Assembly: GCA_913061475.1 (NCBI GenBank)
Contig: CAJXUN010000027.1
Location: 1-61,674, forward strand
DNA: 61,674 nucleotides
Source: an uncultured Colwellia sp.
GTDB lineage: Bacteria > Pseudomonadota > Gammaproteobacteria > Enterobacterales > Alteromonadaceae
Reading direction: 5' to 3'
Shown here in pieces: positions 1 to 61,674 of this stretch. Every line of letters starts with the position of its first letter. Within the stretch, counting starts at the first letter, position 1. The notes beneath the pieces are model-generated. The model was not told the DNA's origin. It saw only the letters and a list, made by a program, of their open reading frames with translations, and made no database searches. The translations under genes were made by a program, and so were the position numbers.

Positions 1-426
1 ACCAAAAGTTACTAACTTCCCAGCTTCAGCATGTACTTTAGCCTGCTCGACTGACGCAGTAAAGGCTTCCTCATTCTTTATCACATGATCGGCAGCAAGC
101 ACTAATAATAAAGGATCTTCTCCTTTTTTCATTGCTTGTAAAGCGGCTAAAGCTATTGCGGGTGCCGTGTTACGACCAACAGGTTCTAATATTATCCCGC
201 TATTTGGAATGTTTTTTAAACGAAATTGCTCTGCAACTGAAAACCGATGCTCTTCATTGCATATCACAATAGCTGGTGAATGTTCGATACCGGCTAAGCG
301 CTCGGCAGTTGCTTGTAACATTGATGATTCGCCGTGTAATGTTAAAAACTGTTTTGGGAACATTTGACGAGACAGTGGCCATAAACGAGATCCTGAACCT
401 CCAGCCATAATTATTGGTAAAATCAT
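1..426 (-). CDS. manC: Mannose-1-phosphate guanylyltransferase, N-terminal part (3' end outside window)
   Basis: This is the first 142 residues of an enzyme that makes GDP-mannose from mannose-1-phosphate and GTP in the cytoplasm. The translation opens with [20 protein letters not shown], the nucleotide-binding signature of sugar-phosphate guanylyltransferases, followed by the FPKQFL segment and an [15 protein letters not shown] block typical of ManC/CpsB. The start ATG at 426 is preceded by an AAAAGG ribosome site. The reading frame is open to the left edge, so the C-terminal part, including any phosphomannose isomerase domain, is not visible. It is the last gene of the long minus-strand polysaccharide locus and supplies the substrate used by gmd and fcl upstream. 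The family call is firm. Whether the gene is bifunctional cannot be told. Confidence 0.93.
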
Positions 427-475
427 TTACAAACCTTTTATATAATTGTAAAAAATGAATATTAAATTTCAGAAG

Positions 476-1231
476 TTATTTTTTGTGACTTTTAAAAAAA
501 AACTGCGGGATCTTAGACAAATTTTTGATAATAAAAGCTCTAAAATATGGAACACCATTTAATTTTAATGCGCTTATATCTTCTAAAGATTTGTTGTAAA
601 TATTTTTCAAACTTCTGTTGCTTGCCCCACCAACTCTCATTTTTATCAATACTTCTGGCAAGTAAGAAACTTTAATTTTATTTACCCAAAGATATCTAAG
701 TAAAGAATCATAGTCTGCAGCTATTTTATAATTAAGATTAAAACCACCAAACTTTTTATAAAGCGAAGTTTTCATATAGAATGTCGGGTGAGGGGGCATC
801 CAGCCACTTCTAATTTTAGCTAAATTGAAAGTCCCACTCCTCCACAACCTTATGACCTTATTAAGATCAGATTTAGCCACATACTCCAAATCAGCATAAA
901 CAGCATCTGACTGATTTTGAAATGCTGCCACTAAGTTAGAAACTGAGAAATCTGTAGCAAATAAGTCATCAGAATGTAAAAAACCAACAATATCACCTGT
1001 CGCAACTGCTAAGCCTTTATTAAGAGCATCGTATATGCCTTTGTCTTTTTCAATGATAAAGGTTGAGACTCTAGAGCTATGTTTTTTTATTAATTCAATA
1101 GTGGAATCTGTTGATAGACCATCAACAATAATATATTCAATATTTATATATGTTTGTGATTCTAAAGATTTAATAGTATCAATAATGGTACTTTCACTAT
1201 TATATGTTGCTGTTATTATACTTACTTTCAT
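476..1231 (-). CDS. Family 2 glycosyltransferase (WcaA-like)
   Basis: This is a GT-A fold glycosyltransferase that adds one sugar to the lipid-linked repeat unit at the inner face of the cytoplasmic membrane. The start TATYNSESTI, the VDGLSTDST segment near residue 37, KDKGIYDALNKG and the metal-binding HSDD at about 86-89 are all classic GT2 features. I chose the ATG at 1231 (MKVSIIT) because the GT2 core begins there. An in-frame ATG at 1267 would add 12 residues not normally seen in the family. With this start it still overlaps the upstream Nudix gene by 32 bases, so the two are probably translationally coupled. Donor and acceptor cannot be read from the sequence. Its position beside the GDP-mannose/GDP-fucose genes makes a GDP-sugar donor reasonable. 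Confidence 0.88.
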   Translation of the reverse strand: MKVSIITATYNSESTIIDTIKSLESQTYINIEYIIVDGLSTDSTIELIKKHSSRVSTFIIEKDKGIYDALNKGLAVATGDIVGFLHSDDLFATDFSVSNLVAAFQNQSDAVYADLEYVAKSDLNKVIRLWRSGTFNLAKIRSGWMPPHPTFYMKTSLYKKFGGFNLNYKIAADYDSLLRYLWVNKIKVSYLPEVLIKMRVGGASNRSLKNIYNKSLEDISALKLNGVPYFRAFIIKNLSKIPQFFFKSHKK

Positions 1232-1679
1232 TAAAATACCACTTTGTATGAAGATGTACTTCATCACTTATTAACAATTCATCACGTTCAAACCATTGAT
1301 AGCGTTCATGTTGTACATTTATTGGTAATTGACATAAATCTTTATCAACAATCAGAACATACGCTATTGCTACATAATGTGTTGAAAATTTATGTCCAAA
1401 AACATTATCACTATAAAAGTGATCAAAAGGCCCTAATAGCTCCGCTTGCTTGATATTAAATTTTTGCCCTAATTCGTCATGCGTTAACCTTTTGAAAGCA
1501 TCAGATAAAGATTCATCTTTTTGAATTCTTCCGCCGGGGACAAACCAATAATCTTTAGCCGGCTTATTTAAACGCCTACCTAATAATGCATGACCTTGTT
1601 TATTTTTTACCACAAGATCTATTGAGACTAAGGGGGTACTTTTAATAACAGTAGAGAAAGTATCTTCACTTAAAAACAT
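1200..1679 (-). CDS. gmm: GDP-mannose mannosyl hydrolase (Nudix family)
   Basis: This 159-residue Nudix enzyme would hydrolyse GDP-mannose (and GDP-glucose) to GDP and the free sugar. The Nudix segment runs from Gly49 to Gly71 and reads GGRIQKDESLSDAFKRLTH, then DELG. It has the altered form of the box known from the E. coli enzyme Gmm/WcaH, in which the usual REUXEE core is replaced. The later HFYSDNVFGHKFSTHYVA block also matches that subfamily and not mutator MutT. It lies between fcl and a glycosyltransferase, as wcaH does in colanic acid clusters. Its likely role is to trim the GDP-sugar pool. The subfamily call is strong and the in vivo purpose is inferred. Confidence 0.9.
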   Translation of the reverse strand: MFLSEDTFSTVIKSTPLVSIDLVVKNKQGHALLGRRLNKPAKDYWFVPGGRIQKDESLSDAFKRLTHDELGQKFNIKQAELLGPFDHFYSDNVFGHKFSTHYVAIAYVLIVDKDLCQLPINVQHERYQWFERDELLISDEVHLHTKWYFNESKYNNSNI

Positions 1680-1704
1680 TTAGTCCATCCATGATCTGGC
1701 TTCA

Positions 1705-2664
1705 CTATTTCCTGAAATTATCTTGATTTTCTAAAAACCATTGATAACTTTGGGTCAAACCGTCTTCTAAGTTAATAGTATATTCCCAACCTAAGTCTTT
1801 TAATCGTTCAACATTCATTAATTTCCTTGGAGCACCATCTGGCTTAGTTGAATCGAATAAAATATTACCCTTGAATTGCACTACTTTTGCTACCGTTTCT
1901 ACTAATTCACGTATAGTACAATCAGTACCTGTACCAACATTAATTTGACTTAGCATAGGTTGAGTATTTTCGTCGTAAGTCTCTTGCGCTAAATCCATTA
2001 CAAATATAGAGGCTGCTGCCATATCATCAACATGTAAGAATTCTCGCATTGGTCTCCCTGAGCCCCATGCTATGACTTCAGATAAGTTATTTAGCTTTGC
2101 TTCATGAAACCGTCTTATTAAAGCGGGGATAACATGAGAGTTTTCAGGATGAAAATTATCATTTGGGCCATATAGATTAGTTGGCATTACACTACGATAA
2201 TTTCGCCCATATTGTCTGTTATATGATTCGCACAACTTTATTCCTGCTATTTTAGCCACTGCGTAAGGCTCATTAGTTGGTTCTAATGTTCCTGTTAATA
2301 ATGCAGATTCAGCCATTGGCTGCGAAGCAAATTTAGGATATATACAAGATGAACCTAAAAACAATAAGTTATCAATATTAGTTAAATGAGCTGCATGAAT
2401 AATATTGCATTGAATCATTAAGTTTTCATAGATAAAATCAGCAGGATATGTGTTATTACCAACAATACCGCCCACTTTTGCAGCAGCTAAATATACTTGG
2501 TCAATACTTTCTTCTTTAAAAAAATCAGAAACAGCTTGCTGGTTTAGTAAATTTAATTCTGCTCGATTACGTAATATTAACTCTATATCATCTCGCTGCT
2601 GTAATTGACGTACAATTGCCGAGCCAACCATACCCTTATGGCCTGCAACAAAAACCTTTATCAT
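1705..2664 (-). CDS. fcl: GDP-L-fucose synthase
   Basis: This NADPH-dependent epimerase/reductase converts GDP-4-keto-6-deoxy-mannose, the Gmd product, to GDP-L-fucose. It is an extended SDR: the Rossmann motif GHKGMVG is at residues 8-14, the catalytic Ser is in GSSCIYP (about 105-106), and the Tyr134/Lys138 pair is in YAVAK. The [15 protein letters not shown] stretch and the C-terminal substrate region are typical of Fcl/WcaG. The frame has an earlier ATG at 2670, but the AGG ribosome site sits 8 bases from the ATG at 2664 and only 2 from the earlier one, so I use 2664. It lies downstream of gmd with a terminator-like hairpin between them. Confidence 0.95.
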
Positions 2665-2690
2665 GTACATGTCCTACTTGAAAAACAAAA

Positions 2691-2723
2691 GAAAAACCAC
2701 TAACAAGCTATTTGGTAGTGGTT
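2691..2723 (-). terminator. Terminator-like hairpin between gmd and fcl
   Basis: An 8-bp perfect stem, AACCACTA (2695-2702) with TAGTGGTT (2716-2723), closes a 13-base loop. On the minus strand the stem is followed at once by TTTTTCTTTTG. This is the form of an intrinsic terminator, placed inside what otherwise looks like one operon, so it may attenuate fcl and downstream genes relative to gmd. Confidence 0.6.
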
Positions 2724-2747
2724 AATAGATAAAATAACTTTGAAAAC

Positions 2748-3863
2748 CTACTCTACTGATACACTAACATTGTGGCCATGTTTCTTAAGTAAAGCGTGCT
2801 GCTTAGCTATATCTAAATCATTTAATACCATTTCGGCACACATTTCTTCTACAGTTATTTCAGGTATCCAGCCTAATTTTTCTTTGGCTTTTGTCGGATC
2901 ACCCAACAGTGTTTCAACTTCTGCAGGTCTGAAATAACGAGGATCAACTTTAACAATTACATCACCAACGTCTAATGCTGTAGCATTATTACCAGCAACT
3001 GACTTCACAGTCGCAATTTCTTCAAGCCCTTCACCAGTAAATTCAAGCTCGACACCTAATTCTGCGGCTGACATACGAACAAATTCACGAACAGAAATTT
3101 GTTTACCCGTCGCTATAACAAAATCTTCAGGTTGCTCTTGTTGCAACATCATCCATTGCATACGAACATAATCTTTAGCGTGACCCCAATCTCTAAGTGC
3201 ATCCATATTACCCAAGTATAAACACTTTTCTAAGCCTTGTGATATGTTGGCTAATGCCCGAGTAATTTTACGAGTAACAAAGGTTTCTCCACGGCGAGGT
3301 GATTCATGGTTGAATAAAATACCATTACAAGCATACATCCCATAAGACTCACGATAATTTACCGCTATCCAATAAGCATACATCTTAGCTACAGCATAGG
3401 GTGAACGGGGATGAAAAGGTGTTGTTTCCTTTTGCGGAATCTCTTGTACTTCACCATAAAGTTCAGAAGTAGAAGCTTGATAAAATTTCGTTTTCTTTTC
3501 AAGACCTAAAAAACGTATAGCTTCTAATAAACGCAAAGTACCTATAGCATCAACATCAGCCGTATATTCAGGTGATTCAAAAGAAACAGCTACATGTGAT
3601 TGTGCACCTAGGTTATAAACTTCATCTGGTTGAACATCTTTTAAAATACGCGTCAGATTTGATGAGTCAGTTAGATCACCGTAATGAAGAAAAAATTTAG
3701 GATTTTCTTCATGCGAGTCTTGATATATATGATCTATTCGCTGTGTATTTAAAGATGATGCTCTTCTTTTAATACCATGTACTTCATAGCCTTTTTCTAA
3801 TAAAAACTCTGCTAAATACGAACCATCTTGACCAGTAACTCCGGTGATTAATGCTTTTTTCAT
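2748..3863 (-). CDS. gmd: GDP-mannose 4,6-dehydratase
   Basis: This enzyme converts GDP-mannose to GDP-4-keto-6-deoxy-mannose, the first committed step to GDP-fucose and to other GDP-6-deoxyhexoses. Its 371 residues are the usual length. The nucleotide motif [19 protein letters not shown] starts at residue 8, with the NADP-binding RR at 33-34. The dehydratase residues are Thr132 and Glu134 in STSELYG, with Tyr156 and Lys160 in SPYAVAK. The first four bases overlap the end of the upstream glycosyltransferase gene (ATGA type), pointing to coupled translation. The product can feed Fcl next door. No separate GDP-rhamnose or perosamine enzyme is seen in the window. Confidence 0.97.
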
Positions 3864-4966
3864 GTTTCATTTGTCCTGTTTAATAAATTTTCTATTTGTT
3901 GTTCCATCATATCTTCGCTAAAGCAATCTCTTAATAACCGCTGATTATTTATTGACATAACGGATAAATTGGCCTGCTCTGTTATTTGAGCTAACACTCC
4001 TTGAACCAATAAAGGGTAGGTGCTAAATGACTTCACCCCTTTAGCGCTTGAGCTTATTCCATTCATAGATCCCTTTAAGCCAAAGACCGGCAATCCTAAA
4101 TAAAAATAATCTAATATTTTTAATTTAAACCCACCTCCGACCTGATCAGGAGCGATTGCAAGTCTAGATATATTAACTAAATCATCAAGGCTAGAGTAAT
4201 TAAGTCGCAACGTAACGAATTCAAAACTACTAATTATTAACTTTGAAAGAAAGTCAGGCATAGTACCTGCAATTAAAATTTCAAAGTTTTTAGGTCTATC
4301 AGATACATGAAACTCATTTAGTAAGGCCATAAGGTTTTCTTGTTTAATTTTCCAATTAAAACTACCTACGATCAGGCATTTCATACCTTCATTCAAAATT
4401 ATATTTTCATTAATGTTTCGACAATCATAATATGGTTTTACTACCGTTATCTTATCAACATGCTGCTTTATATTCACAGCATCCTCTTCTGTTATTGTCG
4501 TAATCGAACTTACATACTTAAAAATTAGGTTTTCCCAAAATCTGATTTTTAAGTATTCAAAATAATAAAAAACACGAACATAAATATTTTTATTTAAATA
4601 GCATTCTTTAGCAATTTGATTCTCGATGTTATGAGTGAGCAAAATAACCTTTTTAGCTTTGAATAAAAAACAAAACAATATGATCCAAGCATTCCTAAAG
4701 TGATCTATTACTAGTGTATCATCTCCTTTACTAATATTACGGAATACTGTAGCTATGTTTTTATAACGATACATTGGTCTCCACATAAAAGGGATAAATA
4801 CCAATAACGGAAAAAAAATAAATATAATAGGGATATACGCTAACTTTATATGTTCAATTTTAATTATTAATAAATCCTCCATCGAATTTATTGTGTTAGA
4901 TATCTGCTTAGTGTATATATAATCGCCACCAAAGCCATTACCTACTGATGAACTAAAAAAAAGCAT
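3860..4966 (-). CDS. GT-B fold glycosyltransferase (GT4-like)
   Basis: This is a predicted cytoplasmic or membrane-associated glycosyltransferase of the polysaccharide locus. The start [20 protein letters not shown] resembles the Gly-rich N-terminal acceptor loop of GT-B enzymes. The mid-protein [15 protein letters not shown] segment marks the second Rossmann domain, and [20 protein letters not shown] near residues 275-300 is the donor-binding loop typical of GT4-like proteins. A hydrophobic stretch at about 45-63 may serve for membrane association. The gene starts two bases after the stop of the upstream GT2 gene and overlaps gmd by four bases. The sugar transferred is unknown. The protein is more diverged than its neighbours, so the family-level call is less certain. 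Confidence 0.75.
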
Positions 4967-4967
4967 T

Positions 4968-5714
4968 TTATTTCCTTTTCAATATTCTTAATATTTTAAA
5001 TTTACTGAACAGATACAACATGAGAATAGAGTAATAGCAAAAAATAAAAAGCTGTGAATGTAATCCAAATTTCTTTGCTAATTTAAACCTTTCCCATGTA
5101 GATATTAATATACTTTTTTCAGATAACCCGCCTTCCAAATAAATAGCAATAGGTAAATCTAGCTTCTTTATTTCGTCATCTTTATATAACTTACAAACCA
5201 CTTCATAGTCTGAAGCTATATTATTAATATCAAACAGGTTTTTTTTATGCCAAGACAATTTCACAAATAGTGCTTGGTGACAAATGGGCATTTTCTTCCA
5301 TAAATCCCCTAGGGCTTCAGGGGTTTTAATATACCTTTGAGTATCCTTTTCAGAAAGCAAAATATGATCCCCATAATATGCTTCTTTCTCCTCTTCACCA
5401 ATTAAATCAACGGCCAATTGGACGGTATTGGGAGCATAGAAGGTATCAGAGCTATTCATAAAAATAACATATTCACCTTCTGACATATCAATAGCCTTAT
5501 TCATAGCATCATATACTCCTTCATCACGCTCATGGAGTACCTTATCAATCTTATTTGAATGCTTTTGAATTTCATCATACGTACCATCATTTGAACCACC
5601 ATCAACAACAACATACTGAACATTAGGATACGTTTGAGAAAACACTGAAGCCATTGTTTTTCTTATACCATCTAAATCATTATAAACGATTGTAATAATT
5701 GTTATTTTTTTCAT
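4968..5714 (-). CDS. Family 2 glycosyltransferase
   Basis: This GT-A type glycosyltransferase of 248 residues would extend the repeat unit. ITIVYNDLDGIRKT opens the nucleotide-binding fold, VVDGGSNDGT is near residues 37-46, ERDEGVYDAMNKA follows, and NSSD at 87-90 takes the place of the DXD motif. It is related to the GT2 at 476-1231 (both carry the G[VI]YDA.NK motif) but is clearly a separate gene. A hydrophobic stretch near the C terminus (FIFCYYSILMLYLFSKF) could anchor it to the membrane. One base separates it from the following GT-B gene. The donor is not predictable from sequence. Confidence 0.87.
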   Translation of the reverse strand: MKKITIITIVYNDLDGIRKTMASVFSQTYPNVQYVVVDGGSNDGTYDEIQKHSNKIDKVLHERDEGVYDAMNKAIDMSEGEYVIFMNSSDTFYAPNTVQLAVDLIGEEEKEAYYGDHILLSEKDTQRYIKTPEALGDLWKKMPICHQALFVKLSWHKKNLFDINNIASDYEVVCKLYKDDEIKKLDLPIAIYLEGGLSEKSILISTWERFKLAKKFGLHSQLFIFCYYSILMLYLFSKFKILRILKRK

Positions 5715-5765
5715 TATGTTCTTATTTAAGTATTGTTATGAATAAATCTATCATTAAAGAGCTAT

Positions 5766-6779
5766 TTATATAATCAAGGGAATGAATGATTTATATGGGA
5801 TTAATGCTGAAATAGGGTCATGACTTTTCACGTATAAAGCAACTATATAAAGACATATACATAAAAGGTAAGATAGATAGACTTGGAACTCTCTTAAACG
5901 AATCCTATTAAATAGAATATCCCAACGAAACCATATTAAAGGTATTATAAAAGGTATTGAAATTCTTGCAAGACTTGAGTCTACAGATAGAGTGCCAAGA
6001 TATATAAATATCACCAATGACAGAATATAAGTTGACTCTTTCTGAGCAATGCTTTTGTATGATATGCAGTATAAAAGTACAAATAAAAAATACATTGTAT
6101 AACCAAAATGCCCACCATTATTATAAAATTTCAATAGAGGGTAAAAAGCTATTAAATTGTCATAAAAGAAAAATAAACAAAGAGAAACGAGTGCAATAAA
6201 TGCAAATAAGAGTTTTTTGACGGTTTTATTGTTTCCGAAAAATTTTAAATATATGAGTAAGAACACAAATAAAATTGACGATAAGTGACTTAGAATACTT
6301 AATAATGCAAATAGTAAAAATTGTATATTTTTATCTTTTTTCTGAAAATAAAAATACGTAACTATAGCAAATGCAATTGATAACTCTTGTCGAATAATTG
6401 AAAAAGATTCAATAAAAAACCAAGGAAGACAAATATAATTAAGCATTATAAAGGGTGATTTTTCAGAAATAGAGACAAAAAAAACACAACTTATCGTTAA
6501 TAAAGCATAAATAGCAAAAAACAAGATATAGCTATTAAAAAAGTGAGATACGCCAAGAATACTACACGTAACTGGCTCATAATAGCACTCTACATCAAGA
6601 TTAAAAATTTCAACATAACTCGTATAGTCATAACCTAAATTATGACGAAAAGCTAAAATAAAAAACAGTAAAAAAGACGTAAAAGCTATCCAGACAAAAC
6701 GTTCAGTGGCATTCTTTGAGAAACTTAAAAATAAGGTCAATAATGGAAAAGAAAACAGAAATAAAGATAACGTGTCCAT
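5766..6779 (-). CDS. wzy: O-antigen/exopolysaccharide polymerase, EpsG-like Wzy
   Basis: This is a predicted inner-membrane polymerase with about ten hydrophobic segments, which would join lipid-linked repeat units on the periplasmic side. The features used are the LGYDYTSY motif after the second membrane segment (near residue 50), FSIIRQELSIAFAI near residue 125 and LSILSHLSSILFVFLL near residue 160. This pattern occurs in EpsG-type polymerases rather than classical Wzy_C proteins. Its 1-base overlap with the upstream acyltransferase and the lack of any other polymerase candidate in the locus support the role. Polymerases diverge fast, so the assignment rests on topology, motif pattern and context. 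Confidence 0.75.
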   Translation of the reverse strand: MDTLSLFLFSFPLLTLFLSFSKNATERFVWIAFTSFLLFFILAFRHNLGYDYTSYVEIFNLDVECYYEPVTCSILGVSHFFNSYILFFAIYALLTISCVFFVSISEKSPFIMLNYICLPWFFIESFSIIRQELSIAFAIVTYFYFQKKDKNIQFLLFALLSILSHLSSILFVFLLIYLKFFGNNKTVKKLLFAFIALVSLCLFFFYDNLIAFYPLLKFYNNGGHFGYTMYFLFVLLYCISYKSIAQKESTYILSLVIFIYLGTLSVDSSLARISIPFIIPLIWFRWDILFNRIRLREFQVYLSYLLCICLYIVALYVKSHDPISALIPYKSFIPLII

Positions 6780-7348
6780 TAAATATTTCTTATAAATTTA
6801 ACGGGATTACCAGCCCATACTTGGTTTGAAGGAATTATACCTGAAACTACAGAACCGGCCCCAATTACACTGTTTTCACCTATTTCTGTTCCCTTTAATA
6901 TGATAGTTCCCGTTCCAATAAAAGCGCCTGACTTGATAAGTACAGGTTTTGATAGCCCCTTATCATTATCTTGTAATCGAGTAGTAGGATCTATTGAATG
7001 GAAATCAGTATCGTATATCTTACAATCGCCTCCAATCAAAACATTATCCATGATAGTAATATTTTTTATACAATATATTGCAGAGCTAGACATTCCAACA
7101 TTATCGCCAATAGTTAAACAGCCTTTTTCACAGACAACAATTGAAAAAAATGTATTTCCCCCTATAGGATTAGCAGCGTGTGATGAATTGATAATCACAT
7201 TACTCCCGTAATTAAATTCACCATAGCATCTAAAAAATAACTTCCCATTAACTTTTAGTCCTTTGAACTTAATCCCCATAAGAAAAAAAAACATATAATT
7301 GTAAATAAAACAATAACCAGAAACGATATATCTTATAAATTTCAACAC
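6779..7348 (-). CDS. Hexapeptide-repeat acyltransferase (left-handed beta-helix)
   Basis: This 189-residue protein has the repeating [LIV]GxxxxI pattern of left-handed beta-helix acyltransferases, for example IGDNVGMSSSAIYC, VLIGGDCKIYDTD, IGTGTIILKGTEIGENSVIG and AGSVVSG. The DTDFHSIDP segment supplies the likely catalytic His, as in the maltose/galactoside acetyltransferase group. It probably O- or N-acetylates a sugar of the repeat unit using acetyl-CoA. It overlaps the polymerase gene by one base. It is one of three such enzymes in the locus but is not closely similar to the pair at 10470-11894. The substrate is unknown. Confidence 0.85.
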   Translation of the reverse strand: MLKFIRYIVSGYCFIYNYMFFFLMGIKFKGLKVNGKLFFRCYGEFNYGSNVIINSSHAANPIGGNTFFSIVVCEKGCLTIGDNVGMSSSAIYCIKNITIMDNVLIGGDCKIYDTDFHSIDPTTRLQDNDKGLSKPVLIKSGAFIGTGTIILKGTEIGENSVIGAGSVVSGIIPSNQVWAGNPVKFIRNI

Positions 7349-7361
7349 TTTAAATGTACTC

Positions 7362-8537
7362 TTATTTTTTTTTATTAAGTAAAGTTTTTGTCTTGTATTT
7401 TAGTCTTTCAATCAATATTCCAATTAAACTCTTAATTGGAAGAGAATAGAAATAATACTCGTTATCCGATTTCTTCGATTCCCAATTTTTGGTTGATATA
7501 AAGCTTTTTGACGCAGTAATATTAAAAACATGATTCTCATCAGATGAGAAATTTGAAATAATATTTAGATCATGCGGTTTGAGTTCTCTGCTAAAAGACA
7601 GTATAGAATTACCAATAAATTTTTTACTAGATAAAGTAAATTCTCTATTTATATTACTTATCTTTTTAGTCCCATACAGATCAACTTCAAAATCAATAGA
7701 TGCTAGAGCTTTATTAAATTTTTTAATGATTGCAGGCTCTATTTCAAAAAAAACATCATAAATTGCATTTGATTCAGTAAGTGTCGAAAAATTAAAGTTT
7801 TGTTTACTCAATGATAAACTCACTTGATATGTATAATCTCTTTTAGTGACATGTGTACCCAAATCACTAAAATTAGTTGTCAAACTTTCTCTTGGATATA
7901 TAAAATACCTATTCGTCACAACTAAGTATTTTATATAGTATTTTAACCACGACGATTCTGGCCAGTTTACTACATTCTGCGGAATAGCGTCGCTATCCAA
8001 TAAAGCAACAGCAGTACTTCCATACCACTCCCTAAATAATTGCCATTGCTTTGCTGTCCATGCCTGTCCCCATGAACTAGCAAATTGCAACCAATAATTA
8101 TCATAACCATCTATTAACGGTTCAAAGGTTTGTTTAGCATTAACATTATACTTGTGATTATAAAGTGAAATACCGCCAACAGCATCATTCTCTTCATAGT
8201 GATTAAGTGCTTTTTTAGTGTATTGATAAAACATGGGGGAAACAACTAAGTCATCTTCCAATAAAATTATAGAACCATATTTTTGAGATAAATCACCGCA
8301 TTGCAGCACATGCTTGCGTAAACCAAGGTTTTTTTTATGTGTTACTACAATTTTTTCTCCGAAGCTCCAATCAAAAGCTTCAGCATAATTTTCTACCGAA
8401 TTATCACCACTATAATCAATGCTTATAATTAAGCGAGTATCAGCCTCAAGCTTAGAAGTAATCAAAGAGTTAAGTAATCTAGAAAGCGAATGAACTCGGT
8501 TAAACGCAACTACAACTATAGTTGGCTTATTTATCAT
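7362..8537 (-). CDS. Glycosyltransferase, GT2/GNT-I-like N-terminal domain
   Basis: This 391-residue protein begins with a GT-A type fold: VVVAFNRVHSLSRLLNSL, then ISIDYSGDN, and an acidic metal-binding ILLEDDLVVSPMFYQY segment near residues 95-110. The EDDL form is shared with GNT-I-like and some O-antigen glycosyltransferases. The WLQFASSWGQAWTAKQW region, rich in aromatics, recalls sugar-transferase acceptor domains. The C-terminal 130 residues are not recognised. The gene overlaps the end of asnB by 11 bases, so the two are probably coupled. Donor and acceptor sugars cannot be stated. Confidence 0.75.
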   Translation of the reverse strand: MINKPTIVVVAFNRVHSLSRLLNSLITSKLEADTRLIISIDYSGDNSVENYAEAFDWSFGEKIVVTHKKNLGLRKHVLQCGDLSQKYGSIILLEDDLVVSPMFYQYTKKALNHYEENDAVGGISLYNHKYNVNAKQTFEPLIDGYDNYWLQFASSWGQAWTAKQWQLFREWYGSTAVALLDSDAIPQNVVNWPESSWLKYYIKYLVVTNRYFIYPRESLTTNFSDLGTHVTKRDYTYQVSLSLSKQNFNFSTLTESNAIYDVFFEIEPAIIKKFNKALASIDFEVDLYGTKKISNINREFTLSSKKFIGNSILSFSRELKPHDLNIISNFSSDENHVFNITASKSFISTKNWESKKSDNEYYFYSLPIKSLIGILIERLKYKTKTLLNKKK

Positions 8538-10431
8538 TATTTTTTATCCAATTAATTAGATTTAACCAACGCCAGCACCTAAAATCAAATGATGATTGCC
8601 CTGCAATAATTTTCACCCATTCATTGGTTAACTCCTTAGTATCAAAGACAGCCATGGATTCACTACTTTTAAGTTTATCAACCACCCAAAAATCCATTTT
8701 AGTCAGCCAATTTTTTTCCGGTGTTGCAAACCCAATTTTATCTTTTCTATCCAATATAACGTCCGGCACTATTCCTCGCATCGCTTCTCTAAAAACATAC
8801 TTGCTTGTTGCGTCTTCACTTAATAAAAATTCTTCTGGTAATGAATATAAATACTCAACGAGATCAACATGAAGAAATGGGACACGACTCTCCACAGACC
8901 ATCTCATAGAGTTTCTATCTTCATACCTTAGTAGCATAGGTATACCTAGATCACATAAACTGCTTTTCAATTGTGACTTAAGCGCTAACCCTTTATATTT
9001 TTTGGGTTTGTGAAATTTATTATGAGTAACTTTAGTGCTTTTAATCCAATCTACTGATAACCACTTTATTTTTTTCCTCTTAACTAATGCATTCTTTAAT
9101 AAGGTAAGTAATGACAGGGGGAAAAGCTCTGCTACTACCGATTTCCCTAATGATTTTTTATTTGAACTGGTATTTTTAATACATACCTGAAAAAAGCGCC
9201 ATGCCTTATTCCATTTAAACGCTTTGATTAATGCCGCAATGACTGTAGCTTGATAATACTCGTATCCAGCAAGCATTTCATCAGCTCCTTGGCCATCCAA
9301 AATAACTTTAATACCGTTTTCTTTAGCAGCTTTAAATACTCGATATTGTGCGTATAAGTTTGTTCCACTAAAAGGCTCACCTTGTGTATTGATTAGGTCG
9401 TCAAGGTCTTCAACTAACTCTTCTTTTGTAATTTTAATTTTATGAACGATTGCATTAGTATGATCATTAACAATGTCAATCCACTTTTCTTCGCTGAGAT
9501 ATTTATCATCCGCAACATAACTAAAAGTATGAATTTTATGCTCAGGGTTTAAATAGCGCATCGCACATACTATTGCAGAAGAATCAATACCACCTGATAA
9601 GGCAGCACCTACATCTACGTCACTACGCATATGTAATTGAACACTTTCCAAAAACAATTCTCGAACTTTTTTTGTAGCCTCTGCAAAAGTCGGATTAATT
9701 TGTTTCGTTAAATCAATTTCCCAGTATTTTTTTATACTCAACTCAGAATCTGATCCAACTTTAATTTTGGAAAAACTAGCAACAGGAAATGATTTAATAT
9801 TTTTAAACATCGTGTCATTAGTTTGTTCTGTTGCACCTGTATGTAAATATTCATAGACTAATTGCGGGTTCATCTCTGAAGATATTTCATCGCATAACAA
9901 TAATTGCTGTACCTCAGATGAAAATAAATGCCCACTTTCTATCTCTGAATAAAAAAGAGGTTTGATTCCAAAAGGATCACGTGCAACAAGCAGCTCTTGA
10001 GCTATTGAGTCATAAAAAGTAAATGCAAACATGCCTCGAAGTTTAGGTAACAAACGTTCCTGCCAATGAATCAGACCATTGAGAAGCACTTCAGTATCTG
10101 ATTCTGTATAAAAATTTACTCCCAGTTTTTTCAGTTCATTTCTTAATTCAATATAATTATAAATTTCGCCGTTAAATACCAAGGAGTATCGATTACAGTT
10201 CGATTTCATAGGTTGCCAGCCCAAACTTGTTAAGTCTAGTATCGAAAGTCGGGTGTGACCTTGGATCAATTCTCCTGAAATAATTACATCTTCTTTGCTA
10301 TAACTCGCCTGTCCATTTTTCCAGTTCACCCAACCAAAGTCATCAGGGCCACGATTATCGATACAAGCTAAATGCTTGTTTATTTTGTAACTTTTATTCA
10401 AGTTATTAACTACTGTAAATAAACCACACAT
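8527..10431 (-). CDS. asnB: Asparagine synthase-type glutamine amidotransferase
   Basis: This 634-residue protein is a class II glutamine amidotransferase with a C-terminal AMP-forming synthetase domain. Met-Cys-Gly at the start exposes the Cys2 nucleophile after Met removal. RLSILDL, NGEIYNY and the D[P]FGIKPL segment near 152-159 belong to the glutaminase domain. The PP-loop SGGIDSS lies at 279-285, and DGQGADEMLAGY follows about 100 residues later. In polysaccharide loci such proteins are thought to amidate uronic-acid sugars, as proposed for WbpS of Pseudomonas aeruginosa O6. The presence of a HexNAc uronic acid pathway (29183-30463) in the same locus fits that reading. A housekeeping asparagine synthetase is the alternative, less likely given the context. 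Confidence 0.9.
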   Translation of the reverse strand: MCGLFTVVNNLNKSYKINKHLACIDNRGPDDFGWVNWKNGQASYSKEDVIISGELIQGHTRLSILDLTSLGWQPMKSNCNRYSLVFNGEIYNYIELRNELKKLGVNFYTESDTEVLLNGLIHWQERLLPKLRGMFAFTFYDSIAQELLVARDPFGIKPLFYSEIESGHLFSSEVQQLLLCDEISSEMNPQLVYEYLHTGATEQTNDTMFKNIKSFPVASFSKIKVGSDSELSIKKYWEIDLTKQINPTFAEATKKVRELFLESVQLHMRSDVDVGAALSGGIDSSAIVCAMRYLNPEHKIHTFSYVADDKYLSEEKWIDIVNDHTNAIVHKIKITKEELVEDLDDLINTQGEPFSGTNLYAQYRVFKAAKENGIKVILDGQGADEMLAGYEYYQATVIAALIKAFKWNKAWRFFQVCIKNTSSNKKSLGKSVVAELFPLSLLTLLKNALVKRKKIKWLSVDWIKSTKVTHNKFHKPKKYKGLALKSQLKSSLCDLGIPMLLRYEDRNSMRWSVESRVPFLHVDLVEYLYSLPEEFLLSEDATSKYVFREAMRGIVPDVILDRKDKIGFATPEKNWLTKMDFWVVDKLKSSESMAVFDTKELTNEWVKIIAGQSSFDFRCWRWLNLINWIKNNDK

Positions 10432-10469
10432 ATTATGAAAAAACCTTACCTTACATATATTTTTGAATA

Positions 10470-11177
10470 TTAAACATCTAGTTTTAAAGCCGATATAATT
10501 TTTTCCGGGGATTCAAATAGACCACTGTTTTTCTTTATCCAAGCAAAATCTTTTGACCACCATCGAATTTCAAGTAGTTTCTTAACGGTTTCAGAATCAA
10601 ATCTAGCCTTTATTTTTTTAGCTGGTACACCAACATATATACCGTACTCTTCAACATCCTTTGTTACTATAGATCCTGCACCGATAATAGCGCCGTCACC
10701 AATTCTAACACCTTCAATAATTTTCACACCGTAACCAATCCATACATCATTGCCAATAACCACACTATGCCGAGTAGCATTATCCGCAAAAACAAATTCA
10801 TCAAACTTAGATTCTGTTACAAATGAAAAGCCTGCCTGGTTCGCTGTAGAGTAGAATGCGGGATGGGATGACACAAATTCATTTACAGCATGCCTCCCAT
10901 AAATAATTTCTGTAAAGGGGGCGATAGAGCAAAACCGGCCAATCTTTACTCCATTTAAAATAGAATTCCACCCAATGTATGTTCCTCCACCTATTGAAGA
11001 GCTTAATATTTTTGTATCATTATATATTTTAACATTATCTTCTAAACAGGTACTAGCGTTAACCTTGACTCTTCGGCCTATGATAACCCTCTTTCGCATT
11101 AAAATTTTTAAAATGCAATAAAGTTGATTAACCTTATTTTGAAATTTTTTACCGATATTCAAGCTAGCCTCCCACAA
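10470..11177 (-). CDS. Hexapeptide-repeat acyltransferase, CatB-like (copy 1 of a related pair)
   Basis: This is a left-handed beta-helix acyltransferase of the xenobiotic/CatB type, 235 residues in this frame. Hexapeptide turns such as IGGGTYIGWNSILNGVKIG, IGNDVWIGYGVKIIEGVRIG and IGAGSIVTKDVEEYGI are plain, and SSHPAFYS provides a likely catalytic His. The C-terminal VPAKKIKARF followed by a Trp-Trp motif is shared with the next gene upstream, suggesting tandem duplication followed by divergence. The first 26 residues lack repeats. A start at the internal Met of MRKRVIIG is possible. It probably acetylates a repeat-unit sugar. The specific position is unknown. Confidence 0.83.
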   Translation of the reverse strand: MWEASLNIGKKFQNKVNQLYCILKILMRKRVIIGRRVKVNASTCLEDNVKIYNDTKILSSSIGGGTYIGWNSILNGVKIGRFCSIAPFTEIIYGRHAVNEFVSSHPAFYSTANQAGFSFVTESKFDEFVFADNATRHSVVIGNDVWIGYGVKIIEGVRIGDGAIIGAGSIVTKDVEEYGIYVGVPAKKIKARFDSETVKKLLEIRWWSKDFAWIKKNSGLFESPEKIISALKLDV

Positions 11178-11186
11178 ATTCTGTGC

Positions 11187-11894
11187 TCAATAAACATGTA
11201 AGTTTTCTTTTATTTGATTTTCAATATCGATAAAAAACAACTGTTTATTCATTTTTAATTTTTCAACTGACCAGCACCACCATTGAAGCGACTCCAAATA
11301 TTCAATAGTATCGTCGTTAAAACGTTTTTTTAAAACTTTAGCTGGAGAACCAACTGCTATTGAGTATGGAGGTATATCTTTGGTGACAACACTACCAGCG
11401 CCAATAATCGAGCCTCTTCCAATCTGAACCCCAGAAAGAATTACAGAATTAGATCCTATCCAGACATCATCTTCAATTATAATATCGCCTTTAGTTACCA
11501 CATCATTTGTTATTTCAGTTCCAAATATATTTCGCCCCATAAAATATGATGATATTTTATCAATTCGGTGGCTAGAGTCTTGTATATTAACATTTTGACC
11601 TATTGAGCAAAAACTACCAACAGTAATTTTTGAAAGTATGGAGCTCAAAACAGTCCCTCCTCCAAATACCGACGTAAAACGACCAAATGAAACATTTCCA
11701 TAGCAAGAACATTTATAAAAACGGCACCCTTCACCAACTGTTTTAGCAGTCAAAATTGAGTCGACTATTGTAATAGGGTGTTTAACGTTAACGTCATTAA
11801 TATTTTCAATCCAAACATCAGACTTAACATCAGTATTAATTCCACGTCTTTTCAGTAAAAATATTTTAATAATTCTCTTGATGTATTTCACCAT
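11187..11894 (-). CDS. Hexapeptide-repeat acyltransferase, CatB-like (copy 2 of a related pair)
   Basis: This is a second CatB-like left-handed beta-helix acyltransferase of 235 residues, ending nine bases before the related gene downstream. Hexapeptide turns include VSFGRFTSVFGGG, IGQNVNIQDSSHRID, IEDDVWIGSNSVILSGVQIG and IGAGSVVTKDIPPYSI. His in DSSHRID is the likely catalytic residue. The tail SPAKVLKKRFNDDTIEYL followed by a Trp-Trp pair parallels the other copy. It is the first gene downstream of the 420-base gap and its terminator palindrome, so it may begin a new transcript that runs on to manC. The sugar acceptor is unknown. Confidence 0.85.
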   Translation of the reverse strand: MVKYIKRIIKIFLLKRRGINTDVKSDVWIENINDVNVKHPITIVDSILTAKTVGEGCRFYKCSCYGNVSFGRFTSVFGGGTVLSSILSKITVGSFCSIGQNVNIQDSSHRIDKISSYFMGRNIFGTEITNDVVTKGDIIIEDDVWIGSNSVILSGVQIGRGSIIGAGSVVTKDIPPYSIAVGSPAKVLKKRFNDDTIEYLESLQWWCWSVEKLKMNKQLFFIDIENQIKENLHVY

Positions 11895-12314
11895 GAAAAT
11901 TTCCTTTGTTATATATGCTTAAAATTGATAAAGCAGGACTAAAAGTTTAATAACTTTCAAGCCATAGTTTGCCCTTAAATACACTAATCAAAATAATTCG
12001 ACAGAAAATAATACACATCAAAAAGCAATTATTGCTTTTTGATGTGGTAAAGTTTCGATGAAAATAGATTAAGTAATTACATGCATGACATACTTTTTTG
12101 CCTGCTGTTTATTATAGATTTCTAATTGGCGGCTTTTACAAGAAATGTACACTATAAAATTACGCTGCCATTCTATAATTTAAAATTGACTATTTTGATG
12201 CCCAGTTTGATCTTTCATTATTTTCACTGCAGTCAATTTTAAATGGTTCTTCTAGGTTACGTTTGGCTATATTGAACACACTAAAGTTATACATCACACT
12301 ATAATAAGAATACA
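11895..12314. other. 420-base intergenic gap inside the polysaccharide locus
   Basis: No full gene is visible here. The stretch is AT-rich and holds a perfect terminator-type palindrome (12014-12046) and, next to the wzx stop, a 42-codon open frame (12190-12318, given separately). Another short open stretch on the minus strand (about 12063-12175) has no convincing start. The gap separates the genes from the export proteins to wzx from the acyltransferase-to-manC group. It may hold the promoter of the latter and could be a scar of gene loss or replacement. I recognise no transposase remnant. Confidence 0.6.
12014..12046. terminator. Perfect palindromic bidirectional terminator candidate
   Basis: Sixteen bases, CACATCAAAAAGCAAT (12014-12029), are mirrored exactly by ATTGCTTTTTGATGTG (12031-12046) around one central T. 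The inner part, AAAAAGCAA to TTGCTTTTT, has a GC core with an A-run before and a T-run after it on both strands. It would end minus-strand transcripts coming from wzx. Confidence 0.6.
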
Positions 12315-12318
12315 TCAT
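12190..12318 (-). CDS. Possible small protein coupled to wzx (42 codons), unrecognised
   Basis: An open frame on the minus strand starts with ATG at 12318, overlapping the TGA stop of wzx in the form ATGA, and ends with TAG at 12190-12192. The translation begins MMYSYYSVMYNFSV, contains NIAKRNLEEPFKIDC and ends NNERSNWASK. I do not recognise it. The coupled start and the mixed, protein-like composition argue for a real product or a remnant of a longer gene. The small size and AT-rich setting argue for chance. It could be the tail of a decayed gene. Comparison with related strains would settle it. Confidence 0.3.
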   Translation of the reverse strand: MMYSYYSVMYNFSVFNIAKRNLEEPFKIDCSENNERSNWASK

Positions 12319-13568
12319 AGCTTCATCATGAAGTTTCTTTCATTATTATAATTCTTATACATTAAGTAGTAGGCGCCTCCATAAACGACAAAGGATGAAA
12401 TAGACGAAAAAATTATCCCTAAATCAATATTATCAAATTGTACTGCGAAGAAATAGCCTACACTCGTAAGGATTAACAATGCTAATTGTATCAACAATAA
12501 ATACTTTTGTTTTTCATAAACGATAAACGTACTTGTTAATGGAATAATTGCTATTAAAACTGCGATATATGGAGACATTAATTTTAAAATATACGCGACA
12601 AATCTATACTTATCTGTAAAAAGCTGGACAATTACCCATTCAGATATCGTAAAAATAGTCATTACACATATTAATGCAAGCACGAGTAAACCAAGGCTAT
12701 ACCTAATAAAAACATTAAATGACGATTCATTATTTATGCGATTATTTCTTATTTTATGAAGAAACATTTGAGCAACTGTTGAAGTAATCACGGTTACAGG
12801 TGTAATAGCTATGCGGAATGCTACACCATAAAAAGCCGCCATATTTGCAGTAAAAAATTTATCCATAACTAAAACAGGTAGCCTCAATGAAAAAACTGCG
12901 ACTAGCTCAGCCGTCATCTTATATTTAGGCAAATTACTATATCTTTTTAATATTAAAAATGATAACCATGCTCCTTTCTTAAGTGAGTAAATAAATCTTA
13001 TATTATTTAAATATATAACGTAAACATACAAAGTAGCGCCGATTAACAGAGTCATAATTGCATTTACAGATATCAAAAATGTACTGGTACTCTGAGCAAA
13101 ATATTTTGCACCTAAAACCAAGAGAAGTGGCATAATTGGTGATGTTATCAAATCAAATATTGCAATATTTTTCAATTTACCATTGACAATAGCATAACTT
13201 CTCGAAAGCACTCTTAGCGCACCACCAAAGACTGCAAAACATAAAAAAATGGCATACTCAGGGGCTATGAAATATAAAGGGATAAGGCTCAATAACGAAA
13301 GAATAATAGCTACCACGATTGTTGCTGCAATAATATATGATTGTCTTCTTTCCTTTTTGTCTATAAAAAGTGCCTGTTCATAAAAGCCAGTACACATAAT
13401 GACAACAATTGAAACATACGATAAATAAATAATGTATTCACCAAGTATTTCAGGTTCATAGGCCCTAGCAATAATAGCAAAGAACAGTAATGATATTATT
13501 TGTACCCCTACATTACAAAACGTAATAATCGAGAAGTTTTTACTCTTCGCAATAAGCAATCGAAGCAT
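12315..13568 (-). CDS. wzx: Wzx-type O-antigen flippase
   Basis: This 417-residue polytopic inner-membrane protein has about twelve predicted hydrophobic segments and would flip the undecaprenyl-linked repeat unit to the periplasm. The N-terminal pattern ([20 protein letters not shown], then IARAYEPEILGEY) is typical of the polysaccharide transporter (PST)/MOP family: a first membrane helix followed by a short loop with LGEY. The PITPVTV-like segment and the C-terminal helices fit. The gene starts on the last base of the upstream stop codon (13568), so it is coupled to the KpsS/LipB-like gene. It is the only flippase candidate in the window. Confidence 0.88.
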   Translation of the reverse strand: MLRLLIAKSKNFSIITFCNVGVQIISLLFFAIIARAYEPEILGEYIIYLSYVSIVVIMCTGFYEQALFIDKKERRQSYIIAATIVVAIILSLLSLIPLYFIAPEYAIFLCFAVFGGALRVLSRSYAIVNGKLKNIAIFDLITSPIMPLLLVLGAKYFAQSTSTFLISVNAIMTLLIGATLYVYVIYLNNIRFIYSLKKGAWLSFLILKRYSNLPKYKMTAELVAVFSLRLPVLVMDKFFTANMAAFYGVAFRIAITPVTVITSTVAQMFLHKIRNNRINNESSFNVFIRYSLGLLVLALICVMTIFTISEWVIVQLFTDKYRFVAYILKLMSPYIAVLIAIIPLTSTFIVYEKQKYLLLIQLALLILTSVGYFFAVQFDNIDLGIIFSSISSFVVYGGAYYLMYKNYNNERNFMMKL

Positions 13569-15097
13569 TAATTTAAACCGAAAATTTTTATGATATTAGT
13601 TACTTCTGCTCTTAATTTTTTGTTGATAGACTTACGTTCATTTACTAAGCGTTCACTTTCCTTAATTAACCATGTTATTTGTACTTTTTCTCCGAAATGA
13701 TCAATAGCTTTAAGATACAGTGCTAGTGATATTTTATTATCTTTTTTTGGCGTACTAAAACTACTTATGACTTCAGGAAGCTGCTGAAAGCTATCGATTT
13801 TTGTGATCCCCTCGATTCGTTCAAAAAACGTACTCCCAAACATAATAGCTGGGACATTCAACATGGCAGCTTCAAAAGCAGCCGTTCCAGAAAGGGTAAT
13901 CACTCCCAATGAGTTAGTTATCCAAGGTTTGGGATCATTATAAAATGCAATATCTACAACTCTTACATTTGATAAGGTTTTTATTTTTTTATAAAAAGAT
14001 AAAGGCCTTTCACCCACCATTGCACCGTGCTCTTTTACGTATAGCTTACAGCCCAAAGGTAACGACTTTGATATAGCTTCAATTACAGAAAGTTCATTTG
14101 GATAAAATGGACTTTTATTCAAAGTTGTAGATTCAGGTATTAAATGCAAAGGGAAGTAAACATATTTTTCGCCTAAAACTGGCTTTTCAAATAATGAAAA
14201 AAACTTATTAAATATAAGTCTTTCCCTTAAAAACCATAAAAAGAAAAAACATAATGCCTTAAACGGATTGGCTAAAATAGGCGTTCTATGATATTTGAAC
14301 CAGTCAGGAATAGTTTTGACTATATATTTAAAACTATGCGCCAAACGTGATAAGTCTTTTTTTAATGGATTACCACTTATTTTACTTGTTTGATTATGCT
14401 TATAATCCGCATTCATTATTACCTGCTTACTTCTATATTTATCAACCTCCTTAATGTAAGTATCTTCAACTTGATTTTTATGCTCATTGCAAAAGTCGAC
14501 AAAATATTCATCTGTTTTTCTGCCTAAAGTATAGGTTGGCAAAACTATACTTTCATAACGCGAAAACTCCAACGAAACATAAGGAACACACATCTTTTGG
14601 CTAACTTGCAACAAAATACTCCGCCCAATTTCAGCTATATCTAAATCGCAAATTTTATAAAACTTTGTGCTTTTTAATAAATTTTCACAATATTTAAAAA
14701 GAAGCTGTACCCAATATAGTTTTTCACTTTCGGACATATGTCTAAAGTAGAAGCGATAGTGATATGGCGTAGTAAATAGTTGCGAAGATATTTGAAGAAG
14801 CGACAGCGGTATTTCTGCACAATATGTGCTTTCCACATATTCTAGGTACTCATAATCAATTAATTCATCTAAATTATTACGACCATTTATATACTCTAGA
14901 CAAATATTTTGAATAGAGTGAATCTTAATATCATTATTTCGCTCTACGAACTTAACGTAAGTATCATCCTCGCTTAATGCTTCAGACGAATGAATAAATA
15001 AAGCCTCAACTTCATACCCTAAAGAAGTAAGTTCTTCTTTTACAAAGTTCATTGGATATGAATATGTTTCTTTACATACTAATAGTATTTTTTTCAT
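13568..15097 (-). CDS. Capsule-synthesis (KpsS/LipB-like) family protein, likely glycosyltransferase
   Basis: This 509-residue soluble-looking protein starts with KKILLVCKETYSYPM, like a Rossmann strand and loop. Its second half contains KYVYFPLHLIPESTT, CKLYVKEHGAMVGERPLSFY and GVITLSGTAAFEAAMLNVPA near residues 330-450. That pattern (phosphate-binding GTAAFEA loop after a YVKEH strand) is shared with the Capsule_synth family, which includes KpsS/LipB and related Kdo or surface-sugar transferases. No membrane span is obvious apart from a hydrophobic patch at about 280-292. Its place between pseI and wzx makes it a candidate transferase for the nonulosonic acid made by the pse genes. That substrate is an inference. 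Confidence 0.65.
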   Translation of the reverse strand: MKKILLVCKETYSYPMNFVKEELTSLGYEVEALFIHSSEALSEDDTYVKFVERNNDIKIHSIQNICLEYINGRNNLDELIDYEYLEYVESTYCAEIPLSLLQISSQLFTTPYHYRFYFRHMSESEKLYWVQLLFKYCENLLKSTKFYKICDLDIAEIGRSILLQVSQKMCVPYVSLEFSRYESIVLPTYTLGRKTDEYFVDFCNEHKNQVEDTYIKEVDKYRSKQVIMNADYKHNQTSKISGNPLKKDLSRLAHSFKYIVKTIPDWFKYHRTPILANPFKALCFFFLWFLRERLIFNKFFSLFEKPVLGEKYVYFPLHLIPESTTLNKSPFYPNELSVIEAISKSLPLGCKLYVKEHGAMVGERPLSFYKKIKTLSNVRVVDIAFYNDPKPWITNSLGVITLSGTAAFEAAMLNVPAIMFGSTFFERIEGITKIDSFQQLPEVISSFSTPKKDNKISLALYLKAIDHFGEKVQITWLIKESERLVNERKSINKKLRAEVTNIIKIFGLN

Positions 15098-15166
15098 ATA
15101 ACTTTCATTTTAAGAATTTTAATATACAAAGCTCATAATTGAGCTATTAACCGATGCAAGCTATAT

Positions 15167-16231
15167 TTATACAGTTTCGTCCTGTATAAACTCGAAGCTC
15201 ATTGCTGTACCTTTCTTAAGAGGGCCAATAGCTTTCTTTCCTATAATTTGACTACTAAACTTGGGTGCTAAACCATAGCCTGGCCTTATACTTCTGATAT
15301 TTTCATGTGTAAATATTTCCCCTGCTTTAACATCTTTAACAACATACAAAGAACGACGGAAAACTAAGTTACCTTTTTCACTTTCTTTACGCTCATAATT
15401 AACTTTACCAAGCGCTTCCCAAGCGATTTTAGCATCTCGACATAGTTGAAATAACTCTGGCTCTTCTAGTGAAAAGCTATCATCAGGCCCACCACCTTTT
15501 CGATCTAGGGTCACATGTTTTTCAATTAAACAAGCACCAAGAACTACTGATGCTATTGCTGTAGTATTATCAATAGTATGATCTGATAAGCCAGTAAGCA
15601 CATCAAAACGTTGGGCCATATCAGGTATTGTCGCTAAGTTATAATCTCCTGAAGGGGCTGGGTAGCCACTTACACAATGTAGTACGATTAACTCTTTACA
15701 ACCTGCATTCTTTGCAGTTTCAACCGCTTCTTGTATCTCTTCTTTGTTCGCCATACCAGTAGATATAATTAAAGGTTTACCTGTTTTTGCAACATATTCT
15801 ATCAGTGGTAAGTCTATTGCTTCAAATGACGCTATTTTATAAGCTGGGGCTCCTAACTCTTCAAGCAGGTCAACTGCAGTAGTATCAAAAGGTGAACTAA
15901 ATATTGTTATGCCTAATTCTTTTGCTTTCGCAAAAAGTGGCTTATGCCAATCCCAAGGCATGTGTGCTTCAGTGTAAAGGTCGTACAATGTTCTTCCATC
16001 CCAGAGGCCGCCTTCAATTTTGAAATCTGGTTTGTCACAATCAATTGTCAACGTATCTTGGGTATAGGTTTGTAACTTAATTGCGTCCGCACCACAGCGT
16101 TTAGCCATTTCTAAAATTTCAAAGGCTCTATTTATGTCACCATTATGATTAGCTGATAATTCAGCGATAATATAAGGTGGAAAGTCAGGGCCTATCTTTC
16201 TATTATCTATTTCAACAAATTTAGTTTTCAT
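15167..16231 (-). CDS. pseI: Pseudaminic acid synthase
   Basis: This enzyme condenses the 2,4-di-N-acyl-6-deoxy-altrose released by PseG with phosphoenolpyruvate to form a pseudaminic acid. The NeuB-type TIM barrel runs over about residues 10-260, with ELSANHNGDINRAFEI, the HCVSGYPAP strand, GLSDHT and EKHVTLDRKGGGPDDSFS all present. The SAF (antifreeze-like) domain follows at about 285-350 (VKDVKAGEIFTHENIRSIRP). The PDDSFSLEEPE form favours PseI over NeuB or LegI. The frame extends to a TTG at 16240, but the ATG at 16231 (MKTKFVEID) is the natural start. It still overlaps the upstream gene by 11 bases. Confidence 0.94.
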   Translation of the reverse strand: MKTKFVEIDNRKIGPDFPPYIIAELSANHNGDINRAFEILEMAKRCGADAIKLQTYTQDTLTIDCDKPDFKIEGGLWDGRTLYDLYTEAHMPWDWHKPLFAKAKELGITIFSSPFDTTAVDLLEELGAPAYKIASFEAIDLPLIEYVAKTGKPLIISTGMANKEEIQEAVETAKNAGCKELIVLHCVSGYPAPSGDYNLATIPDMAQRFDVLTGLSDHTIDNTTAIASVVLGACLIEKHVTLDRKGGGPDDSFSLEEPELFQLCRDAKIAWEALGKVNYERKESEKGNLVFRRSLYVVKDVKAGEIFTHENIRSIRPGYGLAPKFSSQIIGKKAIGPLKKGTAMSFEFIQDETV

Positions 16232-16868
16232 CTTTTTCAACTCTCACATTATATCTTTGGCCGTTTTTATAAAAAAACGCAGGGAATCTATTTGGATCAC
16301 ATACTCTTAAAAGGTTAAATTGACTACCTAATGTTTTATCTAAATCCAACTCACTATCTTGCGGCACTCTTTTTCTATAGTAAGTCGACTTTAGGCTACT
16401 TTGAGGCATAGGCTTACAATTGTTATGATTTTCACAAGCCCATTCAATTAAATTTAGTTCTGCATCAAACAGTAATGTGTTTATTTCATCAAAAAGTTCT
16501 GTGCCATTTAAATTTATTTTTACTTTTTTCCAAATATCTCCAGTATCAACAGGCTCTTTTGCTTCCAATAATGAAAGAGTAATTACATCTTTACCAGATA
16601 TAACATCCCAAACATGAGGGCTCCAACCTCTTCCAACAGGTAAGTCGCTCGCATGTAATACTAAGGTATCTTTGAATAACAATTTAGTTTTATCTGTAAT
16701 AATTTGGCTGCAAGAAATTAAGAAAAGTATTTCTCCGCCTTGCACTATATCTTCAACTTTATTTAAAAGGTTGATTTGATATTTATCTTCATTATTTTCT
16801 TTCCATACTTTTAAAAGTGGAAAAATAGGATGATTTATATCACTACAGAGTAAAGTTATTGAAGTCAT
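16221..16868 (-). CDS. Formyltransferase-family protein in place of PseH
   Basis: This 215-residue protein resembles the catalytic domain of formyltetrahydrofolate-dependent formyltransferases (Fmt, VioF, ArnA N-domain). The core reads LHASDLPVGRGWSPHVW (His72), then VISGKDVITLS and VDTGDI (Asp108), corresponding to the His and Asp of the N-H-D triad. The Asn that normally stands two residues before the His is Val70 here. The gene sits between pseG and pseI and overlaps them by 1 and 11 bases. No GNAT-type pseH is present in the window. It may therefore acylate the 4-amino group made by PseC, giving a 7-N-formyl pseudaminic acid, or have lost formyl transfer for another role. Confidence 0.75.
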   Translation of the reverse strand: MTSITLLCSDINHPIFPLLKVWKENNEDKYQINLLNKVEDIVQGGEILFLISCSQIITDKTKLLFKDTLVLHASDLPVGRGWSPHVWDVISGKDVITLSLLEAKEPVDTGDIWKKVKINLNGTELFDEINTLLFDAELNLIEWACENHNNCKPMPQSSLKSTYYRKRVPQDSELDLDKTLGSQFNLLRVCDPNRFPAFFYKNGQRYNVRVEKDEN

Positions 16869-17929
16869 CAGCGCTCTAATTTCTCTATTTGTTCTACTAC
16901 GCGAAATGCGCCTAATCCGTCAGTAATCTTAAAATTTTTGATTCTGAAGTCTAACCAATTATCAGTAAGTGATTTAAAGGCTGCTTGAAAACCAGGCTCT
17001 ATATCTTCAATGGCGAGCTTTATAGCAGCCCCCGCATTAGCAATATTTTCTGCGATGTCTGCTTGATTGTCTGCTATCGGTATAATGATACTTGGTAATC
17101 CTAAACAAGCTCGCTCCCATGATGTACTTCCTGGGGCTCCAATAGCAACATCGTGTTCAAGCATTAAAGTCGCTACGTCATCTGAGAAGTCTATGTGTGT
17201 TATTGAAGGCATATTTATGCAAAATAATGACACACTTTCATAATGTGGAGCTCTAGGGCTCAATAAGACAGTAACGTTTATATTAGGTATTATTGATAAT
17301 GCCTGCAGTACGTTTAAAGTTACGTTAGGAGTATCTATTGCGCCCATAGTTACCAATACTTTACATTGAGTTGTTACACTCTTCTTTTGCTCTGCTTGTA
17401 TTCGTAACTCGCTATACTGCGGTGCCAATAAAGAATATTGACTGCCTGTAAGTATTCTAGTTTCTTTGTTAGCAGTAATATATTCTTGTTCTTGTCTGCC
17501 AAAAGTTTGATCAAGAATTAAGTTAGCGCAATGCCCTCTTACTAAATCATCGATTACAAAAATCTTACAACTTAAAGATTGGGAAACATATTTTTCCCAA
17601 TCTTTATTTATTCCATAGTGATCAACAATAACTAAGTCTGAACTCCCTGCTTTGTCAATAAAATCATTTGCATCATCCAGCCAAGAAGTTTGTAACCATG
17701 CTTTATAGTCATTATTGGCTTTTGGCGTTATAGCGTCGTTTGTTCTTTTAAGTTCTACAACTCGAATATTTTGTTGCTTAATGTAATCTACAAAATCACC
17801 TTTTTGTGGCCGTGTAAAAAAGGTTACGTTATGCCCGTTGTTTATTAGTATCTTTGCTAATACCAAACAACGCATAATATGCCCGCTACCTATATGTGCA
17901 GATGCATCGGACCTAAATAATATGTTCAT
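16868..17929 (-). CDS. pseG: UDP-2,4-di-N-acyl-2,4,6-trideoxy-altropyranose hydrolase
   Basis: This enzyme removes UDP from the diamino-trideoxy-altrose intermediate so that PseI can use the free sugar. It is a GT-B fold, MurG-like hydrolase. The N-terminal SDASAHIGSGHIMRCLVLA stretch contains His17, the catalytic position known in Campylobacter PseG. VIVDHYGINKDWE, VTMGAIDTPN and GAPGSTSWERACLGLPSI (about 265-285) form the nucleotide-binding domain. Its 353 residues are within the family range, slightly long. It shares one base with the formyltransferase-like gene. Confidence 0.93.
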   Translation of the reverse strand: MNILFRSDASAHIGSGHIMRCLVLAKILINNGHNVTFFTRPQKGDFVDYIKQQNIRVVELKRTNDAITPKANNDYKAWLQTSWLDDANDFIDKAGSSDLVIVDHYGINKDWEKYVSQSLSCKIFVIDDLVRGHCANLILDQTFGRQEQEYITANKETRILTGSQYSLLAPQYSELRIQAEQKKSVTTQCKVLVTMGAIDTPNVTLNVLQALSIIPNINVTVLLSPRAPHYESVSLFCINMPSITHIDFSDDVATLMLEHDVAIGAPGSTSWERACLGLPSIIIPIADNQADIAENIANAGAAIKLAIEDIEPGFQAAFKSLTDNWLDFRIKNFKITDGLGAFRVVEQIEKLER

Positions 17930-17960
17930 ACTGAGTAACTCGGCTGTCTAATAGATTTCA

Positions 17961-18743
17961 CTACCAACATGTCCACCCACCATTTACTTCAAGATTAGCC
18001 CCATTTATAAAACTAGATTCATCAGAAATTAGAAAAACTACAGGCCCCCCAATCTCATTTGATCGACCAACTCTTCCCATTGGGACCTTATTTGCTAACT
18101 TATGAATAAACTCGGGGTTTTTCTCTTGCACTTCTTTATTTGGGAATGGTCCTGGCGACAATGTGTTAAATCGGATACCTTCTGATGAGAACTCACATGC
18201 ACCATATTTAGACCATTGGTGTAGCGCTGCTTTCGATGCCCCATAAAAAGGAGGGTTAGCCAGCTTCTTTTCTTTGTATACTTTTAAGTCAGGGCTCACA
18301 AAACCATACATAGAAGATACATTTATAATCGATACTAATTCTTGGCGGGATGTTGCTTCACGAAAAAATGGTAATAAACTCTTGAATAATTTTTGAGCTG
18401 AAACAACTGTAATTTCATAACTAGAACGAAAGTCATCTTCATTAGATGTTTCTATAGAGCCAGGCTTCCCTGAATATGCATTATTAATTAAGCCATGAAA
18501 GCGATTTGTTTTTAGTTTTTTTATCCAAGATTCAATACTCTCATTATTTGTGATATCAAATGAAGCTTCAATAGCTTTAAAACCATTATTCTTTATATCA
18601 TTAACTAATTCTTGTGCATTTGTTTTTGAACGGGAATTTATAAATACAGTTGCCCCTTGCTTGGCTAGTGCGATAGCCATCTCTTTACCTAAATACCCCG
18701 TCGCGCCAGTGATAAGTATATTTTTATTTTTCAAATTGAACAT
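17961..18743 (-). CDS. Short-chain dehydrogenase/reductase (PtmA-like)
   Basis: This is a classical SDR of 260 residues. The cofactor motif GATGYLG is at 13-19, NNA near 87-89, the catalytic Ser in NVSSMYG (143-144), Tyr167 and Lys171 in YGASK, and the C-terminal VFLISDESSFINGANLEVNGG. It resembles PtmA/FlmA proteins found in nonulosonic acid and flagellin-glycosylation clusters. It lies 3 bases from the fused transferase/AKR gene and 31 from pseG, so it belongs to the module. It could reduce or epimerise a keto intermediate or act on an acyl substituent. The actual substrate is unknown. Confidence 0.85.
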   Translation of the reverse strand: MFNLKNKNILITGATGYLGKEMAIALAKQGATVFINSRSKTNAQELVNDIKNNGFKAIEASFDITNNESIESWIKKLKTNRFHGLINNAYSGKPGSIETSNEDDFRSSYEITVVSAQKLFKSLLPFFREATSRQELVSIINVSSMYGFVSPDLKVYKEKKLANPPFYGASKAALHQWSKYGACEFSSEGIRFNTLSPGPFPNKEVQEKNPEFIHKLANKVPMGRVGRSNEIGGPVVFLISDESSFINGANLEVNGGWTCW

Positions 18744-18746
18744 AAG

Positions 18747-20345
18747 TTATTTCCACTGACTTGGGTCTAAGGTGTTTTCATTTAACTTGGGAATAGTCGT
18801 TAAAACCCTTGAAAAATTCAATATTTGTCCTGAAAACACCTTACTTTCTAAGTTCGAATATAATTGTTCTAAAGTTTCAATCCCTACAACTACCCCGTCA
18901 ACCCACTCTTGTTGGGCGACAAAGCTCATAAGGATTTCATGTAGTGGCAAGTTAAATTCTTGCTCTAATCTTTTTATGAAATTAAATACATTTAATGTGT
19001 CACTTACATGTGCACGAGCCCATGCTGTTTGTCCTTTCGAAAATAAAAGGCCTTGTAAGTATATGCTTCTGCAATGGACTGTAAGTGTACGTTCTACTTT
19101 TACTTTCTTTATTGCTGCTATTGAATCTTCCCAACGCCAATCTAAGATATTATATGGTAATTGAATGTGCTCAACGTCTTCCAAATTTAAAGCCAAAGTT
19201 AGTTCTTTCGGGTTTTGTACAGAAATACCTATTTTCTTGATTACACCTTCAACTTTCAATTGGCACAAAGAATTCCAGACAATGCCATCTTGTAATTTTA
19301 GATATTCTGATCTGTGAAGTAATAAAACATCTAAACTTTTAGTGTTTAAGTTAAGTAACGATTTGTAAACTTTATTTCTTACAACTTCAGACAGGCATTG
19401 GCTTTCTGATTCTTCTATTGTTAAGTAAAGCTTAGTTGTAATTTGCGCTCTGCCTGCCCAACCTGTAGATATAAAATCACCAATAATTTTTTCAGAGTCA
19501 CCATACATACTCGCAGTATCAATATATGGAACTCTATTTTGTAAAGCTGCTAATAGTATTTTATTTGATTCTTGAGCGCGGGGCTTGCCAACTAGGTTAT
19601 TAATACCGTATTCTAATCCTAACTGAGCTGTCCCGAGAACAAACTTTTCAGGGATTGAGTGCAGCTCAAGTGAACGTGTTTTATCTATCAGTTGAGTCAA
19701 TTCTAAAAAGTTAATGTTAATTGGGTCATTAATATTACTAAATATATCTGTTATCGATATGTAATCATCTAAGTTGTCAACAGTACATTGAAGATGTCCT
19801 GTCTGAAGATACTTATATGTATCAAATGGAGTTTTTCCATATTTACGAATTATATATGGGGTAACATGCTCTTTATCATAAGAAGAAGTAGATAATCGAT
19901 TGGCTTCCCTTAAATGTGCAGCTTTTGTTATTTCCAAGCTCATTCCATAAGGCAACCCTGAATCTACGCCATTACAATACATATAATCGCTTTTAGAATC
20001 AATAAAACTACTAATAACTTCATCTATAAGATGGCCATCCGGACATACATTATCAGCAGTAAGTCTGACGACTGTCGCTTCATCACTTACTGCGTCTATA
20101 GCTTTAACTACTCGGTCAAGTGTATTATCTAATTCGCCACGAAAAACACTGAAGCCATACTGCATTATAATTGATGATAGTAAATCATCTGTTCTCTCAT
20201 TTGATGTCGCAATTATTACGGGTATACCCGTATTAGAAGCTCGCTTTGCCGCTAAAATTACAAGAGGCAACCCACATATAGGTAATAGTACTTTCCCTGG
20301 TAATCGTGAGGAGTTAGTACGAGCTTGTATTATAATGACTTTCAT
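18747..20345 (-). CDS. Fusion: SpsF-like cytidylyltransferase (PseF-type) with aldo/keto reductase
   Basis: The first ~225 residues are a nucleotidyltransferase of the CMP-sugar/SpsF type: IIIQARTNSSRLPGKVLLP at the start, then ATSNERTDD and RLTADNVCPDG (95-104). This domain would activate the acid as CMP-pseudaminic acid, since no separate PseF is present. From about residue 234 the protein is an aldo/keto reductase: VLGTAQLGLEYG, Asp276 and Tyr281 in DTASMYG, Lys305, and His344 in LLLHRSEYL complete the catalytic tetrad. Both halves look intact. The gene overlaps pseC by four bases. The reaction of the reductase half is not known. It may act with the adjacent SDR. Confidence 0.85.
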   Translation of the reverse strand: MKVIIIQARTNSSRLPGKVLLPICGLPLVILAAKRASNTGIPVIIATSNERTDDLLSSIIMQYGFSVFRGELDNTLDRVVKAIDAVSDEATVVRLTADNVCPDGHLIDEVISSFIDSKSDYMYCNGVDSGLPYGMSLEITKAAHLREANRLSTSSYDKEHVTPYIIRKYGKTPFDTYKYLQTGHLQCTVDNLDDYISITDIFSNINDPININFLELTQLIDKTRSLELHSIPEKFVLGTAQLGLEYGINNLVGKPRAQESNKILLAALQNRVPYIDTASMYGDSEKIIGDFISTGWAGRAQITTKLYLTIEESESQCLSEVVRNKVYKSLLNLNTKSLDVLLLHRSEYLKLQDGIVWNSLCQLKVEGVIKKIGISVQNPKELTLALNLEDVEHIQLPYNILDWRWEDSIAAIKKVKVERTLTVHCRSIYLQGLLFSKGQTAWARAHVSDTLNVFNFIKRLEQEFNLPLHEILMSFVAQQEWVDGVVVGIETLEQLYSNLESKVFSGQILNFSRVLTTIPKLNENTLDPSQWK

Positions 20346-21499
20346 AAAGTTTCTTTGATTACTTTAATAACTTGAAGTTGTTCCAATTCACTCATGGTGT
20401 GGTACAGTGGGATTGAAATTGCTTTTTGGTAATATTTCTCAGCTTCAGGAAAATCGCCAATATTAAAACCTAATTGCTTATAATAAGGTTGAATATGCAC
20501 TGGAATGTAGTGAAGATTCACTCCAATTTCTTTTCCTCTTAATTCATCAAAAACTTGTTTATGAGATTTCTGTATTTCATCTAAATTTAAACGAATAACA
20601 TATAAGTGTCGACCAGAGTATGAGTCTTCAATTTGATATGGCGTAACTAAAGGTAAACCTTTTAATAGTTCATCGTAGCGAGCAGCTAAGGCATTACGTT
20701 TCGCAACAAAATCATGTAATCGTGACATTTGGCTCACACCTAAAGCTGCTTGCATCTCTGTCATACGATAATTAAAACCTAGATCAACCTGCTCGTAATA
20801 CCAACCACCATGGCTATCATTTGCCATTAAAGAGCTGTCTCGAGTAATACCATGACTGCGAAGTAAGTCCAATTTAGCAGCTAATTCCTTACTATTAGTT
20901 GTAACCACACCACCTTCGGCTGTAGTGACAATTTTCACTGGGTGAAAACTAAAAACAGTAATATCACTATATTCACAGTTCCCTATAGGGTTGCCTTTAT
21001 ACTTGCCGCCAATAGCATGTGAAGCGTCTTCAATAATAGCAAAGCCATACTCTTGACCTAATGTATGGATTTTTTCCATCTCACAGGGTTGGCCACATAA
21101 ATGAACAGGTATAACTACTTTGGGCAGTGCTAAGTTATTTTCTTTTGCGTGCTGTAATTTTTTCTTTAAATTTTCTGCACTCAGGTTATAAGTTAAAGGG
21201 TCAATATCAACAAAATCGACATCAGCTCCACAATATAAAGCACAATTTGCAGAAGCAACAAAAGTTATAGGGGTTGTCCAAACAACATCCCCTTTACCAA
21301 CACCTAATGCTAAACAAGCTATATGCAATGCTGATGTTGCTGAGTTCACAGCGAGTGCATGTTCAGCATCTACGGCAAACTTTATAGATTGTTCAAATAA
21401 AGGCACTTGTGGCCCTTGTGTTAAAAAATCTGATTTTAATACATCAACAACTGCATCAATGTCTTGTTGAGTTATTTCTTGCTTACCGTATGGGATCAT
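20342..21499 (-). CDS. pseC: UDP-4-amino-4,6-dideoxy-N-acetyl-altrosamine transaminase
   Basis: This PLP enzyme of the DegT/DnrJ/EryC1 family aminates the 4-keto product of PseB. The start IPYGKQEITQQDIDAV and FLTQGPQVPLFEQ are typical of PseC. TTPITFVASANCALYCGA, IIEDASHAIGG (Asp158 region) and the PLP lysine Lys189 in SFHPVKIVTTAEGG follow. HLYVIRL and the NLHYIPVHIQPYY segment complete the fold. At 385 residues it is the normal length. It lies 20 bases from pseB and overlaps the fused transferase gene, so the module is tightly packed. Confidence 0.95.
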   Translation of the reverse strand: MIPYGKQEITQQDIDAVVDVLKSDFLTQGPQVPLFEQSIKFAVDAEHALAVNSATSALHIACLALGVGKGDVVWTTPITFVASANCALYCGADVDFVDIDPLTYNLSAENLKKKLQHAKENNLALPKVVIPVHLCGQPCEMEKIHTLGQEYGFAIIEDASHAIGGKYKGNPIGNCEYSDITVFSFHPVKIVTTAEGGVVTTNSKELAAKLDLLRSHGITRDSSLMANDSHGGWYYEQVDLGFNYRMTEMQAALGVSQMSRLHDFVAKRNALAARYDELLKGLPLVTPYQIEDSYSGRHLYVIRLNLDEIQKSHKQVFDELRGKEIGVNLHYIPVHIQPYYKQLGFNIGDFPEAEKYYQKAISIPLYHTMSELEQLQVIKVIKETL

Positions 21500-21519
21500 A
21501 AAATTATTCTTACTGAGAA

Positions 21520-22533
21520 TTAAACTGAAAAACTTGCGTCTACATGCTCAACAATTAAGCTTCTTAATGACTCAACTGTTTCCCATTCTGTATTCGTACC
21601 TGAGTTATATTTAAAACCAAACGGTACTTTTACTGCTTTATGGTGTTTTATATATTCTGCTTCTGTATAAGTAAATGAAACAGAAGGTAATATAGCGTAA
21701 TACTTACCTAAATCTATCGTATTCAAAGAATCAGTATCTGTAATCATTTCTTCATGAAGCTTTTCACCAGGACGAATACCTACAACTCTTGTATCACAGT
21801 CTGGTGCTATAGCTGTCGCTATATCGGTAATTTTATAAGATGGGATTTTAGGGACAAATATTTCGCCACCAATGTGATGGCCAATAGCATACATCACCAT
21901 ATTTACACCATCCTGAAGAGAGATATTAAAACGGGTCATTTCTTCATGGGTAATTGGTAACATCCCTTCTTTCTTTTTATCAATAAAAAATGGAATAACC
22001 GAACCACGTGAGCCCATCACATTGCCGTACCGCACAACACTAAATTTAATATCTTTCGATCCACGGATATTATTTGCAGCAGCGAATAATTTATCTGAAG
22101 CTAATTTTGTAGCGCCATATAAATTAATTGGTGCACAAGCTTTATCGGTAGATAAAGCGACAACATCTTTAACACCACAAGCGAGGGCAGCATGAATTAC
22201 ATTTTCAGCACCATCAATATTAGTACGAATACATTCTGTCGGGTTATATTCAGCCGTATCTACTTGCTTTATAGCCGCCGCATGAATTATGACATCAACG
22301 CCTTCACATGCCTGTGTCATTCTATCTTTATCACGAACATCACCAATAAAAAAGCGAAGTTGAGGGAAGTCATACGCAGGATACTTCTGCTTAATAACAG
22401 ATTGTTTTAGCTCGTCTCGTGAATAGATAATGATTTTTTTAACATCTGGATACCTATCTAAAATAGTTTCAATAAATTTCTTACCAAATGAGCCCGTACC
22501 ACCTGTGATTAAAACAACTTTATTATTTAACAT
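21520..22533 (-). CDS. pseB: UDP-N-acetylglucosamine 4,6-dehydratase (inverting)
   Basis: This is the first enzyme of pseudaminic acid biosynthesis. It dehydrates UDP-GlcNAc and inverts C5. It is an extended SDR with GGTGSFG at residues 11-17, the YSRDELKQ segment, IHAAAIKQVDTAEYNP, STDKA at 128-132 (catalytic Asp/Lys) and Tyr139/Lys143 in YGATK. The PFF.....G.LPITHEEMTRF block is characteristic of the PseB/FlaA1 group. Its 337 residues match the family. A 144-base gap with no clear signal separates it from wecA upstream. Confidence 0.95.
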   Translation of the reverse strand: MLNNKVVLITGGTGSFGKKFIETILDRYPDVKKIIIYSRDELKQSVIKQKYPAYDFPQLRFFIGDVRDKDRMTQACEGVDVIIHAAAIKQVDTAEYNPTECIRTNIDGAENVIHAALACGVKDVVALSTDKACAPINLYGATKLASDKLFAAANNIRGSKDIKFSVVRYGNVMGSRGSVIPFFIDKKKEGMLPITHEEMTRFNISLQDGVNMVMYAIGHHIGGEIFVPKIPSYKITDIATAIAPDCDTRVVGIRPGEKLHEEMITDTDSLNTIDLGKYYAILPSVSFTYTEAEYIKHHKAVKVPFGFKYNSGTNTEWETVESLRSLIVEHVDASFSV

Positions 22534-22677
22534 TTACACACCTGAATATTCATTTTTAACTTAAGGCTTAATTGAACGTGAATTACTTCAAAAATAATTA
22601 CGGGCAACTCACCATACAATTTTAGAGCGCAGTAAAAAGTACAACTAACTTTAATCTTTAATATCAACTAAAGCTTA

Positions 22678-23715
22678 CTATTCGTCATACTTCCAACTAA
22701 AATGTCGAGCATATTTGTTATATAAAATAAAGATTAATACAAACAAGCCCAACTCTACACTTTCGGGGACTTGAAAATACTCCCCTAATACTCCTATCAA
22801 TGACATCACTACAGAAGATATTGAAATAACAACCAATGTTTGACGTTGGGATAAACCTGCACGTTGCAATATGTGATGTAAATGATCTCGATCTGGTTTG
22901 AATGGTGACTTTCCTTTACTATAACGACGTATAACTATCGCTAGCATATCCATTAAGGGTATGGCACATATCCACAACGCCGTTACTGGCCTAAACGATG
23001 AGTTATCACCTTGTGTACCAATAGTTAACAACCAAATAACGCTTAAACCGATGAACATACTTCCGGCATCACCCATAAATATCTTTTTGCTATATTTTTT
23101 GAAATAGCCCAAATTAAACATTAAATAGGGTAAAGTCGCAGTCGCTAAAATTAACGGGTATGTCAGATAGCCTTGGTTACCCTTCATTAAAAATAATATC
23201 GCGATAGCGGTAAAGGTATTTAAACTTAAACTGCCTATTAATCCGTCAATACCATCCACCATGTTATAGGCATTGATCACCACAATAATGGCCAAATAGG
23301 TGAACACTATACCGATTGGTCCTAGCTGAATATCCCCCAAACCAAATAAATTACCTAGATTGGATATATAGCCACCAACACCGTAGATCATTAAACTTGC
23401 AATAATAATTTGCCCAACTATACGAATGCGAACTCTAAGGTCATATTTATCATCCAATGCACCAATAAACACCATCATTGCAGAGGCAATTAAATACATA
23501 CGTAATTCTAAGGTATTAGGTAACCAGAGCAGGCTTGCCGCTAATACGGCAACAAATATAGATATTCCGCCAATTAGTGGCACTTGACCGTCATGACGTT
23601 TACGTGCGTTCGGCTTGTCAACTAAACCGACATCAATGGCAATTGGCTTAAATAACTTTATCGCGATAAAAGCAAAACAAAAAGCGGTTAAAGCAGCGAC
23701 TATCATTGTATACAC
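22678..23715 (-). CDS. wecA: Undecaprenyl-phosphate HexNAc-1-phosphate transferase (WecA-like)
   Basis: This inner-membrane enzyme starts repeat-unit assembly by moving a HexNAc-1-phosphate, usually GlcNAc, onto undecaprenyl phosphate. It belongs to the MraY/WecA family with about eleven membrane segments. The signature motifs are KPNARKRHDGQVPLIGG (34-50), the acidic GALDDKYD (86-92), NAYNMVDGIDGL near 148-160, FMGDAGS near 213 and the cytoplasmic HLHHILQR histidine loop near 280. It lies two bases from wzz, so chain-length control and initiation are co-transcribed. Confidence 0.93.
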   Translation of the reverse strand: MYTMIVAALTAFCFAFIAIKLFKPIAIDVGLVDKPNARKRHDGQVPLIGGISIFVAVLAASLLWLPNTLELRMYLIASAMMVFIGALDDKYDLRVRIRIVGQIIIASLMIYGVGGYISNLGNLFGLGDIQLGPIGIVFTYLAIIVVINAYNMVDGIDGLIGSLSLNTFTAIAILFLMKGNQGYLTYPLILATATLPYLMFNLGYFKKYSKKIFMGDAGSMFIGLSVIWLLTIGTQGDNSSFRPVTALWICAIPLMDMLAIVIRRYSKGKSPFKPDRDHLHHILQRAGLSQRQTLVVISISSVVMSLIGVLGEYFQVPESVELGLFVLIFILYNKYARHFSWKYDE

Positions 23716-23717
23716 CC

Positions 23718-24782
23718 CTATTTACTCATAGTTTTGACTGGCGTTTGAGTACATACAGAAGAATCAGGTATCGAAGAAGTTAGTACTTTAGCGCGACCTT
23801 TATTAAAAAAATATCTCACCAACACAACTAACACGGAAAAAATTCCACCCAGCATAGTGCCCAGCACTACAATTAATGAGCGTTTTGGTTTCACTCTTTC
23901 CTCAGGGGTGTTAGCAGGATCTATAGTTTTCAAGACATATTCTTGCGATACCTCAGCTAACATAATGGTTTTAGTCTGCTGTTCAATTAGTTGATAAAAA
24001 ACCGTTTGCATATCTGCGAGCTGAGTTTCTTGCAACTTTGCCGTTAAGTAATCTATGCTACGTTGCGCCTCTGCTTTATCTTGATCCCGCATTGTCGCGT
24101 TGATGTCACTCACCAACCATAATAGCCATTGTTTGGCAATTTCCGGTGAATAATGTTCAATGGCCACAGTAATAAGTCCATTTTCTTTGTTGGTTGTGAC
24201 TGATAAGATAGCCCTAAATGCTTTATAAGCTTGCCATGAAGATGGCTCAGGCTTTTTCGGTGCTTTAACGTCTCTTAACCATGTATTAGTTGTCGAATTA
24301 TAAATTTTTTCATTAAATATTAATTTATTCGTATTAACATCCCAGCTTTTAACAGCCATTAGCGGTGCAAAAAGCTGATGTTTATTAATAAATTTTTCGA
24401 GAAAAACACGCGATTTTAATACTTCAAGCGCAAGGCCAGTTTTGTCAGTGCCGCCACCGCCAAGGTTTATACCTGCAAGGCTAGCTAAACCACCAAACTG
24501 CCCCGCCATTTTTGCAAGGCCGCCTGCGCCACCTTGTTCGCTTGCCGGTGCTAATAGTGTTGTCGCTTGATAAATATTCGGTTGATTAATGGCATAGATA
24601 ATTGATGCGATCGCGAACAGGCCACTGATAGCAATAATCAGTAGCTTACCTGACCAAATAGCATGCCAAAGTTCTGCCAGGTCAATTTCGTCATCTTCGG
24701 GAAGGTGGTGCGGATAAAATTCTTTTGAATTCATTGCGTCGACTTCTGCTGAAGTACTTCCTTGCAATTTATGATTTTTCAC
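23718..24782 (-). CDS. wzz: Chain-length determinant protein Wzz
   Basis: This inner-membrane co-polymerase sets the number of repeat units. It has the two-membrane-span layout of the family: a first span at about 50-70 after DEIDLAELWHAIWSGKLL, a periplasmic domain, and a second span at about 300-325 after the Pro-rich DPANTPEERVKPKRS segment. A Gly-rich loop (about 85-118) follows the ATTLLAPASEQ strand. No cytoplasmic Walker kinase domain is attached, so it is Wzz-like and not Wzc-like. The first ~20 residues precede the usual N terminus. Confidence 0.92.
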   Translation of the reverse strand: MKNHKLQGSTSAEVDAMNSKEFYPHHLPEDDEIDLAELWHAIWSGKLLIIAISGLFAIASIIYAINQPNIYQATTLLAPASEQGGAGGLAKMAGQFGGLASLAGINLGGGGTDKTGLALEVLKSRVFLEKFINKHQLFAPLMAVKSWDVNTNKLIFNEKIYNSTTNTWLRDVKAPKKPEPSSWQAYKAFRAILSVTTNKENGLITVAIEHYSPEIAKQWLLWLVSDINATMRDQDKAEAQRSIDYLTAKLQETQLADMQTVFYQLIEQQTKTIMLAEVSQEYVLKTIDPANTPEERVKPKRSLIVVLGTMLGGIFSVLVVLVRYFFNKGRAKVLTSSIPDSSVCTQTPVKTMSK

Positions 24783-24891
24783 AATAGTTCACATTTAAGT
24801 TCATTTTAATATCTATTTCTTTTGGCATCAAGTTAAGTAATTTAGACGCCCAAGTAGCGCGTATTATAGCAAGTAATGACAATTTTTTAAT

Positions 24892-24924
24892 AGTGATTAT
24901 TCAATTTATTATTAAATAATCACT
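24892..24924. repeat. Inverted repeat upstream of wzz
   Basis: A 10-base dyad, AGTGATTATT (24892-24901) and AATAATCACT (24915-24924), is separated by 13 bases in the 267-base gap between the first SLBB gene and wzz. A related but less perfect dyad (GTGATT to AATCAC) lies at 33384-33411 upstream of the second SLBB gene. It could be an operator or just an AT-rich hairpin. Confidence 0.35.
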
Positions 24925-25049
24925 CGGTATTATGGCTGATTTATAGCTATTTTGCATATTTACCTTTAATAAAGGAATATTGCGAGTTATATTGGGCAAA
25001 TCATAGCATTCTTGCTTATATAGCTTTCAGACAGTCGAAAAACGTCTGC

Positions 25050-27845
25050 TTATAAGCTACCTATAGCCGCAACCGCAACCGCAGAGTTATAAATTATCTG
25101 CGTTACTGCTGACCAAAGCGTTAAGCCATCTTTATATTCTAAATCTAGTGGTACAACAATAGTATCGCCTGGCGCTAATAGCTCACCTTGGCTTGTAAAC
25201 CAGTTATCATTGCTTGCTAATCGCACTGAACCGTCGGCTTTAATGACATAAATACGTTCATGATCAGCTCGTGTTTTTAAACCGCCAGATCTATCAATAT
25301 AGTCATCTAAGTTAAAGCCGGGTTTGTAAAGGTGTGAAGTGGCGTATTGTACTTCACCTATCACACTAATTGACTGTTTGGTTTTTGGAATATATAAAGT
25401 ATCACCGTTATCCAAACGAATATCTTCGATACCTTCACTCTCTAATACTTGAGGTAGGTCAATAACCAAACGGCCAACAGCTTCAGCTATATTTAGTTTA
25501 CTGATCAAGTCAGTTGATTCTGCAAGTTCAGCAACATCTTTTTTATCGTTGGTTAAGCTTATTTGTGCCGTTTCGCTTTCAAGCTGCGCTTTTAATTGTG
25601 CTATTTTTTCGCTTTCTTGCTTTTTTAATGCTGCGCGAGTGAAAATGGCGGCTGATGCATCAGCCTCTGAGGTTAAGCCACCAGCACGCGATATTATGTC
25701 ACTTAATTTTTCGCCTTTTTGTAAAGTGTAACTGCCGGGGAAAACCACTTCCCCCACCAATTTAATTTCTCGTTTTTCTTGCCATTCAGGAATACGCTTA
25801 ACATGCAAAGTATCAAGTGACTGTAGTAAAAAATCAGCATTAAGCTTGATGTTTTGATGGCTAATTTCAGCATTTTCAATGCCGTCATGACTAAAGCGCA
25901 CTAAATCAGCGTCAACCATGTAGCTTGATTCTTTTAAGCCGCCAGCTAAGTTAACTAACTCACTACTGGTCATGTTGACAACATACGGGTATTGCCCTGG
26001 AAAATGTACGTCACCGGTAATAGTGACTATGTTTTGCGCTAAGGTTTTATCTGCTTGCTGGCGCAATTCGATGATCAAATCTTTTAATAATTCAGTTCTC
26101 GGTTGATCTCGCTCGAATAAATACAGTTGATCTAACGCGGCTAAAGGTTTATCTAATGCTGCTTGGTTAGCTAAATCGAGGTAAAAAACTCGAGTATTTA
26201 ATTGCTGATTTTTTCTCGCTAGTAGGGCAAATTGGATTTCTGAGGTTTGCGTATAACCCATTCCGGCATTGAGTAAATCTTTAACGCTGGCATTTTCAGT
26301 TAATGGATAATCACCTGGGTTTCGTACTGCACCATGAATGCTTACTACCTTTGCTGCCTCTGCCAATTCGGTTTGTGTTTTAAGCACCTTTAGCAATGGT
26401 GCTAAACTTTCACTGCGGTTACTTTGTTTGTTAAACACATAAACAGTATCTTCAGCTTGTAAAACAAAGTCTGCTGACGGTTGTTGGTTTTTTATATATT
26501 GTGAATAATTGACGCTATAACTGCTGAGTTTGCCGGTGTTTGGATTTTTACGTGTCACTAGAATATATTCTAAGTCGGGTTGCGCTTTAAAATCGTTAAT
26601 ATTGGCAAGAATATCACTTAACTTACTGTTTTTATGCCAACCGTATATACCCGGGCGCTGCACATGGCCTTTTACGGTAATGCTGTGTTCTAGTGCTGAT
26701 AATACTGAGCCGACTTCGATTACATCACCATTTTTAACTTTGTTGTTCTGTTCAGTGTTGAGGTTAACACTGAGCACTGAACGTAAGCCGCTATCATTAA
26801 TACGTGCTATTTTGCCTACTTGTCCAAAAGCCGTTGCTGTTACACCACCGGCAAGTTTAATAACCTGATTGATATTTTGCTCATTTTTAAGCTCGTAAAT
26901 TGCCGGGCGACTGACTTCGCCTTTTATTCCTACCGTTTCACCTACGGTAGGAATAAAAACCACATCGCCGGCCATTAAGCTTACATCGCCAGAGGTATCG
27001 CCCGCTAATAACAGTTGATACAAATCTAGTGTTGCCACAACTTTGCCACGACGCTTAACTTGAATATTGCGTAGTGAACCAATTTCGTTAATACCACCAG
27101 CCGCATATATCGCTTGCGTTACTGTGGCTAATGAGCTTAACGTGTAAGAAGCGGCGCGATAGGCTTCGCCCAAAACAAATACACGAATTGAGCGTAACTC
27201 GCCCATTGAAATATTGCTTTTAACGCCAATTTTTCGTTCTTGAATAATGCTGTTGATTAAATTTTTAACGTCGCTAAAACTTTGTCCGGCTACGTTAATA
27301 GGGCCTAGCTGCGGAATATTGATATTGCCTTGACGATTTATCGTTAAGCTGTAAGAAACAGTCTCTTTACCATAAAGTTGAATTGATAAGCTGTCCCCTG
27401 GACCAACCTTATATTCCGAAGGAATAGGTACGTCAGAAACTGGCGCAAAAGTTGATGGTTCACCAGCAAATAAATCATAGCCAAAAGGCTTCAACTCAAG
27501 GGTATCTTCACTTGTAGTAAATTGTAAGCTATCGACTTCAACTGGTTGTTCTTCTTCGATGACTTGTTCTTCTGCTATAACTTGTTCATTTACCGCGTTA
27601 TCACGTGCGGGTACCAGCTCGTTTAACGATGGTGAATTTTGCTGTTTGTTATTTGCACTGCTATTGCCTAAAGCATTAATGGTAGATAAGTCTATTCCCA
27701 TGCTACTTGCTAACGCTTGTTGTTGGCTAGGAGATAATTGTTTGAATTGTTCAATTTGTGCTTGGCTTATTTCAGCAGACATTACATTGAACGTGCAAGT
27801 AATAAGAAATGATGCGAGTGTGAATTTGGTAAAAAGTAACTTCAT
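25050..27845 (-). CDS. Multi-SLBB polysaccharide export protein (Wza-like), copy 1
   Basis: This 931-residue envelope protein is predicted to carry the polysaccharide across the outer membrane. A signal peptide covers about residues 1-24 (cleavage near VMSA|E). There is no lipobox, unlike classical Wza. The Poly_export domain begins at about 145 (YKVGPGDSLSIQLYGKE) and contains GNINIPQLGPINVAG. It is followed by a long series of SLBB beta-grasp repeats (for example VFLPGSY-like units with SDIISRAGGL). The tail LTLWSAVTQIIYNSAVAVAA is a hydrophobic helix, possibly the membrane-spanning part. Classical Wza is about 380 residues, so this is an expanded form. It is a paralogue of the gene at 30555-33275. 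Confidence 0.88.
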   Translation of the reverse strand: MKLLFTKFTLASFLITCTFNVMSAEISQAQIEQFKQLSPSQQQALASSMGIDLSTINALGNSSANNKQQNSPSLNELVPARDNAVNEQVIAEEQVIEEEQPVEVDSLQFTTSEDTLELKPFGYDLFAGEPSTFAPVSDVPIPSEYKVGPGDSLSIQLYGKETVSYSLTINRQGNINIPQLGPINVAGQSFSDVKNLINSIIQERKIGVKSNISMGELRSIRVFVLGEAYRAASYTLSSLATVTQAIYAAGGINEIGSLRNIQVKRRGKVVATLDLYQLLLAGDTSGDVSLMAGDVVFIPTVGETVGIKGEVSRPAIYELKNEQNINQVIKLAGGVTATAFGQVGKIARINDSGLRSVLSVNLNTEQNNKVKNGDVIEVGSVLSALEHSITVKGHVQRPGIYGWHKNSKLSDILANINDFKAQPDLEYILVTRKNPNTGKLSSYSVNYSQYIKNQQPSADFVLQAEDTVYVFNKQSNRSESLAPLLKVLKTQTELAEAAKVVSIHGAVRNPGDYPLTENASVKDLLNAGMGYTQTSEIQFALLARKNQQLNTRVFYLDLANQAALDKPLAALDQLYLFERDQPRTELLKDLIIELRQQADKTLAQNIVTITGDVHFPGQYPYVVNMTSSELVNLAGGLKESSYMVDADLVRFSHDGIENAEISHQNIKLNADFLLQSLDTLHVKRIPEWQEKREIKLVGEVVFPGSYTLQKGEKLSDIISRAGGLTSEADASAAIFTRAALKKQESEKIAQLKAQLESETAQISLTNDKKDVAELAESTDLISKLNIAEAVGRLVIDLPQVLESEGIEDIRLDNGDTLYIPKTKQSISVIGEVQYATSHLYKPGFNLDDYIDRSGGLKTRADHERIYVIKADGSVRLASNDNWFTSQGELLAPGDTIVVPLDLEYKDGLTLWSAVTQIIYNSAVAVAAIGSL

Positions 27846-27953
27846 TTGTTTATATAACTTCTACTAATTAAGGTGTTCTAGTTTTAATTATTGGATAGTC
27901 AAATGAGCTTTAAAAACACTTAGGAGCTTTAATTATATCCATATAACAATAAG

Positions 27954-27990
27954 TTTAGGTATGAATTGCAATCTATAATTCATACCTAAA
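27954..27990. repeat. Strong 14-bp stem-loop between tviC-like gene and SLBB copy 1
   Basis: TTTAGGTATGAATT (27954-27967) pairs perfectly with AATTCATACCTAAA (27977-27990) around a nine-base loop. It lies 20 bases beyond the stop of the epimerase gene. On the minus strand it is followed by a T-rich but interrupted tract, so it may be a weak terminator or an RNA-stabilising hairpin. Confidence 0.5.
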
Positions 27991-28009
27991 AGCAGCGAAG
28001 AACAGTAGA

Positions 28010-29056
28010 CTAATTATTGCAGGTTGTCAAAAAATTAATATACCACGGCATGGCTTTATCGATACCTTGTTGAATGCGAAACTCTGGTTGGTAGCCAAGT
28101 AGAACTTTAGCTTTTGAAATATCCGCCTGCGAATGTCTTACGTCACCGGCTCTAAATTCTTGGTAAATTGCCGACTTTACATAACTAACCTCGTTAGCGC
28201 TTAATGAGGTTACTAGACTACTAAATAACTCGTTGAGGCTTGTTCTATCGCCAAGTGCGACATTGTAGACCTGATTTTTCCCTTCGTCATTCGCCGTTGC
28301 TGCCAAGATATTGGCTTGCACGGCATTTTCGACAAAACAGAAATCACGGCTAGTTTCTCCGTCACCATTGATAAATAAGTCTTGATTTTCAATCATAGCG
28401 GCTGTCCATTTTGGAATTACCGCAGCATAAGCACCATCTGGATCTTGACGTTTACCGAAAACATTAAAATATCGCAAGCCAGTAGCATTCAAACCATAGG
28501 TTTTATGAAATACATCGGCATATAGCTCATTAACATATTTCGTTACCGCATACGGTGATAATGGTTTACCAATATTTTCTTCCACTTTTGGTAATGCGGG
28601 ATGATCACCGTAAGTGGAACTTGACGCGGCATAAACAAAGGTACTGACTTTAGCGTTTTTTGCCGCGGTCAGCATATTAACAAAGCCGGTAATATTAGCC
28701 GAATTGGTTAAAATAGGATCGGCAATCGAGCGAGGGACAGAGCCTAAAGCGGCTTGGTGCAAAACATAATCAACGGTTAGCTTATTAAATGTTAGTGCTT
28801 TTTCGCAATCACTATAATCACGAATATCGCCTTTAATAAAGGAAAAGTTATGCCATTGCTCGCTACTCACTTGGCTTTGAACTTCATCTAAATTATGTTG
28901 GTGACCCGTAGCAAAGTTGTCTAGGCCAATGACTTTTTGATCTAGCAGTAATAATGTTTCTAACAAATTGGAGCCAATAAAACCCGCAACCCCAGTGACT
29001 AACCAAACTTTCGGTGTTTTTTTAAGTTGCTTTTTTATTTCATCGTACTTAGACAT
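28010..29056 (-). CDS. tviC: UDP-HexNAc (uronic acid) 4-epimerase, TviC/WbpP type
   Basis: This NAD-dependent extended SDR interconverts UDP-GlcNAc(A) and UDP-GalNAc(A). The translation [20 protein letters not shown], then GVAGFIG (22-28) and [15 protein letters not shown], closely follows Pseudomonas WbpP. Catalytic residues are in [10 protein letters not shown] and [13 protein letters not shown]. The [23 protein letters not shown] segment is typical. The frame has an earlier ATG at 29068, but a GGAAG ribosome site lies five bases from the ATG at 29056 and WbpP starts in the same way. It sits downstream of the dehydrogenase, so together they can make UDP-GalNAcA. Confidence 0.92.
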
Positions 29057-29102
29057 CATCACTTCCATTTTTTATTACTATTTAAAACAAACTACCCGTT
29101 TG

Positions 29103-29160
29103 AGCTGTCAGCTGCCTTTAAAGCAGCTGTATTTTTACTGATAGCTTAAAACTGACAGCT
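29103..29160. repeat. Nested inverted repeats between the dehydrogenase and epimerase genes
   Basis: An outer pair, AGCTGTCAG (29103-29111) and CTGACAGCT (29152-29160), encloses an inner hairpin, CAGCTGC (29109-29115) with GCAGCTG (29123-29129), which is followed by TATTTTT on the plus strand. The two pairings are mutually exclusive where they overlap at 29109-29111. Function is unknown; it could be an alternating RNA fold. Confidence 0.4.
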
Positions 29161-29182
29161 AATATATTCTTTTCACTCGTAT

Positions 29183-30463
29183 TCACAAGCGCATATCAAC
29201 TGACTCTTTTGGTAAAACATATTTTAAATCATAAAGTACATGATGCTCTTTGCCGAGCTTACGAATTTCATCAACACCTAAAGCTTTAAATTCATTGTGT
29301 GATACCGCTAAAATTATCGCATCATAATTGCCAGCATCAGGTTTCTCAGTCAAGCTTAAGTTGTATTCGTGTTCGGCTTGTTCGCTTGAACACCAAGGGT
29401 CAGTAATATCAACATTGATATTATATTCTTTAAGTTCGCTGACAATATCAACGATTTTGGTATTACGTAGGTCTGGGCAATTCTCTTTAAAAGTTAACCC
29501 CATTATTAGCACATTTGCGCCTTCTACTTGAATGCGCTTGTGTAACATATGTTTAACTAACTGAGAAACAACATAAGCTCCCATGCCATCATTTAAACGG
29601 CGTCCTGCCAGAATCATTTCAGGATGATAACCCACAGACTGTGCTTTATGAGTTAAATAATATGGGTCAACACCAATACAATGGCCGCCAACCAAACCTG
29701 GACGAAATGGCAAAAAGTTCCATTTGGTTCCCGCGGCCTCTAATACTTCTAACGTATCGATATTAAGTTTGTTAAAAATAATCGACAATTCGTTGATCAG
29801 TGCGATATTGACATCACGTTGGGTATTTTCAATTACTTTAGCGGCTTCTGCCACCTTAATAGAGCTCGCTTTATGTGTGCCGGCAGTAATAATTGAACGA
29901 TACAAATCATCAACAAATGTTGCAATTTCTGGCGTTGAACCAGAAGTGACTTTTAAAATATTAGTCACTCGGTGTTCTTTATCACCGGGGTTAATACGCT
30001 CGGGTGAATAACCGGCATAAAAGTCTTGGTTATAAGTTAAGCCGGATACTTTTTCGACAACAGGGATACATGCTTCTTCAGTAGCACCTGGGTAAACGGT
30101 TGATTCATAAATAATAATATCGTCTTTGCTAACCACTTTACCTAACATTTCACTGGCTTTTATCAATGGCGTTAAGTCTGGCTGTTTATGTTTATCGATA
30201 GGGGTTGGTACGGTAACAATATAAACATTAGCGCTTTGTAAATCGGCTACCTCGGACGAAAAACTCAACCCCGTAGTGTCAGCCAGTTCTGCGTCGCTAA
30301 CTTCAAGCGTACAATCTGTACCACTTTTCAATTCAGCAATACGCGTTTGGTTAATATCAAAGCCTAAAGTTTGATATTTTTTGCCAAACTCTACTGCCAA
30401 TGGTAAACCAACATAGCCTAAACCTATTATGGCTATTTTTACATCATTTAAGTCATGTATCAT
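29183..30463 (-). CDS. tviB: UDP-N-acetylhexosamine 6-dehydrogenase, TviB/WbpO type
   Basis: This enzyme oxidises C6 of a UDP-HexNAc with two NAD+ to give the uronic acid. It belongs to the UDP-glucose/GDP-mannose dehydrogenase family. The N-terminal Rossmann motif GLGYVGLP is at 14-21. [15 protein letters not shown] (83-98), [13 protein letters not shown], the central [18 protein letters not shown] and the catalytic Cys262 in [14 protein letters not shown] follow. The C-terminal NAD-related domain includes [14 protein letters not shown]. The residues match the TviB/WbpO subgroup and not the GlcUA-forming Ugd. It opens the uronic-acid branch used with the 4-epimerase next to it. Confidence 0.93.
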
Positions 30464-30524
30464 TGTTAGAACCCTTGCCCTATGCTTGCTGATAATTTTA
30501 GTTATTATTGTTATTTTTTAATCG

Positions 30525-30557
30525 TAAGCAAGCTTTCGAATAACTAAAGCTTGCTTA
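30525..30557. repeat. 12-bp stem-loop overlapping the stop codon of SLBB copy 2
   Basis: TAAGCAAGCTTT (30525-30536) pairs with AAAGCTTGCTTA (30546-30557) around a nine-base loop, and the stop codon of the upstream gene is part of the stem. On the minus strand the stem is followed by an A-rich stretch, not a T-run, so it is unlikely to be a normal intrinsic terminator. It could protect the 3' end of a processed transcript. Confidence 0.45.
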
Positions 30558-33275
30558 AATACCGTTAATGGCTGCAACAGCGACGGCGGCATTATAAATA
30601 ATTTGTGTTGCTGTCGACCACAATGTTAGATCACTCATGTATTCAGAATCCAGCGGCACTACAATAGTATCGCCGGGTTGTAATGAAGTATCCGCTGTGC
30701 CTGCAAACCAGTTACTTTCTTCAACCATTTTAATACGACCGCTGGCTGAAATAACGTAAATACGCTCTGCGTCAGCACGCTTTTTGATACCGCCACTCTG
30801 TGCGATATAATCTTCAGCAGACATTGTTGCGTCATATAAATGCGATGATCCCACTTGCACTTGACCAATAACATTGATGGAGTTTTTCATGGTTGGTACA
30901 TAAAGCACGTCACCACCTTCAAGCAATACTTGTTCGCTTTTATTCGCGATAACGTCAGGTAAGTTGATCACTAAACGTCCGACTGGTTCTAAATTAGTAA
31001 TGTCTGCCAGTAATTTTTGCGCATCGTCATAATTCGCTGACGTGCCTTTTTCAGTTAATGACTTTGATGCCATTTCGATGCGTAAATCGCTAGCAAGTTT
31101 TACTAAGTTTTTTTGCTCTAATTCTTTGAGTTGCTTACGAGTAAATACTGAAGCGTCTGGATGAGCATACTTGGTTAATCCGCCAGCTTTAACAATTATC
31201 TCGGCCAACGTTTCACCGCGTCTAATGGTATATTTACCAGGGAAAACGAATTCGCCGCGCAGTTCAACCACATGGTTTTCGCTCCAAGCTGGAATTTTAT
31301 GCACGTTTAAACGATCTTTACTTTTTAACGAGATATTGGCTTGAGTGTCACCAGTTAACGCTGACTTTAAGTCAACATTTAATGACACTTTACTAGCACC
31401 ACGTTGAGTTAATACATTTCGGGTAATTTCAGCGCGCGCGAGGTAAGCAGATTCTTTCACGCCACCAGCTGCAGCTAATAAATCACGAACTTTGGCATTG
31501 TTAGCTAATGGATAAATACCTGGAAATTTAACTTGCCCGTCTACCTCAATAAGTTGAATAGGTTGACCTGATGCACCTTGTTGACGCAGCTTTCTCAACA
31601 CCGGTTCTAACAAGCGTTGACGAGAAAACAACGCCATTTCACGGATGCTAATTTCTTTGTCTAACGCGTTATTGGTAATTTCCACTAACGACTTATTGAC
31701 CAAACTTTCAGCGTCTTCATCAACGCTATCATTAAGCGCGATTCTTGAAGAGTGACCATCATACTTTTGCCAAAACGACTTTTCTTGGTAGCTGTTTTTC
31801 GCTTGTTCACGCTCTTTGGCAAACAATTGCTCTTGCGTGAATGCTAACTCGTCTAACGACAATGCTTCGTCAATTTGTTTGGTGACATTAGAAAAAACCA
31901 AAACTTTATCATTTGGCAACAAGGTTAAATTGTCGGCAGAGTCGACTTGCTTAACATCAAGTGCCTTTGCGAGATTAAATTGTAAAATTTCGATGTTTCT
32001 GGCTTGGTCCTTTTGTCGCACAACTAAGGCATAACTCAAGTCGGCATAAGGTAAAATATGAGAATTTAAATTGGGTAATAAATTCGCAATTTTTAGACCT
32101 TGCTGCCACTGATATTTACCAGGTCGTGTTACAGCACCAATAACGGTAATAGCTTGTTGATATACTCCTGAACTTTTAAGGACACGAATATAGTCGCCAC
32201 TTTGTAGCAACTGTTTACGCTCGCTTTGCTCAGTTAAATCAACATTAATAATGCTGCGCAGGCTATGCTTATTGTAACGTTCAACTGTAGTTGCTTGTGG
32301 GTAAGCTGACGGTAATAAACCTCCGGCCATTTCAATTATGGCATTATAGTCCTCATCGGCTTTTATTTCGTATATGGCTGGGCGTCTAACCTCGCCAAGT
32401 ATTGATACACTTCTACTTTGGCTTGGAATAAAAACCACATCCCCTGATTGCAATAAAATGTCACTGGAAGAGTCGCCATTAATAAGTAAATCATATAGAT
32501 CAACAGTTTGTACAATTTTACCGGCACGTTTTACTTCAATATTACGTAATGAGCCAATATCACTAACACCACCGGCGGCAAAAATTGCATGGGTGACGCT
32601 CGACAATGAACTTAAAGTATAGGGGCCAGGCTTATATGCATCGCCCAAGACAAAAATACGCATTGAACGTAATTCCGCTAAACTGACCACCACATTGACA
32701 CCAATAATGCTTTGCTTAATTCGTTCAGAAAGGAAGTTTTTCATTTCTGTAAATGCTAAACCCGCTATTTTCACCGGCCCGACATCAGGTATTAAAATAG
32801 TACCTTCTCGCGTAATAGGTAATATATGTTCGCTATTCTCTTTTCCGTATATTTGAATCGACAATTGGTCACCGACCCCTAAAATATAATGTTCAGGAAT
32901 CGCAATATCCATGGTTGGTGTGAACGTGCTTGGCGCATTGGCAAAAACGTCCATACCGAACCTTTCTAGCGGCCTAAATAATTCTGCATCGCTGTCAAAT
33001 AAAGAAGTGTCGGCTTGTTTATCGTCATTTAACTCGGAATTAGGTCTAGGAGAGACAGGTGTAACCGATGATTTTGTCGGCTGTTTACTAGTTGATATTT
33101 GTCCCATAACAGCATCTAAATCAACACCCATACTTTGCGCGAGCGCTTGCTGTTGAGCTTTAGGAAGACTTTTAAACTGTTCGATTTGTTGCTGACTAAT
33201 TTGTGAAAATGCCGCAGTAGAAGAAAGCGTATAAAAAACTAGTAGTGTTGCCAGTTGGCGCAGAAAATTAATCAT
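30555..33275 (-). CDS. Multi-SLBB polysaccharide export protein (Wza-like), copy 2
   Basis: This 906-residue paralogue of the protein at 25050-27845 is the first gene of the polysaccharide locus on the minus strand. A signal peptide spans about residues 1-24 (cleavage near AAFS|Q), without a lipobox. After cleavage both paralogues share ISQxQIEQFKxLxxxQQQAL and a Ser-Met-Gly motif. The Poly_export domain begins at about 130 (YILGVGDQLSIQIYGKE), followed by serial SLBB repeats and the same hydrophobic tail (LTLWSTATQIIYNAAVAVAA). A charged middle segment (about 470-520) is absent from the other copy. It would form or complete the outer-membrane route for the glycan. No Wzc kinase or Wzb phosphatase lies nearby. 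Confidence 0.88.
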   Translation of the reverse strand: MINFLRQLATLLVFYTLSSTAAFSQISQQQIEQFKSLPKAQQQALAQSMGVDLDAVMGQISTSKQPTKSSVTPVSPRPNSELNDDKQADTSLFDSDAELFRPLERFGMDVFANAPSTFTPTMDIAIPEHYILGVGDQLSIQIYGKENSEHILPITREGTILIPDVGPVKIAGLAFTEMKNFLSERIKQSIIGVNVVVSLAELRSMRIFVLGDAYKPGPYTLSSLSSVTHAIFAAGGVSDIGSLRNIEVKRAGKIVQTVDLYDLLINGDSSSDILLQSGDVVFIPSQSRSVSILGEVRRPAIYEIKADEDYNAIIEMAGGLLPSAYPQATTVERYNKHSLRSIINVDLTEQSERKQLLQSGDYIRVLKSSGVYQQAITVIGAVTRPGKYQWQQGLKIANLLPNLNSHILPYADLSYALVVRQKDQARNIEILQFNLAKALDVKQVDSADNLTLLPNDKVLVFSNVTKQIDEALSLDELAFTQEQLFAKEREQAKNSYQEKSFWQKYDGHSSRIALNDSVDEDAESLVNKSLVEITNNALDKEISIREMALFSRQRLLEPVLRKLRQQGASGQPIQLIEVDGQVKFPGIYPLANNAKVRDLLAAAGGVKESAYLARAEITRNVLTQRGASKVSLNVDLKSALTGDTQANISLKSKDRLNVHKIPAWSENHVVELRGEFVFPGKYTIRRGETLAEIIVKAGGLTKYAHPDASVFTRKQLKELEQKNLVKLASDLRIEMASKSLTEKGTSANYDDAQKLLADITNLEPVGRLVINLPDVIANKSEQVLLEGGDVLYVPTMKNSINVIGQVQVGSSHLYDATMSAEDYIAQSGGIKKRADAERIYVISASGRIKMVEESNWFAGTADTSLQPGDTIVVPLDSEYMSDLTLWSTATQIIYNAAVAVAAINGI

Positions 33276-33874
33276 TTGAACGTATTTATTCCTATATATA
33301 CGTGAATAAAACTTAAAACAAAACAGCGTGGAGTTTATCAGTTAGTGTACTGAGGTTAAAGTAACTTTTTATGCACAGTTTTAGTGATTTATGATTTAAC
33401 TAAATAATCACCAAAATAAAAAATAATTATGCTATTTATCAAAACGGTAATGTTTATTTAAAAATAGATTGCTCGCTATTATCCTCAACGTTAAAATTTA
33501 TGCCTTATAGTGAAAAACAACTAATCAGCGCGACGACAAAAGCCGAATGTCGTAATGTTAACGTTAAGATAGAGAGAAAAACCACTGACGTTCTAGTCTT
33601 TAGCTAACTAAATTGAATTTGTATATTTCTATTCAGTGAATAAAAGTGCTGATAAATACTACAAATGAAATATAAAAATCATATAACTTTCCACTCACTG
33701 CAGCAGAGATTAACCTGACATACTTGCCTTTCACGGCTAGCAAAGGTATAAAACGGGCTAGCTAAAGCTATTTAACACAATTTTGCTCAACAAATTGCCG
33801 CATTAACTAACAATGCAAATCAGCTAAATAATAATAATTATGATGTCGAGCATACTTTTTTAAGGAATTTTTAA
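33276..33874. other. 599-base divergent intergenic region
   Basis: This AT-rich stretch separates the polysaccharide locus (minus) from the peptide transporter (plus) and must hold promoters for both. I see no open frame of note. It contains an imperfect dyad (33384-33411) related to the one upstream of wzz, and an AAGGA ribosome site eight bases before the transporter ATG. I looked for a JUMPstart/ops element of RfaH-controlled loci and did not find one. No promoter can be placed with confidence. Confidence 0.6.
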
Positions 33875-35311
33875 ATGACAAAACCTACAGCAGGCACTTT
33901 TTTCGGTCATCCGAAAGGACTGTTTCTTTTATTTGGTACTGAAATGTGGGAACGTTTTGGTTATTACGGTATGCGCGCGCTTTTGGTGCTCTATTTGGTA
34001 GCAAGCGTTCAAGATGGCGGTTTCGGCTGGACACCAGGTGAAGCCTTAAGTCTTTACGGCACCTTTACTATGGCAGTTTATTTAACACCGGTACTCGGTG
34101 GTTGGCTTGCCGATAACTTTATTGGCCAGCGTAAAGCGATTATCCTTGGCGGTATTATCTTTTCATTAGGTTACTTTACTTTAGGTATTCCTAAATCCAT
34201 GCTTGTGGGTATGGAAGAAACTGTTTTCTATATTGGTTTAACGTTAATCGTTATCGGTAACGGTTTGTTTAAAGCCAACGTCTCAAGCCTTGTTGGTGAT
34301 TTATATGAAGATGGCGATCATCGCCGAGATGGTGCCTTCACTATTTTCTACATGGGTATTAACTTAGGAGCATTCTTAGCGCCGATCACTGTTGGTGTTC
34401 TAGGTGAGCAAGTTAACTGGCACTACGGTTTCATTTTAGCCGGTTGTGGTATGCTGATTGGTTTAACACTGCAACTGTTATTCGCTAAGAAATACTTAGG
34501 TGATATCGGTGTAGTACCTTCGGCTAAACGCATAACCGAAGGACAAGCAACTCAAGCACCTATTACTTCACAAGATATTGATCGCATGAAAGTCATTTTA
34601 ATTATGAGCATGTTCTCGGTGATTTTCTGGGCAGGATTTGAGCAAGCTGGCGGTTTATTTACGATTTATGCCTCTGACTTTACTGACCGTACTATCTTCG
34701 GCTTTGAAGTCGCTGCCTCATCGTTTCAATCATTGAATGCCATGTTTATTATTATGCTTGCGCCAATTGTTGCCTCTGTTTGGGTTAAAATGGGATCTAA
34801 CGAACCAACGTCCCCGAAGAAGTTTGCACTTGCGATGGTATTTTTAGCTTTAGGCTTCTTCGTGATGCTCTGGGCTACCATGGTTCAAGGTGGTGATGTA
34901 ACAGTGAAAGTTAGCATGCTGTTCTTAGTGTTTGCTTACCTTTTCCATACCTTAGGTGAGTTGTGTTTATCACCTATCGGTCTGTCTATGGTTACGAAAT
35001 TAGCACCACTTAAGTTTACCTCAGTATTAATGGGTATTTGGTTCTTATTTACTGCGTTATCAAACAAACTCGCTGGTTTTATCGGTTCATTTGTTGGCGA
35101 AGGTCAAGAGATGGTCGACAATGCGGCTAATATATTTATGGGTGTTGGTTTAGCTGCCTTAATTACTGGTATTATTATCTTCATGTCAGCGGGTAAGTTA
35201 GTACAATGGATGCATGGTGCTGAAGGTAATGAGTCTCACGACCTTGAAGAAAAAATTGAAGAAGAAATTGCTGTAACAGGAACTCATGAAGGTATTTCTG
35301 AAAAGCAATAA
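33875..35311 (+). CDS. POT-family proton-dependent oligopeptide transporter
   Basis: This inner-membrane symporter takes up di- and tripeptides with protons. Its 478 residues form about 14 membrane segments. The N-terminal ExxERFxYYG motif is complete (Glu23 to Gly32 in TEMWERFGYYGMRALL), and the PTR2 signature FYMGINLGAFLAPI is near residue 157. AGFEQAGGLFTIYA and FHTLGELCLSPIGLSMVTKL in the C-terminal half carry the conserved Glu of helix 10. It resembles DtpA/DtpB proteins. The gene stands alone, transcribed away from the polysaccharide locus and closed by its own terminator. Confidence 0.94.
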   Translation: MTKPTAGTFFGHPKGLFLLFGTEMWERFGYYGMRALLVLYLVASVQDGGFGWTPGEALSLYGTFTMAVYLTPVLGGWLADNFIGQRKAIILGGIIFSLGYFTLGIPKSMLVGMEETVFYIGLTLIVIGNGLFKANVSSLVGDLYEDGDHRRDGAFTIFYMGINLGAFLAPITVGVLGEQVNWHYGFILAGCGMLIGLTLQLLFAKKYLGDIGVVPSAKRITEGQATQAPITSQDIDRMKVILIMSMFSVIFWAGFEQAGGLFTIYASDFTDRTIFGFEVAASSFQSLNAMFIIMLAPIVASVWVKMGSNEPTSPKKFALAMVFLALGFFVMLWATMVQGGDVTVKVSMLFLVFAYLFHTLGELCLSPIGLSMVTKLAPLKFTSVLMGIWFLFTALSNKLAGFIGSFVGEGQEMVDNAANIFMGVGLAALITGIIIFMSAGKLVQWMHGAEGNESHDLEEKIEEEIAVTGTHEGISEKQ

Positions 35312-35350
35312 TTTTCATTATCAGGAAAATTAGCCTAATTTTTCTTTTAT

Positions 35351-35387
35351 AAAAAACGAGCGATATTAAGTTATTGCTCGTTTTTTT
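35351..35387 (+). terminator. Intrinsic terminator of the peptide transporter gene
   Basis: AACGAGCGATA pairs with TATTGCTCGTT (one G-T pair) around the six-base loop TTAAGT, followed by seven T residues at 35381-35387. It lies about 40 bases past the transporter stop codon. Confidence 0.85.
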
Positions 35388-35498
35388 ATTTATATTCCCC
35401 CTACTATTTCAGTTTTCAACGTAAGATACCAGACAATGGAACTGACCTCCTTTCTGTTATAAAGTACGGCTTATATTTTTATACAATAAGAAACTACT

Positions 35499-36137
35499 GT
35501 GAGTGAATCTGTAGCGTCAAATAACCTAAGCCTAATGCCGAAAAGCCGGAGTGCTATTCGACAACACATTCGTGAGCAACGTCAGCAACTTACATCACAA
35601 CAACAAGATCATTTTGCTACGCAGCTATTGCAGCACTTTATTACGGATCCTAAAATATTACAGGCAACACATATTGCCATTTACTTAACAAATGACGGCG
35701 AACTTAATACTGAAGTGTTAATTGCTTGGTGTTGGCAGCAAGGTAAGCAAGTTTATTTACCGGTTTTACACCCTTTCGCAAAGGGGCACTTACTTTTTTT
35801 GCATTACGAGCAACAGACGACATTGGTTAAGAATCAATACGGAATTGCCGAGCCAAAACTTGATGTAAGAAGCATTATACCGGTTAATCAACTCGACATA
35901 ATTTGTACCCCATTAGTCGCCTTTGATAAAAGTGGTGCTCGACTTGGTATGGGGGGCGGATTCTATGATCGTACCTTAGCTGATTGGTACATTACCTATG
36001 AAAGCAAACAACTCACTAAGCCTTACCCGATAGGTTTAGCCCATAATTGCCAACTTGTTGAGACCTTACCCGCTCAGCAATGGGATATACCACTACCAGA
36101 AATTATTACCCCTGCTAAACATTATAAATTCGATTAG
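35499..36137 (+). CDS. fau: 5-formyltetrahydrofolate cyclo-ligase
   Basis: This cytoplasmic enzyme converts 5-formyl-THF to 5,10-methenyl-THF using ATP (fau/ygfA). The N-terminal RQHIREQRQQL helix supplies the basic ATP-phosphate contacts. TPLVAFDKSGARLGMGGGFYDRTL near residues 140-160 contains the family hallmark GMGGGFYDR. Its 212 residues fit the family. The frame starts with GTG at 35499. An ATG 12 codons later is a possible alternative, since the ribosome site before the GTG is weak. In many gammaproteobacteria 6S RNA lies just upstream, but here the 187-base gap is mostly taken by a terminator. Confidence 0.9.
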   Translation: MSESVASNNLSLMPKSRSAIRQHIREQRQQLTSQQQDHFATQLLQHFITDPKILQATHIAIYLTNDGELNTEVLIAWCWQQGKQVYLPVLHPFAKGHLLFLHYEQQTTLVKNQYGIAEPKLDVRSIIPVNQLDIICTPLVAFDKSGARLGMGGGFYDRTLADWYITYESKQLTKPYPIGLAHNCQLVETLPAQQWDIPLPEIITPAKHYKFD

Positions 36138-36228
36138 TTGCTTAGCGACAGATATTATATAATGCTTTAACTAGGCTATTTAAAGCTTACAGAACAACCA
36201 CTCAAACCAACGGTAAACAAGGCCTATT

Positions 36229-36885
36229 ATGACTCAAGATGAAATGAAAAAAACGGCAGCAATAAAAGCCCTAGACTATATCAAAGCAGATACCATCGTT
36301 GGTGTAGGTACAGGCTCAACGGTCAATCATTTTATTGATGCTCTTGCCACCATCAAAGACAAAATTATTGGCGCGGTATCAAGCTCTGACGCTTCAACTG
36401 AGCGTTTAAAGTCATACGGCATTGAAGTGTTTGATCTAAACAATGTTGATGGTATTGATGTTTACGTTGATGGCGCTGATGAGATTAACCCACATATGCA
36501 CATGATTAAAGGCGGTGGTGCTGCTTTAACAAGAGAGAAAATTGTTGCTGCGGTAGCAAAAACGTTTGTTTGTATTGCTGATGATAGCAAGCAAGTGCCA
36601 ATGTTAGGAGGCTTTCCATTACCGGTTGAAGTGATCCCGATGGCAAGAAGCTATGTCGCTAGAGAATTAGTCAAGCTAGGTGGCGATCCAGCCTACCGCC
36701 AGGGTGTTATTACCGACAATGGTAATGTTATTATTGATGTTCATAACTTAGAAATTCTCGATCCCAAAGCGCTAGAAAATAGCATAAATGCTATTGTCGG
36801 AGTGGTGACTAACGGTCTGTTCGCAAATCGTCCGGCAAACGTCTTAATTATCGGCAGTGTAGATGGTACAAAAATAATAAAATAA
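36229..36885 (+). CDS. rpiA: Ribose-5-phosphate isomerase A
   Basis: This enzyme interconverts ribose-5-phosphate and ribulose-5-phosphate in the pentose phosphate pathway. [14 protein letters not shown] (phosphate loop, about 25-38), [30 protein letters not shown] (about 82-101, with the catalytic Asp and Glu) and [10 protein letters not shown] are all diagnostic. At 218 residues it is full length. An AAGG ribosome site precedes the ATG. The rpiA-serA order is the usual one in gammaproteobacteria. Confidence 0.97.
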
Positions 36886-36981
36886 CACTTTAGAGTTTAT
36901 ACCCTATATGGTAGTTTAGGTATCTAGCCATCTAAAATAGCATGCATTAAGCAATGTTTGATTGAGAGAAGTTAAACTATC

Positions 36982-38211
36982 ATGAGCAACAATTCACTAG
37001 CGAAAGACAAAATAAAGATATTACTTTTAGAGGGCGTTCATCAAAGCGCCCTTGAAGAGCTAAAAGCCAAAGGCTACTCAAATATAGAATATCTTAAAAC
37101 CTCACTTTCAGAAGACGAGCTGATTAAAAAAATAGCCGATGTACACTTCATCGGCATACGCTCTCGCACTGATTTAAATAAAAATGTTTTAAGTCATGCT
37201 AAAAAGCTAGTCGCCATTGGTTGTTTTTGTATTGGTACCAATCAAGTAGACAAAGCTGCTGCACAAGCATTTGGTATTCCGGTATTTAATGCACCGTTTT
37301 CAAATACCCGTTCAGTGGCAGAATTAGTTTTAGGCGAAACATTATTATTACTTCGCGGTATTCCTGAAAAAAGCGCACAAGCGCACCGTGGTATTTGGAA
37401 CAAATCTGCTGTTGGCTCAGTTGAAGCTAGAGGTAAAACTCTCGGCATTGTTGGCTATGGTCATATTGGTATGCAACTGGGTATACTTGCCGAAACACTC
37501 GGTATGAAAGTTCGCTTCTTTGATATTGAAACTAAGCTACCTTTAGGTAATGCTAGCCAAGCCCCAACCATGACAGCATTATTAAAAGAAGCTGATATTA
37601 TTAGCTTGCATGTTCCAGAGACGCCACAAACACAAAATATGATGGGTGCCGCCGAATTTGAAGTCATGAAAGACGGCGTTATTTTTATTAATGCATCTCG
37701 CGGAACGGTTGTTGATATTGATGCGTTATCTGAAGCTTTAGCAAGCAAAAAAGTCGCTGGTGCGGCAATTGATGTATTTCCAGTAGAGCCTAAAGGTAAT
37801 GATGAAGAGTTCATCAGCCCATTACGCGCCTTCGACAATGTTATACTAACGCCGCATATCGGTGGTAGCACCAAAGAAGCACAAGAGAATATCGGCCTAG
37901 AAGTGGCCAGCAAACTTGCTAAATATTCGGACAATGGCTCAACGTTATCAGCGGTTAACTTCCCGGAAGTATCGCTACCAGAACACACGGGCACCAGTCG
38001 TTTGTTACATATTCATCGTAACCAGCCCGGTGTTTTAACGCAAATTAACCAAGCGTTCGCAAAACACAATATCAATATAGCGGCTCAGTACTTGCAAACG
38101 GCCGATCAAATTGGCTATGTGGTTATTGACATTGAAGCGGAAAATCGCGAACTTGCGCTAAAAGAGTTAAAGCAAATTGATGCAACAATAAGAACTAGAT
38201 TATTACATTGA
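36982..38211 (+). CDS. serA: D-3-phosphoglycerate dehydrogenase
   Basis: This enzyme opens serine biosynthesis by oxidising 3-phosphoglycerate. Its 409 residues match the E. coli SerA type: substrate domain with IGIRSRTDL, NAD domain with GIVGYGHIGMQLG (about 155-167), NASRGTVVDIDALSEAL, DVFPVEP and the catalytic His in LTPHIGGSTKEAQ. A C-terminal ACT domain follows (about 335-409, LLHIHRNQPGVLTQINQAF), which confers feedback inhibition by serine in this type. It lies 96 bases after rpiA and ends at a strong terminator. Confidence 0.97.
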   Translation: MSNNSLAKDKIKILLLEGVHQSALEELKAKGYSNIEYLKTSLSEDELIKKIADVHFIGIRSRTDLNKNVLSHAKKLVAIGCFCIGTNQVDKAAAQAFGIPVFNAPFSNTRSVAELVLGETLLLLRGIPEKSAQAHRGIWNKSAVGSVEARGKTLGIVGYGHIGMQLGILAETLGMKVRFFDIETKLPLGNASQAPTMTALLKEADIISLHVPETPQTQNMMGAAEFEVMKDGVIFINASRGTVVDIDALSEALASKKVAGAAIDVFPVEPKGNDEEFISPLRAFDNVILTPHIGGSTKEAQENIGLEVASKLAKYSDNGSTLSAVNFPEVSLPEHTGTSRLLHIHRNQPGVLTQINQAFAKHNINIAAQYLQTADQIGYVVIDIEAENRELALKELKQIDATIRTRLLH

Positions 38212-38261
38212 TCACACTGCGCAATACAGTATTGTTATTAAAAACAACCTGTACTTAAAAC

Positions 38262-38293
38262 AAAAAAGCCAAAGCAATTGCTTTGGCTTTTTT
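38262..38293. terminator. Bidirectional terminator between serA and pgpA
   Basis: This is a perfect 32-base palindrome: AAAAAAGCCAAAGCAA (38262-38277) mirrored by TTGCTTTGGCTTTTTT (38278-38293). It has an A-run on one side and a T-run on the other, so it can stop serA from the left and pgpA from the right. Confidence 0.92.
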
Positions 38294-38345
38294 AACTCTG
38301 TTTTTCAGGCTAAGTAAATTAACTTAATACCGACTATCAGTACGA

Positions 38346-38816
38346 TTAATAAAAAATTAGCATCATACAAACCCAGGCTGCAATGCCTGCGACTATATCG
38401 TCAAGCATAATACCTAAGCCACCATGACAGTTTTTATCTAGATAAGAAATCGGCCAAGGCTTTAAGATGTCAAAGAAGCGGAAAAGTGCAAATCCGACAA
38501 GAATAGTTTGCCACGTAACCGGCATAAGAAACATCGTGATGAGCAAACCGACGAATTCGTCCCAAACTATAGCGCCATGATCATGAACACCGGCATCTTT
38601 TGCCGCTTTGCCACAAATATAAACGCCAGTAACACTCATTAAAATAATCAGCGTTAAGTAAATCATATTATCGAGTGGTGCAAGTAAAAGAAATAGTGGT
38701 ATTGCCGCTAAGGTACCAAAGGTGCCCGGTGCTTTCGGTGCTAAACCGCTACCAAAACCTAACGCCAAAAAGTGAATCGGGTTCGAGAGACGAAAATTTG
38801 CTGTAGATGTTGCCAT
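38346..38816 (-). CDS. pgpA: Phosphatidylglycerophosphatase A
   Basis: This inner-membrane phosphatase makes phosphatidylglycerol from its phosphate. The 156-residue protein has the family pattern: FGSGLAPKAPGTFGTLAAIP near residue 21, the acidic VWDEFVGLLITMF near 85, FRFFDILKPWPI near 111 and DDIVAGI near 137, with about three to four hydrophobic segments. It ends the ribH-nusB-thiL-pgpA run, starting two bases after thiL stops. Confidence 0.95.
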   Translation of the reverse strand: MATSTANFRLSNPIHFLALGFGSGLAPKAPGTFGTLAAIPLFLLLAPLDNMIYLTLIILMSVTGVYICGKAAKDAGVHDHGAIVWDEFVGLLITMFLMPVTWQTILVGFALFRFFDILKPWPISYLDKNCHGGLGIMLDDIVAGIAAWVCMMLIFY

Positions 38817-38818
38817 GA

Positions 38819-39790
38819 CTATTTTTTACTGCTTGCAAAGTGTTCAAAGCTTTTTGCATTAATAGCAATCGCTTTACTATTAAGCGTAGTGGTAATTTTT
38901 TCACTTCGATTTAGCTGACCAATACAGGTTATTGTATTGCCACTATTTGCTAAGGCTGTTTCCATGCCGACTTTATTATCTTCAGAAACGGTAAATAACA
39001 ATTCATAATCATCGCCGCCGACCAATGCCATCTCAAAAGCTTCTTCGAGACTAACGGTATCACGCAAAGCGTTTGATATCGGTAAATCATCTAGCACAAT
39101 GTTTGCGCCAACCTGAGATGCTCGACAAATATGACCAAGATCAGAAATTATACCATCAGATAAGTCGATAGCTGCACTGGCATACTCACGTAACGCTTGC
39201 CCAGCTAAAACTCTTGGTGTTGGATAATCTAAACGCCGACGTACGCTTTCACGATATTCTGTTGCAAGGTTTATCTCGTTAAAAACATCTTTAAGCGCTA
39301 AAGCAGCATCACCTATTTCACCCGTCACATATACCCAATCACCTGCCTTCGCCCCGGAGCGAGTAAGGTGTTTATTCATTGGTATTAGCCCTTGGGCTGT
39401 CACTGTGATAGCCAATGGTCCCTGCGTGGTATCGCCGCCAATTAATTGCACGTTATAATATTCGCACAACTCAAAAGCACCATGACAAAAACCTTCTACC
39501 CATTTCAGGTCAACTTCCGGCATCGTGATTGCCAAAGAAATCCATGCAGGCTCAGCCCCCATAGCGGCTAAATCCGATAAATTAACGGCAATGGCTTTAT
39601 GACCAATGGCTTGTGCACTCGTTTCATGAGGAAAGTGCACACCAGCAACCAAGGTATCTGTGGTGATTGCAATATTTTGACGCTCTGATGGACTGACAAT
39701 GGCACAGTCATCACCAATACCAAGCACAACATCTTTACGTTTAATCACTTGCTCAGTAAAGAAGCGCTTGATCAATTCGAACTCTTTCAT
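38819..39790 (-). CDS. thiL: Thiamine-monophosphate kinase
   Basis: This enzyme phosphorylates thiamine monophosphate to the active pyrophosphate using ATP. The N-terminal EFELIKRFF, GIGDDCAIV (24-32), TTDTLVAGVHFP (44-55), NLSDLAAMGAEP (70-81), GGDTTQGPLAIT (118-129) and DLSDGIISDLGHI are ThiL motifs that bind Mg-ATP. Its 323 residues match the family. It lies between nusB and pgpA in the conserved order. Confidence 0.96.
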   Translation of the reverse strand: MKEFELIKRFFTEQVIKRKDVVLGIGDDCAIVSPSERQNIAITTDTLVAGVHFPHETSAQAIGHKAIAVNLSDLAAMGAEPAWISLAITMPEVDLKWVEGFCHGAFELCEYYNVQLIGGDTTQGPLAITVTAQGLIPMNKHLTRSGAKAGDWVYVTGEIGDAALALKDVFNEINLATEYRESVRRRLDYPTPRVLAGQALREYASAAIDLSDGIISDLGHICRASQVGANIVLDDLPISNALRDTVSLEEAFEMALVGGDDYELLFTVSEDNKVGMETALANSGNTITCIGQLNRSEKITTTLNSKAIAINAKSFEHFASSKK

Positions 39791-39808
39791 ATTACAACCA
39801 AATGATGA

Positions 39809-40225
39809 TTATTCGTTCGGGCGAACAAGCTTAACAACTTTATCCAAAACACCGTTGACAAACTTATGGCTGTCATCAGCAGCAAATGACTTGGCTAATT
39901 CAATAGCTTCGTTGATGATCACTCGGTAAGGTACATCTCGACAATCAGAAAGTTCATAAACTGCAACACGTAAAATAGCTTTTTCTACATGATCAACGTC
40001 AGCTAATGGGCGATCAACATGAGGTGCTATTTTTTCATCAATGCTACTAACCTGGCTTGAAACACCGCGAAATAATTGCTGAAAATAAGGAATATCAAAA
40101 CGACGTGCGCCGTTTTCAGTCAAAAAATTCGTCTCAATCTCAGTCACATTGTTCTGACTTAGCTGCCATGAATATACCGCTTGTACCGCTAGTTCTCTAG
40201 CTTTTCTTCTAGGTGATGGTTTCAC
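39809..40225 (-). CDS. nusB: Transcription antitermination factor NusB
   Basis: This small all-helical protein binds boxA RNA with NusE (ribosomal protein S10) in rRNA antitermination complexes. The start [20 protein letters not shown], the central [16 protein letters not shown] and the C-terminal [28 protein letters not shown] are diagnostic; 138 residues is normal. It starts 12 bases after ribH ends. Confidence 0.97.
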
Positions 40226-40237
40226 AAAAGTATCCTA

Positions 40238-40702
40238 TTATAACTTATCTAGCACGTTAACCATTTCTAAAGCACTTAGTGCAGCTTCAGCGCCTTTATT
40301 GCCCACTTTTAGGCCAGCACGATCAATAGCTTGTTCAATAGTGTCGGTAGTAATGACACCAAATGCCACTGGCATAGTATATTCCATAGCAACTTGCGCT
40401 AGACCTTTATTACATTCACCAGCAACGAAGTCAAAATGAGGCGTACCACCACGAATAACAGCACCAATAGCAATAATGCCATCGTATCCGCCTTTAGCTG
40501 CTATTTTCTTCGCTGCCACTGGTAGCTCATAAGCACCTGGAACACGAATAACGGTAATATCACTATCTGCAACATTGCCATGGCGCTTAAGGGCATCGAC
40601 AGCACCTTCAAGTAAACTTTCAACCACAAAACTATTAAAACGAGAGACGACAATGGCGAATTTCTTACCGGTTGCGTCAAAGTTAGCTTCTACGACATTC
40701 AT
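40238..40702 (-). CDS. ribH: 6,7-dimethyl-8-ribityllumazine synthase
   Basis: This enzyme makes the riboflavin precursor from the ribityl-aminopyrimidine and dihydroxybutanone phosphate, usually as a 60-mer. [51 protein letters not shown] (with the catalytic His in the PHFD segment) and [15 protein letters not shown] are all present in its 154 residues. It is the first gene of a ribH-nusB-thiL-pgpA group. The ribD/ribC/ribBA genes usually found upstream are absent here. Confidence 0.97.
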
Positions 40703-41075
40703 TTAAAAATCACCTACTGATAAAAATTGCCGCAATTCTAGCAAATTGCAGCCGACTGAGGAACTCGTTTTAACAATTTTATAGTAATAGTCGATAACTT
40801 TAGCATTAGGTAAATAATATCAACGGTGATTCTGTATCGTTTTCAATACCTTTCGATAGTTCGATTACAATGGTTTCTTTCGGTGATCGTGCCTAATCAA
40901 AGCGTCAGAGTATCAATGTCTTATAGCCAACTCGCTTTAATGCGTAAAATTAGTCGTTCTCAAAAATGGATGCGTTTCCTGTGCGTTACGCTAAATCAAT
41001 TTGCTCATGGCACATTAAGCAGCATTTTTGTATCATAGTGGCATCTAACTTTAATCAAGACCCACTTGGAATTTT
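40703..41075. other. 373-base intergenic region between ribH and a small membrane protein gene
   Basis: This divergent gap must hold the ribH promoter. Short open frames on the plus strand (to about 41038) have no recognisable family and poor starts, so I do not call them. A small hairpin, GCAATT to AATTGC, lies near 40733-40750. I saw no convincing flavin (RFN) riboswitch, which in relatives stands before ribBA. The break in the usual rib gene order falls here. Confidence 0.5.
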
Positions 41076-41384
41076 ATGGCCATTTACTTTTCTTCAAATA
41101 AAATCCCTGCACTACAAGCGTTTAGCTTACATCAACGCCAAGCTATTCTGACTCTGGCACAAGCAAAGCTTTCTGCACCTGAAAAGTTTATTTTAAATAT
41201 CATAAAGTTACTTTTACTGATCCCGCCCTTTCTTTTTATCGCCAATTTACAAGGCTTTGCTTTGATAGCAGCAATTATAATCGTGCTAATCGCCTATTTC
41301 ATAATATTAAGACCAATCATGCTCTTTTTTGCACACAAGCATCTCGACCAAGCTATTCGTCAATATAAAAAAAGTGAACCTTAA
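41076..41384 (+). CDS. Small membrane protein, DUF6170-like
   Basis: This 102-residue protein opens with AIYFSSNKIPALQAFSLHQR, has a helical stretch, then two hydrophobic spans (about 46-60, LLLLIPPFLFIA, and 64-85, FALIAAIIIVLIAYFII) and a basic tail with HKHLDQAIRQYKK. It resembles a small family found in Alteromonadales whose function is unknown; I recall it as DUF6170 but cannot check. It is a single-gene unit between divergent ribH and convergent mlaA. The stop codon lies inside the loop of its own terminator. Confidence 0.7.
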   Translation: MAIYFSSNKIPALQAFSLHQRQAILTLAQAKLSAPEKFILNIIKLLLLIPPFLFIANLQGFALIAAIIIVLIAYFIILRPIMLFFAHKHLDQAIRQYKKSEP

Positions 41385-41397
41385 GTTCACTTTTTTT
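41367..41397. terminator. Bidirectional terminator overlapping the stop codon of the small membrane protein gene
   Basis: AAAAAAAGTGAAC (41367-41379) pairs with GTTCACTTTTTTT (41385-41397) around the loop CTTAA, which contains part of the stop codon. The last codons therefore form the left arm. On the other strand it can end mlaA transcripts. Confidence 0.9.
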
Positions 41398-41421
41398 ATT
41401 GTTATACCCAAAACTAATATA

Positions 41422-42228
41422 TTAAGGCTCTATTTCTTGCAGCTCTTCTAAGTAAGCATCAATATTAGCTTCTTCCTCTTGGTTAATTTCAACTGGAGGA
41501 TTACCATCATATACTTTGTACTGCATATTTTGAAAATAGGCGTTTTTAACAAACTCATACGGGTCGATTGCATCATTTAAAATGGCTTCTTGGTCAGCAA
41601 ATGCAGCTCGAGCTTCTAAACCTAAAATACCAGCGCGAACTATATTTGGCCAAAAATCAATAACGGCAAGTGGCCAGTAGTAGCGGTCAACAAAATCACC
41701 GACTTCTTCCCGCACAGATGAAGGACCAAGCGCAGGGACGACTATATAAGGTCCATCACCAACACCATAACTGCCAAGTACTTCACCGAATTCTTCTTGT
41801 TTTCGGTCCCAGCCAAAATCACTTGCTGGATCAAAAAAGCCTAGTAACCCCACTGTTGAGTTCAGCACAAAACGACCAGTTGATTCCGCTGCATCGGTAA
41901 ATTTTGCTTGTAATAAATGGTTAATAATTGTCGATGGTTCATTTAGGTTAAGCGCCATATTATGCACACCTGAACGCAATTCTATCGGCATATATTCGAC
42001 ATAACCTTCAGAAGCAGGTTTGAAGACATATTTATCCGCATAATCCCAAGTAAAAGTCCAAAATGGTCGATTGATAGATTCCAAGGGATCTTTTGGATCA
42101 GATAAGCCTTGTTCTGATGATGGTGTGCTAGAGCAAGCGGTTAAAAACAACGAAAGCGCTAATATTAACAAAAGTTTAAAACTATAAATGGGTTGCTTTT
42201 GCCATGCTAAACTTCTATTTATCTTCAC
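41422..42228 (-). CDS. mlaA: Outer-membrane lipoprotein MlaA (VacJ)
   Basis: MlaA removes misplaced phospholipids from the outer leaflet of the outer membrane and passes them to the Mla pathway. The signal peptide ends in a lipobox with Cys32 (SLFLTAC). The mature part contains DPLESINRPFWTFTWDYADK, LNEPSTIINHLLQ, GRFVLNSTVGLLGFFDPAS, the GVGDGPYIVVPALGPSSVRE segment and PYEFVKNAYFQ, all typical. An acidic tail ends the protein. The N-terminal region before the hydrophobic core is longer than usual, so a later start is possible, though none is obvious. The rest of the Mla system is not in the window. Confidence 0.95.
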   Translation of the reverse strand: MKINRSLAWQKQPIYSFKLLLILALSLFLTACSSTPSSEQGLSDPKDPLESINRPFWTFTWDYADKYVFKPASEGYVEYMPIELRSGVHNMALNLNEPSTIINHLLQAKFTDAAESTGRFVLNSTVGLLGFFDPASDFGWDRKQEEFGEVLGSYGVGDGPYIVVPALGPSSVREEVGDFVDRYYWPLAVIDFWPNIVRAGILGLEARAAFADQEAILNDAIDPYEFVKNAYFQNMQYKVYDGNPPVEINQEEEANIDAYLEELQEIEP

Positions 42229-42421
42229 TTCAGAATCCTTGTTTTATAACGATGCTATAAATATGTCGTGGTAATTAATAAGCTAGCGATTAAGTTTTAT
42301 TTTATCCACAGTTTATCATGGACAGCAAAACGCTAGCATTAAGAGTTTTGTTTAAAAAGTGTAATAGTCTATTTGGTATTGCAAGCGCATGACTATCGAA
42401 GTATTGAGGTTATTTTAACTA

Positions 42422-42889
42422 CTATTTTACAACTCTCTGGCGATGAACAGCAAGTAACATTTCTGCTTCAGCTTTTGGAATATCACACTCTTGCATAATT
42501 TCAGCAATATCAGCTCCCAACTCAACCAACTTTTGCGCTCGAGTATATAATTTATCTTCGGGTTGTTGATGTAAAAGCTTATCAATGACTTCAACTTGGC
42601 TATTAAACAGCTCTTGAGTCACTTTAATACGATGCTCTAGCTGTTTGCTAACTTGTTCATTTTCTCTCTGCGATTCCTGACAATATTGCAGATTGTCATC
42701 TAACTGAGATTGGCTATCAGCAAGTAAAGTTTGCAGTTCTACTAACTGTATTTCTTGGTTCTGTAACTTCTGCTGTAATTCTTCGATTTGTCGACTAAAG
42801 CGGTTTTTGAGTGCTAGCAATAACATAGCAACAAGCATCACAATGGCAAATGCAATCAAACTGATCAAGTTAGCAGGTATATTTTCCAT
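42422..42889 (-). CDS. DUF2802 membrane-anchored coiled-coil protein
   Basis: This 155-residue protein has an N-terminal membrane span (about 7-28, LISLIAFAIVMLVAMLLLAL), a long Gln/Glu-rich coiled coil (about 33-105), and a C-terminal helical segment, ARKLVELGADIAEIMQEC-like, followed by DIPKAEAEMLLAVHR. That last part is the DUF2802 domain found beside cheW in polar flagellar clusters of Shewanella, Vibrio and Pseudomonas. Its function is not known to me. It lies after the cheW terminator, so it may have its own promoter or depend on read-through. Confidence 0.85.
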   Translation of the reverse strand: MENIPANLISLIAFAIVMLVAMLLLALKNRFSRQIEELQQKLQNQEIQLVELQTLLADSQSQLDDNLQYCQESQRENEQVSKQLEHRIKVTQELFNSQVEVIDKLLHQQPEDKLYTRAQKLVELGADIAEIMQECDIPKAEAEMLLAVHRQRVVK

Positions 42890-42912
42890 AGTATAAAAAG
42901 GCCGCTGAAATT

Positions 42913-42935
42913 AAAAAAGCCTGCTCAGCAGGCTT
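42913..42935 (-). terminator. Intrinsic terminator after cheW
   Basis: On the minus strand AAGCCTGCT pairs with AGCAGGCTT around a single G, and the second arm runs into TTTTTT (42913-42918). The site lies 11 bases beyond the cheW stop and before the DUF2802 gene. Confidence 0.85.
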
Positions 42936-42946
42936 ATTGACAAGCA

Positions 42947-43441
42947 TTAGAATTGTTTTAATTCATCCCATTCAACATCAGAAAGCAGTTTATTCAAATC
43001 AACGAGGATCAATAGTTCATCATTGCGATTTGAAACTCCTTGAATATATTTTGCGCTTTCATCATTGCCAACATTTGGTGCTATGTCGATTTCAGAAGTT
43101 TTTAAATACACGACCTCAGCAACACTATCCACTAAAATACCGATAACTTGGGTCTCTGCTTCAATGATAACAATACGTGTGTTATCTGTGAGTTCAGCTG
43201 ATTCCATGCCAAAACGAGCACGTGTATCAATAACCGTTACTACGTTGCCTCGTAGATTAATGATACCCATTACATACTCTGGAGCGCCTGGTACGGGCGC
43301 TATTTCTGTATAACGGAGTATTTCTTGCACTTGCATAACGTTAATGCCGTATGTTTCATTACCTAGCTTAAACGTTACCCTTTGCACTACTTCATCGTTA
43401 GTATCTACACTTTCATTCGCATTGCGTCTTTCATCAGACAT
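42947..43441 (-). CDS. cheW: Chemotaxis coupling protein CheW
   Basis: CheW links chemoreceptors to the CheA kinase in the polar array. The SH3-like beta fold is seen in RVTFKLGNETYGINVMQVQE, PGAPEYVMGIINLRGNVVTV and GILVDSVAEVVYLKTSEI; 164 residues is normal. The open frame extends six codons to a TTG, but an AGAGG ribosome site lies eight bases before the ATG at 43441 (MSDERRNANE), which I take as the start. It is the last gene before the terminator. parP precedes it by 86 bases. Confidence 0.95.
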   Translation of the reverse strand: MSDERRNANESVDTNDEVVQRVTFKLGNETYGINVMQVQEILRYTEIAPVPGAPEYVMGIINLRGNVVTVIDTRARFGMESAELTDNTRIVIIEAETQVIGILVDSVAEVVYLKTSEIDIAPNVGNDESAKYIQGVSNRNDELLILVDLNKLLSDVEWDELKQF

Positions 43442-43527
43442 ACCGCTGGCCTCTTTCAATTTTGTGTACTATTTTAATGACTAGAATACTTATCTACTAA
43501 GTATACTGGCAAGTTTCAATTCATCAA

Positions 43528-44364
43528 TTATTCTTGAGTAATATTTACGCCTTTTTCCAATAACTTAATCAAAGATTTAACATCGAGTAAAGCGCACATA
43601 CGATTTTTTACTAATCCGGCAAGCCAAGGTCGCTTGTTTGGCGTATCCAACCATTTAACATCTTCTTGCTTAAGCGTTACGGTATCTGTCAAACTTTCAG
43701 CCGTTAAACCCCATGATGAATCACTTAACATAATAATATATTGATAACTTAGTGCAGAAATCAATGCTTCATCACACTTTTCAGGCATTACCCAACGTGC
43801 TGTATCAACAACACTTATTTTATCTTCACGATGTAGCATAACACCTTTAAACCAATCAGGTTTGCCCATTAATGACGTTATTTTATCGTTATTTAGTATG
43901 CCACCCAACTCAATAAGTGGTACGGCAATCATTAAACCTGCGACCTCAAAAAACATCGCTTGAAAATCACCTTGACGATAACTACGTTGATCTATCGCTT
44001 CAAAGCCACCTAAGCTTTTACGGGTTTTGATGTCATTTAGCGCTATTTTGCTGCTACTTTCTACTGACTTTCTTAGCGCAACCTTAGGTTCAATATTTGC
44101 CTGACTTGGCTTAATAATATTCTTAGCCTGTTCCGCACGGTTTTCTTGATAAAAACTTTTTTGTTCTGCTTTCGTCGAACTTAACGCTTCGGTATTTTCT
44201 TGCTCAAATATTTGTGGAAAAGTAGCACTAGCAAGTAATTTTTCTAGTGGCTTAATTTCTTTCTCTTTTACTGACAGGGTTTTCTGCGCTACTTCTTCTT
44301 CAGTAAGTAGCTCTGACAAATAGGTCTGCATCAATTGTTTACTTGCAGCTAAAGACTTTGACAT
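43528..44364 (-). CDS. parP: ParP-like chemotaxis array protein with CheW-like domain
   Basis: This 278-residue protein has a variable, charged N-terminal half (about 1-125) and a C-terminal CheW-like domain (about 130-275: FQAMFFEVAGLMIAVPLIEL, KPDWFKGVMLHREDKISVVD, SSWGLTAESLTDTVTLKQED, PWLAGLVKNRMCALLDV). In Vibrio the protein encoded at this place, ParP, has such an AIF domain, integrates into the array and ties CheA and receptors to ParC. It starts three bases after parC ends and precedes cheW. Family placement rests on architecture and gene order. Confidence 0.82.
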   Translation of the reverse strand: MSKSLAASKQLMQTYLSELLTEEEVAQKTLSVKEKEIKPLEKLLASATFPQIFEQENTEALSSTKAEQKSFYQENRAEQAKNIIKPSQANIEPKVALRKSVESSSKIALNDIKTRKSLGGFEAIDQRSYRQGDFQAMFFEVAGLMIAVPLIELGGILNNDKITSLMGKPDWFKGVMLHREDKISVVDTARWVMPEKCDEALISALSYQYIIMLSDSSWGLTAESLTDTVTLKQEDVKWLDTPNKRPWLAGLVKNRMCALLDVKSLIKLLEKGVNITQE

Positions 44365-44368
44365 GGGC

Positions 44369-45145
44369 TTACTTACTCACTGTGTTTAAATTAACTAAAC
44401 ATTTTAATAAATTTTTATAGGCAATGACACCACGGGAACCTGCCGCATAATCAGAAGGCACTTTTTGAGCAACACTGGCGTTACGAAAATTTGTATCGGT
44501 TGGTATAACACCAGGCCAAACGAAATCTCCGTAAAGTTCTTGTAACTTTCGATAAGTCATTAATGAAGCTTTAGTTCGTTTATCAAACATAGTCGGGACA
44601 ATAGTATACTTAAATGGCTCAGCTTGTTCTCCTTGCATTATTTCCAAGGTTTTCATCATACGATCTAAGCCTTTTAACGCTAAGAACTCAGTCTGTACTG
44701 GGACAATAATTCTATCACAAGCCGCTAATGCATTTACCATAAGCACCCCTAAAATAGGCGGACAATCAATCAAAACATAATCATATTCATCTGCTATCTC
44801 TCGCATAGCTTTTTTTAATACTAATCCCATACCACCTTTATTACCAAGCGAACGATCCAGTGTTGCTAGGCCCATAGTAGCAGGTAGTATATCGATATTA
44901 TTATAATGTGTTGGGCACAGGCTTTGCATAATTTGTTCTTTGGTTGACACCTGTAAAAACAAATCATAAACACTTAATTCCAAGTCCTCTGATTCGATAC
45001 CAAAATAATAACTTAATGATGCATGCGGATCGGTATCGACTAAAAGCACTCGATTACCTTCTTCCGCTAATAAACCTGCTAAGGCAATGGTCGAGGTTGT
45101 TTTACCTACGCCGCCTTTTTGATTTGCAACTGTCCAAACTACCAA
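44369..45145 (-). CDS. parC: ParC-like ParA/Soj-family ATPase
   Basis: This MinD/ParA-type ATPase has the deviant Walker A KGGVGKTT at 10-17 with the signature Lys, LLVDTDPHASLSYYFG (Walker A' region), YVLIDCPPILGVLMVNAL and VPVQTEFLALKGLDRM. Its 258 residues are typical for the chemotaxis-linked ParC/PpfA group. Its place between motD and parP indicates a role in polar positioning and inheritance of the chemotaxis array, rather than chromosome segregation. No parB or parS site lies nearby. Confidence 0.88.
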   Translation of the reverse strand: MVVWTVANQKGGVGKTTSTIALAGLLAEEGNRVLLVDTDPHASLSYYFGIESEDLELSVYDLFLQVSTKEQIMQSLCPTHYNNIDILPATMGLATLDRSLGNKGGMGLVLKKAMREIADEYDYVLIDCPPILGVLMVNALAACDRIIVPVQTEFLALKGLDRMMKTLEIMQGEQAEPFKYTIVPTMFDKRTKASLMTYRKLQELYGDFVWPGVIPTDTNFRNASVAQKVPSDYAAGSRGVIAYKNLLKCLVNLNTVSK

Positions 45146-45154
45146 GTGTATTTC

Positions 45155-46156
45155 CTATTGTTCATTATCTTTTTGTTCGGGCGGATTAGCGCTTTCATTA
45201 CTAGCATTCGCTTCTGCACGAGTTGTAATGCGAATACCGCCACTCTCAAGCCTAATAATACGAATTTCATCGTCAGCAGCACTTTCTGTATCTATGTTTT
45301 TAATCGCTTCAACATCTTTTACTGAAATACTCGGTGTTGCCAATAAATTGGCTTTCTCTAAACCATATTTAGATATCGCGATGACTACGCGTCGGTTTTT
45401 TGCCCGGCCCGTTGCGGTATTATTATCAGCATTGGGGTAATATTGCCCATAACCTTCTATCGCCATTCGAGCAGGGTTCAACGTTAATTCTTCTAACACT
45501 CTTAAAATTGCCGTAGCTCTAAAAACTGATAGTTCCCAATTCGAAGAAAATATCTCCGTCGCTATCACTTGATTATCAGTATAGCCTCTCACACGAATAT
45601 AATTACTTGAGTCAGCAATTACCTGATAGATAACTGATAATATGTCCTTTGCAGCGTTAGTTGGCGATGATGAGCCACTAGGAAACAATAAACCACTGTT
45701 TAATTCTATTTCTAACCAATCGCCATCTATTTGAAGTTGCGCATAGCCAGACTCAACCAACTCGTATAATGCTTCATGAAGATCTTTTTCTAGCGATGTT
45801 AATGTAGTGCCGACTTGAGCATCGGAAACGTTAGACAGTGTCACTTCACCTGAGACAAGTTCAGGACCTGCATCTTCTAAAATACCATTGCCAAATAAGC
45901 GCTTATTGGTTTTTGAACTATTAACCGGCAAAATATCATCACCGTGACCACGGTTTTTAGGCTGCTCATCATTGGCTTGAAAAACACGACCTATAGACTC
46001 AGTTGCTGTTTCAAACGGCTCTTCATTGACCATAGCCATAGCATATAGCACAACAAAAAGCGCAAATAGTAAGGTCATATAATCAGCATATGAAACTAAC
46101 CAACGCTCTACATTGTCATGCTCTACTGAGTGGCGTCGGGCACGTAAACGGTTCAT
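45155..46156 (-). CDS. motD: Flagellar stator protein MotD (MotB family)
   Basis: This is the peptidoglycan-anchored half of a second stator unit. The start VERWLVSYADYMTLLFALFV contains the proton-pathway Asp25 inside the single membrane helix. A plug-like segment (EPFETATESIGRVF) follows, and then a linker. The OmpA-like domain spans about residues 145-275 (LLFPSGSSSP, IRVRGYTDNQ, LSVFRATAILRVL, IEGYGQYYP, NRRVVIAI). An acidic tail of about 50 residues is unusual. It overlaps motC by four bases. Genes of this kind beside cheB are named motD in Pseudomonas. Confidence 0.92.
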   Translation of the reverse strand: MNRLRARRHSVEHDNVERWLVSYADYMTLLFALFVVLYAMAMVNEEPFETATESIGRVFQANDEQPKNRGHGDDILPVNSSKTNKRLFGNGILEDAGPELVSGEVTLSNVSDAQVGTTLTSLEKDLHEALYELVESGYAQLQIDGDWLEIELNSGLLFPSGSSSPTNAAKDILSVIYQVIADSSNYIRVRGYTDNQVIATEIFSSNWELSVFRATAILRVLEELTLNPARMAIEGYGQYYPNADNNTATGRAKNRRVVIAISKYGLEKANLLATPSISVKDVEAIKNIDTESAADDEIRIIRLESGGIRITTRAEANASNESANPPEQKDNEQ

Positions 46157-46899
46157 TGTTCCAACCGAAATGCCGATAATTTATTTTCAATGGCGTGCGG
46201 GTTTTCTGCTAAAGCAATTGCGATAATGCCCTCAGTCATCATTTCGCGATACATAGTTTGCTGATGCACAATTGCTTTAATTTTATTTGCTACTGGCAGG
46301 TAGATTAGATTCGCAAAACCAACGCCATAAATGGTGGCGACAAATGCTGTGGCAATGCCTTGCCCCAGTAATTGTGGATCAGCTAAATTGGACATGGCGT
46401 GGATCAAGCCAAGCACCGCCCCCAAGATACCAATTGTCGGGCTGTAACCGCCCATTGATTCAAAAACATGCGCCGAGCGCAAATTGTGTTCTCGATATAA
46501 GTCCAAGTCGAGCTCAAGAGATACCCTAAGATTTTCAACTTCTACACCATCAACGAGTAAATTTAAGCCTTTGTTAACGTAAAAGTCATTTTCTTCTTCT
46601 GCGATATGTTCAAGCGATAAAAATCCAGATTCTCGTGCTTTTTCAGCCCAAAGTACGATAGATTCAATACCTTGTTCAATGTCATATTTAGGCGGTATAA
46701 ACAACCATTTTAGCAATGTAAGTGCGTGTAAAAATTGACTTTGTGATGACTGCAACATTACAGCGCCAAGTGTTCCACCAAAAACAATAATAAAGGCTGG
46801 CAACTCTAATAACGAAGATATTGCACCACCATCAATAATAAAGCCTAAATAAACGGCCAAAATAGCGATAATCAGTCCTGATATACTCAGTTTATCCAT
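46153..46899 (-). CDS. motC: Flagellar stator protein MotC (MotA family)
   Basis: This is the MotA-type ion-channel and torque subunit of the second stator. Four membrane spans are visible: [40 protein letters not shown], then [20 protein letters not shown] and [20 protein letters not shown], with the cytoplasmic loop between spans 2 and 3. The frame extends upstream to 46968, but an AAGGA ribosome site stands before the ATG at 46899 (MDKLSISG) and homologues begin there. That start overlaps the end of cheB by eight bases. It pairs with motD. Confidence 0.92.
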
Positions 46900-48013
46900 G
46901 CTGTATTTCCTTAAGAATTGCAGATGGAAAGCTTTCAAGTGCCAGTGATAGTTCAGATATTCCTGCAACGGTTACCGCTTGCGGCATACCATAAACAACA
47001 CAAGACTCCTCGTCTTGTGCCCAAATAGTTGCGCCTTTGGCTTTTAACAGTCGGGAGCCTTCACGACCGTCAGCGCCCATACCCGTAAGTATAACGCCCA
47101 AAACATTACCACCAAAGACCTTAGCAGCAGAACCAAAACTAATATCAACACTGGGTTTAAATGCAATCCGCTCAGAATCGTCGTCAAGTATTCTCAATTT
47201 TGCAGCATTTTCTGTGCCATCGATTATCATTTGTTTGCCACCTGGAGCCAAATAGGCGCAACCAGGCTTTAAAATATCACCAGACTCTGCTTGTTTAATA
47301 TCTATTTTACAAAGTGTATTCAAACGGTTAGCAAAAGCTAAAGTAAATGCCGCAGGCATATGCTGAACCATAATAATTGGTAATGGGAAGTCTTTAGGTA
47401 ATTGAGTTAATAATTTTTGCAGTGCAACAGGCCCACCAGTTGAAGTGCCTATCGCCAATAATTTGTATGATTTTCCGGAACTTTTTTTTACTACAGAGTT
47501 GTGTCGTGAACTTAACACGTTTGATGGTTTTAAGGTTGTTGATGTAACAACTTTAGTTTTTACGTCGCTGAGGGCACGAGAACGAAAAGTTGAAATGCGC
47601 GGTAATCTTGTGGCTTTCTTCCTTGCTAATTGCACAACGCGTTGACGCAATAAACTACCAGCATCTTCAGTATTTTTAGCAATTTCATTAAACTTCTTAG
47701 GCAGAAAATCTAACGCCCCCGCATCTAATGCCTCAAGTGTTGCTTTTGCACCCGCGTGAGTTAGAGAAGAAAACATGATAATGGCGGTTGGTGCTTTTGC
47801 CATTATCTGTTTAACCGCATCAATGCCATTAAGTAAAGGCATTTCTATATCCATAGTAATAACATCAGGCTTCAAGGCTATCGCCTTTTCTACTGCGTCA
47901 ATGCCATTTATTGCGACATCAATAACCTCAAGCTCAGGATCATTATTGAGAATATCCGTTACTCGGCGTCGAAAAAAACTGGAGTCATCAACCACCAAAA
48001 CTTTAAAGGACAT
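46892..48013 (-). CDS. cheB: Chemotaxis response regulator protein-glutamate methylesterase
   Basis: CheB demethylates and deamidates chemoreceptors for adaptation. The receiver domain (1-~125) has Asp9-Asp10, the phospho-acceptor Asp55 in VITMDIEMP and the [15 protein letters not shown] switch region. After a basic, Ser-rich linker (about 135-180) the esterase domain has the triad segments [12 protein letters not shown] (Ser), IIMVQHMP (His) and [15 protein letters not shown] (Asp). Its 373 residues are typical. It is 30 bases downstream of cheA and overlaps motC. Confidence 0.96.
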
Positions 48014-48043
48014 TTACCATCTCTTTCCTGTCTTTATAACGCT

Positions 48044-50131
48044 TTACGAGCGCAATTTTTTATTCACTATCGATTTTTTTGCGTAATATTTCAACATATT
48101 AGGTACATCAATTATCAGTGCAATACCACCATCACTTGTTATTGTAGCACCCGCCATACCTGGGGTTCCGTGCAATAATCTATCGAGCGGTTTAATAACC
48201 ACTTCTTCTTGACCAATTAAGCTATCAACAACAAAACCAATTTGTTGACTTCCTAATTGAACAATAACCACATGACCTCGACCTCGTGGTTTTTCAACAT
48301 AATTACGCACTAACCATTGGTCAAGGTAAAACAGTGGAATAGCTTTTTCACGAACAATAATCGTCAACTGCCCGTCGACCATATTGGTTTTAGTTAAATC
48401 AAGATGAAAAATCTCGTTAACTGCGGCTAACGGTAATGCAAAAGTTTGCGTACCTATAACCACCATAAGTGTCGGTAATATCGCAAGTGTCAATGGCACT
48501 TTGATTTCAAGCACGGTGCCAACACCCATTTCTGAGTCGATATTAACGGTACCATTGAGTTGCGTGATTTTTGTTTTTACAACATCCATCCCAACACCAC
48601 GACCTGATACTTCTGAAATTTCAGTTTTTGTTGAAAATCCAGGTGCAAAAATCAAACTAAAAGCTTCTTTATCCGGCATACGAGCAGCAGCATCAGCGTC
48701 TAAAACACCTCGTTCTACAGCAATTTCTTTCAATTTCTCTGCATTCATACCGGCACCATCATCGCGAATGGTGAGGAGAATGTGATCGCCTTCTTGTGAT
48801 GCCGACAATACCACAATACCTTCACGTGGTTTACCAGATGCTTCACGTTTATCTGGATCTTCAATGCCATGATCAACAGAATTGCGCACAAGATGCACTA
48901 ATGGATCAGCAAGAGCCTCGACTAAATTTTTGTCTAAATCCGTTTCTTCACCTTCCAGAATAAGTTTAATTTCTTTATTTAAACTACGTGCTAAATCACG
49001 CACAACACGAGGGAAACGACCAAAAACTTTCTTAATAGGCTGCATACGCGTTTTCATTACCGCGCCTTGCAAATCTGTTGTCACTGCGTCTAGATTTGAT
49101 ACTGCTTTAGTTAAGTCTTCATCTTCTTTTGTCATGCCTAAACTAGTCAGGCGATTACGCACTAGCACTAGTTCGCCGACCATATTCATAATTTGATCTA
49201 AACGTTTGGTGTCTACCCTAACCGTTGTTTCACCTTGTGAAGCTTTTGCCGGAGTAGATTTTTGTTCGCTTGTTGGCGCGGCTTTATTCACTGCAGGCTT
49301 AGCTGGTGGAGGATTTTGAGCAGGAGTAGTGGCCTTAACAACTGGAGCAACTTTTGCCGCAGGTTGTTCTATTGGGGCCTGCGCCTTAGGACTTTGACCT
49401 TTACCGTGAAGTTCATCTAGCAATGATTCAAATTCATCATCATCAATTTCTTCTGACGATTTTGCATTAACTTTTTTATCATTTGCTGTTGCTACAGCCG
49501 GAGAAAAAGCGCCCTGTCCATGAAGCTCATCTAATAATGACTCGAATTCATCATCTGAAATATCATTACTATTCGATGTGGTTGGTTGTGCAGGAACATT
49601 TGTTGATGGTGCTCCTCCACCGTGTAATTCATCTAAAAGGCGCTCAAATTCATCTTCTGACATTTCATCACTTGAACTACTCGTAGTAGCAGGCTCTACA
49701 GCAGGAGCTTGTGCCGCAGGAGCAGCTATTGTTTCTTGGCCTTCAGGCTCTGATAGTCTATGTAGTTCGGCTAGTAAACTTGGGTCTGCGCTAGATAAAG
49801 CTTCTTGATTTTGCACTTGAACAAACATTTCATTAATCGTATCAAGCGCTTTTAATATGACATCCATCAGCTCTGAAGTCACTGAGCGTTGCTGATTCCT
49901 TAACGTATCAAAAACATTTTCCGCACCATGACAAGCATCAACTAGTTCGGTAAGTGACAGAAAGCCGGCACCACCTTTTACCGTATGAAAACCTCTAAAA
50001 ATTGCGTTGAGCAACTCAGCATTATGAGGGTCATTTTCAAGTTCAACTAATTGCTCCGACAAGGTCTCAAGTATTTCTCCAGCTTCAATTAAAAAATCCT
50101 GAAGAATTTCTTCATCTTGTTCAAATGACAT
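48044..50131 (-). CDS. cheA: Chemotaxis histidine kinase CheA with triple repeat in its linker
   Basis: CheA autophosphorylates and passes phosphate to CheY and CheB. P1 is at 1-~105 with His49 in FHTVKGGAGF. A long P1-P3 linker (about 130-300) carries three copies of [SD]DEFExLLDELHG, at 157-171, 191-205 and 229-243, embedded in Ala/Pro-rich sequence. Next come the P3 dimer helices, the P4 kinase domain (DPLVHLVRNSVDHGIEDP, DDGAGMN, GRGVGMDVVKTKI) and the P5 CheW-like domain. A classical P2 is not evident. In ParC/ParP systems this linker region is the LID that binds the Par proteins. Confidence 0.96.
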   Translation of the reverse strand: MSFEQDEEILQDFLIEAGEILETLSEQLVELENDPHNAELLNAIFRGFHTVKGGAGFLSLTELVDACHGAENVFDTLRNQQRSVTSELMDVILKALDTINEMFVQVQNQEALSSADPSLLAELHRLSEPEGQETIAAPAAQAPAVEPATTSSSSDEMSEDEFERLLDELHGGGAPSTNVPAQPTTSNSNDISDDEFESLLDELHGQGAFSPAVATANDKKVNAKSSEEIDDDEFESLLDELHGKGQSPKAQAPIEQPAAKVAPVVKATTPAQNPPPAKPAVNKAAPTSEQKSTPAKASQGETTVRVDTKRLDQIMNMVGELVLVRNRLTSLGMTKEDEDLTKAVSNLDAVTTDLQGAVMKTRMQPIKKVFGRFPRVVRDLARSLNKEIKLILEGEETDLDKNLVEALADPLVHLVRNSVDHGIEDPDKREASGKPREGIVVLSASQEGDHILLTIRDDGAGMNAEKLKEIAVERGVLDADAAARMPDKEAFSLIFAPGFSTKTEISEVSGRGVGMDVVKTKITQLNGTVNIDSEMGVGTVLEIKVPLTLAILPTLMVVIGTQTFALPLAAVNEIFHLDLTKTNMVDGQLTIIVREKAIPLFYLDQWLVRNYVEKPRGRGHVVIVQLGSQQIGFVVDSLIGQEEVVIKPLDRLLHGTPGMAGATITSDGGIALIIDVPNMLKYYAKKSIVNKKLRS
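49403..49663 (-). repeat. Three-copy DEFExLLDELHG repeat in cheA
   Basis: This segment of cheA encodes three near-identical 15-residue units (MSEDEFERLLDELHG, ISDDEFESLLDELHG, IDDDEFESLLDELHG) spaced 34 and 38 residues apart. The spacers are low-complexity and differ, while the motif is kept, so the units look like repeated docking sites and not recent DNA duplication. Confidence 0.85.
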
Positions 50132-50144
50132 TCAGTTACTCCTA

Positions 50145-50888
50145 TTAAAAACCTAAGCTTGATAATAAATCGTCGACATCATCTTGATCTGACACCACAT
50201 CGCTACGACTTTCGCTATTCATAATTGGGCCTTCTACTAAGTTTTCGCCCACTTTTGGCATATAACTCGGTTTTTCTTCCTCAGAAGAAAGACCAAATGC
50301 TGTCAGCATGTTTATCAAACTATCTTCAACTTCACGCACTAAATCAATAACTTTTCGTATTACTTGGCCAGTGAGATCTTGGAAATCTTGCGCCATTAAA
50401 ACATCAGTCATCAAACCATGAATTTTATTTGTTTCTTTTTCTGTCGTTTTCAGCAACACGTCGATATCGCGACATAATACTTTGAATTCACCAATATCAA
50501 GTTCATTGTGCATTAACTTATGCCACAGCGGATTAACCATACTAATTTGTTGTTGTATACTATCGACAACCGGAAAGATAGCCTCCACAGCATCCATAGT
50601 TTTATTAGCCGCTTCTTCTGTGCGGCTAATAACAAAATTCAACCTTTCTTTAGCATCAGGAATATCCGCGGTAGCTAAATCATTCAAACGCGAATCAAGA
50701 TGAAAGTTATTCAATGAGTCATGCAACTGCCGAGTCAACTTACCTATTTCTGCAAATAGCGCTGTATTTATCGGACTTTGAATCTCTGCAATGAGCTCAT
50801 CAGCTTTATCTTGTTGGTCTGTTTCTATGTATTCAACTAATAGCTTTGCTTGTTCCAAAGAAACATGGACACTAGTATTTGTATTCAT
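50145..50888 (-). CDS. cheZ: Chemotaxis phosphatase CheZ
   Basis: CheZ dephosphorylates CheY-P. The 247-residue protein is mostly helical. The active-site segment VLMAQDFQDLTGQVIRKVID near 168-187 contains the catalytic Gln in the family motif. The acidic C terminus ending DVDDLLSSLGF is the CheY-binding peptide joined by a flexible linker. It lies between cheY and cheA. Confidence 0.95.
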   Translation of the reverse strand: MNTNTSVHVSLEQAKLLVEYIETDQQDKADELIAEIQSPINTALFAEIGKLTRQLHDSLNNFHLDSRLNDLATADIPDAKERLNFVISRTEEAANKTMDAVEAIFPVVDSIQQQISMVNPLWHKLMHNELDIGEFKVLCRDIDVLLKTTEKETNKIHGLMTDVLMAQDFQDLTGQVIRKVIDLVREVEDSLINMLTAFGLSSEEEKPSYMPKVGENLVEGPIMNSESRSDVVSDQDDVDDLLSSLGF

Positions 50889-50938
50889 ATGACGTCCTTG
50901 CGTAACAAAATTTGATGTTCAACCAATACAATCAGTGG

Positions 50939-51322
50939 TTAACCAAGGCGTTCAAAAATTTTATCAAGCTTAGTATTTAGCGTTGCAGCAGTAAATGGTT
51001 TTACAATATAACCATTGACTCCAGCTTGTGCCGCCATAACAATTTGCTCTTTTTTCGCTTCAGCAGTCACCATCAATACGGGAATGTGCGACAATTTACC
51101 ATCAGCTCTAATCGCTTTTAGTAAATCAATACCTTGCATTCCAGGCATATTCCAATCGGTGACAACAAAATCAAAATCACCTTCTTTAAGCATAGGTAGC
51201 GCTGTACTACCATCATCCGCTTCTGAGATATTGGTGAAACCTAAGTCACGTAACAAGTTTTTGATTATACGTCTCATTGTTGAAAAATCGTCAACAACAA
51301 GCACTTTCATATTTTTATCCAA
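50939..51322 (-). CDS. cheY: Chemotaxis response regulator CheY
   Basis: CheY-P binds FliM at the motor and switches rotation. This single receiver domain has Asp11-Asp12 ([16 protein letters not shown]), the phospho-acceptor Asp56 in [30 protein letters not shown] and the Lys in YIVKPF. The open frame reaches an ATG at 51343, but a strong GGAGG site lies inside that extension, five bases before a TTG at 51322. The resulting [13 protein letters not shown] start matches CheY of related bacteria. I therefore take TTG as the start. Confidence 0.95.
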
Positions 51323-51326
51323 GGCA

Positions 51327-51332
51327 CCCTCC
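51327..51332 (-). promoter_or_regulatory. cheY: Ribosome binding site that fixes the TTG start of cheY
   Basis: On the minus strand GGAGGG lies four bases before TTG at 51322-51320. It is the strongest Shine-Dalgarno match in this part of the cluster and lies within the longer open frame, arguing against the upstream ATG at 51343. Confidence 0.75.
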
Positions 51333-51372
51333 GGTGAGAACATTTAAAATTCTAACGATACTAGTATTCTAC

Positions 51373-52086
51373 TTAACTTTGCCACGATTGCATACGAGCT
51401 TTTAATCTATGCATCGCCTGACTGTGTATTTGACTTACCCGTGATTCACTGACATCAAGTACTTGGCCAATTTCTCTCAAGTTAAGCTCTTCATCATAAT
51501 ACAACGACAGTACTAGAGCTTCACGCTCGGGTAAAGAGGAAATGCATTCCGCCAGCGATTTTTTAAAGAAACTATGTTCAATGTTAGCATATGGTTCATC
51601 TTGATGATGACTATGTTCTATTTCAATAACATCTTCGCTAACACCTAAATCTTCAATACCCAGTATTTTCCCTGAGCTAACTTCATTAAGCATATGATGG
51701 TAGTCATTCATCGAAATATCAAGTTTTTCAGCAACTTCTATATCTGTGACATCACGGCCGTGTTCAGCTTCTAAGTTTTTTATTGCCTCACTGATAGTGC
51801 GACTATTTTTATGCACTGAGCGTGGAACCCAGTCTCCACGACGTATTTCATCTAACATAGCACCGCGAATTCTAATGCCAGCGAAGGTTTCAAAGCTTGC
51901 ACCTTTGCTATTATCAAAATTATTTGCCGCTTCGAGTAAACCTATCATGCCCGATTGAATAAGATCATCAACGAGTACACTGGCAGGTAATCTGGCCAGT
52001 AAATGATAAGCAATTCGTTTAACTAATACAGTGTGTTGTTCCAACAAAGCCGATTTATCAACACTATAAGTATGTAATTTTACCAC
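51373..52086 (-). CDS. fliA: Flagellar sigma-28 factor FliA
   Basis: FliA directs RNA polymerase to late flagellar promoters. The 237-residue protein has sigma region 2 (HLLARLPASVLVDDLIQSG, GASFETFAGIRIRGAMLDEI, RRGDWVPRSVHK), region 3 (VTDIEVAEKLDISMNDYHHM) and region 4 (LPEREALVLSLYYDEELNL, VLDVSESRVSQIHSQAMHRL). It follows flhG by 21 bases and precedes cheY, the normal polar flagellar order. Confidence 0.96.
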   Translation of the reverse strand: MVKLHTYSVDKSALLEQHTVLVKRIAYHLLARLPASVLVDDLIQSGMIGLLEAANNFDNSKGASFETFAGIRIRGAMLDEIRRGDWVPRSVHKNSRTISEAIKNLEAEHGRDVTDIEVAEKLDISMNDYHHMLNEVSSGKILGIEDLGVSEDVIEIEHSHHQDEPYANIEHSFFKKSLAECISSLPEREALVLSLYYDEELNLREIGQVLDVSESRVSQIHSQAMHRLKARMQSWQS

Positions 52087-52107
52087 TATAGCTCACTTTT
52101 CTGTTGG

Positions 52108-52950
52108 TTAGTGTTCTAACAATTGCTCAATAAAAAACTCTAAGTGCCCTGAAGGTTGCTGTGGCACTGGCCAACTAATGATATTTTTAGCGAGTGATTT
52201 AAAGCTAATTGACGCCGGAGAATCTGGAAATGCTTCAACAATGGCTTGTTGTTTTCTAACCGCTTTGCGAATATTTTCATCGTAAGGTATGACAGCAACT
52301 AACTCTAAAGTAACATCGAGGAATCTATCGGTGACTTTTGAAAGTTTAGCAAATAGCTGTTGACCTTCTTTTGCACTGCGTACCATATTGGCAACAACTT
52401 TAAATTTGAATAAACCGTGATCTCGACTTAATAGCTTCATCAATGCGTAGCAATCGGTTATTGATGTTGGCTCGTCACATACCACTAGTAAAACATCTTG
52501 CGAAGCTCGGCAAAAGCTCAATACCATATCAGAGATACCCGCAGCGGTATCAACGATGAGAATATCAAATTTGGTTTGCATATCGCTAAAAGCGCGAATC
52601 AGGCCAGCATGCTCAGACGGAGTCAAATCCACCATAGATTGCGTGCCTGATGTTGCAGGAATAATGTTAATACCAGCAGGGCCTTGAATGATAATATCAT
52701 CCAATTCACACTCACCTGATAACACATGAGATAAATTGCGCTGGACACGCAAACCTAACATCACATCAACATTAGCTAAACCTAAATCGGCATCTAGTAC
52801 TAATACCCGCTTGCCTAATTTAGCTAAAGAAATAGCGGTATTTAATGATACGTTAGTTTTACCTACGCCACCTTTACCACCAGAAACTGCTATGACTTTT
52901 ATATGTTGGGGATCTTGCATCTTTCTTAAGCCACTCGCTTGATCTATCAT
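52108..52950 (-). CDS. flhG: MinD-like ATPase FlhG (FleN), flagellar number regulator
   Basis: FlhG limits the number of polar flagella, acting against FlhF and on the flagellar master regulator. It is a MinD/ParA-type ATPase with the deviant Walker A SGGKGGVGKTN at 23-33, then LVLDADLGLANVDVMLGL, LIVDTAAGISDMVLSF and CDEPTSITDCYALMKLL. The N-terminal QASGLRKMQ is the DQAxxLR-like activator motif that stimulates FlhF GTPase. A C-terminal amphipathic helix (about 265-280) may bind membrane. Its 280 residues are typical. Confidence 0.95.
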   Translation of the reverse strand: MIDQASGLRKMQDPQHIKVIAVSGGKGGVGKTNVSLNTAISLAKLGKRVLVLDADLGLANVDVMLGLRVQRNLSHVLSGECELDDIIIQGPAGINIIPATSGTQSMVDLTPSEHAGLIRAFSDMQTKFDILIVDTAAGISDMVLSFCRASQDVLLVVCDEPTSITDCYALMKLLSRDHGLFKFKVVANMVRSAKEGQQLFAKLSKVTDRFLDVTLELVAVIPYDENIRKAVRKQQAIVEAFPDSPASISFKSLAKNIISWPVPQQPSGHLEFFIEQLLEH

Positions 52951-52994
52951 CTAGTTAACTTCTCTATATAACCACGCCGCTTAACGTAAGACGG

Positions 52995-54539
52995 CTATAC
53001 GGCAGCTGCTGCGGGTGTCCGCCATGAGGCAGCCACTGAACTCTGAGATTTTATCGCCATTCTATCTGCAAGCGTAACCAATTTCTCAGCATTTGCAACC
53101 TTAATATCTTCTGGAACTCTTTGGCCATCAGTAAGATAGCCAATAGCTAAACCATTTTGCAGTGATGTGGTAATAATTTCACCAACACTCAGGCTTTCAT
53201 CTAGCTTGGTATAAATACAGCCCGCTAAAGGGATGCGTTTAAATCGTTCGACGTTTTCTTGCATTACACGCTGTTGAGTATTAGCAGATAACACTAAGTA
53301 GTTCCGAATTCTAACACGAGCATTAGCGATTAAGGTAGTCAAATGCTCGGCTAAGCGCATATCTCTTTGGCCCATGCCTGCGGTATCAATTAAGATTAAT
53401 TTCTTTTGAGAAAATTGTTGTAAAAGACTATCTAACTCATTGCCATCATTGGCAAGTTTGACTTGACAACCAATAATACGACCATAAGTAGAAAGCTGTT
53501 CAAAACCAGCGATACGATAGCTATCCGTCGAAATTAACACCACTTGATCTGCACCATGAATTTGAGCAAAACGAGCCGCAAGTTTCGCAATAGTGGTGGT
53601 TTTACCAACGCCTGTTGGTCCAACAAGAGAAACAACACCACCACGTTGGATGATATCGTTATTAGTCGTATTTAGCTGCTGGGCAATGATATGTTTTGCT
53701 TGTTGCCAAGCATCTTGCTCATGAGTATTCGCAGGAATATAACCAGCAATTTGATCAGCAACTTGTTCGTTGAGGCCCATCGCCATTAATTTGTTAACCA
53801 AGACTGCGCGCATAGGGTCTTTTTGCGCCATATCTTGCCACATCAAACCAGACATTTGGTGCTCTAATAACTGACGAATTGACGACATTTCTTTTTGCAT
53901 ATTATCAAATTCAGCGCTACTCACGCGATGATCACTACTCGATTTATTTTGTTCAGAGGACGTATTCGACTTAGCTATTGTCTCATTAAAATATGTACTA
54001 TTTTCTTCAATGTGGCTAGCAGCTGTTGACTGCTCTGCGGACTCTAACGGGTTAGATTGTTCTAAACGAGAAGTGAAGTTTTTAAACTGCTGTTCAATAT
54101 CGGGTGCGGCAATATTATTACTTTTTGCAGGGTTATTATTTACTTTGGCTGCTGAATTTTCTATTTGACTATTAAATGCTCGCGTTGCAGGTGCTTTATC
54201 GTAGCCATTTTGCTGTACTTGTCGACTGAGCAATGCTGCTAAGCTATCTACTGGTGCTGCTGCAGACTGCGCTACTGAATCAGGTGCTTGGCTAATTGCC
54301 ACTGTATCTTCGGTAAAATCTGCACGTTCTTCAGGTGCAGCATGAAGCTCTTGATTCTGAGTTGTTGCTGACTGCGCTGGCTTAACGTTTTGGTTGTAAT
54401 CAACCGCTGCCATTAATTCGACACCTTCAGCAATTTTTTTATTAGACATAATCACTGCGTCAGCACCTAGCTCTTCTTTAATTTGTGCTAGTGCAGTTCT
54501 CATATCTTTTGCTACATAACGTCTAATTTTCACAGCCAA
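52995..54539 (-). CDS. flhF: Signal-recognition-type GTPase FlhF
   Basis: FlhF recruits early flagellar parts to the pole. The basic N-terminal B domain (VKIRRYVAKDMRTALAQIKE) is followed by a low-complexity Ala/Ser/Asn/Gln-rich segment (about 50-205), longer and less conserved than the rest. The helical N domain comes at about 210-295. The G domain has the P-loop GPTGVGKTT at 307-315, VLISTDSYRIAGFEQLSTYG, LILIDTAGMGQRD and TKLDESLSVGEIIT. Its 514 residues are in the normal range. It lies upstream of flhG, 38 bases after flhA. Confidence 0.95.
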   Translation of the reverse strand: MAVKIRRYVAKDMRTALAQIKEELGADAVIMSNKKIAEGVELMAAVDYNQNVKPAQSATTQNQELHAAPEERADFTEDTVAISQAPDSVAQSAAAPVDSLAALLSRQVQQNGYDKAPATRAFNSQIENSAAKVNNNPAKSNNIAAPDIEQQFKNFTSRLEQSNPLESAEQSTAASHIEENSTYFNETIAKSNTSSEQNKSSSDHRVSSAEFDNMQKEMSSIRQLLEHQMSGLMWQDMAQKDPMRAVLVNKLMAMGLNEQVADQIAGYIPANTHEQDAWQQAKHIIAQQLNTTNNDIIQRGGVVSLVGPTGVGKTTTIAKLAARFAQIHGADQVVLISTDSYRIAGFEQLSTYGRIIGCQVKLANDGNELDSLLQQFSQKKLILIDTAGMGQRDMRLAEHLTTLIANARVRIRNYLVLSANTQQRVMQENVERFKRIPLAGCIYTKLDESLSVGEIITTSLQNGLAIGYLTDGQRVPEDIKVANAEKLVTLADRMAIKSQSSVAASWRTPAAAAV

Positions 54540-54577
54540 CCCCTTATAATTCAGTACAACTTACATTGAAATATTTT

Positions 54578-56680
54578 TTACTGACCGATAGCACTAACAA
54601 TTTTTATTTGTTTGTCATCAGGAATTTCTTGATAAGAAATTACCCGTAACCCTGGGATAGTATATTTAACAAATTTAGCGAGTACTGAACGTAAAATACC
54701 TGACGTTAATAAAATTGGTGTATCGCCAGCCATTTCTTGCTGTTGTGCACCATCGGTCAATGATTTTTGTAACCGTTCTGCTAAACCTGGTTCGATACCT
54801 GCGCCATCGTCTCCAGCCATTTGCATTGACTGATGCAACATCTGTTCCAGCTCTGGCGACAAAGTTATGACGGGCACTTCAACCGTCGGTCCAACTAACT
54901 CTTGAACAATGAATTTTCGCAGTGTAATACGTACAGCTGCAGTTAGCACTTCCGGGTCTTGACTCTTAGGACCGTACTCTACTAATGTTTGTATTATGCT
55001 ACGCATATCACGTACTGCAACGCCTTCATTCATTAGGTTTTGTAATACTTTAACTATGCTACCAAGTGACAATACATCAGGGATCAAGCCTTCAATCAAC
55101 TTAGGATAACTCTTAGCCAACATATCAAGTAGGTTTTGTACTTCTTCATGTCCTAATAATTGCGCGGCATTATTAGTTAAAATTTGACTTAAGTGTGTTG
55201 CTAGCACAGTTGCAGAGTCAACAACGGTATAGCCAAGTGACTGTGCATGTTCCCGCTGCTCTTGTTTTATCCAAACAGCATCTAAACCAAAAGCAGGATC
55301 TTTTGTGGCAATTCCATCAAGTTTACCAAATACTTGCCCAGGATTGATTGCCAGCTCATGATCATGGCGAATTTCAGCTTCCCCTATGGTCACCCCCATC
55401 AATGATATTTGATAACAGTTAGGGTCTAAATCTAAATTATCGCGAATATGCACGGCAGGCACCAAAAAACCAAACTCTTGAGAAAGTTTTTTTCTTACGC
55501 CTTTAATACGATTAAGCAGCTCTCCACCTTGGGCTTTATCAACGAGAGGGATCAAACGATAACCAATTTCAAGACCAATAATATCGACATGATTGACATC
55601 ATCCCAACCTAAGTCTTTCACTTCTGCTTCTTGTTGCTGATTTTGCACATCAGCCGCTTGGCCTTGCTCCACTAGTTGCGCCGCTTTTGCGGTTTTATAT
55701 TTACTACTAAAAAAGGCAACACCAGCGATCAATACCGCAAAAATCAAAAATGCCACATGTGGCATACCTGGAACAATGCCCATGACAAACATCACACCGG
55801 CTGCAATATAAAGTGATTTTGTTTGGCCAAGTTGACTACTGACTTGCTCCCCCATATCTTGCGAAGTATTTTGACGCGTAACAACTATCGCGGTACCCAC
55901 TGATAAAAGCAGTCCAGGGATTTGTGCCACTAAACCGTCACCAATAGTTAATAAGGTATAAATTTCTACCGCGGTGTCAAAACTCAAATCATGTTGAACC
56001 ATGCCAATTACTAGACCACCGATGATATTGATAAAAAGAATTAAAATACCAGCAACCGCATCACCTTTGACAAATTTACTCGCACCATCCATCGAACCAT
56101 AAAAATCCGCTTCACTGGTGACTTCAACTCGACGTTCACGGGCTTGTTCTGCAGTAATAAACCCTGCATTCAAATCCGCGTCAATGGCCATTTGTTTACC
56201 CGGCATCGCATCCAGGGTAAAACGAGCAGTAACTTCTGAAATACGTCCCGCACCTTTTGTGATTACGACAAAATTTATGATGATAAGAATAAGAAATACC
56301 ACAAGACCAACGGCGTAATTACCGCCAATAACCACAGATCCAAAGGCTTCTATGACTTTACCTGCCGCTGCGGGTCCTTCATGACCTTCGAGCAATACGA
56401 CTCGAGTACTGGCAACATTAAGCGCTAAACGCAAAATAGTGGCTATCAATAGCACAGCAGGAAATGAACCAAACTCGAGTGGCTTGAGGGTATAGACCGT
56501 GATCAATAATACAACGAGAGACAAGGCTATATTGAAAGAAAAAAGAATATCTAACAAGAATGCTGGCATCGGTAAAATGACCATACCAAGTGCCGCCATT
56601 ACAAGAAATGGCGTACCCAAACCAGACAGTGCGTTAAGTTTTTGTTTCTTTAAATTATTAAAAGTTGCCGTTAACTGCAT
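54578..56680 (-). CDS. flhA: Flagellar type III export gate protein FlhA
   Basis: FlhA is the large export-gate subunit that couples proton flow to protein export. The 700-residue protein has about eight membrane spans (residues 20-330), with the FHIPEP-family cytoplasmic loop between them (TARFTLDAMPGKQMAIDADL, followed by NAGFITAEQARERR). A cytoplasmic domain (about 360-690) docks chaperone-substrate pairs. It is preceded by a 133-base gap that carries a sigma-54 type promoter site. Confidence 0.97.
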   Translation of the reverse strand: MQLTATFNNLKKQKLNALSGLGTPFLVMAALGMVILPMPAFLLDILFSFNIALSLVVLLITVYTLKPLEFGSFPAVLLIATILRLALNVASTRVVLLEGHEGPAAAGKVIEAFGSVVIGGNYAVGLVVFLILIIINFVVITKGAGRISEVTARFTLDAMPGKQMAIDADLNAGFITAEQARERRVEVTSEADFYGSMDGASKFVKGDAVAGILILFINIIGGLVIGMVQHDLSFDTAVEIYTLLTIGDGLVAQIPGLLLSVGTAIVVTRQNTSQDMGEQVSSQLGQTKSLYIAAGVMFVMGIVPGMPHVAFLIFAVLIAGVAFFSSKYKTAKAAQLVEQGQAADVQNQQQEAEVKDLGWDDVNHVDIIGLEIGYRLIPLVDKAQGGELLNRIKGVRKKLSQEFGFLVPAVHIRDNLDLDPNCYQISLMGVTIGEAEIRHDHELAINPGQVFGKLDGIATKDPAFGLDAVWIKQEQREHAQSLGYTVVDSATVLATHLSQILTNNAAQLLGHEEVQNLLDMLAKSYPKLIEGLIPDVLSLGSIVKVLQNLMNEGVAVRDMRSIIQTLVEYGPKSQDPEVLTAAVRITLRKFIVQELVGPTVEVPVITLSPELEQMLHQSMQMAGDDGAGIEPGLAERLQKSLTDGAQQQEMAGDTPILLTSGILRSVLAKFVKYTIPGLRVISYQEIPDDKQIKIVSAIGQ

Positions 56681-56719
56681 GAGCTCTTAGTGATAATTTT
56701 TTGACATGTAGTACGTTCA

Positions 56720-56734
56720 GCAATAATCAGACCA
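56720..56734 (-). promoter_or_regulatory. Sigma-54 type promoter candidate upstream of flhA
   Basis: On the minus strand TGGTCTGATTATTGC has the invariant GG (-24) and GC (-12) ten bases apart and a perfect TTGC at -12; the consensus is TGGCAC-N5-TTGC. Transcription would start near 56708, about 28 bases before the flhA ATG. Polar flagellar flhA operons in Vibrio and Pseudomonas are sigma-54 dependent, which fits. Confidence 0.6.
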
Positions 56735-56813
56735 TCTAGCACTAAGGGCAGCTAATTAAATTTGTAGTGAGGGATTTTTAAACAATACGACTATTTTTTA
56801 TCAGATACCTACA

Positions 56814-57944
56814 TCAATAGCGATAATCGTCCGGAATTGGTAAATTTTTAGCTACGGCTTTCGGGCGTCGGGCCTTACCTTTTTTATGGGCACTGAGTTG
56901 AAAAATAAACGCTAATATTTGTGCCACGGCAGCAAATAGCTGCTCCGGAATTTCTTCATTGGGTTCAGCGGTATAATATAATGACCTTGCTAACGCAGGC
57001 GATGCTACAATTTCAACATTGTGTTCTTTGGCTATAGTACGAATATGCAAAGCCATTTCGTCAATACCTTTTGCCACTAATATAGGAGCACCACCAACCT
57101 CAGCATCATATTTAAGCGCTACGGAATAGTGCGTGGGGTTGGTGATCACCACATCAGAGTTTGGAACTTCCTGCATCATACGACGCTGTGACATTTCATA
57201 TTGCGCTCGCCTTATGCGACCTTTTGTTTCAGGACTACCCTCAGAGTTTTTCATTTCATCTTTAATTTCTTGCTTGGTCATTTTTAATTGTCGATTGTGA
57301 TTCCACACTTGATATGGCGCATCAATAACCACAATAATGCCAATCGATAACGCTAAAGCTAAAAACATCCAAAGTAATAAAGAAACCGCATGAGAAAAGT
57401 TGTGCGGAATATTTTCAGTACTTAAATTCACTATCTGACCAAATAAGCTGTTTAGTAGCAAATATGCTGAAATAAAGATAACAAAAAACTTCAGAATCGA
57501 CTTAATAAGCTCGACATAGGCTTGCACGCCAAACATGCGTTTGAAGCCTGCAATAGGGGAAAGCTTGCTAGCTTTAGGGGCCATGGCCTCCCATGAAAAG
57601 CTCATACCACCCAGTAAGGTATTACCAATAAATGCAGCAACGACAATGATAATATGTATCCAAAGAAAGGGCACCAAAATTGCGCTAACGCCGTCGCTCG
57701 CTACTTGATATAGCGCATGTGGATCCATGGCTTCTCGACGATTTAAGCTGAAAAGACGTTTCATCATCACCGACAGCCCTTCAACAAGAGAATTTCCCAT
57801 CAGCAGCAGTGCTGCGGCGCTACCAACGAGTACAAACATAGTGCCAAGATCTTTCGAACGCGCTATTTGACCTTTCTTACGCGCTTCTGAGAGCTTTTTT
57901 GCCGTCGGTTCTTCAGTTTTTTCACCACTATCCGATTCAGCCAT
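56814..57944 (-). CDS. flhB: Flagellar export switch protein FlhB
   Basis: FlhB switches export from rod/hook to filament substrates. Four membrane helices occupy about 30-210. The cytoplasmic domain contains the self-cleavage site Asn269-Pro-Thr-His272 in VVITNPTHYSVALKYD. The frame extends to 57962 without ATG, but the ATG at 57944 (MAESDSGEKTEEPTAKKLSE) is the family start and overlaps the fliR stop by one base (TAATG). At 376 residues it is full length. A basic tail (KKGKARRPKAVAKN) ends the protein. Confidence 0.96.
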   Translation of the reverse strand: MAESDSGEKTEEPTAKKLSEARKKGQIARSKDLGTMFVLVGSAAALLLMGNSLVEGLSVMMKRLFSLNRREAMDPHALYQVASDGVSAILVPFLWIHIIIVVAAFIGNTLLGGMSFSWEAMAPKASKLSPIAGFKRMFGVQAYVELIKSILKFFVIFISAYLLLNSLFGQIVNLSTENIPHNFSHAVSLLLWMFLALALSIGIIVVIDAPYQVWNHNRQLKMTKQEIKDEMKNSEGSPETKGRIRRAQYEMSQRRMMQEVPNSDVVITNPTHYSVALKYDAEVGGAPILVAKGIDEMALHIRTIAKEHNVEIVASPALARSLYYTAEPNEEIPEQLFAAVAQILAFIFQLSAHKKGKARRPKAVAKNLPIPDDYRY

Positions 57945-58729
57945 TAGGGTGCGGCTCCACAATTAATCAAATAACAACTAAAGTCTAATGCCCGCTGCCA
58001 TTGCATAACAAAATGGCTATAAAAATTCCCCATGGTTAACCACATGATCAACAAACCCGCACACATAGTAATCGGGAAGCCAATAGCAAAAATATTCAAT
58101 TGTGGTGCTGCCCGCGTCATAATGCCGAAGGAAAAGTTAATCAATAACATCGCCGTTAAAGGCGCAATTGCCAACGACAACGCAGTGGCAAACATCCAAC
58201 CCCCCCACTCGGCAATTTCTTTAAACTTAACACTAGAAAATTCGGTCGCAGGAATTGGAATGGTATCAAAGCTAGCCACAACAAACTGTAAGTAAGCCAA
58301 ATGACCGTCCATCGCCCAAAATAGCAGTGACGACAAGATGAGAAAAAACTGTCCTACCGCGGGTACATTCGTACCACTAGCAGGGTCGACCAATGATGCG
58401 AAGCCCAAACCAGTTTGCATGGCGATAATCTGCCCTGCAAGCGTAAAGGTGTTTACCACCATGACAGTTACAAAACCTAGCATAATGCCAACAATCATTT
58501 GTTCGCCAATTAACAACGCTGTCGCTAATGAAAATAAATCGCCGACACGTGTTGGTGGTAGCGCAGGCATAACAGCGACCGTTATCGCTAAACAAAAAAA
58601 CAGTTTTATGCGCCCAGGGATAGCTTTTGCCCCTAAGCCAATCATCGACATCACCATCGCGGAAATACGCGCCAACGGCAGCAAAAAGTCAGCCATAGTT
58701 TGATTGATAACTGACTCAGTAAACTCCAT
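57944..58729 (-). CDS. fliR: Flagellar export gate protein FliR
   Basis: FliR forms the FliPQR export pore with FliP and FliQ. The 261-residue membrane protein contains FLLPLARISAMVMSMIGLGA, FVTVMVVNTFTLAGQIIAMQ, GLGFASLVDPASGTNVPAVG and LSLAIAPLTAMLLINFSFGI, with RAAPQLNIFAIGFPI near the end, as in the family. It follows fliQ by two bases and overlaps flhB by one. Confidence 0.95.
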   Translation of the reverse strand: MEFTESVINQTMADFLLPLARISAMVMSMIGLGAKAIPGRIKLFFCLAITVAVMPALPPTRVGDLFSLATALLIGEQMIVGIMLGFVTVMVVNTFTLAGQIIAMQTGLGFASLVDPASGTNVPAVGQFFLILSSLLFWAMDGHLAYLQFVVASFDTIPIPATEFSSVKFKEIAEWGGWMFATALSLAIAPLTAMLLINFSFGIMTRAAPQLNIFAIGFPITMCAGLLIMWLTMGNFYSHFVMQWQRALDFSCYLINCGAAP

Positions 58730-58731
58730 GG

Positions 58732-59001
58732 TTAACTCACCACACTAGGAATACTACCAATCAGGCGAATAGCGTAATCCATTAGTTTTTGCACCAACCA
58801 ATGTCCGCCCATAATCAAAGCAAGTAAAGTCACGATTAAACGCGGCAGAAAACTCAAAGTTTGCTCGTTTATTGAGGTCGCCGCTTGAAATACCGCAACG
58901 ACTAAGCCGACAAGTAAACTCGGGACAATAACAGCACTAACCAAGACGATAACTAAAAACAAAGCGTCTCGTAAAATATCGACAAAGACCTCAGGACCCA
59001 T
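58732..59001 (-). CDS. fliQ: Flagellar export gate protein FliQ
   Basis: This 89-residue protein with two membrane hairpin helices (about 14-38 and 50-75) is a subunit of the FliPQR pore. VLVSAVIVPSLLVGLVVAVF, QAATSINEQTLSFLPRL and GGHWLVQKLMDYA match the family. Its ATG overlaps the fliP stop by one base. Confidence 0.96.
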   Translation of the reverse strand: MGPEVFVDILRDALFLVIVLVSAVIVPSLLVGLVVAVFQAATSINEQTLSFLPRLIVTLLALIMGGHWLVQKLMDYAIRLIGSIPSVVS

Positions 59002-59798
59002 TACGTGGCTCCCATACCATAGCTTGTTGCTAGCGTACCTATCACCAGATTCCAGCCATCAATAAGTACAAATAACATGAGCTTAAAAGGCAATGAAACG
59101 ATCATCGGCGATAGCATCATCATACCCATGGCCATCAAAATACTCGCAACAACTAAATCTATGATCAAAAAAGGAATAAAGAGCATAAAACCAATTTGAA
59201 AAGCAGTTTTTAATTCGCTAATGACAAAAGCTGGGATGATTACCGTCATCGGTAAATCAGTTGGTTTATCAACTTTCGTTATTCCCGCCATTTGGGCCAG
59301 GGTATCAAGATCTTTGATACGCGTTTGCTCTAACATAAATGCTCGCAATGGCACTTTAGCTTTGTTAATCGCCTCGACTGAGGTTAATTGGTCTTGTAAA
59401 TATGGCTGAATTGCTCGTTCATTAATTTGGTTATAGACTGGCGTCATAATAAACAAGGTCATAAAGAGCGTAATACCTATAATCACCTGATTTGACGGCG
59501 TTTGTTGCAAACCAAATGCTTGTCGTAAAATAGCCATTACTACCACAATACGGGTAAACGATGTCATCATAATTACCGCTGCTGGGATAAAGCTCAGCGC
59601 GGTCATAAAAATCAGTATTTGTAAGGTAATAGAATATTCTTGTGAGCCATCGGGATTCGTTGTCAAAGTCAAAGCCGATAATGAAAGATCATTGGCGGCA
59701 AAGCTAGTATTACTCATCAACATAAACGACAAAATCGTCACCAGAAAAATTACGATTTTTTGCGACGATAATAATGACTTTTTATTTTTGTTTATCAT
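59001..59798 (-). CDS. fliP: Flagellar export gate protein FliP
   Basis: FliP is the main subunit of the export pore. An N-terminal signal peptide (cleavage near SFAA|N, about residue 35) is a known feature of this protein. [60 protein letters not shown] and [20 protein letters not shown] are all diagnostic. At 265 residues it is slightly long because of the leader. Its start overlaps fliO by 17 bases. Confidence 0.97.
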
Positions 59799-60246
59799 AA
59801 GTTTTTATCGCTTTTTGTTTAAGTAATTTTGCTAATGACTGAGCAAAATCGCCACTATTTTCTTTGCTCGTTACCAAAGGTTCATCAAGCGTTTTCAGTA
59901 AGCTAATTTGTTGTGGAGTCACGCCAAGTAATAATTGTTTTTCTCCGGCTTGCACGACAACAAGCTTTTCTTTTGAACCCAAATGCAGACTAGTCACTAT
60001 TTTCAAACCATTAATAGCATGTTGTGCGCCTTGAAAACGCTTTAGCACCATAGCACTAACAACAATCACTGCTAATACCATCAGCAATGACATGATCATG
60101 CTCATGGCATCCATATTCGCTGTCACATGCTTACCAACCTCTACAGGGGCAACCTCTAGCGAAGTCACGCTCTTGGTCGCCTCTTCTGCATGAACCAAGG
60201 TCAAACAAGCGCACCAGATAATAAATGCTGAAAGAATATTTTTCAT
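59782..60246 (-). CDS. fliO: Flagellar biosynthesis protein FliO
   Basis: FliO helps assemble the FliP ring. The protein has a signal-like N terminus ([20 protein letters not shown]), one membrane span near residues 45-68 ([20 protein letters not shown]) and a cytoplasmic domain with [20 protein letters not shown] and [16 protein letters not shown], the hallmark of the family. The open frame starts with a GTG at 60252 that touches the fliN stop, but the ATG at 60246 is the better start. Poor overall conservation is normal for FliO. Confidence 0.92.
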
Positions 60247-60251
60247 TAGCA

Positions 60252-60644
60252 CTATTTTAATTTTTTAATACGTTCAACTTGGCTAATAACATCAGTCAAG
60301 CGGATACCAAACTTATCGTTAACGACCACCACTTCTCCGTGAGCAATTAAGGTACCATTAACCAGTACATCAAGTGCCTCACCAGCTACACGGTCAAGCT
60401 CAACAACTGAGCCTTGGTTAAGCTGTAATAAATTTCGAATGCTGATATGACTGCGTCCTACTTCCATAGAAATCGTAACAGGTATGTCGAGAATAGCATC
60501 AAGCTTACGTTTCTCCTCGCCGGTAATAGGTTCATTATCTTCTTGCAAATCTTCTAATTCGACAGTTTCAGCAGCTTCTGCGGCAGCCTGCTCATCCATC
60601 GCTTCGTCCCACATGCCTAAATCACCTTCGTTTTCTGTACTCAT
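60252..60644 (-). CDS. fliN: Flagellar motor switch protein FliN
   Basis: FliN is the most abundant subunit of the C-ring and helps bind CheY-P and export complexes. The N-terminal 50 residues are acidic. The SpoA domain covers about 50-130: LDAILDIPVTISMEVGRSHI, SIRNLLQLNQGSVVELDRVA, GEALDVLVNGTLIAHGEVVV and DKFGIRLTDVISQVERIKKL. Its 130 residues are typical of the polar flagellar form. It follows fliM by 101 bases. Confidence 0.96.
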   Translation of the reverse strand: MSTENEGDLGMWDEAMDEQAAAEAAETVELEDLQEDNEPITGEEKRKLDAILDIPVTISMEVGRSHISIRNLLQLNQGSVVELDRVAGEALDVLVNGTLIAHGEVVVVNDKFGIRLTDVISQVERIKKLK

Positions 60645-60745
60645 ATTACTTCGCCTTAATTTTTACCAAGTCGCGTCAAAAGATCCACGCGACTTGTTTA
60701 GTATTTGCTAATGATGCGATTTATATACCAATTCAAAACAACTGT

Positions 60746-61674
60746 TTATAAATCATCTTCTAATAAATGTAGCTCTGCGTCACTATCCAAACGCTTACCG
60801 CCTTTAGTTAAAATAGTCAGCTCTGATTTAACTGACTCTGGGCGTTTAATTTTTGATTCAATTTTCAATGCTAAATTATCACGACTGCGGCCAAGCTTCG
60901 CTCTAAATGAAGGTAAGTTTTCGATTAAAACGGTAATATGGTCCGGCATCTCAATTGGAATAATGTCGCCCGCTTTAAAGTCCATAATCTTTTGTAGCGA
61001 TAACTCTACTTCTAAAAACCTTGTTGAAAGCTCTACGGGCACATCCATAATTTCATCACGCAATGCCTTTGACCAACGCATATCTGTGTCTTCTTTATCA
61101 CTTTGCACACCAGCATCAAGTAACTCACGAATGGGTTCTAACATTGAGTACGGCAGTGCGACGTGAAAATCGCCACCACCACCATCAAGTTCGATATGAA
61201 AAGAGCTAATCACCACCACTTCTGTCGGGCTAACGATATTGGCCATTGACGGGTTAACTTCTGAATCAAGATATTCAAACGACACGTCCATCACAGGTGA
61301 CCATGCTTCTTTATAGTCTTCAAAGATGATTTTTAACAGCATCTGAACGATACGACGTTCTGTCGGGGTAAACTCTCGGCCTTCAATTTTCGCGTGGTAT
61401 CGGCCATCACCACCAAAAAAGTTATCGACTAAAATAAATACCAATCGCGCTTCCATGGTAATTAGTGCCGTGCCTTTTAATGGGCGAAAGCGCACCATAT
61501 TCAAGCTTGTTGGTACAAACAATGTATGGACGTACTCACCAAACTTGATCATTTGAATACCATTAATAGAAACTTCAGCGGTACGGCGCATCATATTAAA
61601 AAGGCTAATTCGCATATGGCGAGCAAAGCGTTCATTAACCATTTCCAGTGTTGGCATTCGACCACGAACAATAC
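60746..61674 (-). CDS. fliM: Flagellar motor switch protein FliM (5' end outside window)
   Basis: FliM is the C-ring protein that receives CheY-P and sets rotation direction. The frame is open to the right edge. Upstream of the internal Met at 61657 the codons read IVRGR, which in homologues joins directly to MPTLEMVNERFARHMRISLF. So the gene starts outside the window, and the N-terminal CheY-binding peptide (LSQDEIDALLHG-like) is not visible. The middle domain (GREFTPTERRIVQMLLKIIF, SPVMDVSFEYLDSEVNP) and the C-terminal SpoA domain (LSLQKIMDFKAGDIIPIEMP) are intact. Confidence 0.96.
   Translation of the reverse strand, partial: IVRGRMPTLEMVNERFARHMRISLFNMMRRTAEVSINGIQMIKFGEYVHTLFVPTSLNMVRFRPLKGTALITMEARLVFILVDNFFGGDGRYHAKIEGREFTPTERRIVQMLLKIIFEDYKEAWSPVMDVSFEYLDSEVNPSMANIVSPTEVVVISSFHIELDGGGGDFHVALPYSMLEPIRELLDAGVQSDKEDTDMRWSKALRDEIMDVPVELSTRFLEVELSLQKIMDFKAGDIIPIEMPDHITVLIENLPSFRAKLGRSRDNLALKIESKIKRPESVKSELTILTKGGKRLDSDAELHLLEDDL

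Follow-up and report, generated by a model that had tools for sequence, protein, structure and literature searches.

Gene content of the operon

The window, which is the whole analysed stretch of 61,674 nucleotides from an uncultured Colwellia sp., encodes on its minus strand a run of seven genes, and its open reading frames give the order PseB-PseC-fusion-SDR-PseG-FT-PseI (SDR, short-chain dehydrogenase; FT, formyltransferase). An eighth gene lies directly after pseI.

21520..22533, minus strand: pseB, UDP-GlcNAc 4,6-dehydratase (inverting); TIGR03589, 538.9 bits, cut-off 407.75
20342..21499, minus strand: pseC, aminotransferase giving the 4-amine; TIGR03588, 565.3 bits, cut-off 423.5
18747..20345, minus strand: EpaA-like fusion, 532 aa, in the place of pseF; Pfam domains
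17961..18743, minus strand: EpaB-like short-chain dehydrogenase, 260 aa; Pfam adh_short_C2, 2.8e-39
16868..17929, minus strand: pseG, UDP-sugar hydrolase; TIGR03590, 277.7 bits, cut-off 153.55
16221..16868, minus strand: FT-A, 215 aa, predicted N-formyltransferase in the slot of pseH; sub-threshold Pfam match, AlphaFold2 model with Foldseek, family alignment
15167..16240, minus strand: pseI, pseudaminic acid synthase; TIGR03586, 515.2 bits, cut-off 340.25
13568..15097, minus strand: 509-aa protein of no Pfam family; no Pfam or NCBIfam match

PseB, PseC, PseG and PseI were judged by the NCBIfam equivalog cut-offs, and all four score above them, which bears out their presence as stated in a preliminary description of this DNA. 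That description had also placed between pseG and pseI a formyltransferase-family protein overlapping both neighbors, and this is the arrangement found: pseG and FT-A overlap by one base (TGATG), and the 3' end of FT-A runs into the start of pseI, which has an alternative ATG start 9 bases inside the listed TTG. The ATG of the EpaA-like fusion overlaps the stop codon of pseC (ATGA). The description left unnamed the pair of genes that separates pseC from pseG (17961-20345) and did not mention the absence of an ordinary pseF. We found no ordinary PseF-type cytidylyltransferase in the operon, and on the contig CTP_transf_3 occurs just once, as the SpsF-like part of the fusion protein.

The genome has one copy of pseG. 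A second NeuB is encoded on contig 38, together with NeuB-, hydrolase- and cytidylyltransferase-like genes that form a legionaminic-like set, and the existence of another pse operon was rejected on the grounds of the single PseG and the legionaminic-like character of this set. Because of the cytidylyltransferase-like gene on contig 38, the fusion is the only possible CMP-sugar synthetase of the operon, not of the cell. By eye, the contig 38 set adjoins genes resembling fliD and flagellin. The 509-aa protein has weak relatives near pseI in loci L110, L111 (27% over 150 aa) and L241 (38% over 154 aa), and our guess is that it is a glycosyltransferase using the sugar.

A formyltransferase-family protein in the slot of pseH

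The preliminary description had found no GNAT-type pseH in the window and had called for a search of the remaining genome. The operon contains no pseH, and no protein scores above the PseH cut-off (TIGR03585) in the window or in the whole 4.28 Mb genome, the best match reaching 28.7 bits as compared to 93.1. The genome search returned ten weak GNAT matches at E<=1, none of them on the contig of the window, and weak matches are likewise obtained in all 14 control genomes. A pseH hidden elsewhere in the genome was rejected, since these weak GNAT matches are all that the search recovered. Three hexapeptide acyltransferases encoded in the window (6779-7348, 10470-11177 and 11187-11894) were rejected as PseH substitutes because they fall below every NCBIfam cut-off among the matches listed; their scores of 46.9, 62.4 and 62.1 bits are far under the NeuD cut-off of 160.8 bits.

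FT-A matches the Pfam family Formyl_trans_N (PF00551) with 21.7 bits, below the gathering threshold of 26.1, and over profile positions 81-173 only. Its AlphaFold2 model has a mean pLDDT of 96.0, and a Foldseek search with this model recovers formyltransferases along its length, the top PDB match being 1zgh (E 5.0e-16, TM 0.79) and the runner-up the transformylase domain of ArnA. As judged from the model, FT-A is predicted to have the fold of N10-formyl-THF-dependent formyltransferases, with a score that stays under the curated Pfam threshold.

The catalytic motif of N10-formyl-THF formyltransferases is Asn-x-His ... Asp. In the family alignment, His72 and Asp108 are kept in all 81 FT-A sequences with the canonical spacing of 36 residues. 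Two positions upstream of the catalytic His, none of the 81 has the Asn (Val in 77, Ile in three and Leu in one) that ArnA and all four canonical formyltransferases of the same genome possess. Near the presumed site, Ser52 is found in every sequence and Cys53 in 79 of the 81. The missing active-site Asn is a reason for caution, as it may argue against formyl transfer by FT-A, and with the Asn-less family the requirements of a formyltransferase active site can be tested directly.

The distribution of FT-A was studied in the best 80 of 290 named loci, picked by likeness to FT-A. Among these best 80, pseG or pseI lies beside FT-A in every locus, PseI scores above 300 bits in 78 and PseG above 100 bits in 77, and the two loci that lack a full PseI both have PseG plus a cut-off PseI. 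The order PseG-FT-PseI is observed in 69 of the 75 loci of this set that were scored for all three genes. A PseH of at least 40 bits is encoded in one of the best 80 (L141), in which an intact PseH is fused to the formyltransferase. We also examined 105 pseG places in 147 family genomes, of which 57 have PseH within 8 kb, ten have FT-A, none has both and 38 have neither (Fisher 2.3e-4 for the exclusion); this count takes in 20 of the 23 FT rows, omitting G060, G084 and G057:C18 (long frames, other formyltransferases), and its PseH rows are mostly under the curated cut-off, which is exceeded in 21 of the 147 genomes. At these places, FT-A and pseH are mutually exclusive. The fusion in L141 and the 38 places with neither gene indicate that other acylations exist. 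A formyltransferase in the slot of pseH is not new in kind, given the similar arrangement in the best 80 of 290 loci, the exclusion with pseH, the presence of PseJ in the PDB and the fact that 7-formamido-pseudaminic acid is known.

The fold of FT-A, its position between pseG and pseI and its mutual exclusion with pseH all support formylation at N7, and we consider it likely that FT-A acts at this position. Alternatively, FT-A, having lost the formyl-binding Asn, may move another acyl group or act at another position, and acetylation of the 4-amine would then fall to an enzyme encoded elsewhere, either a GNAT or a hexapeptide acyltransferase. The absence of the Asn from the whole family, the conservation of Ser52 and Cys53, the three hexapeptide transferases in the window, the weak GNATs in the genome and the PseH fusion in L141 are consistent with this scenario. 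It is nevertheless quite unlikely in view of the invariant His72 and Asp108 at their canonical spacing, the N10-formyl-THF enzyme fold, the exclusion with PseH and the failure of the hexapeptide proteins to reach any NCBIfam cut-off among the matches listed.

A second formyltransferase family, FT-B, travels with a PIG-L deacetylase, which is encoded in 11 of 12 FT-B loci as compared to one of 87 loci without FT-B; in this set of 99 loci the same genome appears twice at least for L038/L111 and L039/L167, L041 and L042 are near-identical, the FT-B loci were entered via the FT-A query, and the FT-A count takes in the A' subfamily of L040-L045. Since PIG-L is missing in all 83 FT-A-only loci, there is no sign of removal of the 5-N-acetyl group. 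The pairing of FT-B with PIG-L suggests that there is one formyltransferase per amino group.

An EpaA-EpaB-like pair in place of pseF

The fusion consists, according to Pfam, of a CTP_transf_3 cytidylyltransferase (3-179) and an Aldo_ket_red domain (236-501). In the available text of PMC12053666, EpaA is described as a protein of 542 aa with CTP_transf_3 followed by Aldo_ket_red, and EpaB as a protein of 262 aa with adh_short_C2; together they make 8-epipseudaminic acid in Acinetobacter, an effect proven by NMR in the A. baumannii capsule. Gene order and domain content of the pair in the window are like those of EpaA-EpaB from A. baumannii prophages, and the sizes are comparable (532 + 260 aa versus 542 + 262 aa), so the proposed link is one of architecture, not of measured identity. 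The two pairs differ in their location, as the Colwellia pair lies inside the pse operon, where it replaces pseF, whereas the A. baumannii pair lies in a prophage.

This replacement of pseF is the rarer part of the operon. In three other genomes (G316, G715 and G702), an EpaA-like fusion likewise lies between pseC and pseG, and the slot of pseH is occupied by a GNAT; identity among EpaA-like fusions is 38-46%, and 2 of 299 Moraxellaceae genomes encode full-length fusions at 45-46% identity. The A. baumannii epaA-epaB genes were not found in phage, plasmid and IMG/VR searches: phage and plasmid searches gave partial or 25-38% matches only, and viral scans with the window fusion, a two-fusion alignment and a two-SDR alignment gave nothing or two distant cytidylyltransferase stretches.

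Colwellia polaris has the same operon, but with an ordinary pseF where the window has the EpaA-EpaB-like pair. One flank aligns at 83.1% over 4391 columns up to window position 20478 and the other at 92.1% over 2663 columns from window position 17929, and the unaligned gap between them holds pseF in C. polaris and the pair in the window. The alignment presents what appears to be a natural swap, with acyl group and C8 configuration predicted to be traded, each as a cassette of its own, between operons that are almost the same.

We regard 8-epimerization by the pair as probable, and its presence instead of pseF makes 8ePse5Ac7Fo likelier than plain Pse5Ac7Fo. The plain sugar would result if FT-A formylates N7 and the fusion supplies CMP only, the reductase and dehydrogenase being inactive or modifying otherwise. 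Plain Pse5Ac7Fo is known from Pseudoalteromonas distincta, as judged by reference titles, and an ordinary pseF is encoded in 58 of the best 80 of 290 FT-A loci, which indicates that FT-A is independent of EpaA-EpaB. This outcome is still unlikely, because aldo/keto reductase and SDR are paired with the fusion in G316, G715, G702, G814 and two plasmid records, and because a pair of the same architecture epimerizes C8 according to the available text of PMC12053666. Of the 5-N-acetyl-7-N-formyl-pseudaminic acid proposed in the preliminary description, our favored reading retains the N7 formyl group and replaces the plain configuration by the 8-epimer. It is also conceivable, if improbable, that the pair acts at another carbon, such as C4 or C7, and yields a different isomer; the available homologs are distant (fusions 38-46% identical) and the authors of a Vibrio study leave the position open in the available text (PMC7371886), whereas the sole tested pair of such architecture acts at C8, as far as described in PMC12053666.

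Predicted product and related systems

Based on family assignment, PseB and PseC would produce UDP-4-amino-4,6-dideoxy-L-AltNAc. FT-A would then formylate the 4-amine, which is N7 of the finished sugar, at the step performed elsewhere by PseH with acetyl-CoA; PseG would strip UDP, and PseI would condense the sugar with phosphoenolpyruvate to give Pse5Ac7Fo. By analogy with EpaA-EpaB, the cytidylyltransferase half of the fusion would take over the addition of CMP from PseF, and C8 would be oxidized and re-reduced, before or after this activation, by the aldo/keto reductase half acting with the EpaB-like SDR, giving CMP-8ePse5Ac7Fo. N7 formylation by FT-A and 8-epimerization occurring together is a slightly better than even prospect, and we hold to the same modest degree that the seven genes make CMP-activated, 7-N-formylated, 8-epimerized pseudaminic acid for a surface polysaccharide. 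From two differences in gene content, the structure of a surface sugar can thus be predicted in concrete terms.

A broader reading, offered tentatively and as somewhat short of an even chance, is that this 5-N-acetyl-7-N-formyl-8-epipseudaminic acid operon arose by two independent cassette swaps (FT-A for PseH, EpaA-EpaB for PseF) and that a two-site formylation code exists, in which Asn-less FT-A sets N7, and Asn-less FT-B sets N5 after PIG-L removes the 5-N-acetyl group. If this code holds, clusters with both FT-A and FT-B would make a 5,7-di-N-formyl sugar. Confirmation of the FT-A/pseH and FT-B/PIG-L rules would allow N-formyl groups of pseudaminic acid to be predicted from genome sequence, position by position. 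Our literature search on pse formylation and PseJ found nothing on FT-A or 8ePse5Ac7Fo, which is no proof of absence.

PseJ, a formyltransferase of the 7-formamido-pseudaminic acid pathway, is represented in the PDB by 6ci2, 6ci4, 6ci5 and 6edk. The FT-A profile detects it at E 9.6e-7 and 1.1e-6, with 1zgh (6.3e-21) and ArnA scoring better, and the match spans profile positions 5-140 only, FT-A having an extra C-terminal part. The two proteins are predicted to perform the same step, but their relationship is so remote that the activity of PseJ is not transferable by itself. Reimer et al. 2018 reportedly described the pathway role of PseJ in Anoxybacillus.

Geobacillus flagellin glycosylation islands contain Pse genes without pseH and, in some cases, formyltransferase genes (available text of PMC5109656), and resemble the window in this gene content. 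The cluster of Vibrio sp. B9-25K2, as described in the available text of PMC7371886, encodes PseB, PseC, an SpsF-like cytidylyltransferase with aldo/keto reductase, a dehydrogenase and PseG. Its PseAc2 has an MS/MS pattern unlike that of Moritella, a difference that the authors tentatively ascribe to an epimer or to N-acetyl groups at other positions; the cluster shares the fusion and the dehydrogenase with the window and differs by a PseH domain and a di-acetylated compound. The polysaccharide of Pseudoalteromonas distincta KMM 638, a marine gammaproteobacterium, contains according to reference titles 7-formamido-pseudaminic acid (Pse5Ac7Fo); this sugar has the N7 formyl group predicted for the window and is, by title, no 8-epimer.

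The pse operon and its formyltransferase-fold protein

The pse operon of the window comprises seven minus-strand genes running from pseB (22533) to pseI (15167), and PseB, PseC, PseG and PseI all pass their NCBIfam cut-offs in profile searches, in agreement with the preliminary description. The absence of pseH, which had been claimed for the window, extends to the whole genome at the level of the PseH cut-off, which no protein in it exceeds. The remaining genes are listed here; the first had been recognized as formyltransferase-like, and the other two had not been seen.

16221-16868, minus strand: FT-A, 215 aa, between pseG and pseI and overlapping both
18747-20345, minus strand: fusion of CTP_transf_3 and Aldo_ket_red domains, 532 aa, between pseC and pseG, in place of pseF
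17961-18743, minus strand: SDR (short-chain dehydrogenase), 260 aa, between pseC and pseG, in place of pseF

FT-A, which is 96% identical to its Colwellia polaris counterpart, matches the Pfam formyltransferase profile below threshold, and its confident structural model (pLDDT 96.0, 49 sequences) adopts a formyltransferase fold; the closest experimental structures are 1zgh and the transformylase domain of ArnA. Canonical formyltransferases carry an Asn-x-His motif, which is present in all four paralogs from the same genome and in ArnA. Among 81 FT-A proteins (the window protein and the best 80 of 290 relatives), the Asn position is always occupied by Val, Ile or Leu, His72 and Asp108 are always kept, and Cys53 is found in 79. 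The Asn is likewise missing from 1zgh and from the six compared proteins of FT-B, a second formyltransferase family. The Asn may not be needed in FT-A, its role may be filled by another residue, perhaps Cys53, or FT-A may use a donor other than formyl; it is mainly this missing residue that holds down the odds for the product predicted below.

The operon is embedded in a polysaccharide locus encoding a Glycos_transf_4 family protein, an SLBB-domain export protein, TviB-like (over cut-off) and TviC-like (under cut-off) UDP-HexNAcA enzymes, a GDP-mannose dehydratase and a GDP-fucose synthase (both over cut-offs), an EpsG-family protein, glycosyltransferases and an asparagine-synthase family amidotransferase, which makes the sugar a probable component of a capsule or O-antigen. 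The 509-aa protein following pseI (13568-15097) belongs to no known family, has weak relatives near pseI elsewhere, and is a candidate nonulosonic acid glycosyltransferase. A second, legionaminic-like nonulosonic acid set lies on contig 38 of the same genome (L247:7296-12500), beside fliD-like and flagellin-like genes. PseI-like and SpsF-like genes also occur close together on two IMG/VR viral contigs (L223:1431-5660 and L224:832-5747).

FT-A as a probable stand-in for PseH

From the named genomes we kept the best 80 of 290 FT-A-related stretches, which by record titles span Gamma-, Beta- and Alphaproteobacteria, Bacteroidota, Verrucomicrobiota, Myxococcota and others. These 80 loci, often ending at contig edges, encode PseI (78), PseG (77), PseC (70) and PseB (61), and in 69 of the 75 scored for all three genes PseG directly precedes and PseI directly follows the formyltransferase. 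PseH reaches at least 40 bits in one of the 80; the same PseH model detected PseH at 83 bits or more in 9/9 loci outside its building set. This sole exception among the best 80 (L141:8983-10200) is a single 405-aa protein joining FT-A to a PseH GNAT domain.

At 105 pseG places in 147 genomes of the window's family, PseH was found within 8 kb at 57, FT-A at 10, both at none and neither at 38 (Fisher 2.3e-4, kinship ignored). FT-A is a common stand-in for PseH, and since the two never co-occur at these places, the slot appears to be common to two chemistries. A wider draw recovered FT-A at E<=1e-20 in 21 of 395 family genomes; one of these stretches, G941, matches only weakly, within a frame of 310 aa, and has no pse neighbours in view. 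The exclusion and the fold partly support the earlier reading of the product as a formylated pseudaminic acid, which the fusion and SDR replacing pseF now extend. The data establish the gene content, the exclusion with pseH, the fold, the missing Asn and, as described below, the pseF swap and the association of FT-B with PIG-L; the product and all of the enzyme activities are inferences.

FT-B, PIG-L and the predicted sugar

The second family found among FT-A relatives, FT-B, is 1zgh-like (E 2.9e-64). In 99 loci, a PIG-L deacetylase gene accompanies 11 of 12 with FT-B versus 1 of 87 without it (Fisher 1.1e-12, kinship and repeats ignored); the FT-B locus lacking PIG-L, L040, stops at a contig edge. 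PIG-L was found in none of the 83 FT-A-only loci, and PseH occurs alongside FT-B in three loci (L047, L048 and L251). In the simplest interpretation, the 5-amine would be freed by PIG-L and then modified by FT-B, and FT-A, replacing PseH, would act on the other amine. Since FT-A is the sole member of the two formyltransferase families within the window, and no PIG-L is encoded there, we predict a 5-N-acetyl, 7-N-formyl sugar.

Six pse clusters (L043:971-10320, also L040, L041, L042, L044 and L045) carry FT-B in tandem with an FT-A subfamily, FT-A', together with an aldo/keto reductase, an SpsF-like cytidylyltransferase and a class III aminotransferase; PIG-L is present in L041-L045 and absent from the contig-cut L040. 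Their products possibly bear two formyl groups as well as an additional amino group. PDB entry 1zgh was deposited as a methionyl-tRNA formyltransferase; it is closest to the pse-linked FT-B family, so the deposited name may be wrong.

The pair in place of pseF and known systems

Two blocks of the window align with the Colwellia polaris locus (L110): one extends to position 20478, in the 3'-terminal part of pseC (83.1%, 4391 columns), and the other begins with the first pseG base at 17929 (92.1%, 2663 columns). Between these flanks L110 encodes an ordinary pseF (415 bits, 228 aa), whereas the window encodes the fusion, which starts inside the pseC stop codon, and the SDR; tblastn found neither in L110. 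From this alignment, the locus reads as a replacement of pseF by the pair, and the fusion would therefore supply CMP transfer. By eye, the SDR keeps the TGxxxGxG and Tyr-x-x-x-Lys motifs, and the aldo/keto reductase half retains all four tetrad residues (Asp, Tyr, Lys and His).

Full-length fusions are rare, occurring among 369 genomes of the class in the window and G316, in 2/299 genomes of the Moraxellaceae, the family that includes Psychrobacter phenylpyruvicus, and among 395 family genomes (E<=1e-50) in the window and G814; two plasmid records carry the fusion at 36-38%. The gene order PseB-PseC-fusion-SDR-PseG-GNAT-PseI is shared by G316, G715 and G702, the GNAT of G702 not being PseH by the model used here, and the G814 cluster (L251:6463-15303) combines the pair with FT-B, PIG-L and PseH. 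As none of the best 80 of 290 FT-A loci carries the fusion, FT-A and the pair are joined only in the window among the genomes examined.

The pair resembles EpaA (542 aa, CTP_transf_3 and Aldo_ket_red) and EpaB (262 aa, adh_short_C2) of A. baumannii, for which complementation and NMR demonstrated the conversion of Pse5Ac7Ac to 8ePse5Ac7Ac (8-epipseudaminic acid) (PMC12053666). The fusion has the same two domains (532 aa) and the SDR a similar length (260 aa), but the A. baumannii genes are located in prophages, whereas the window pair lies inside the pse operon. The Vibrio B9-25K2 pse cluster has the same fusion and a dehydrogenase but, unlike the window operon, also PseH. The di-acetylated compound (PseAc2) of this strain fragments differently from that of Moritella, and the authors suggest that it is an epimer or has its N-acetyl groups at different positions (PMC7371886). 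Formylated pseudaminic acid is itself an already known kind of sugar, as a PseJ structure is present in the PDB and Pse5Ac7Fo (5-N-acetyl-7-N-formyl-pseudaminic acid) is reported from P. distincta.
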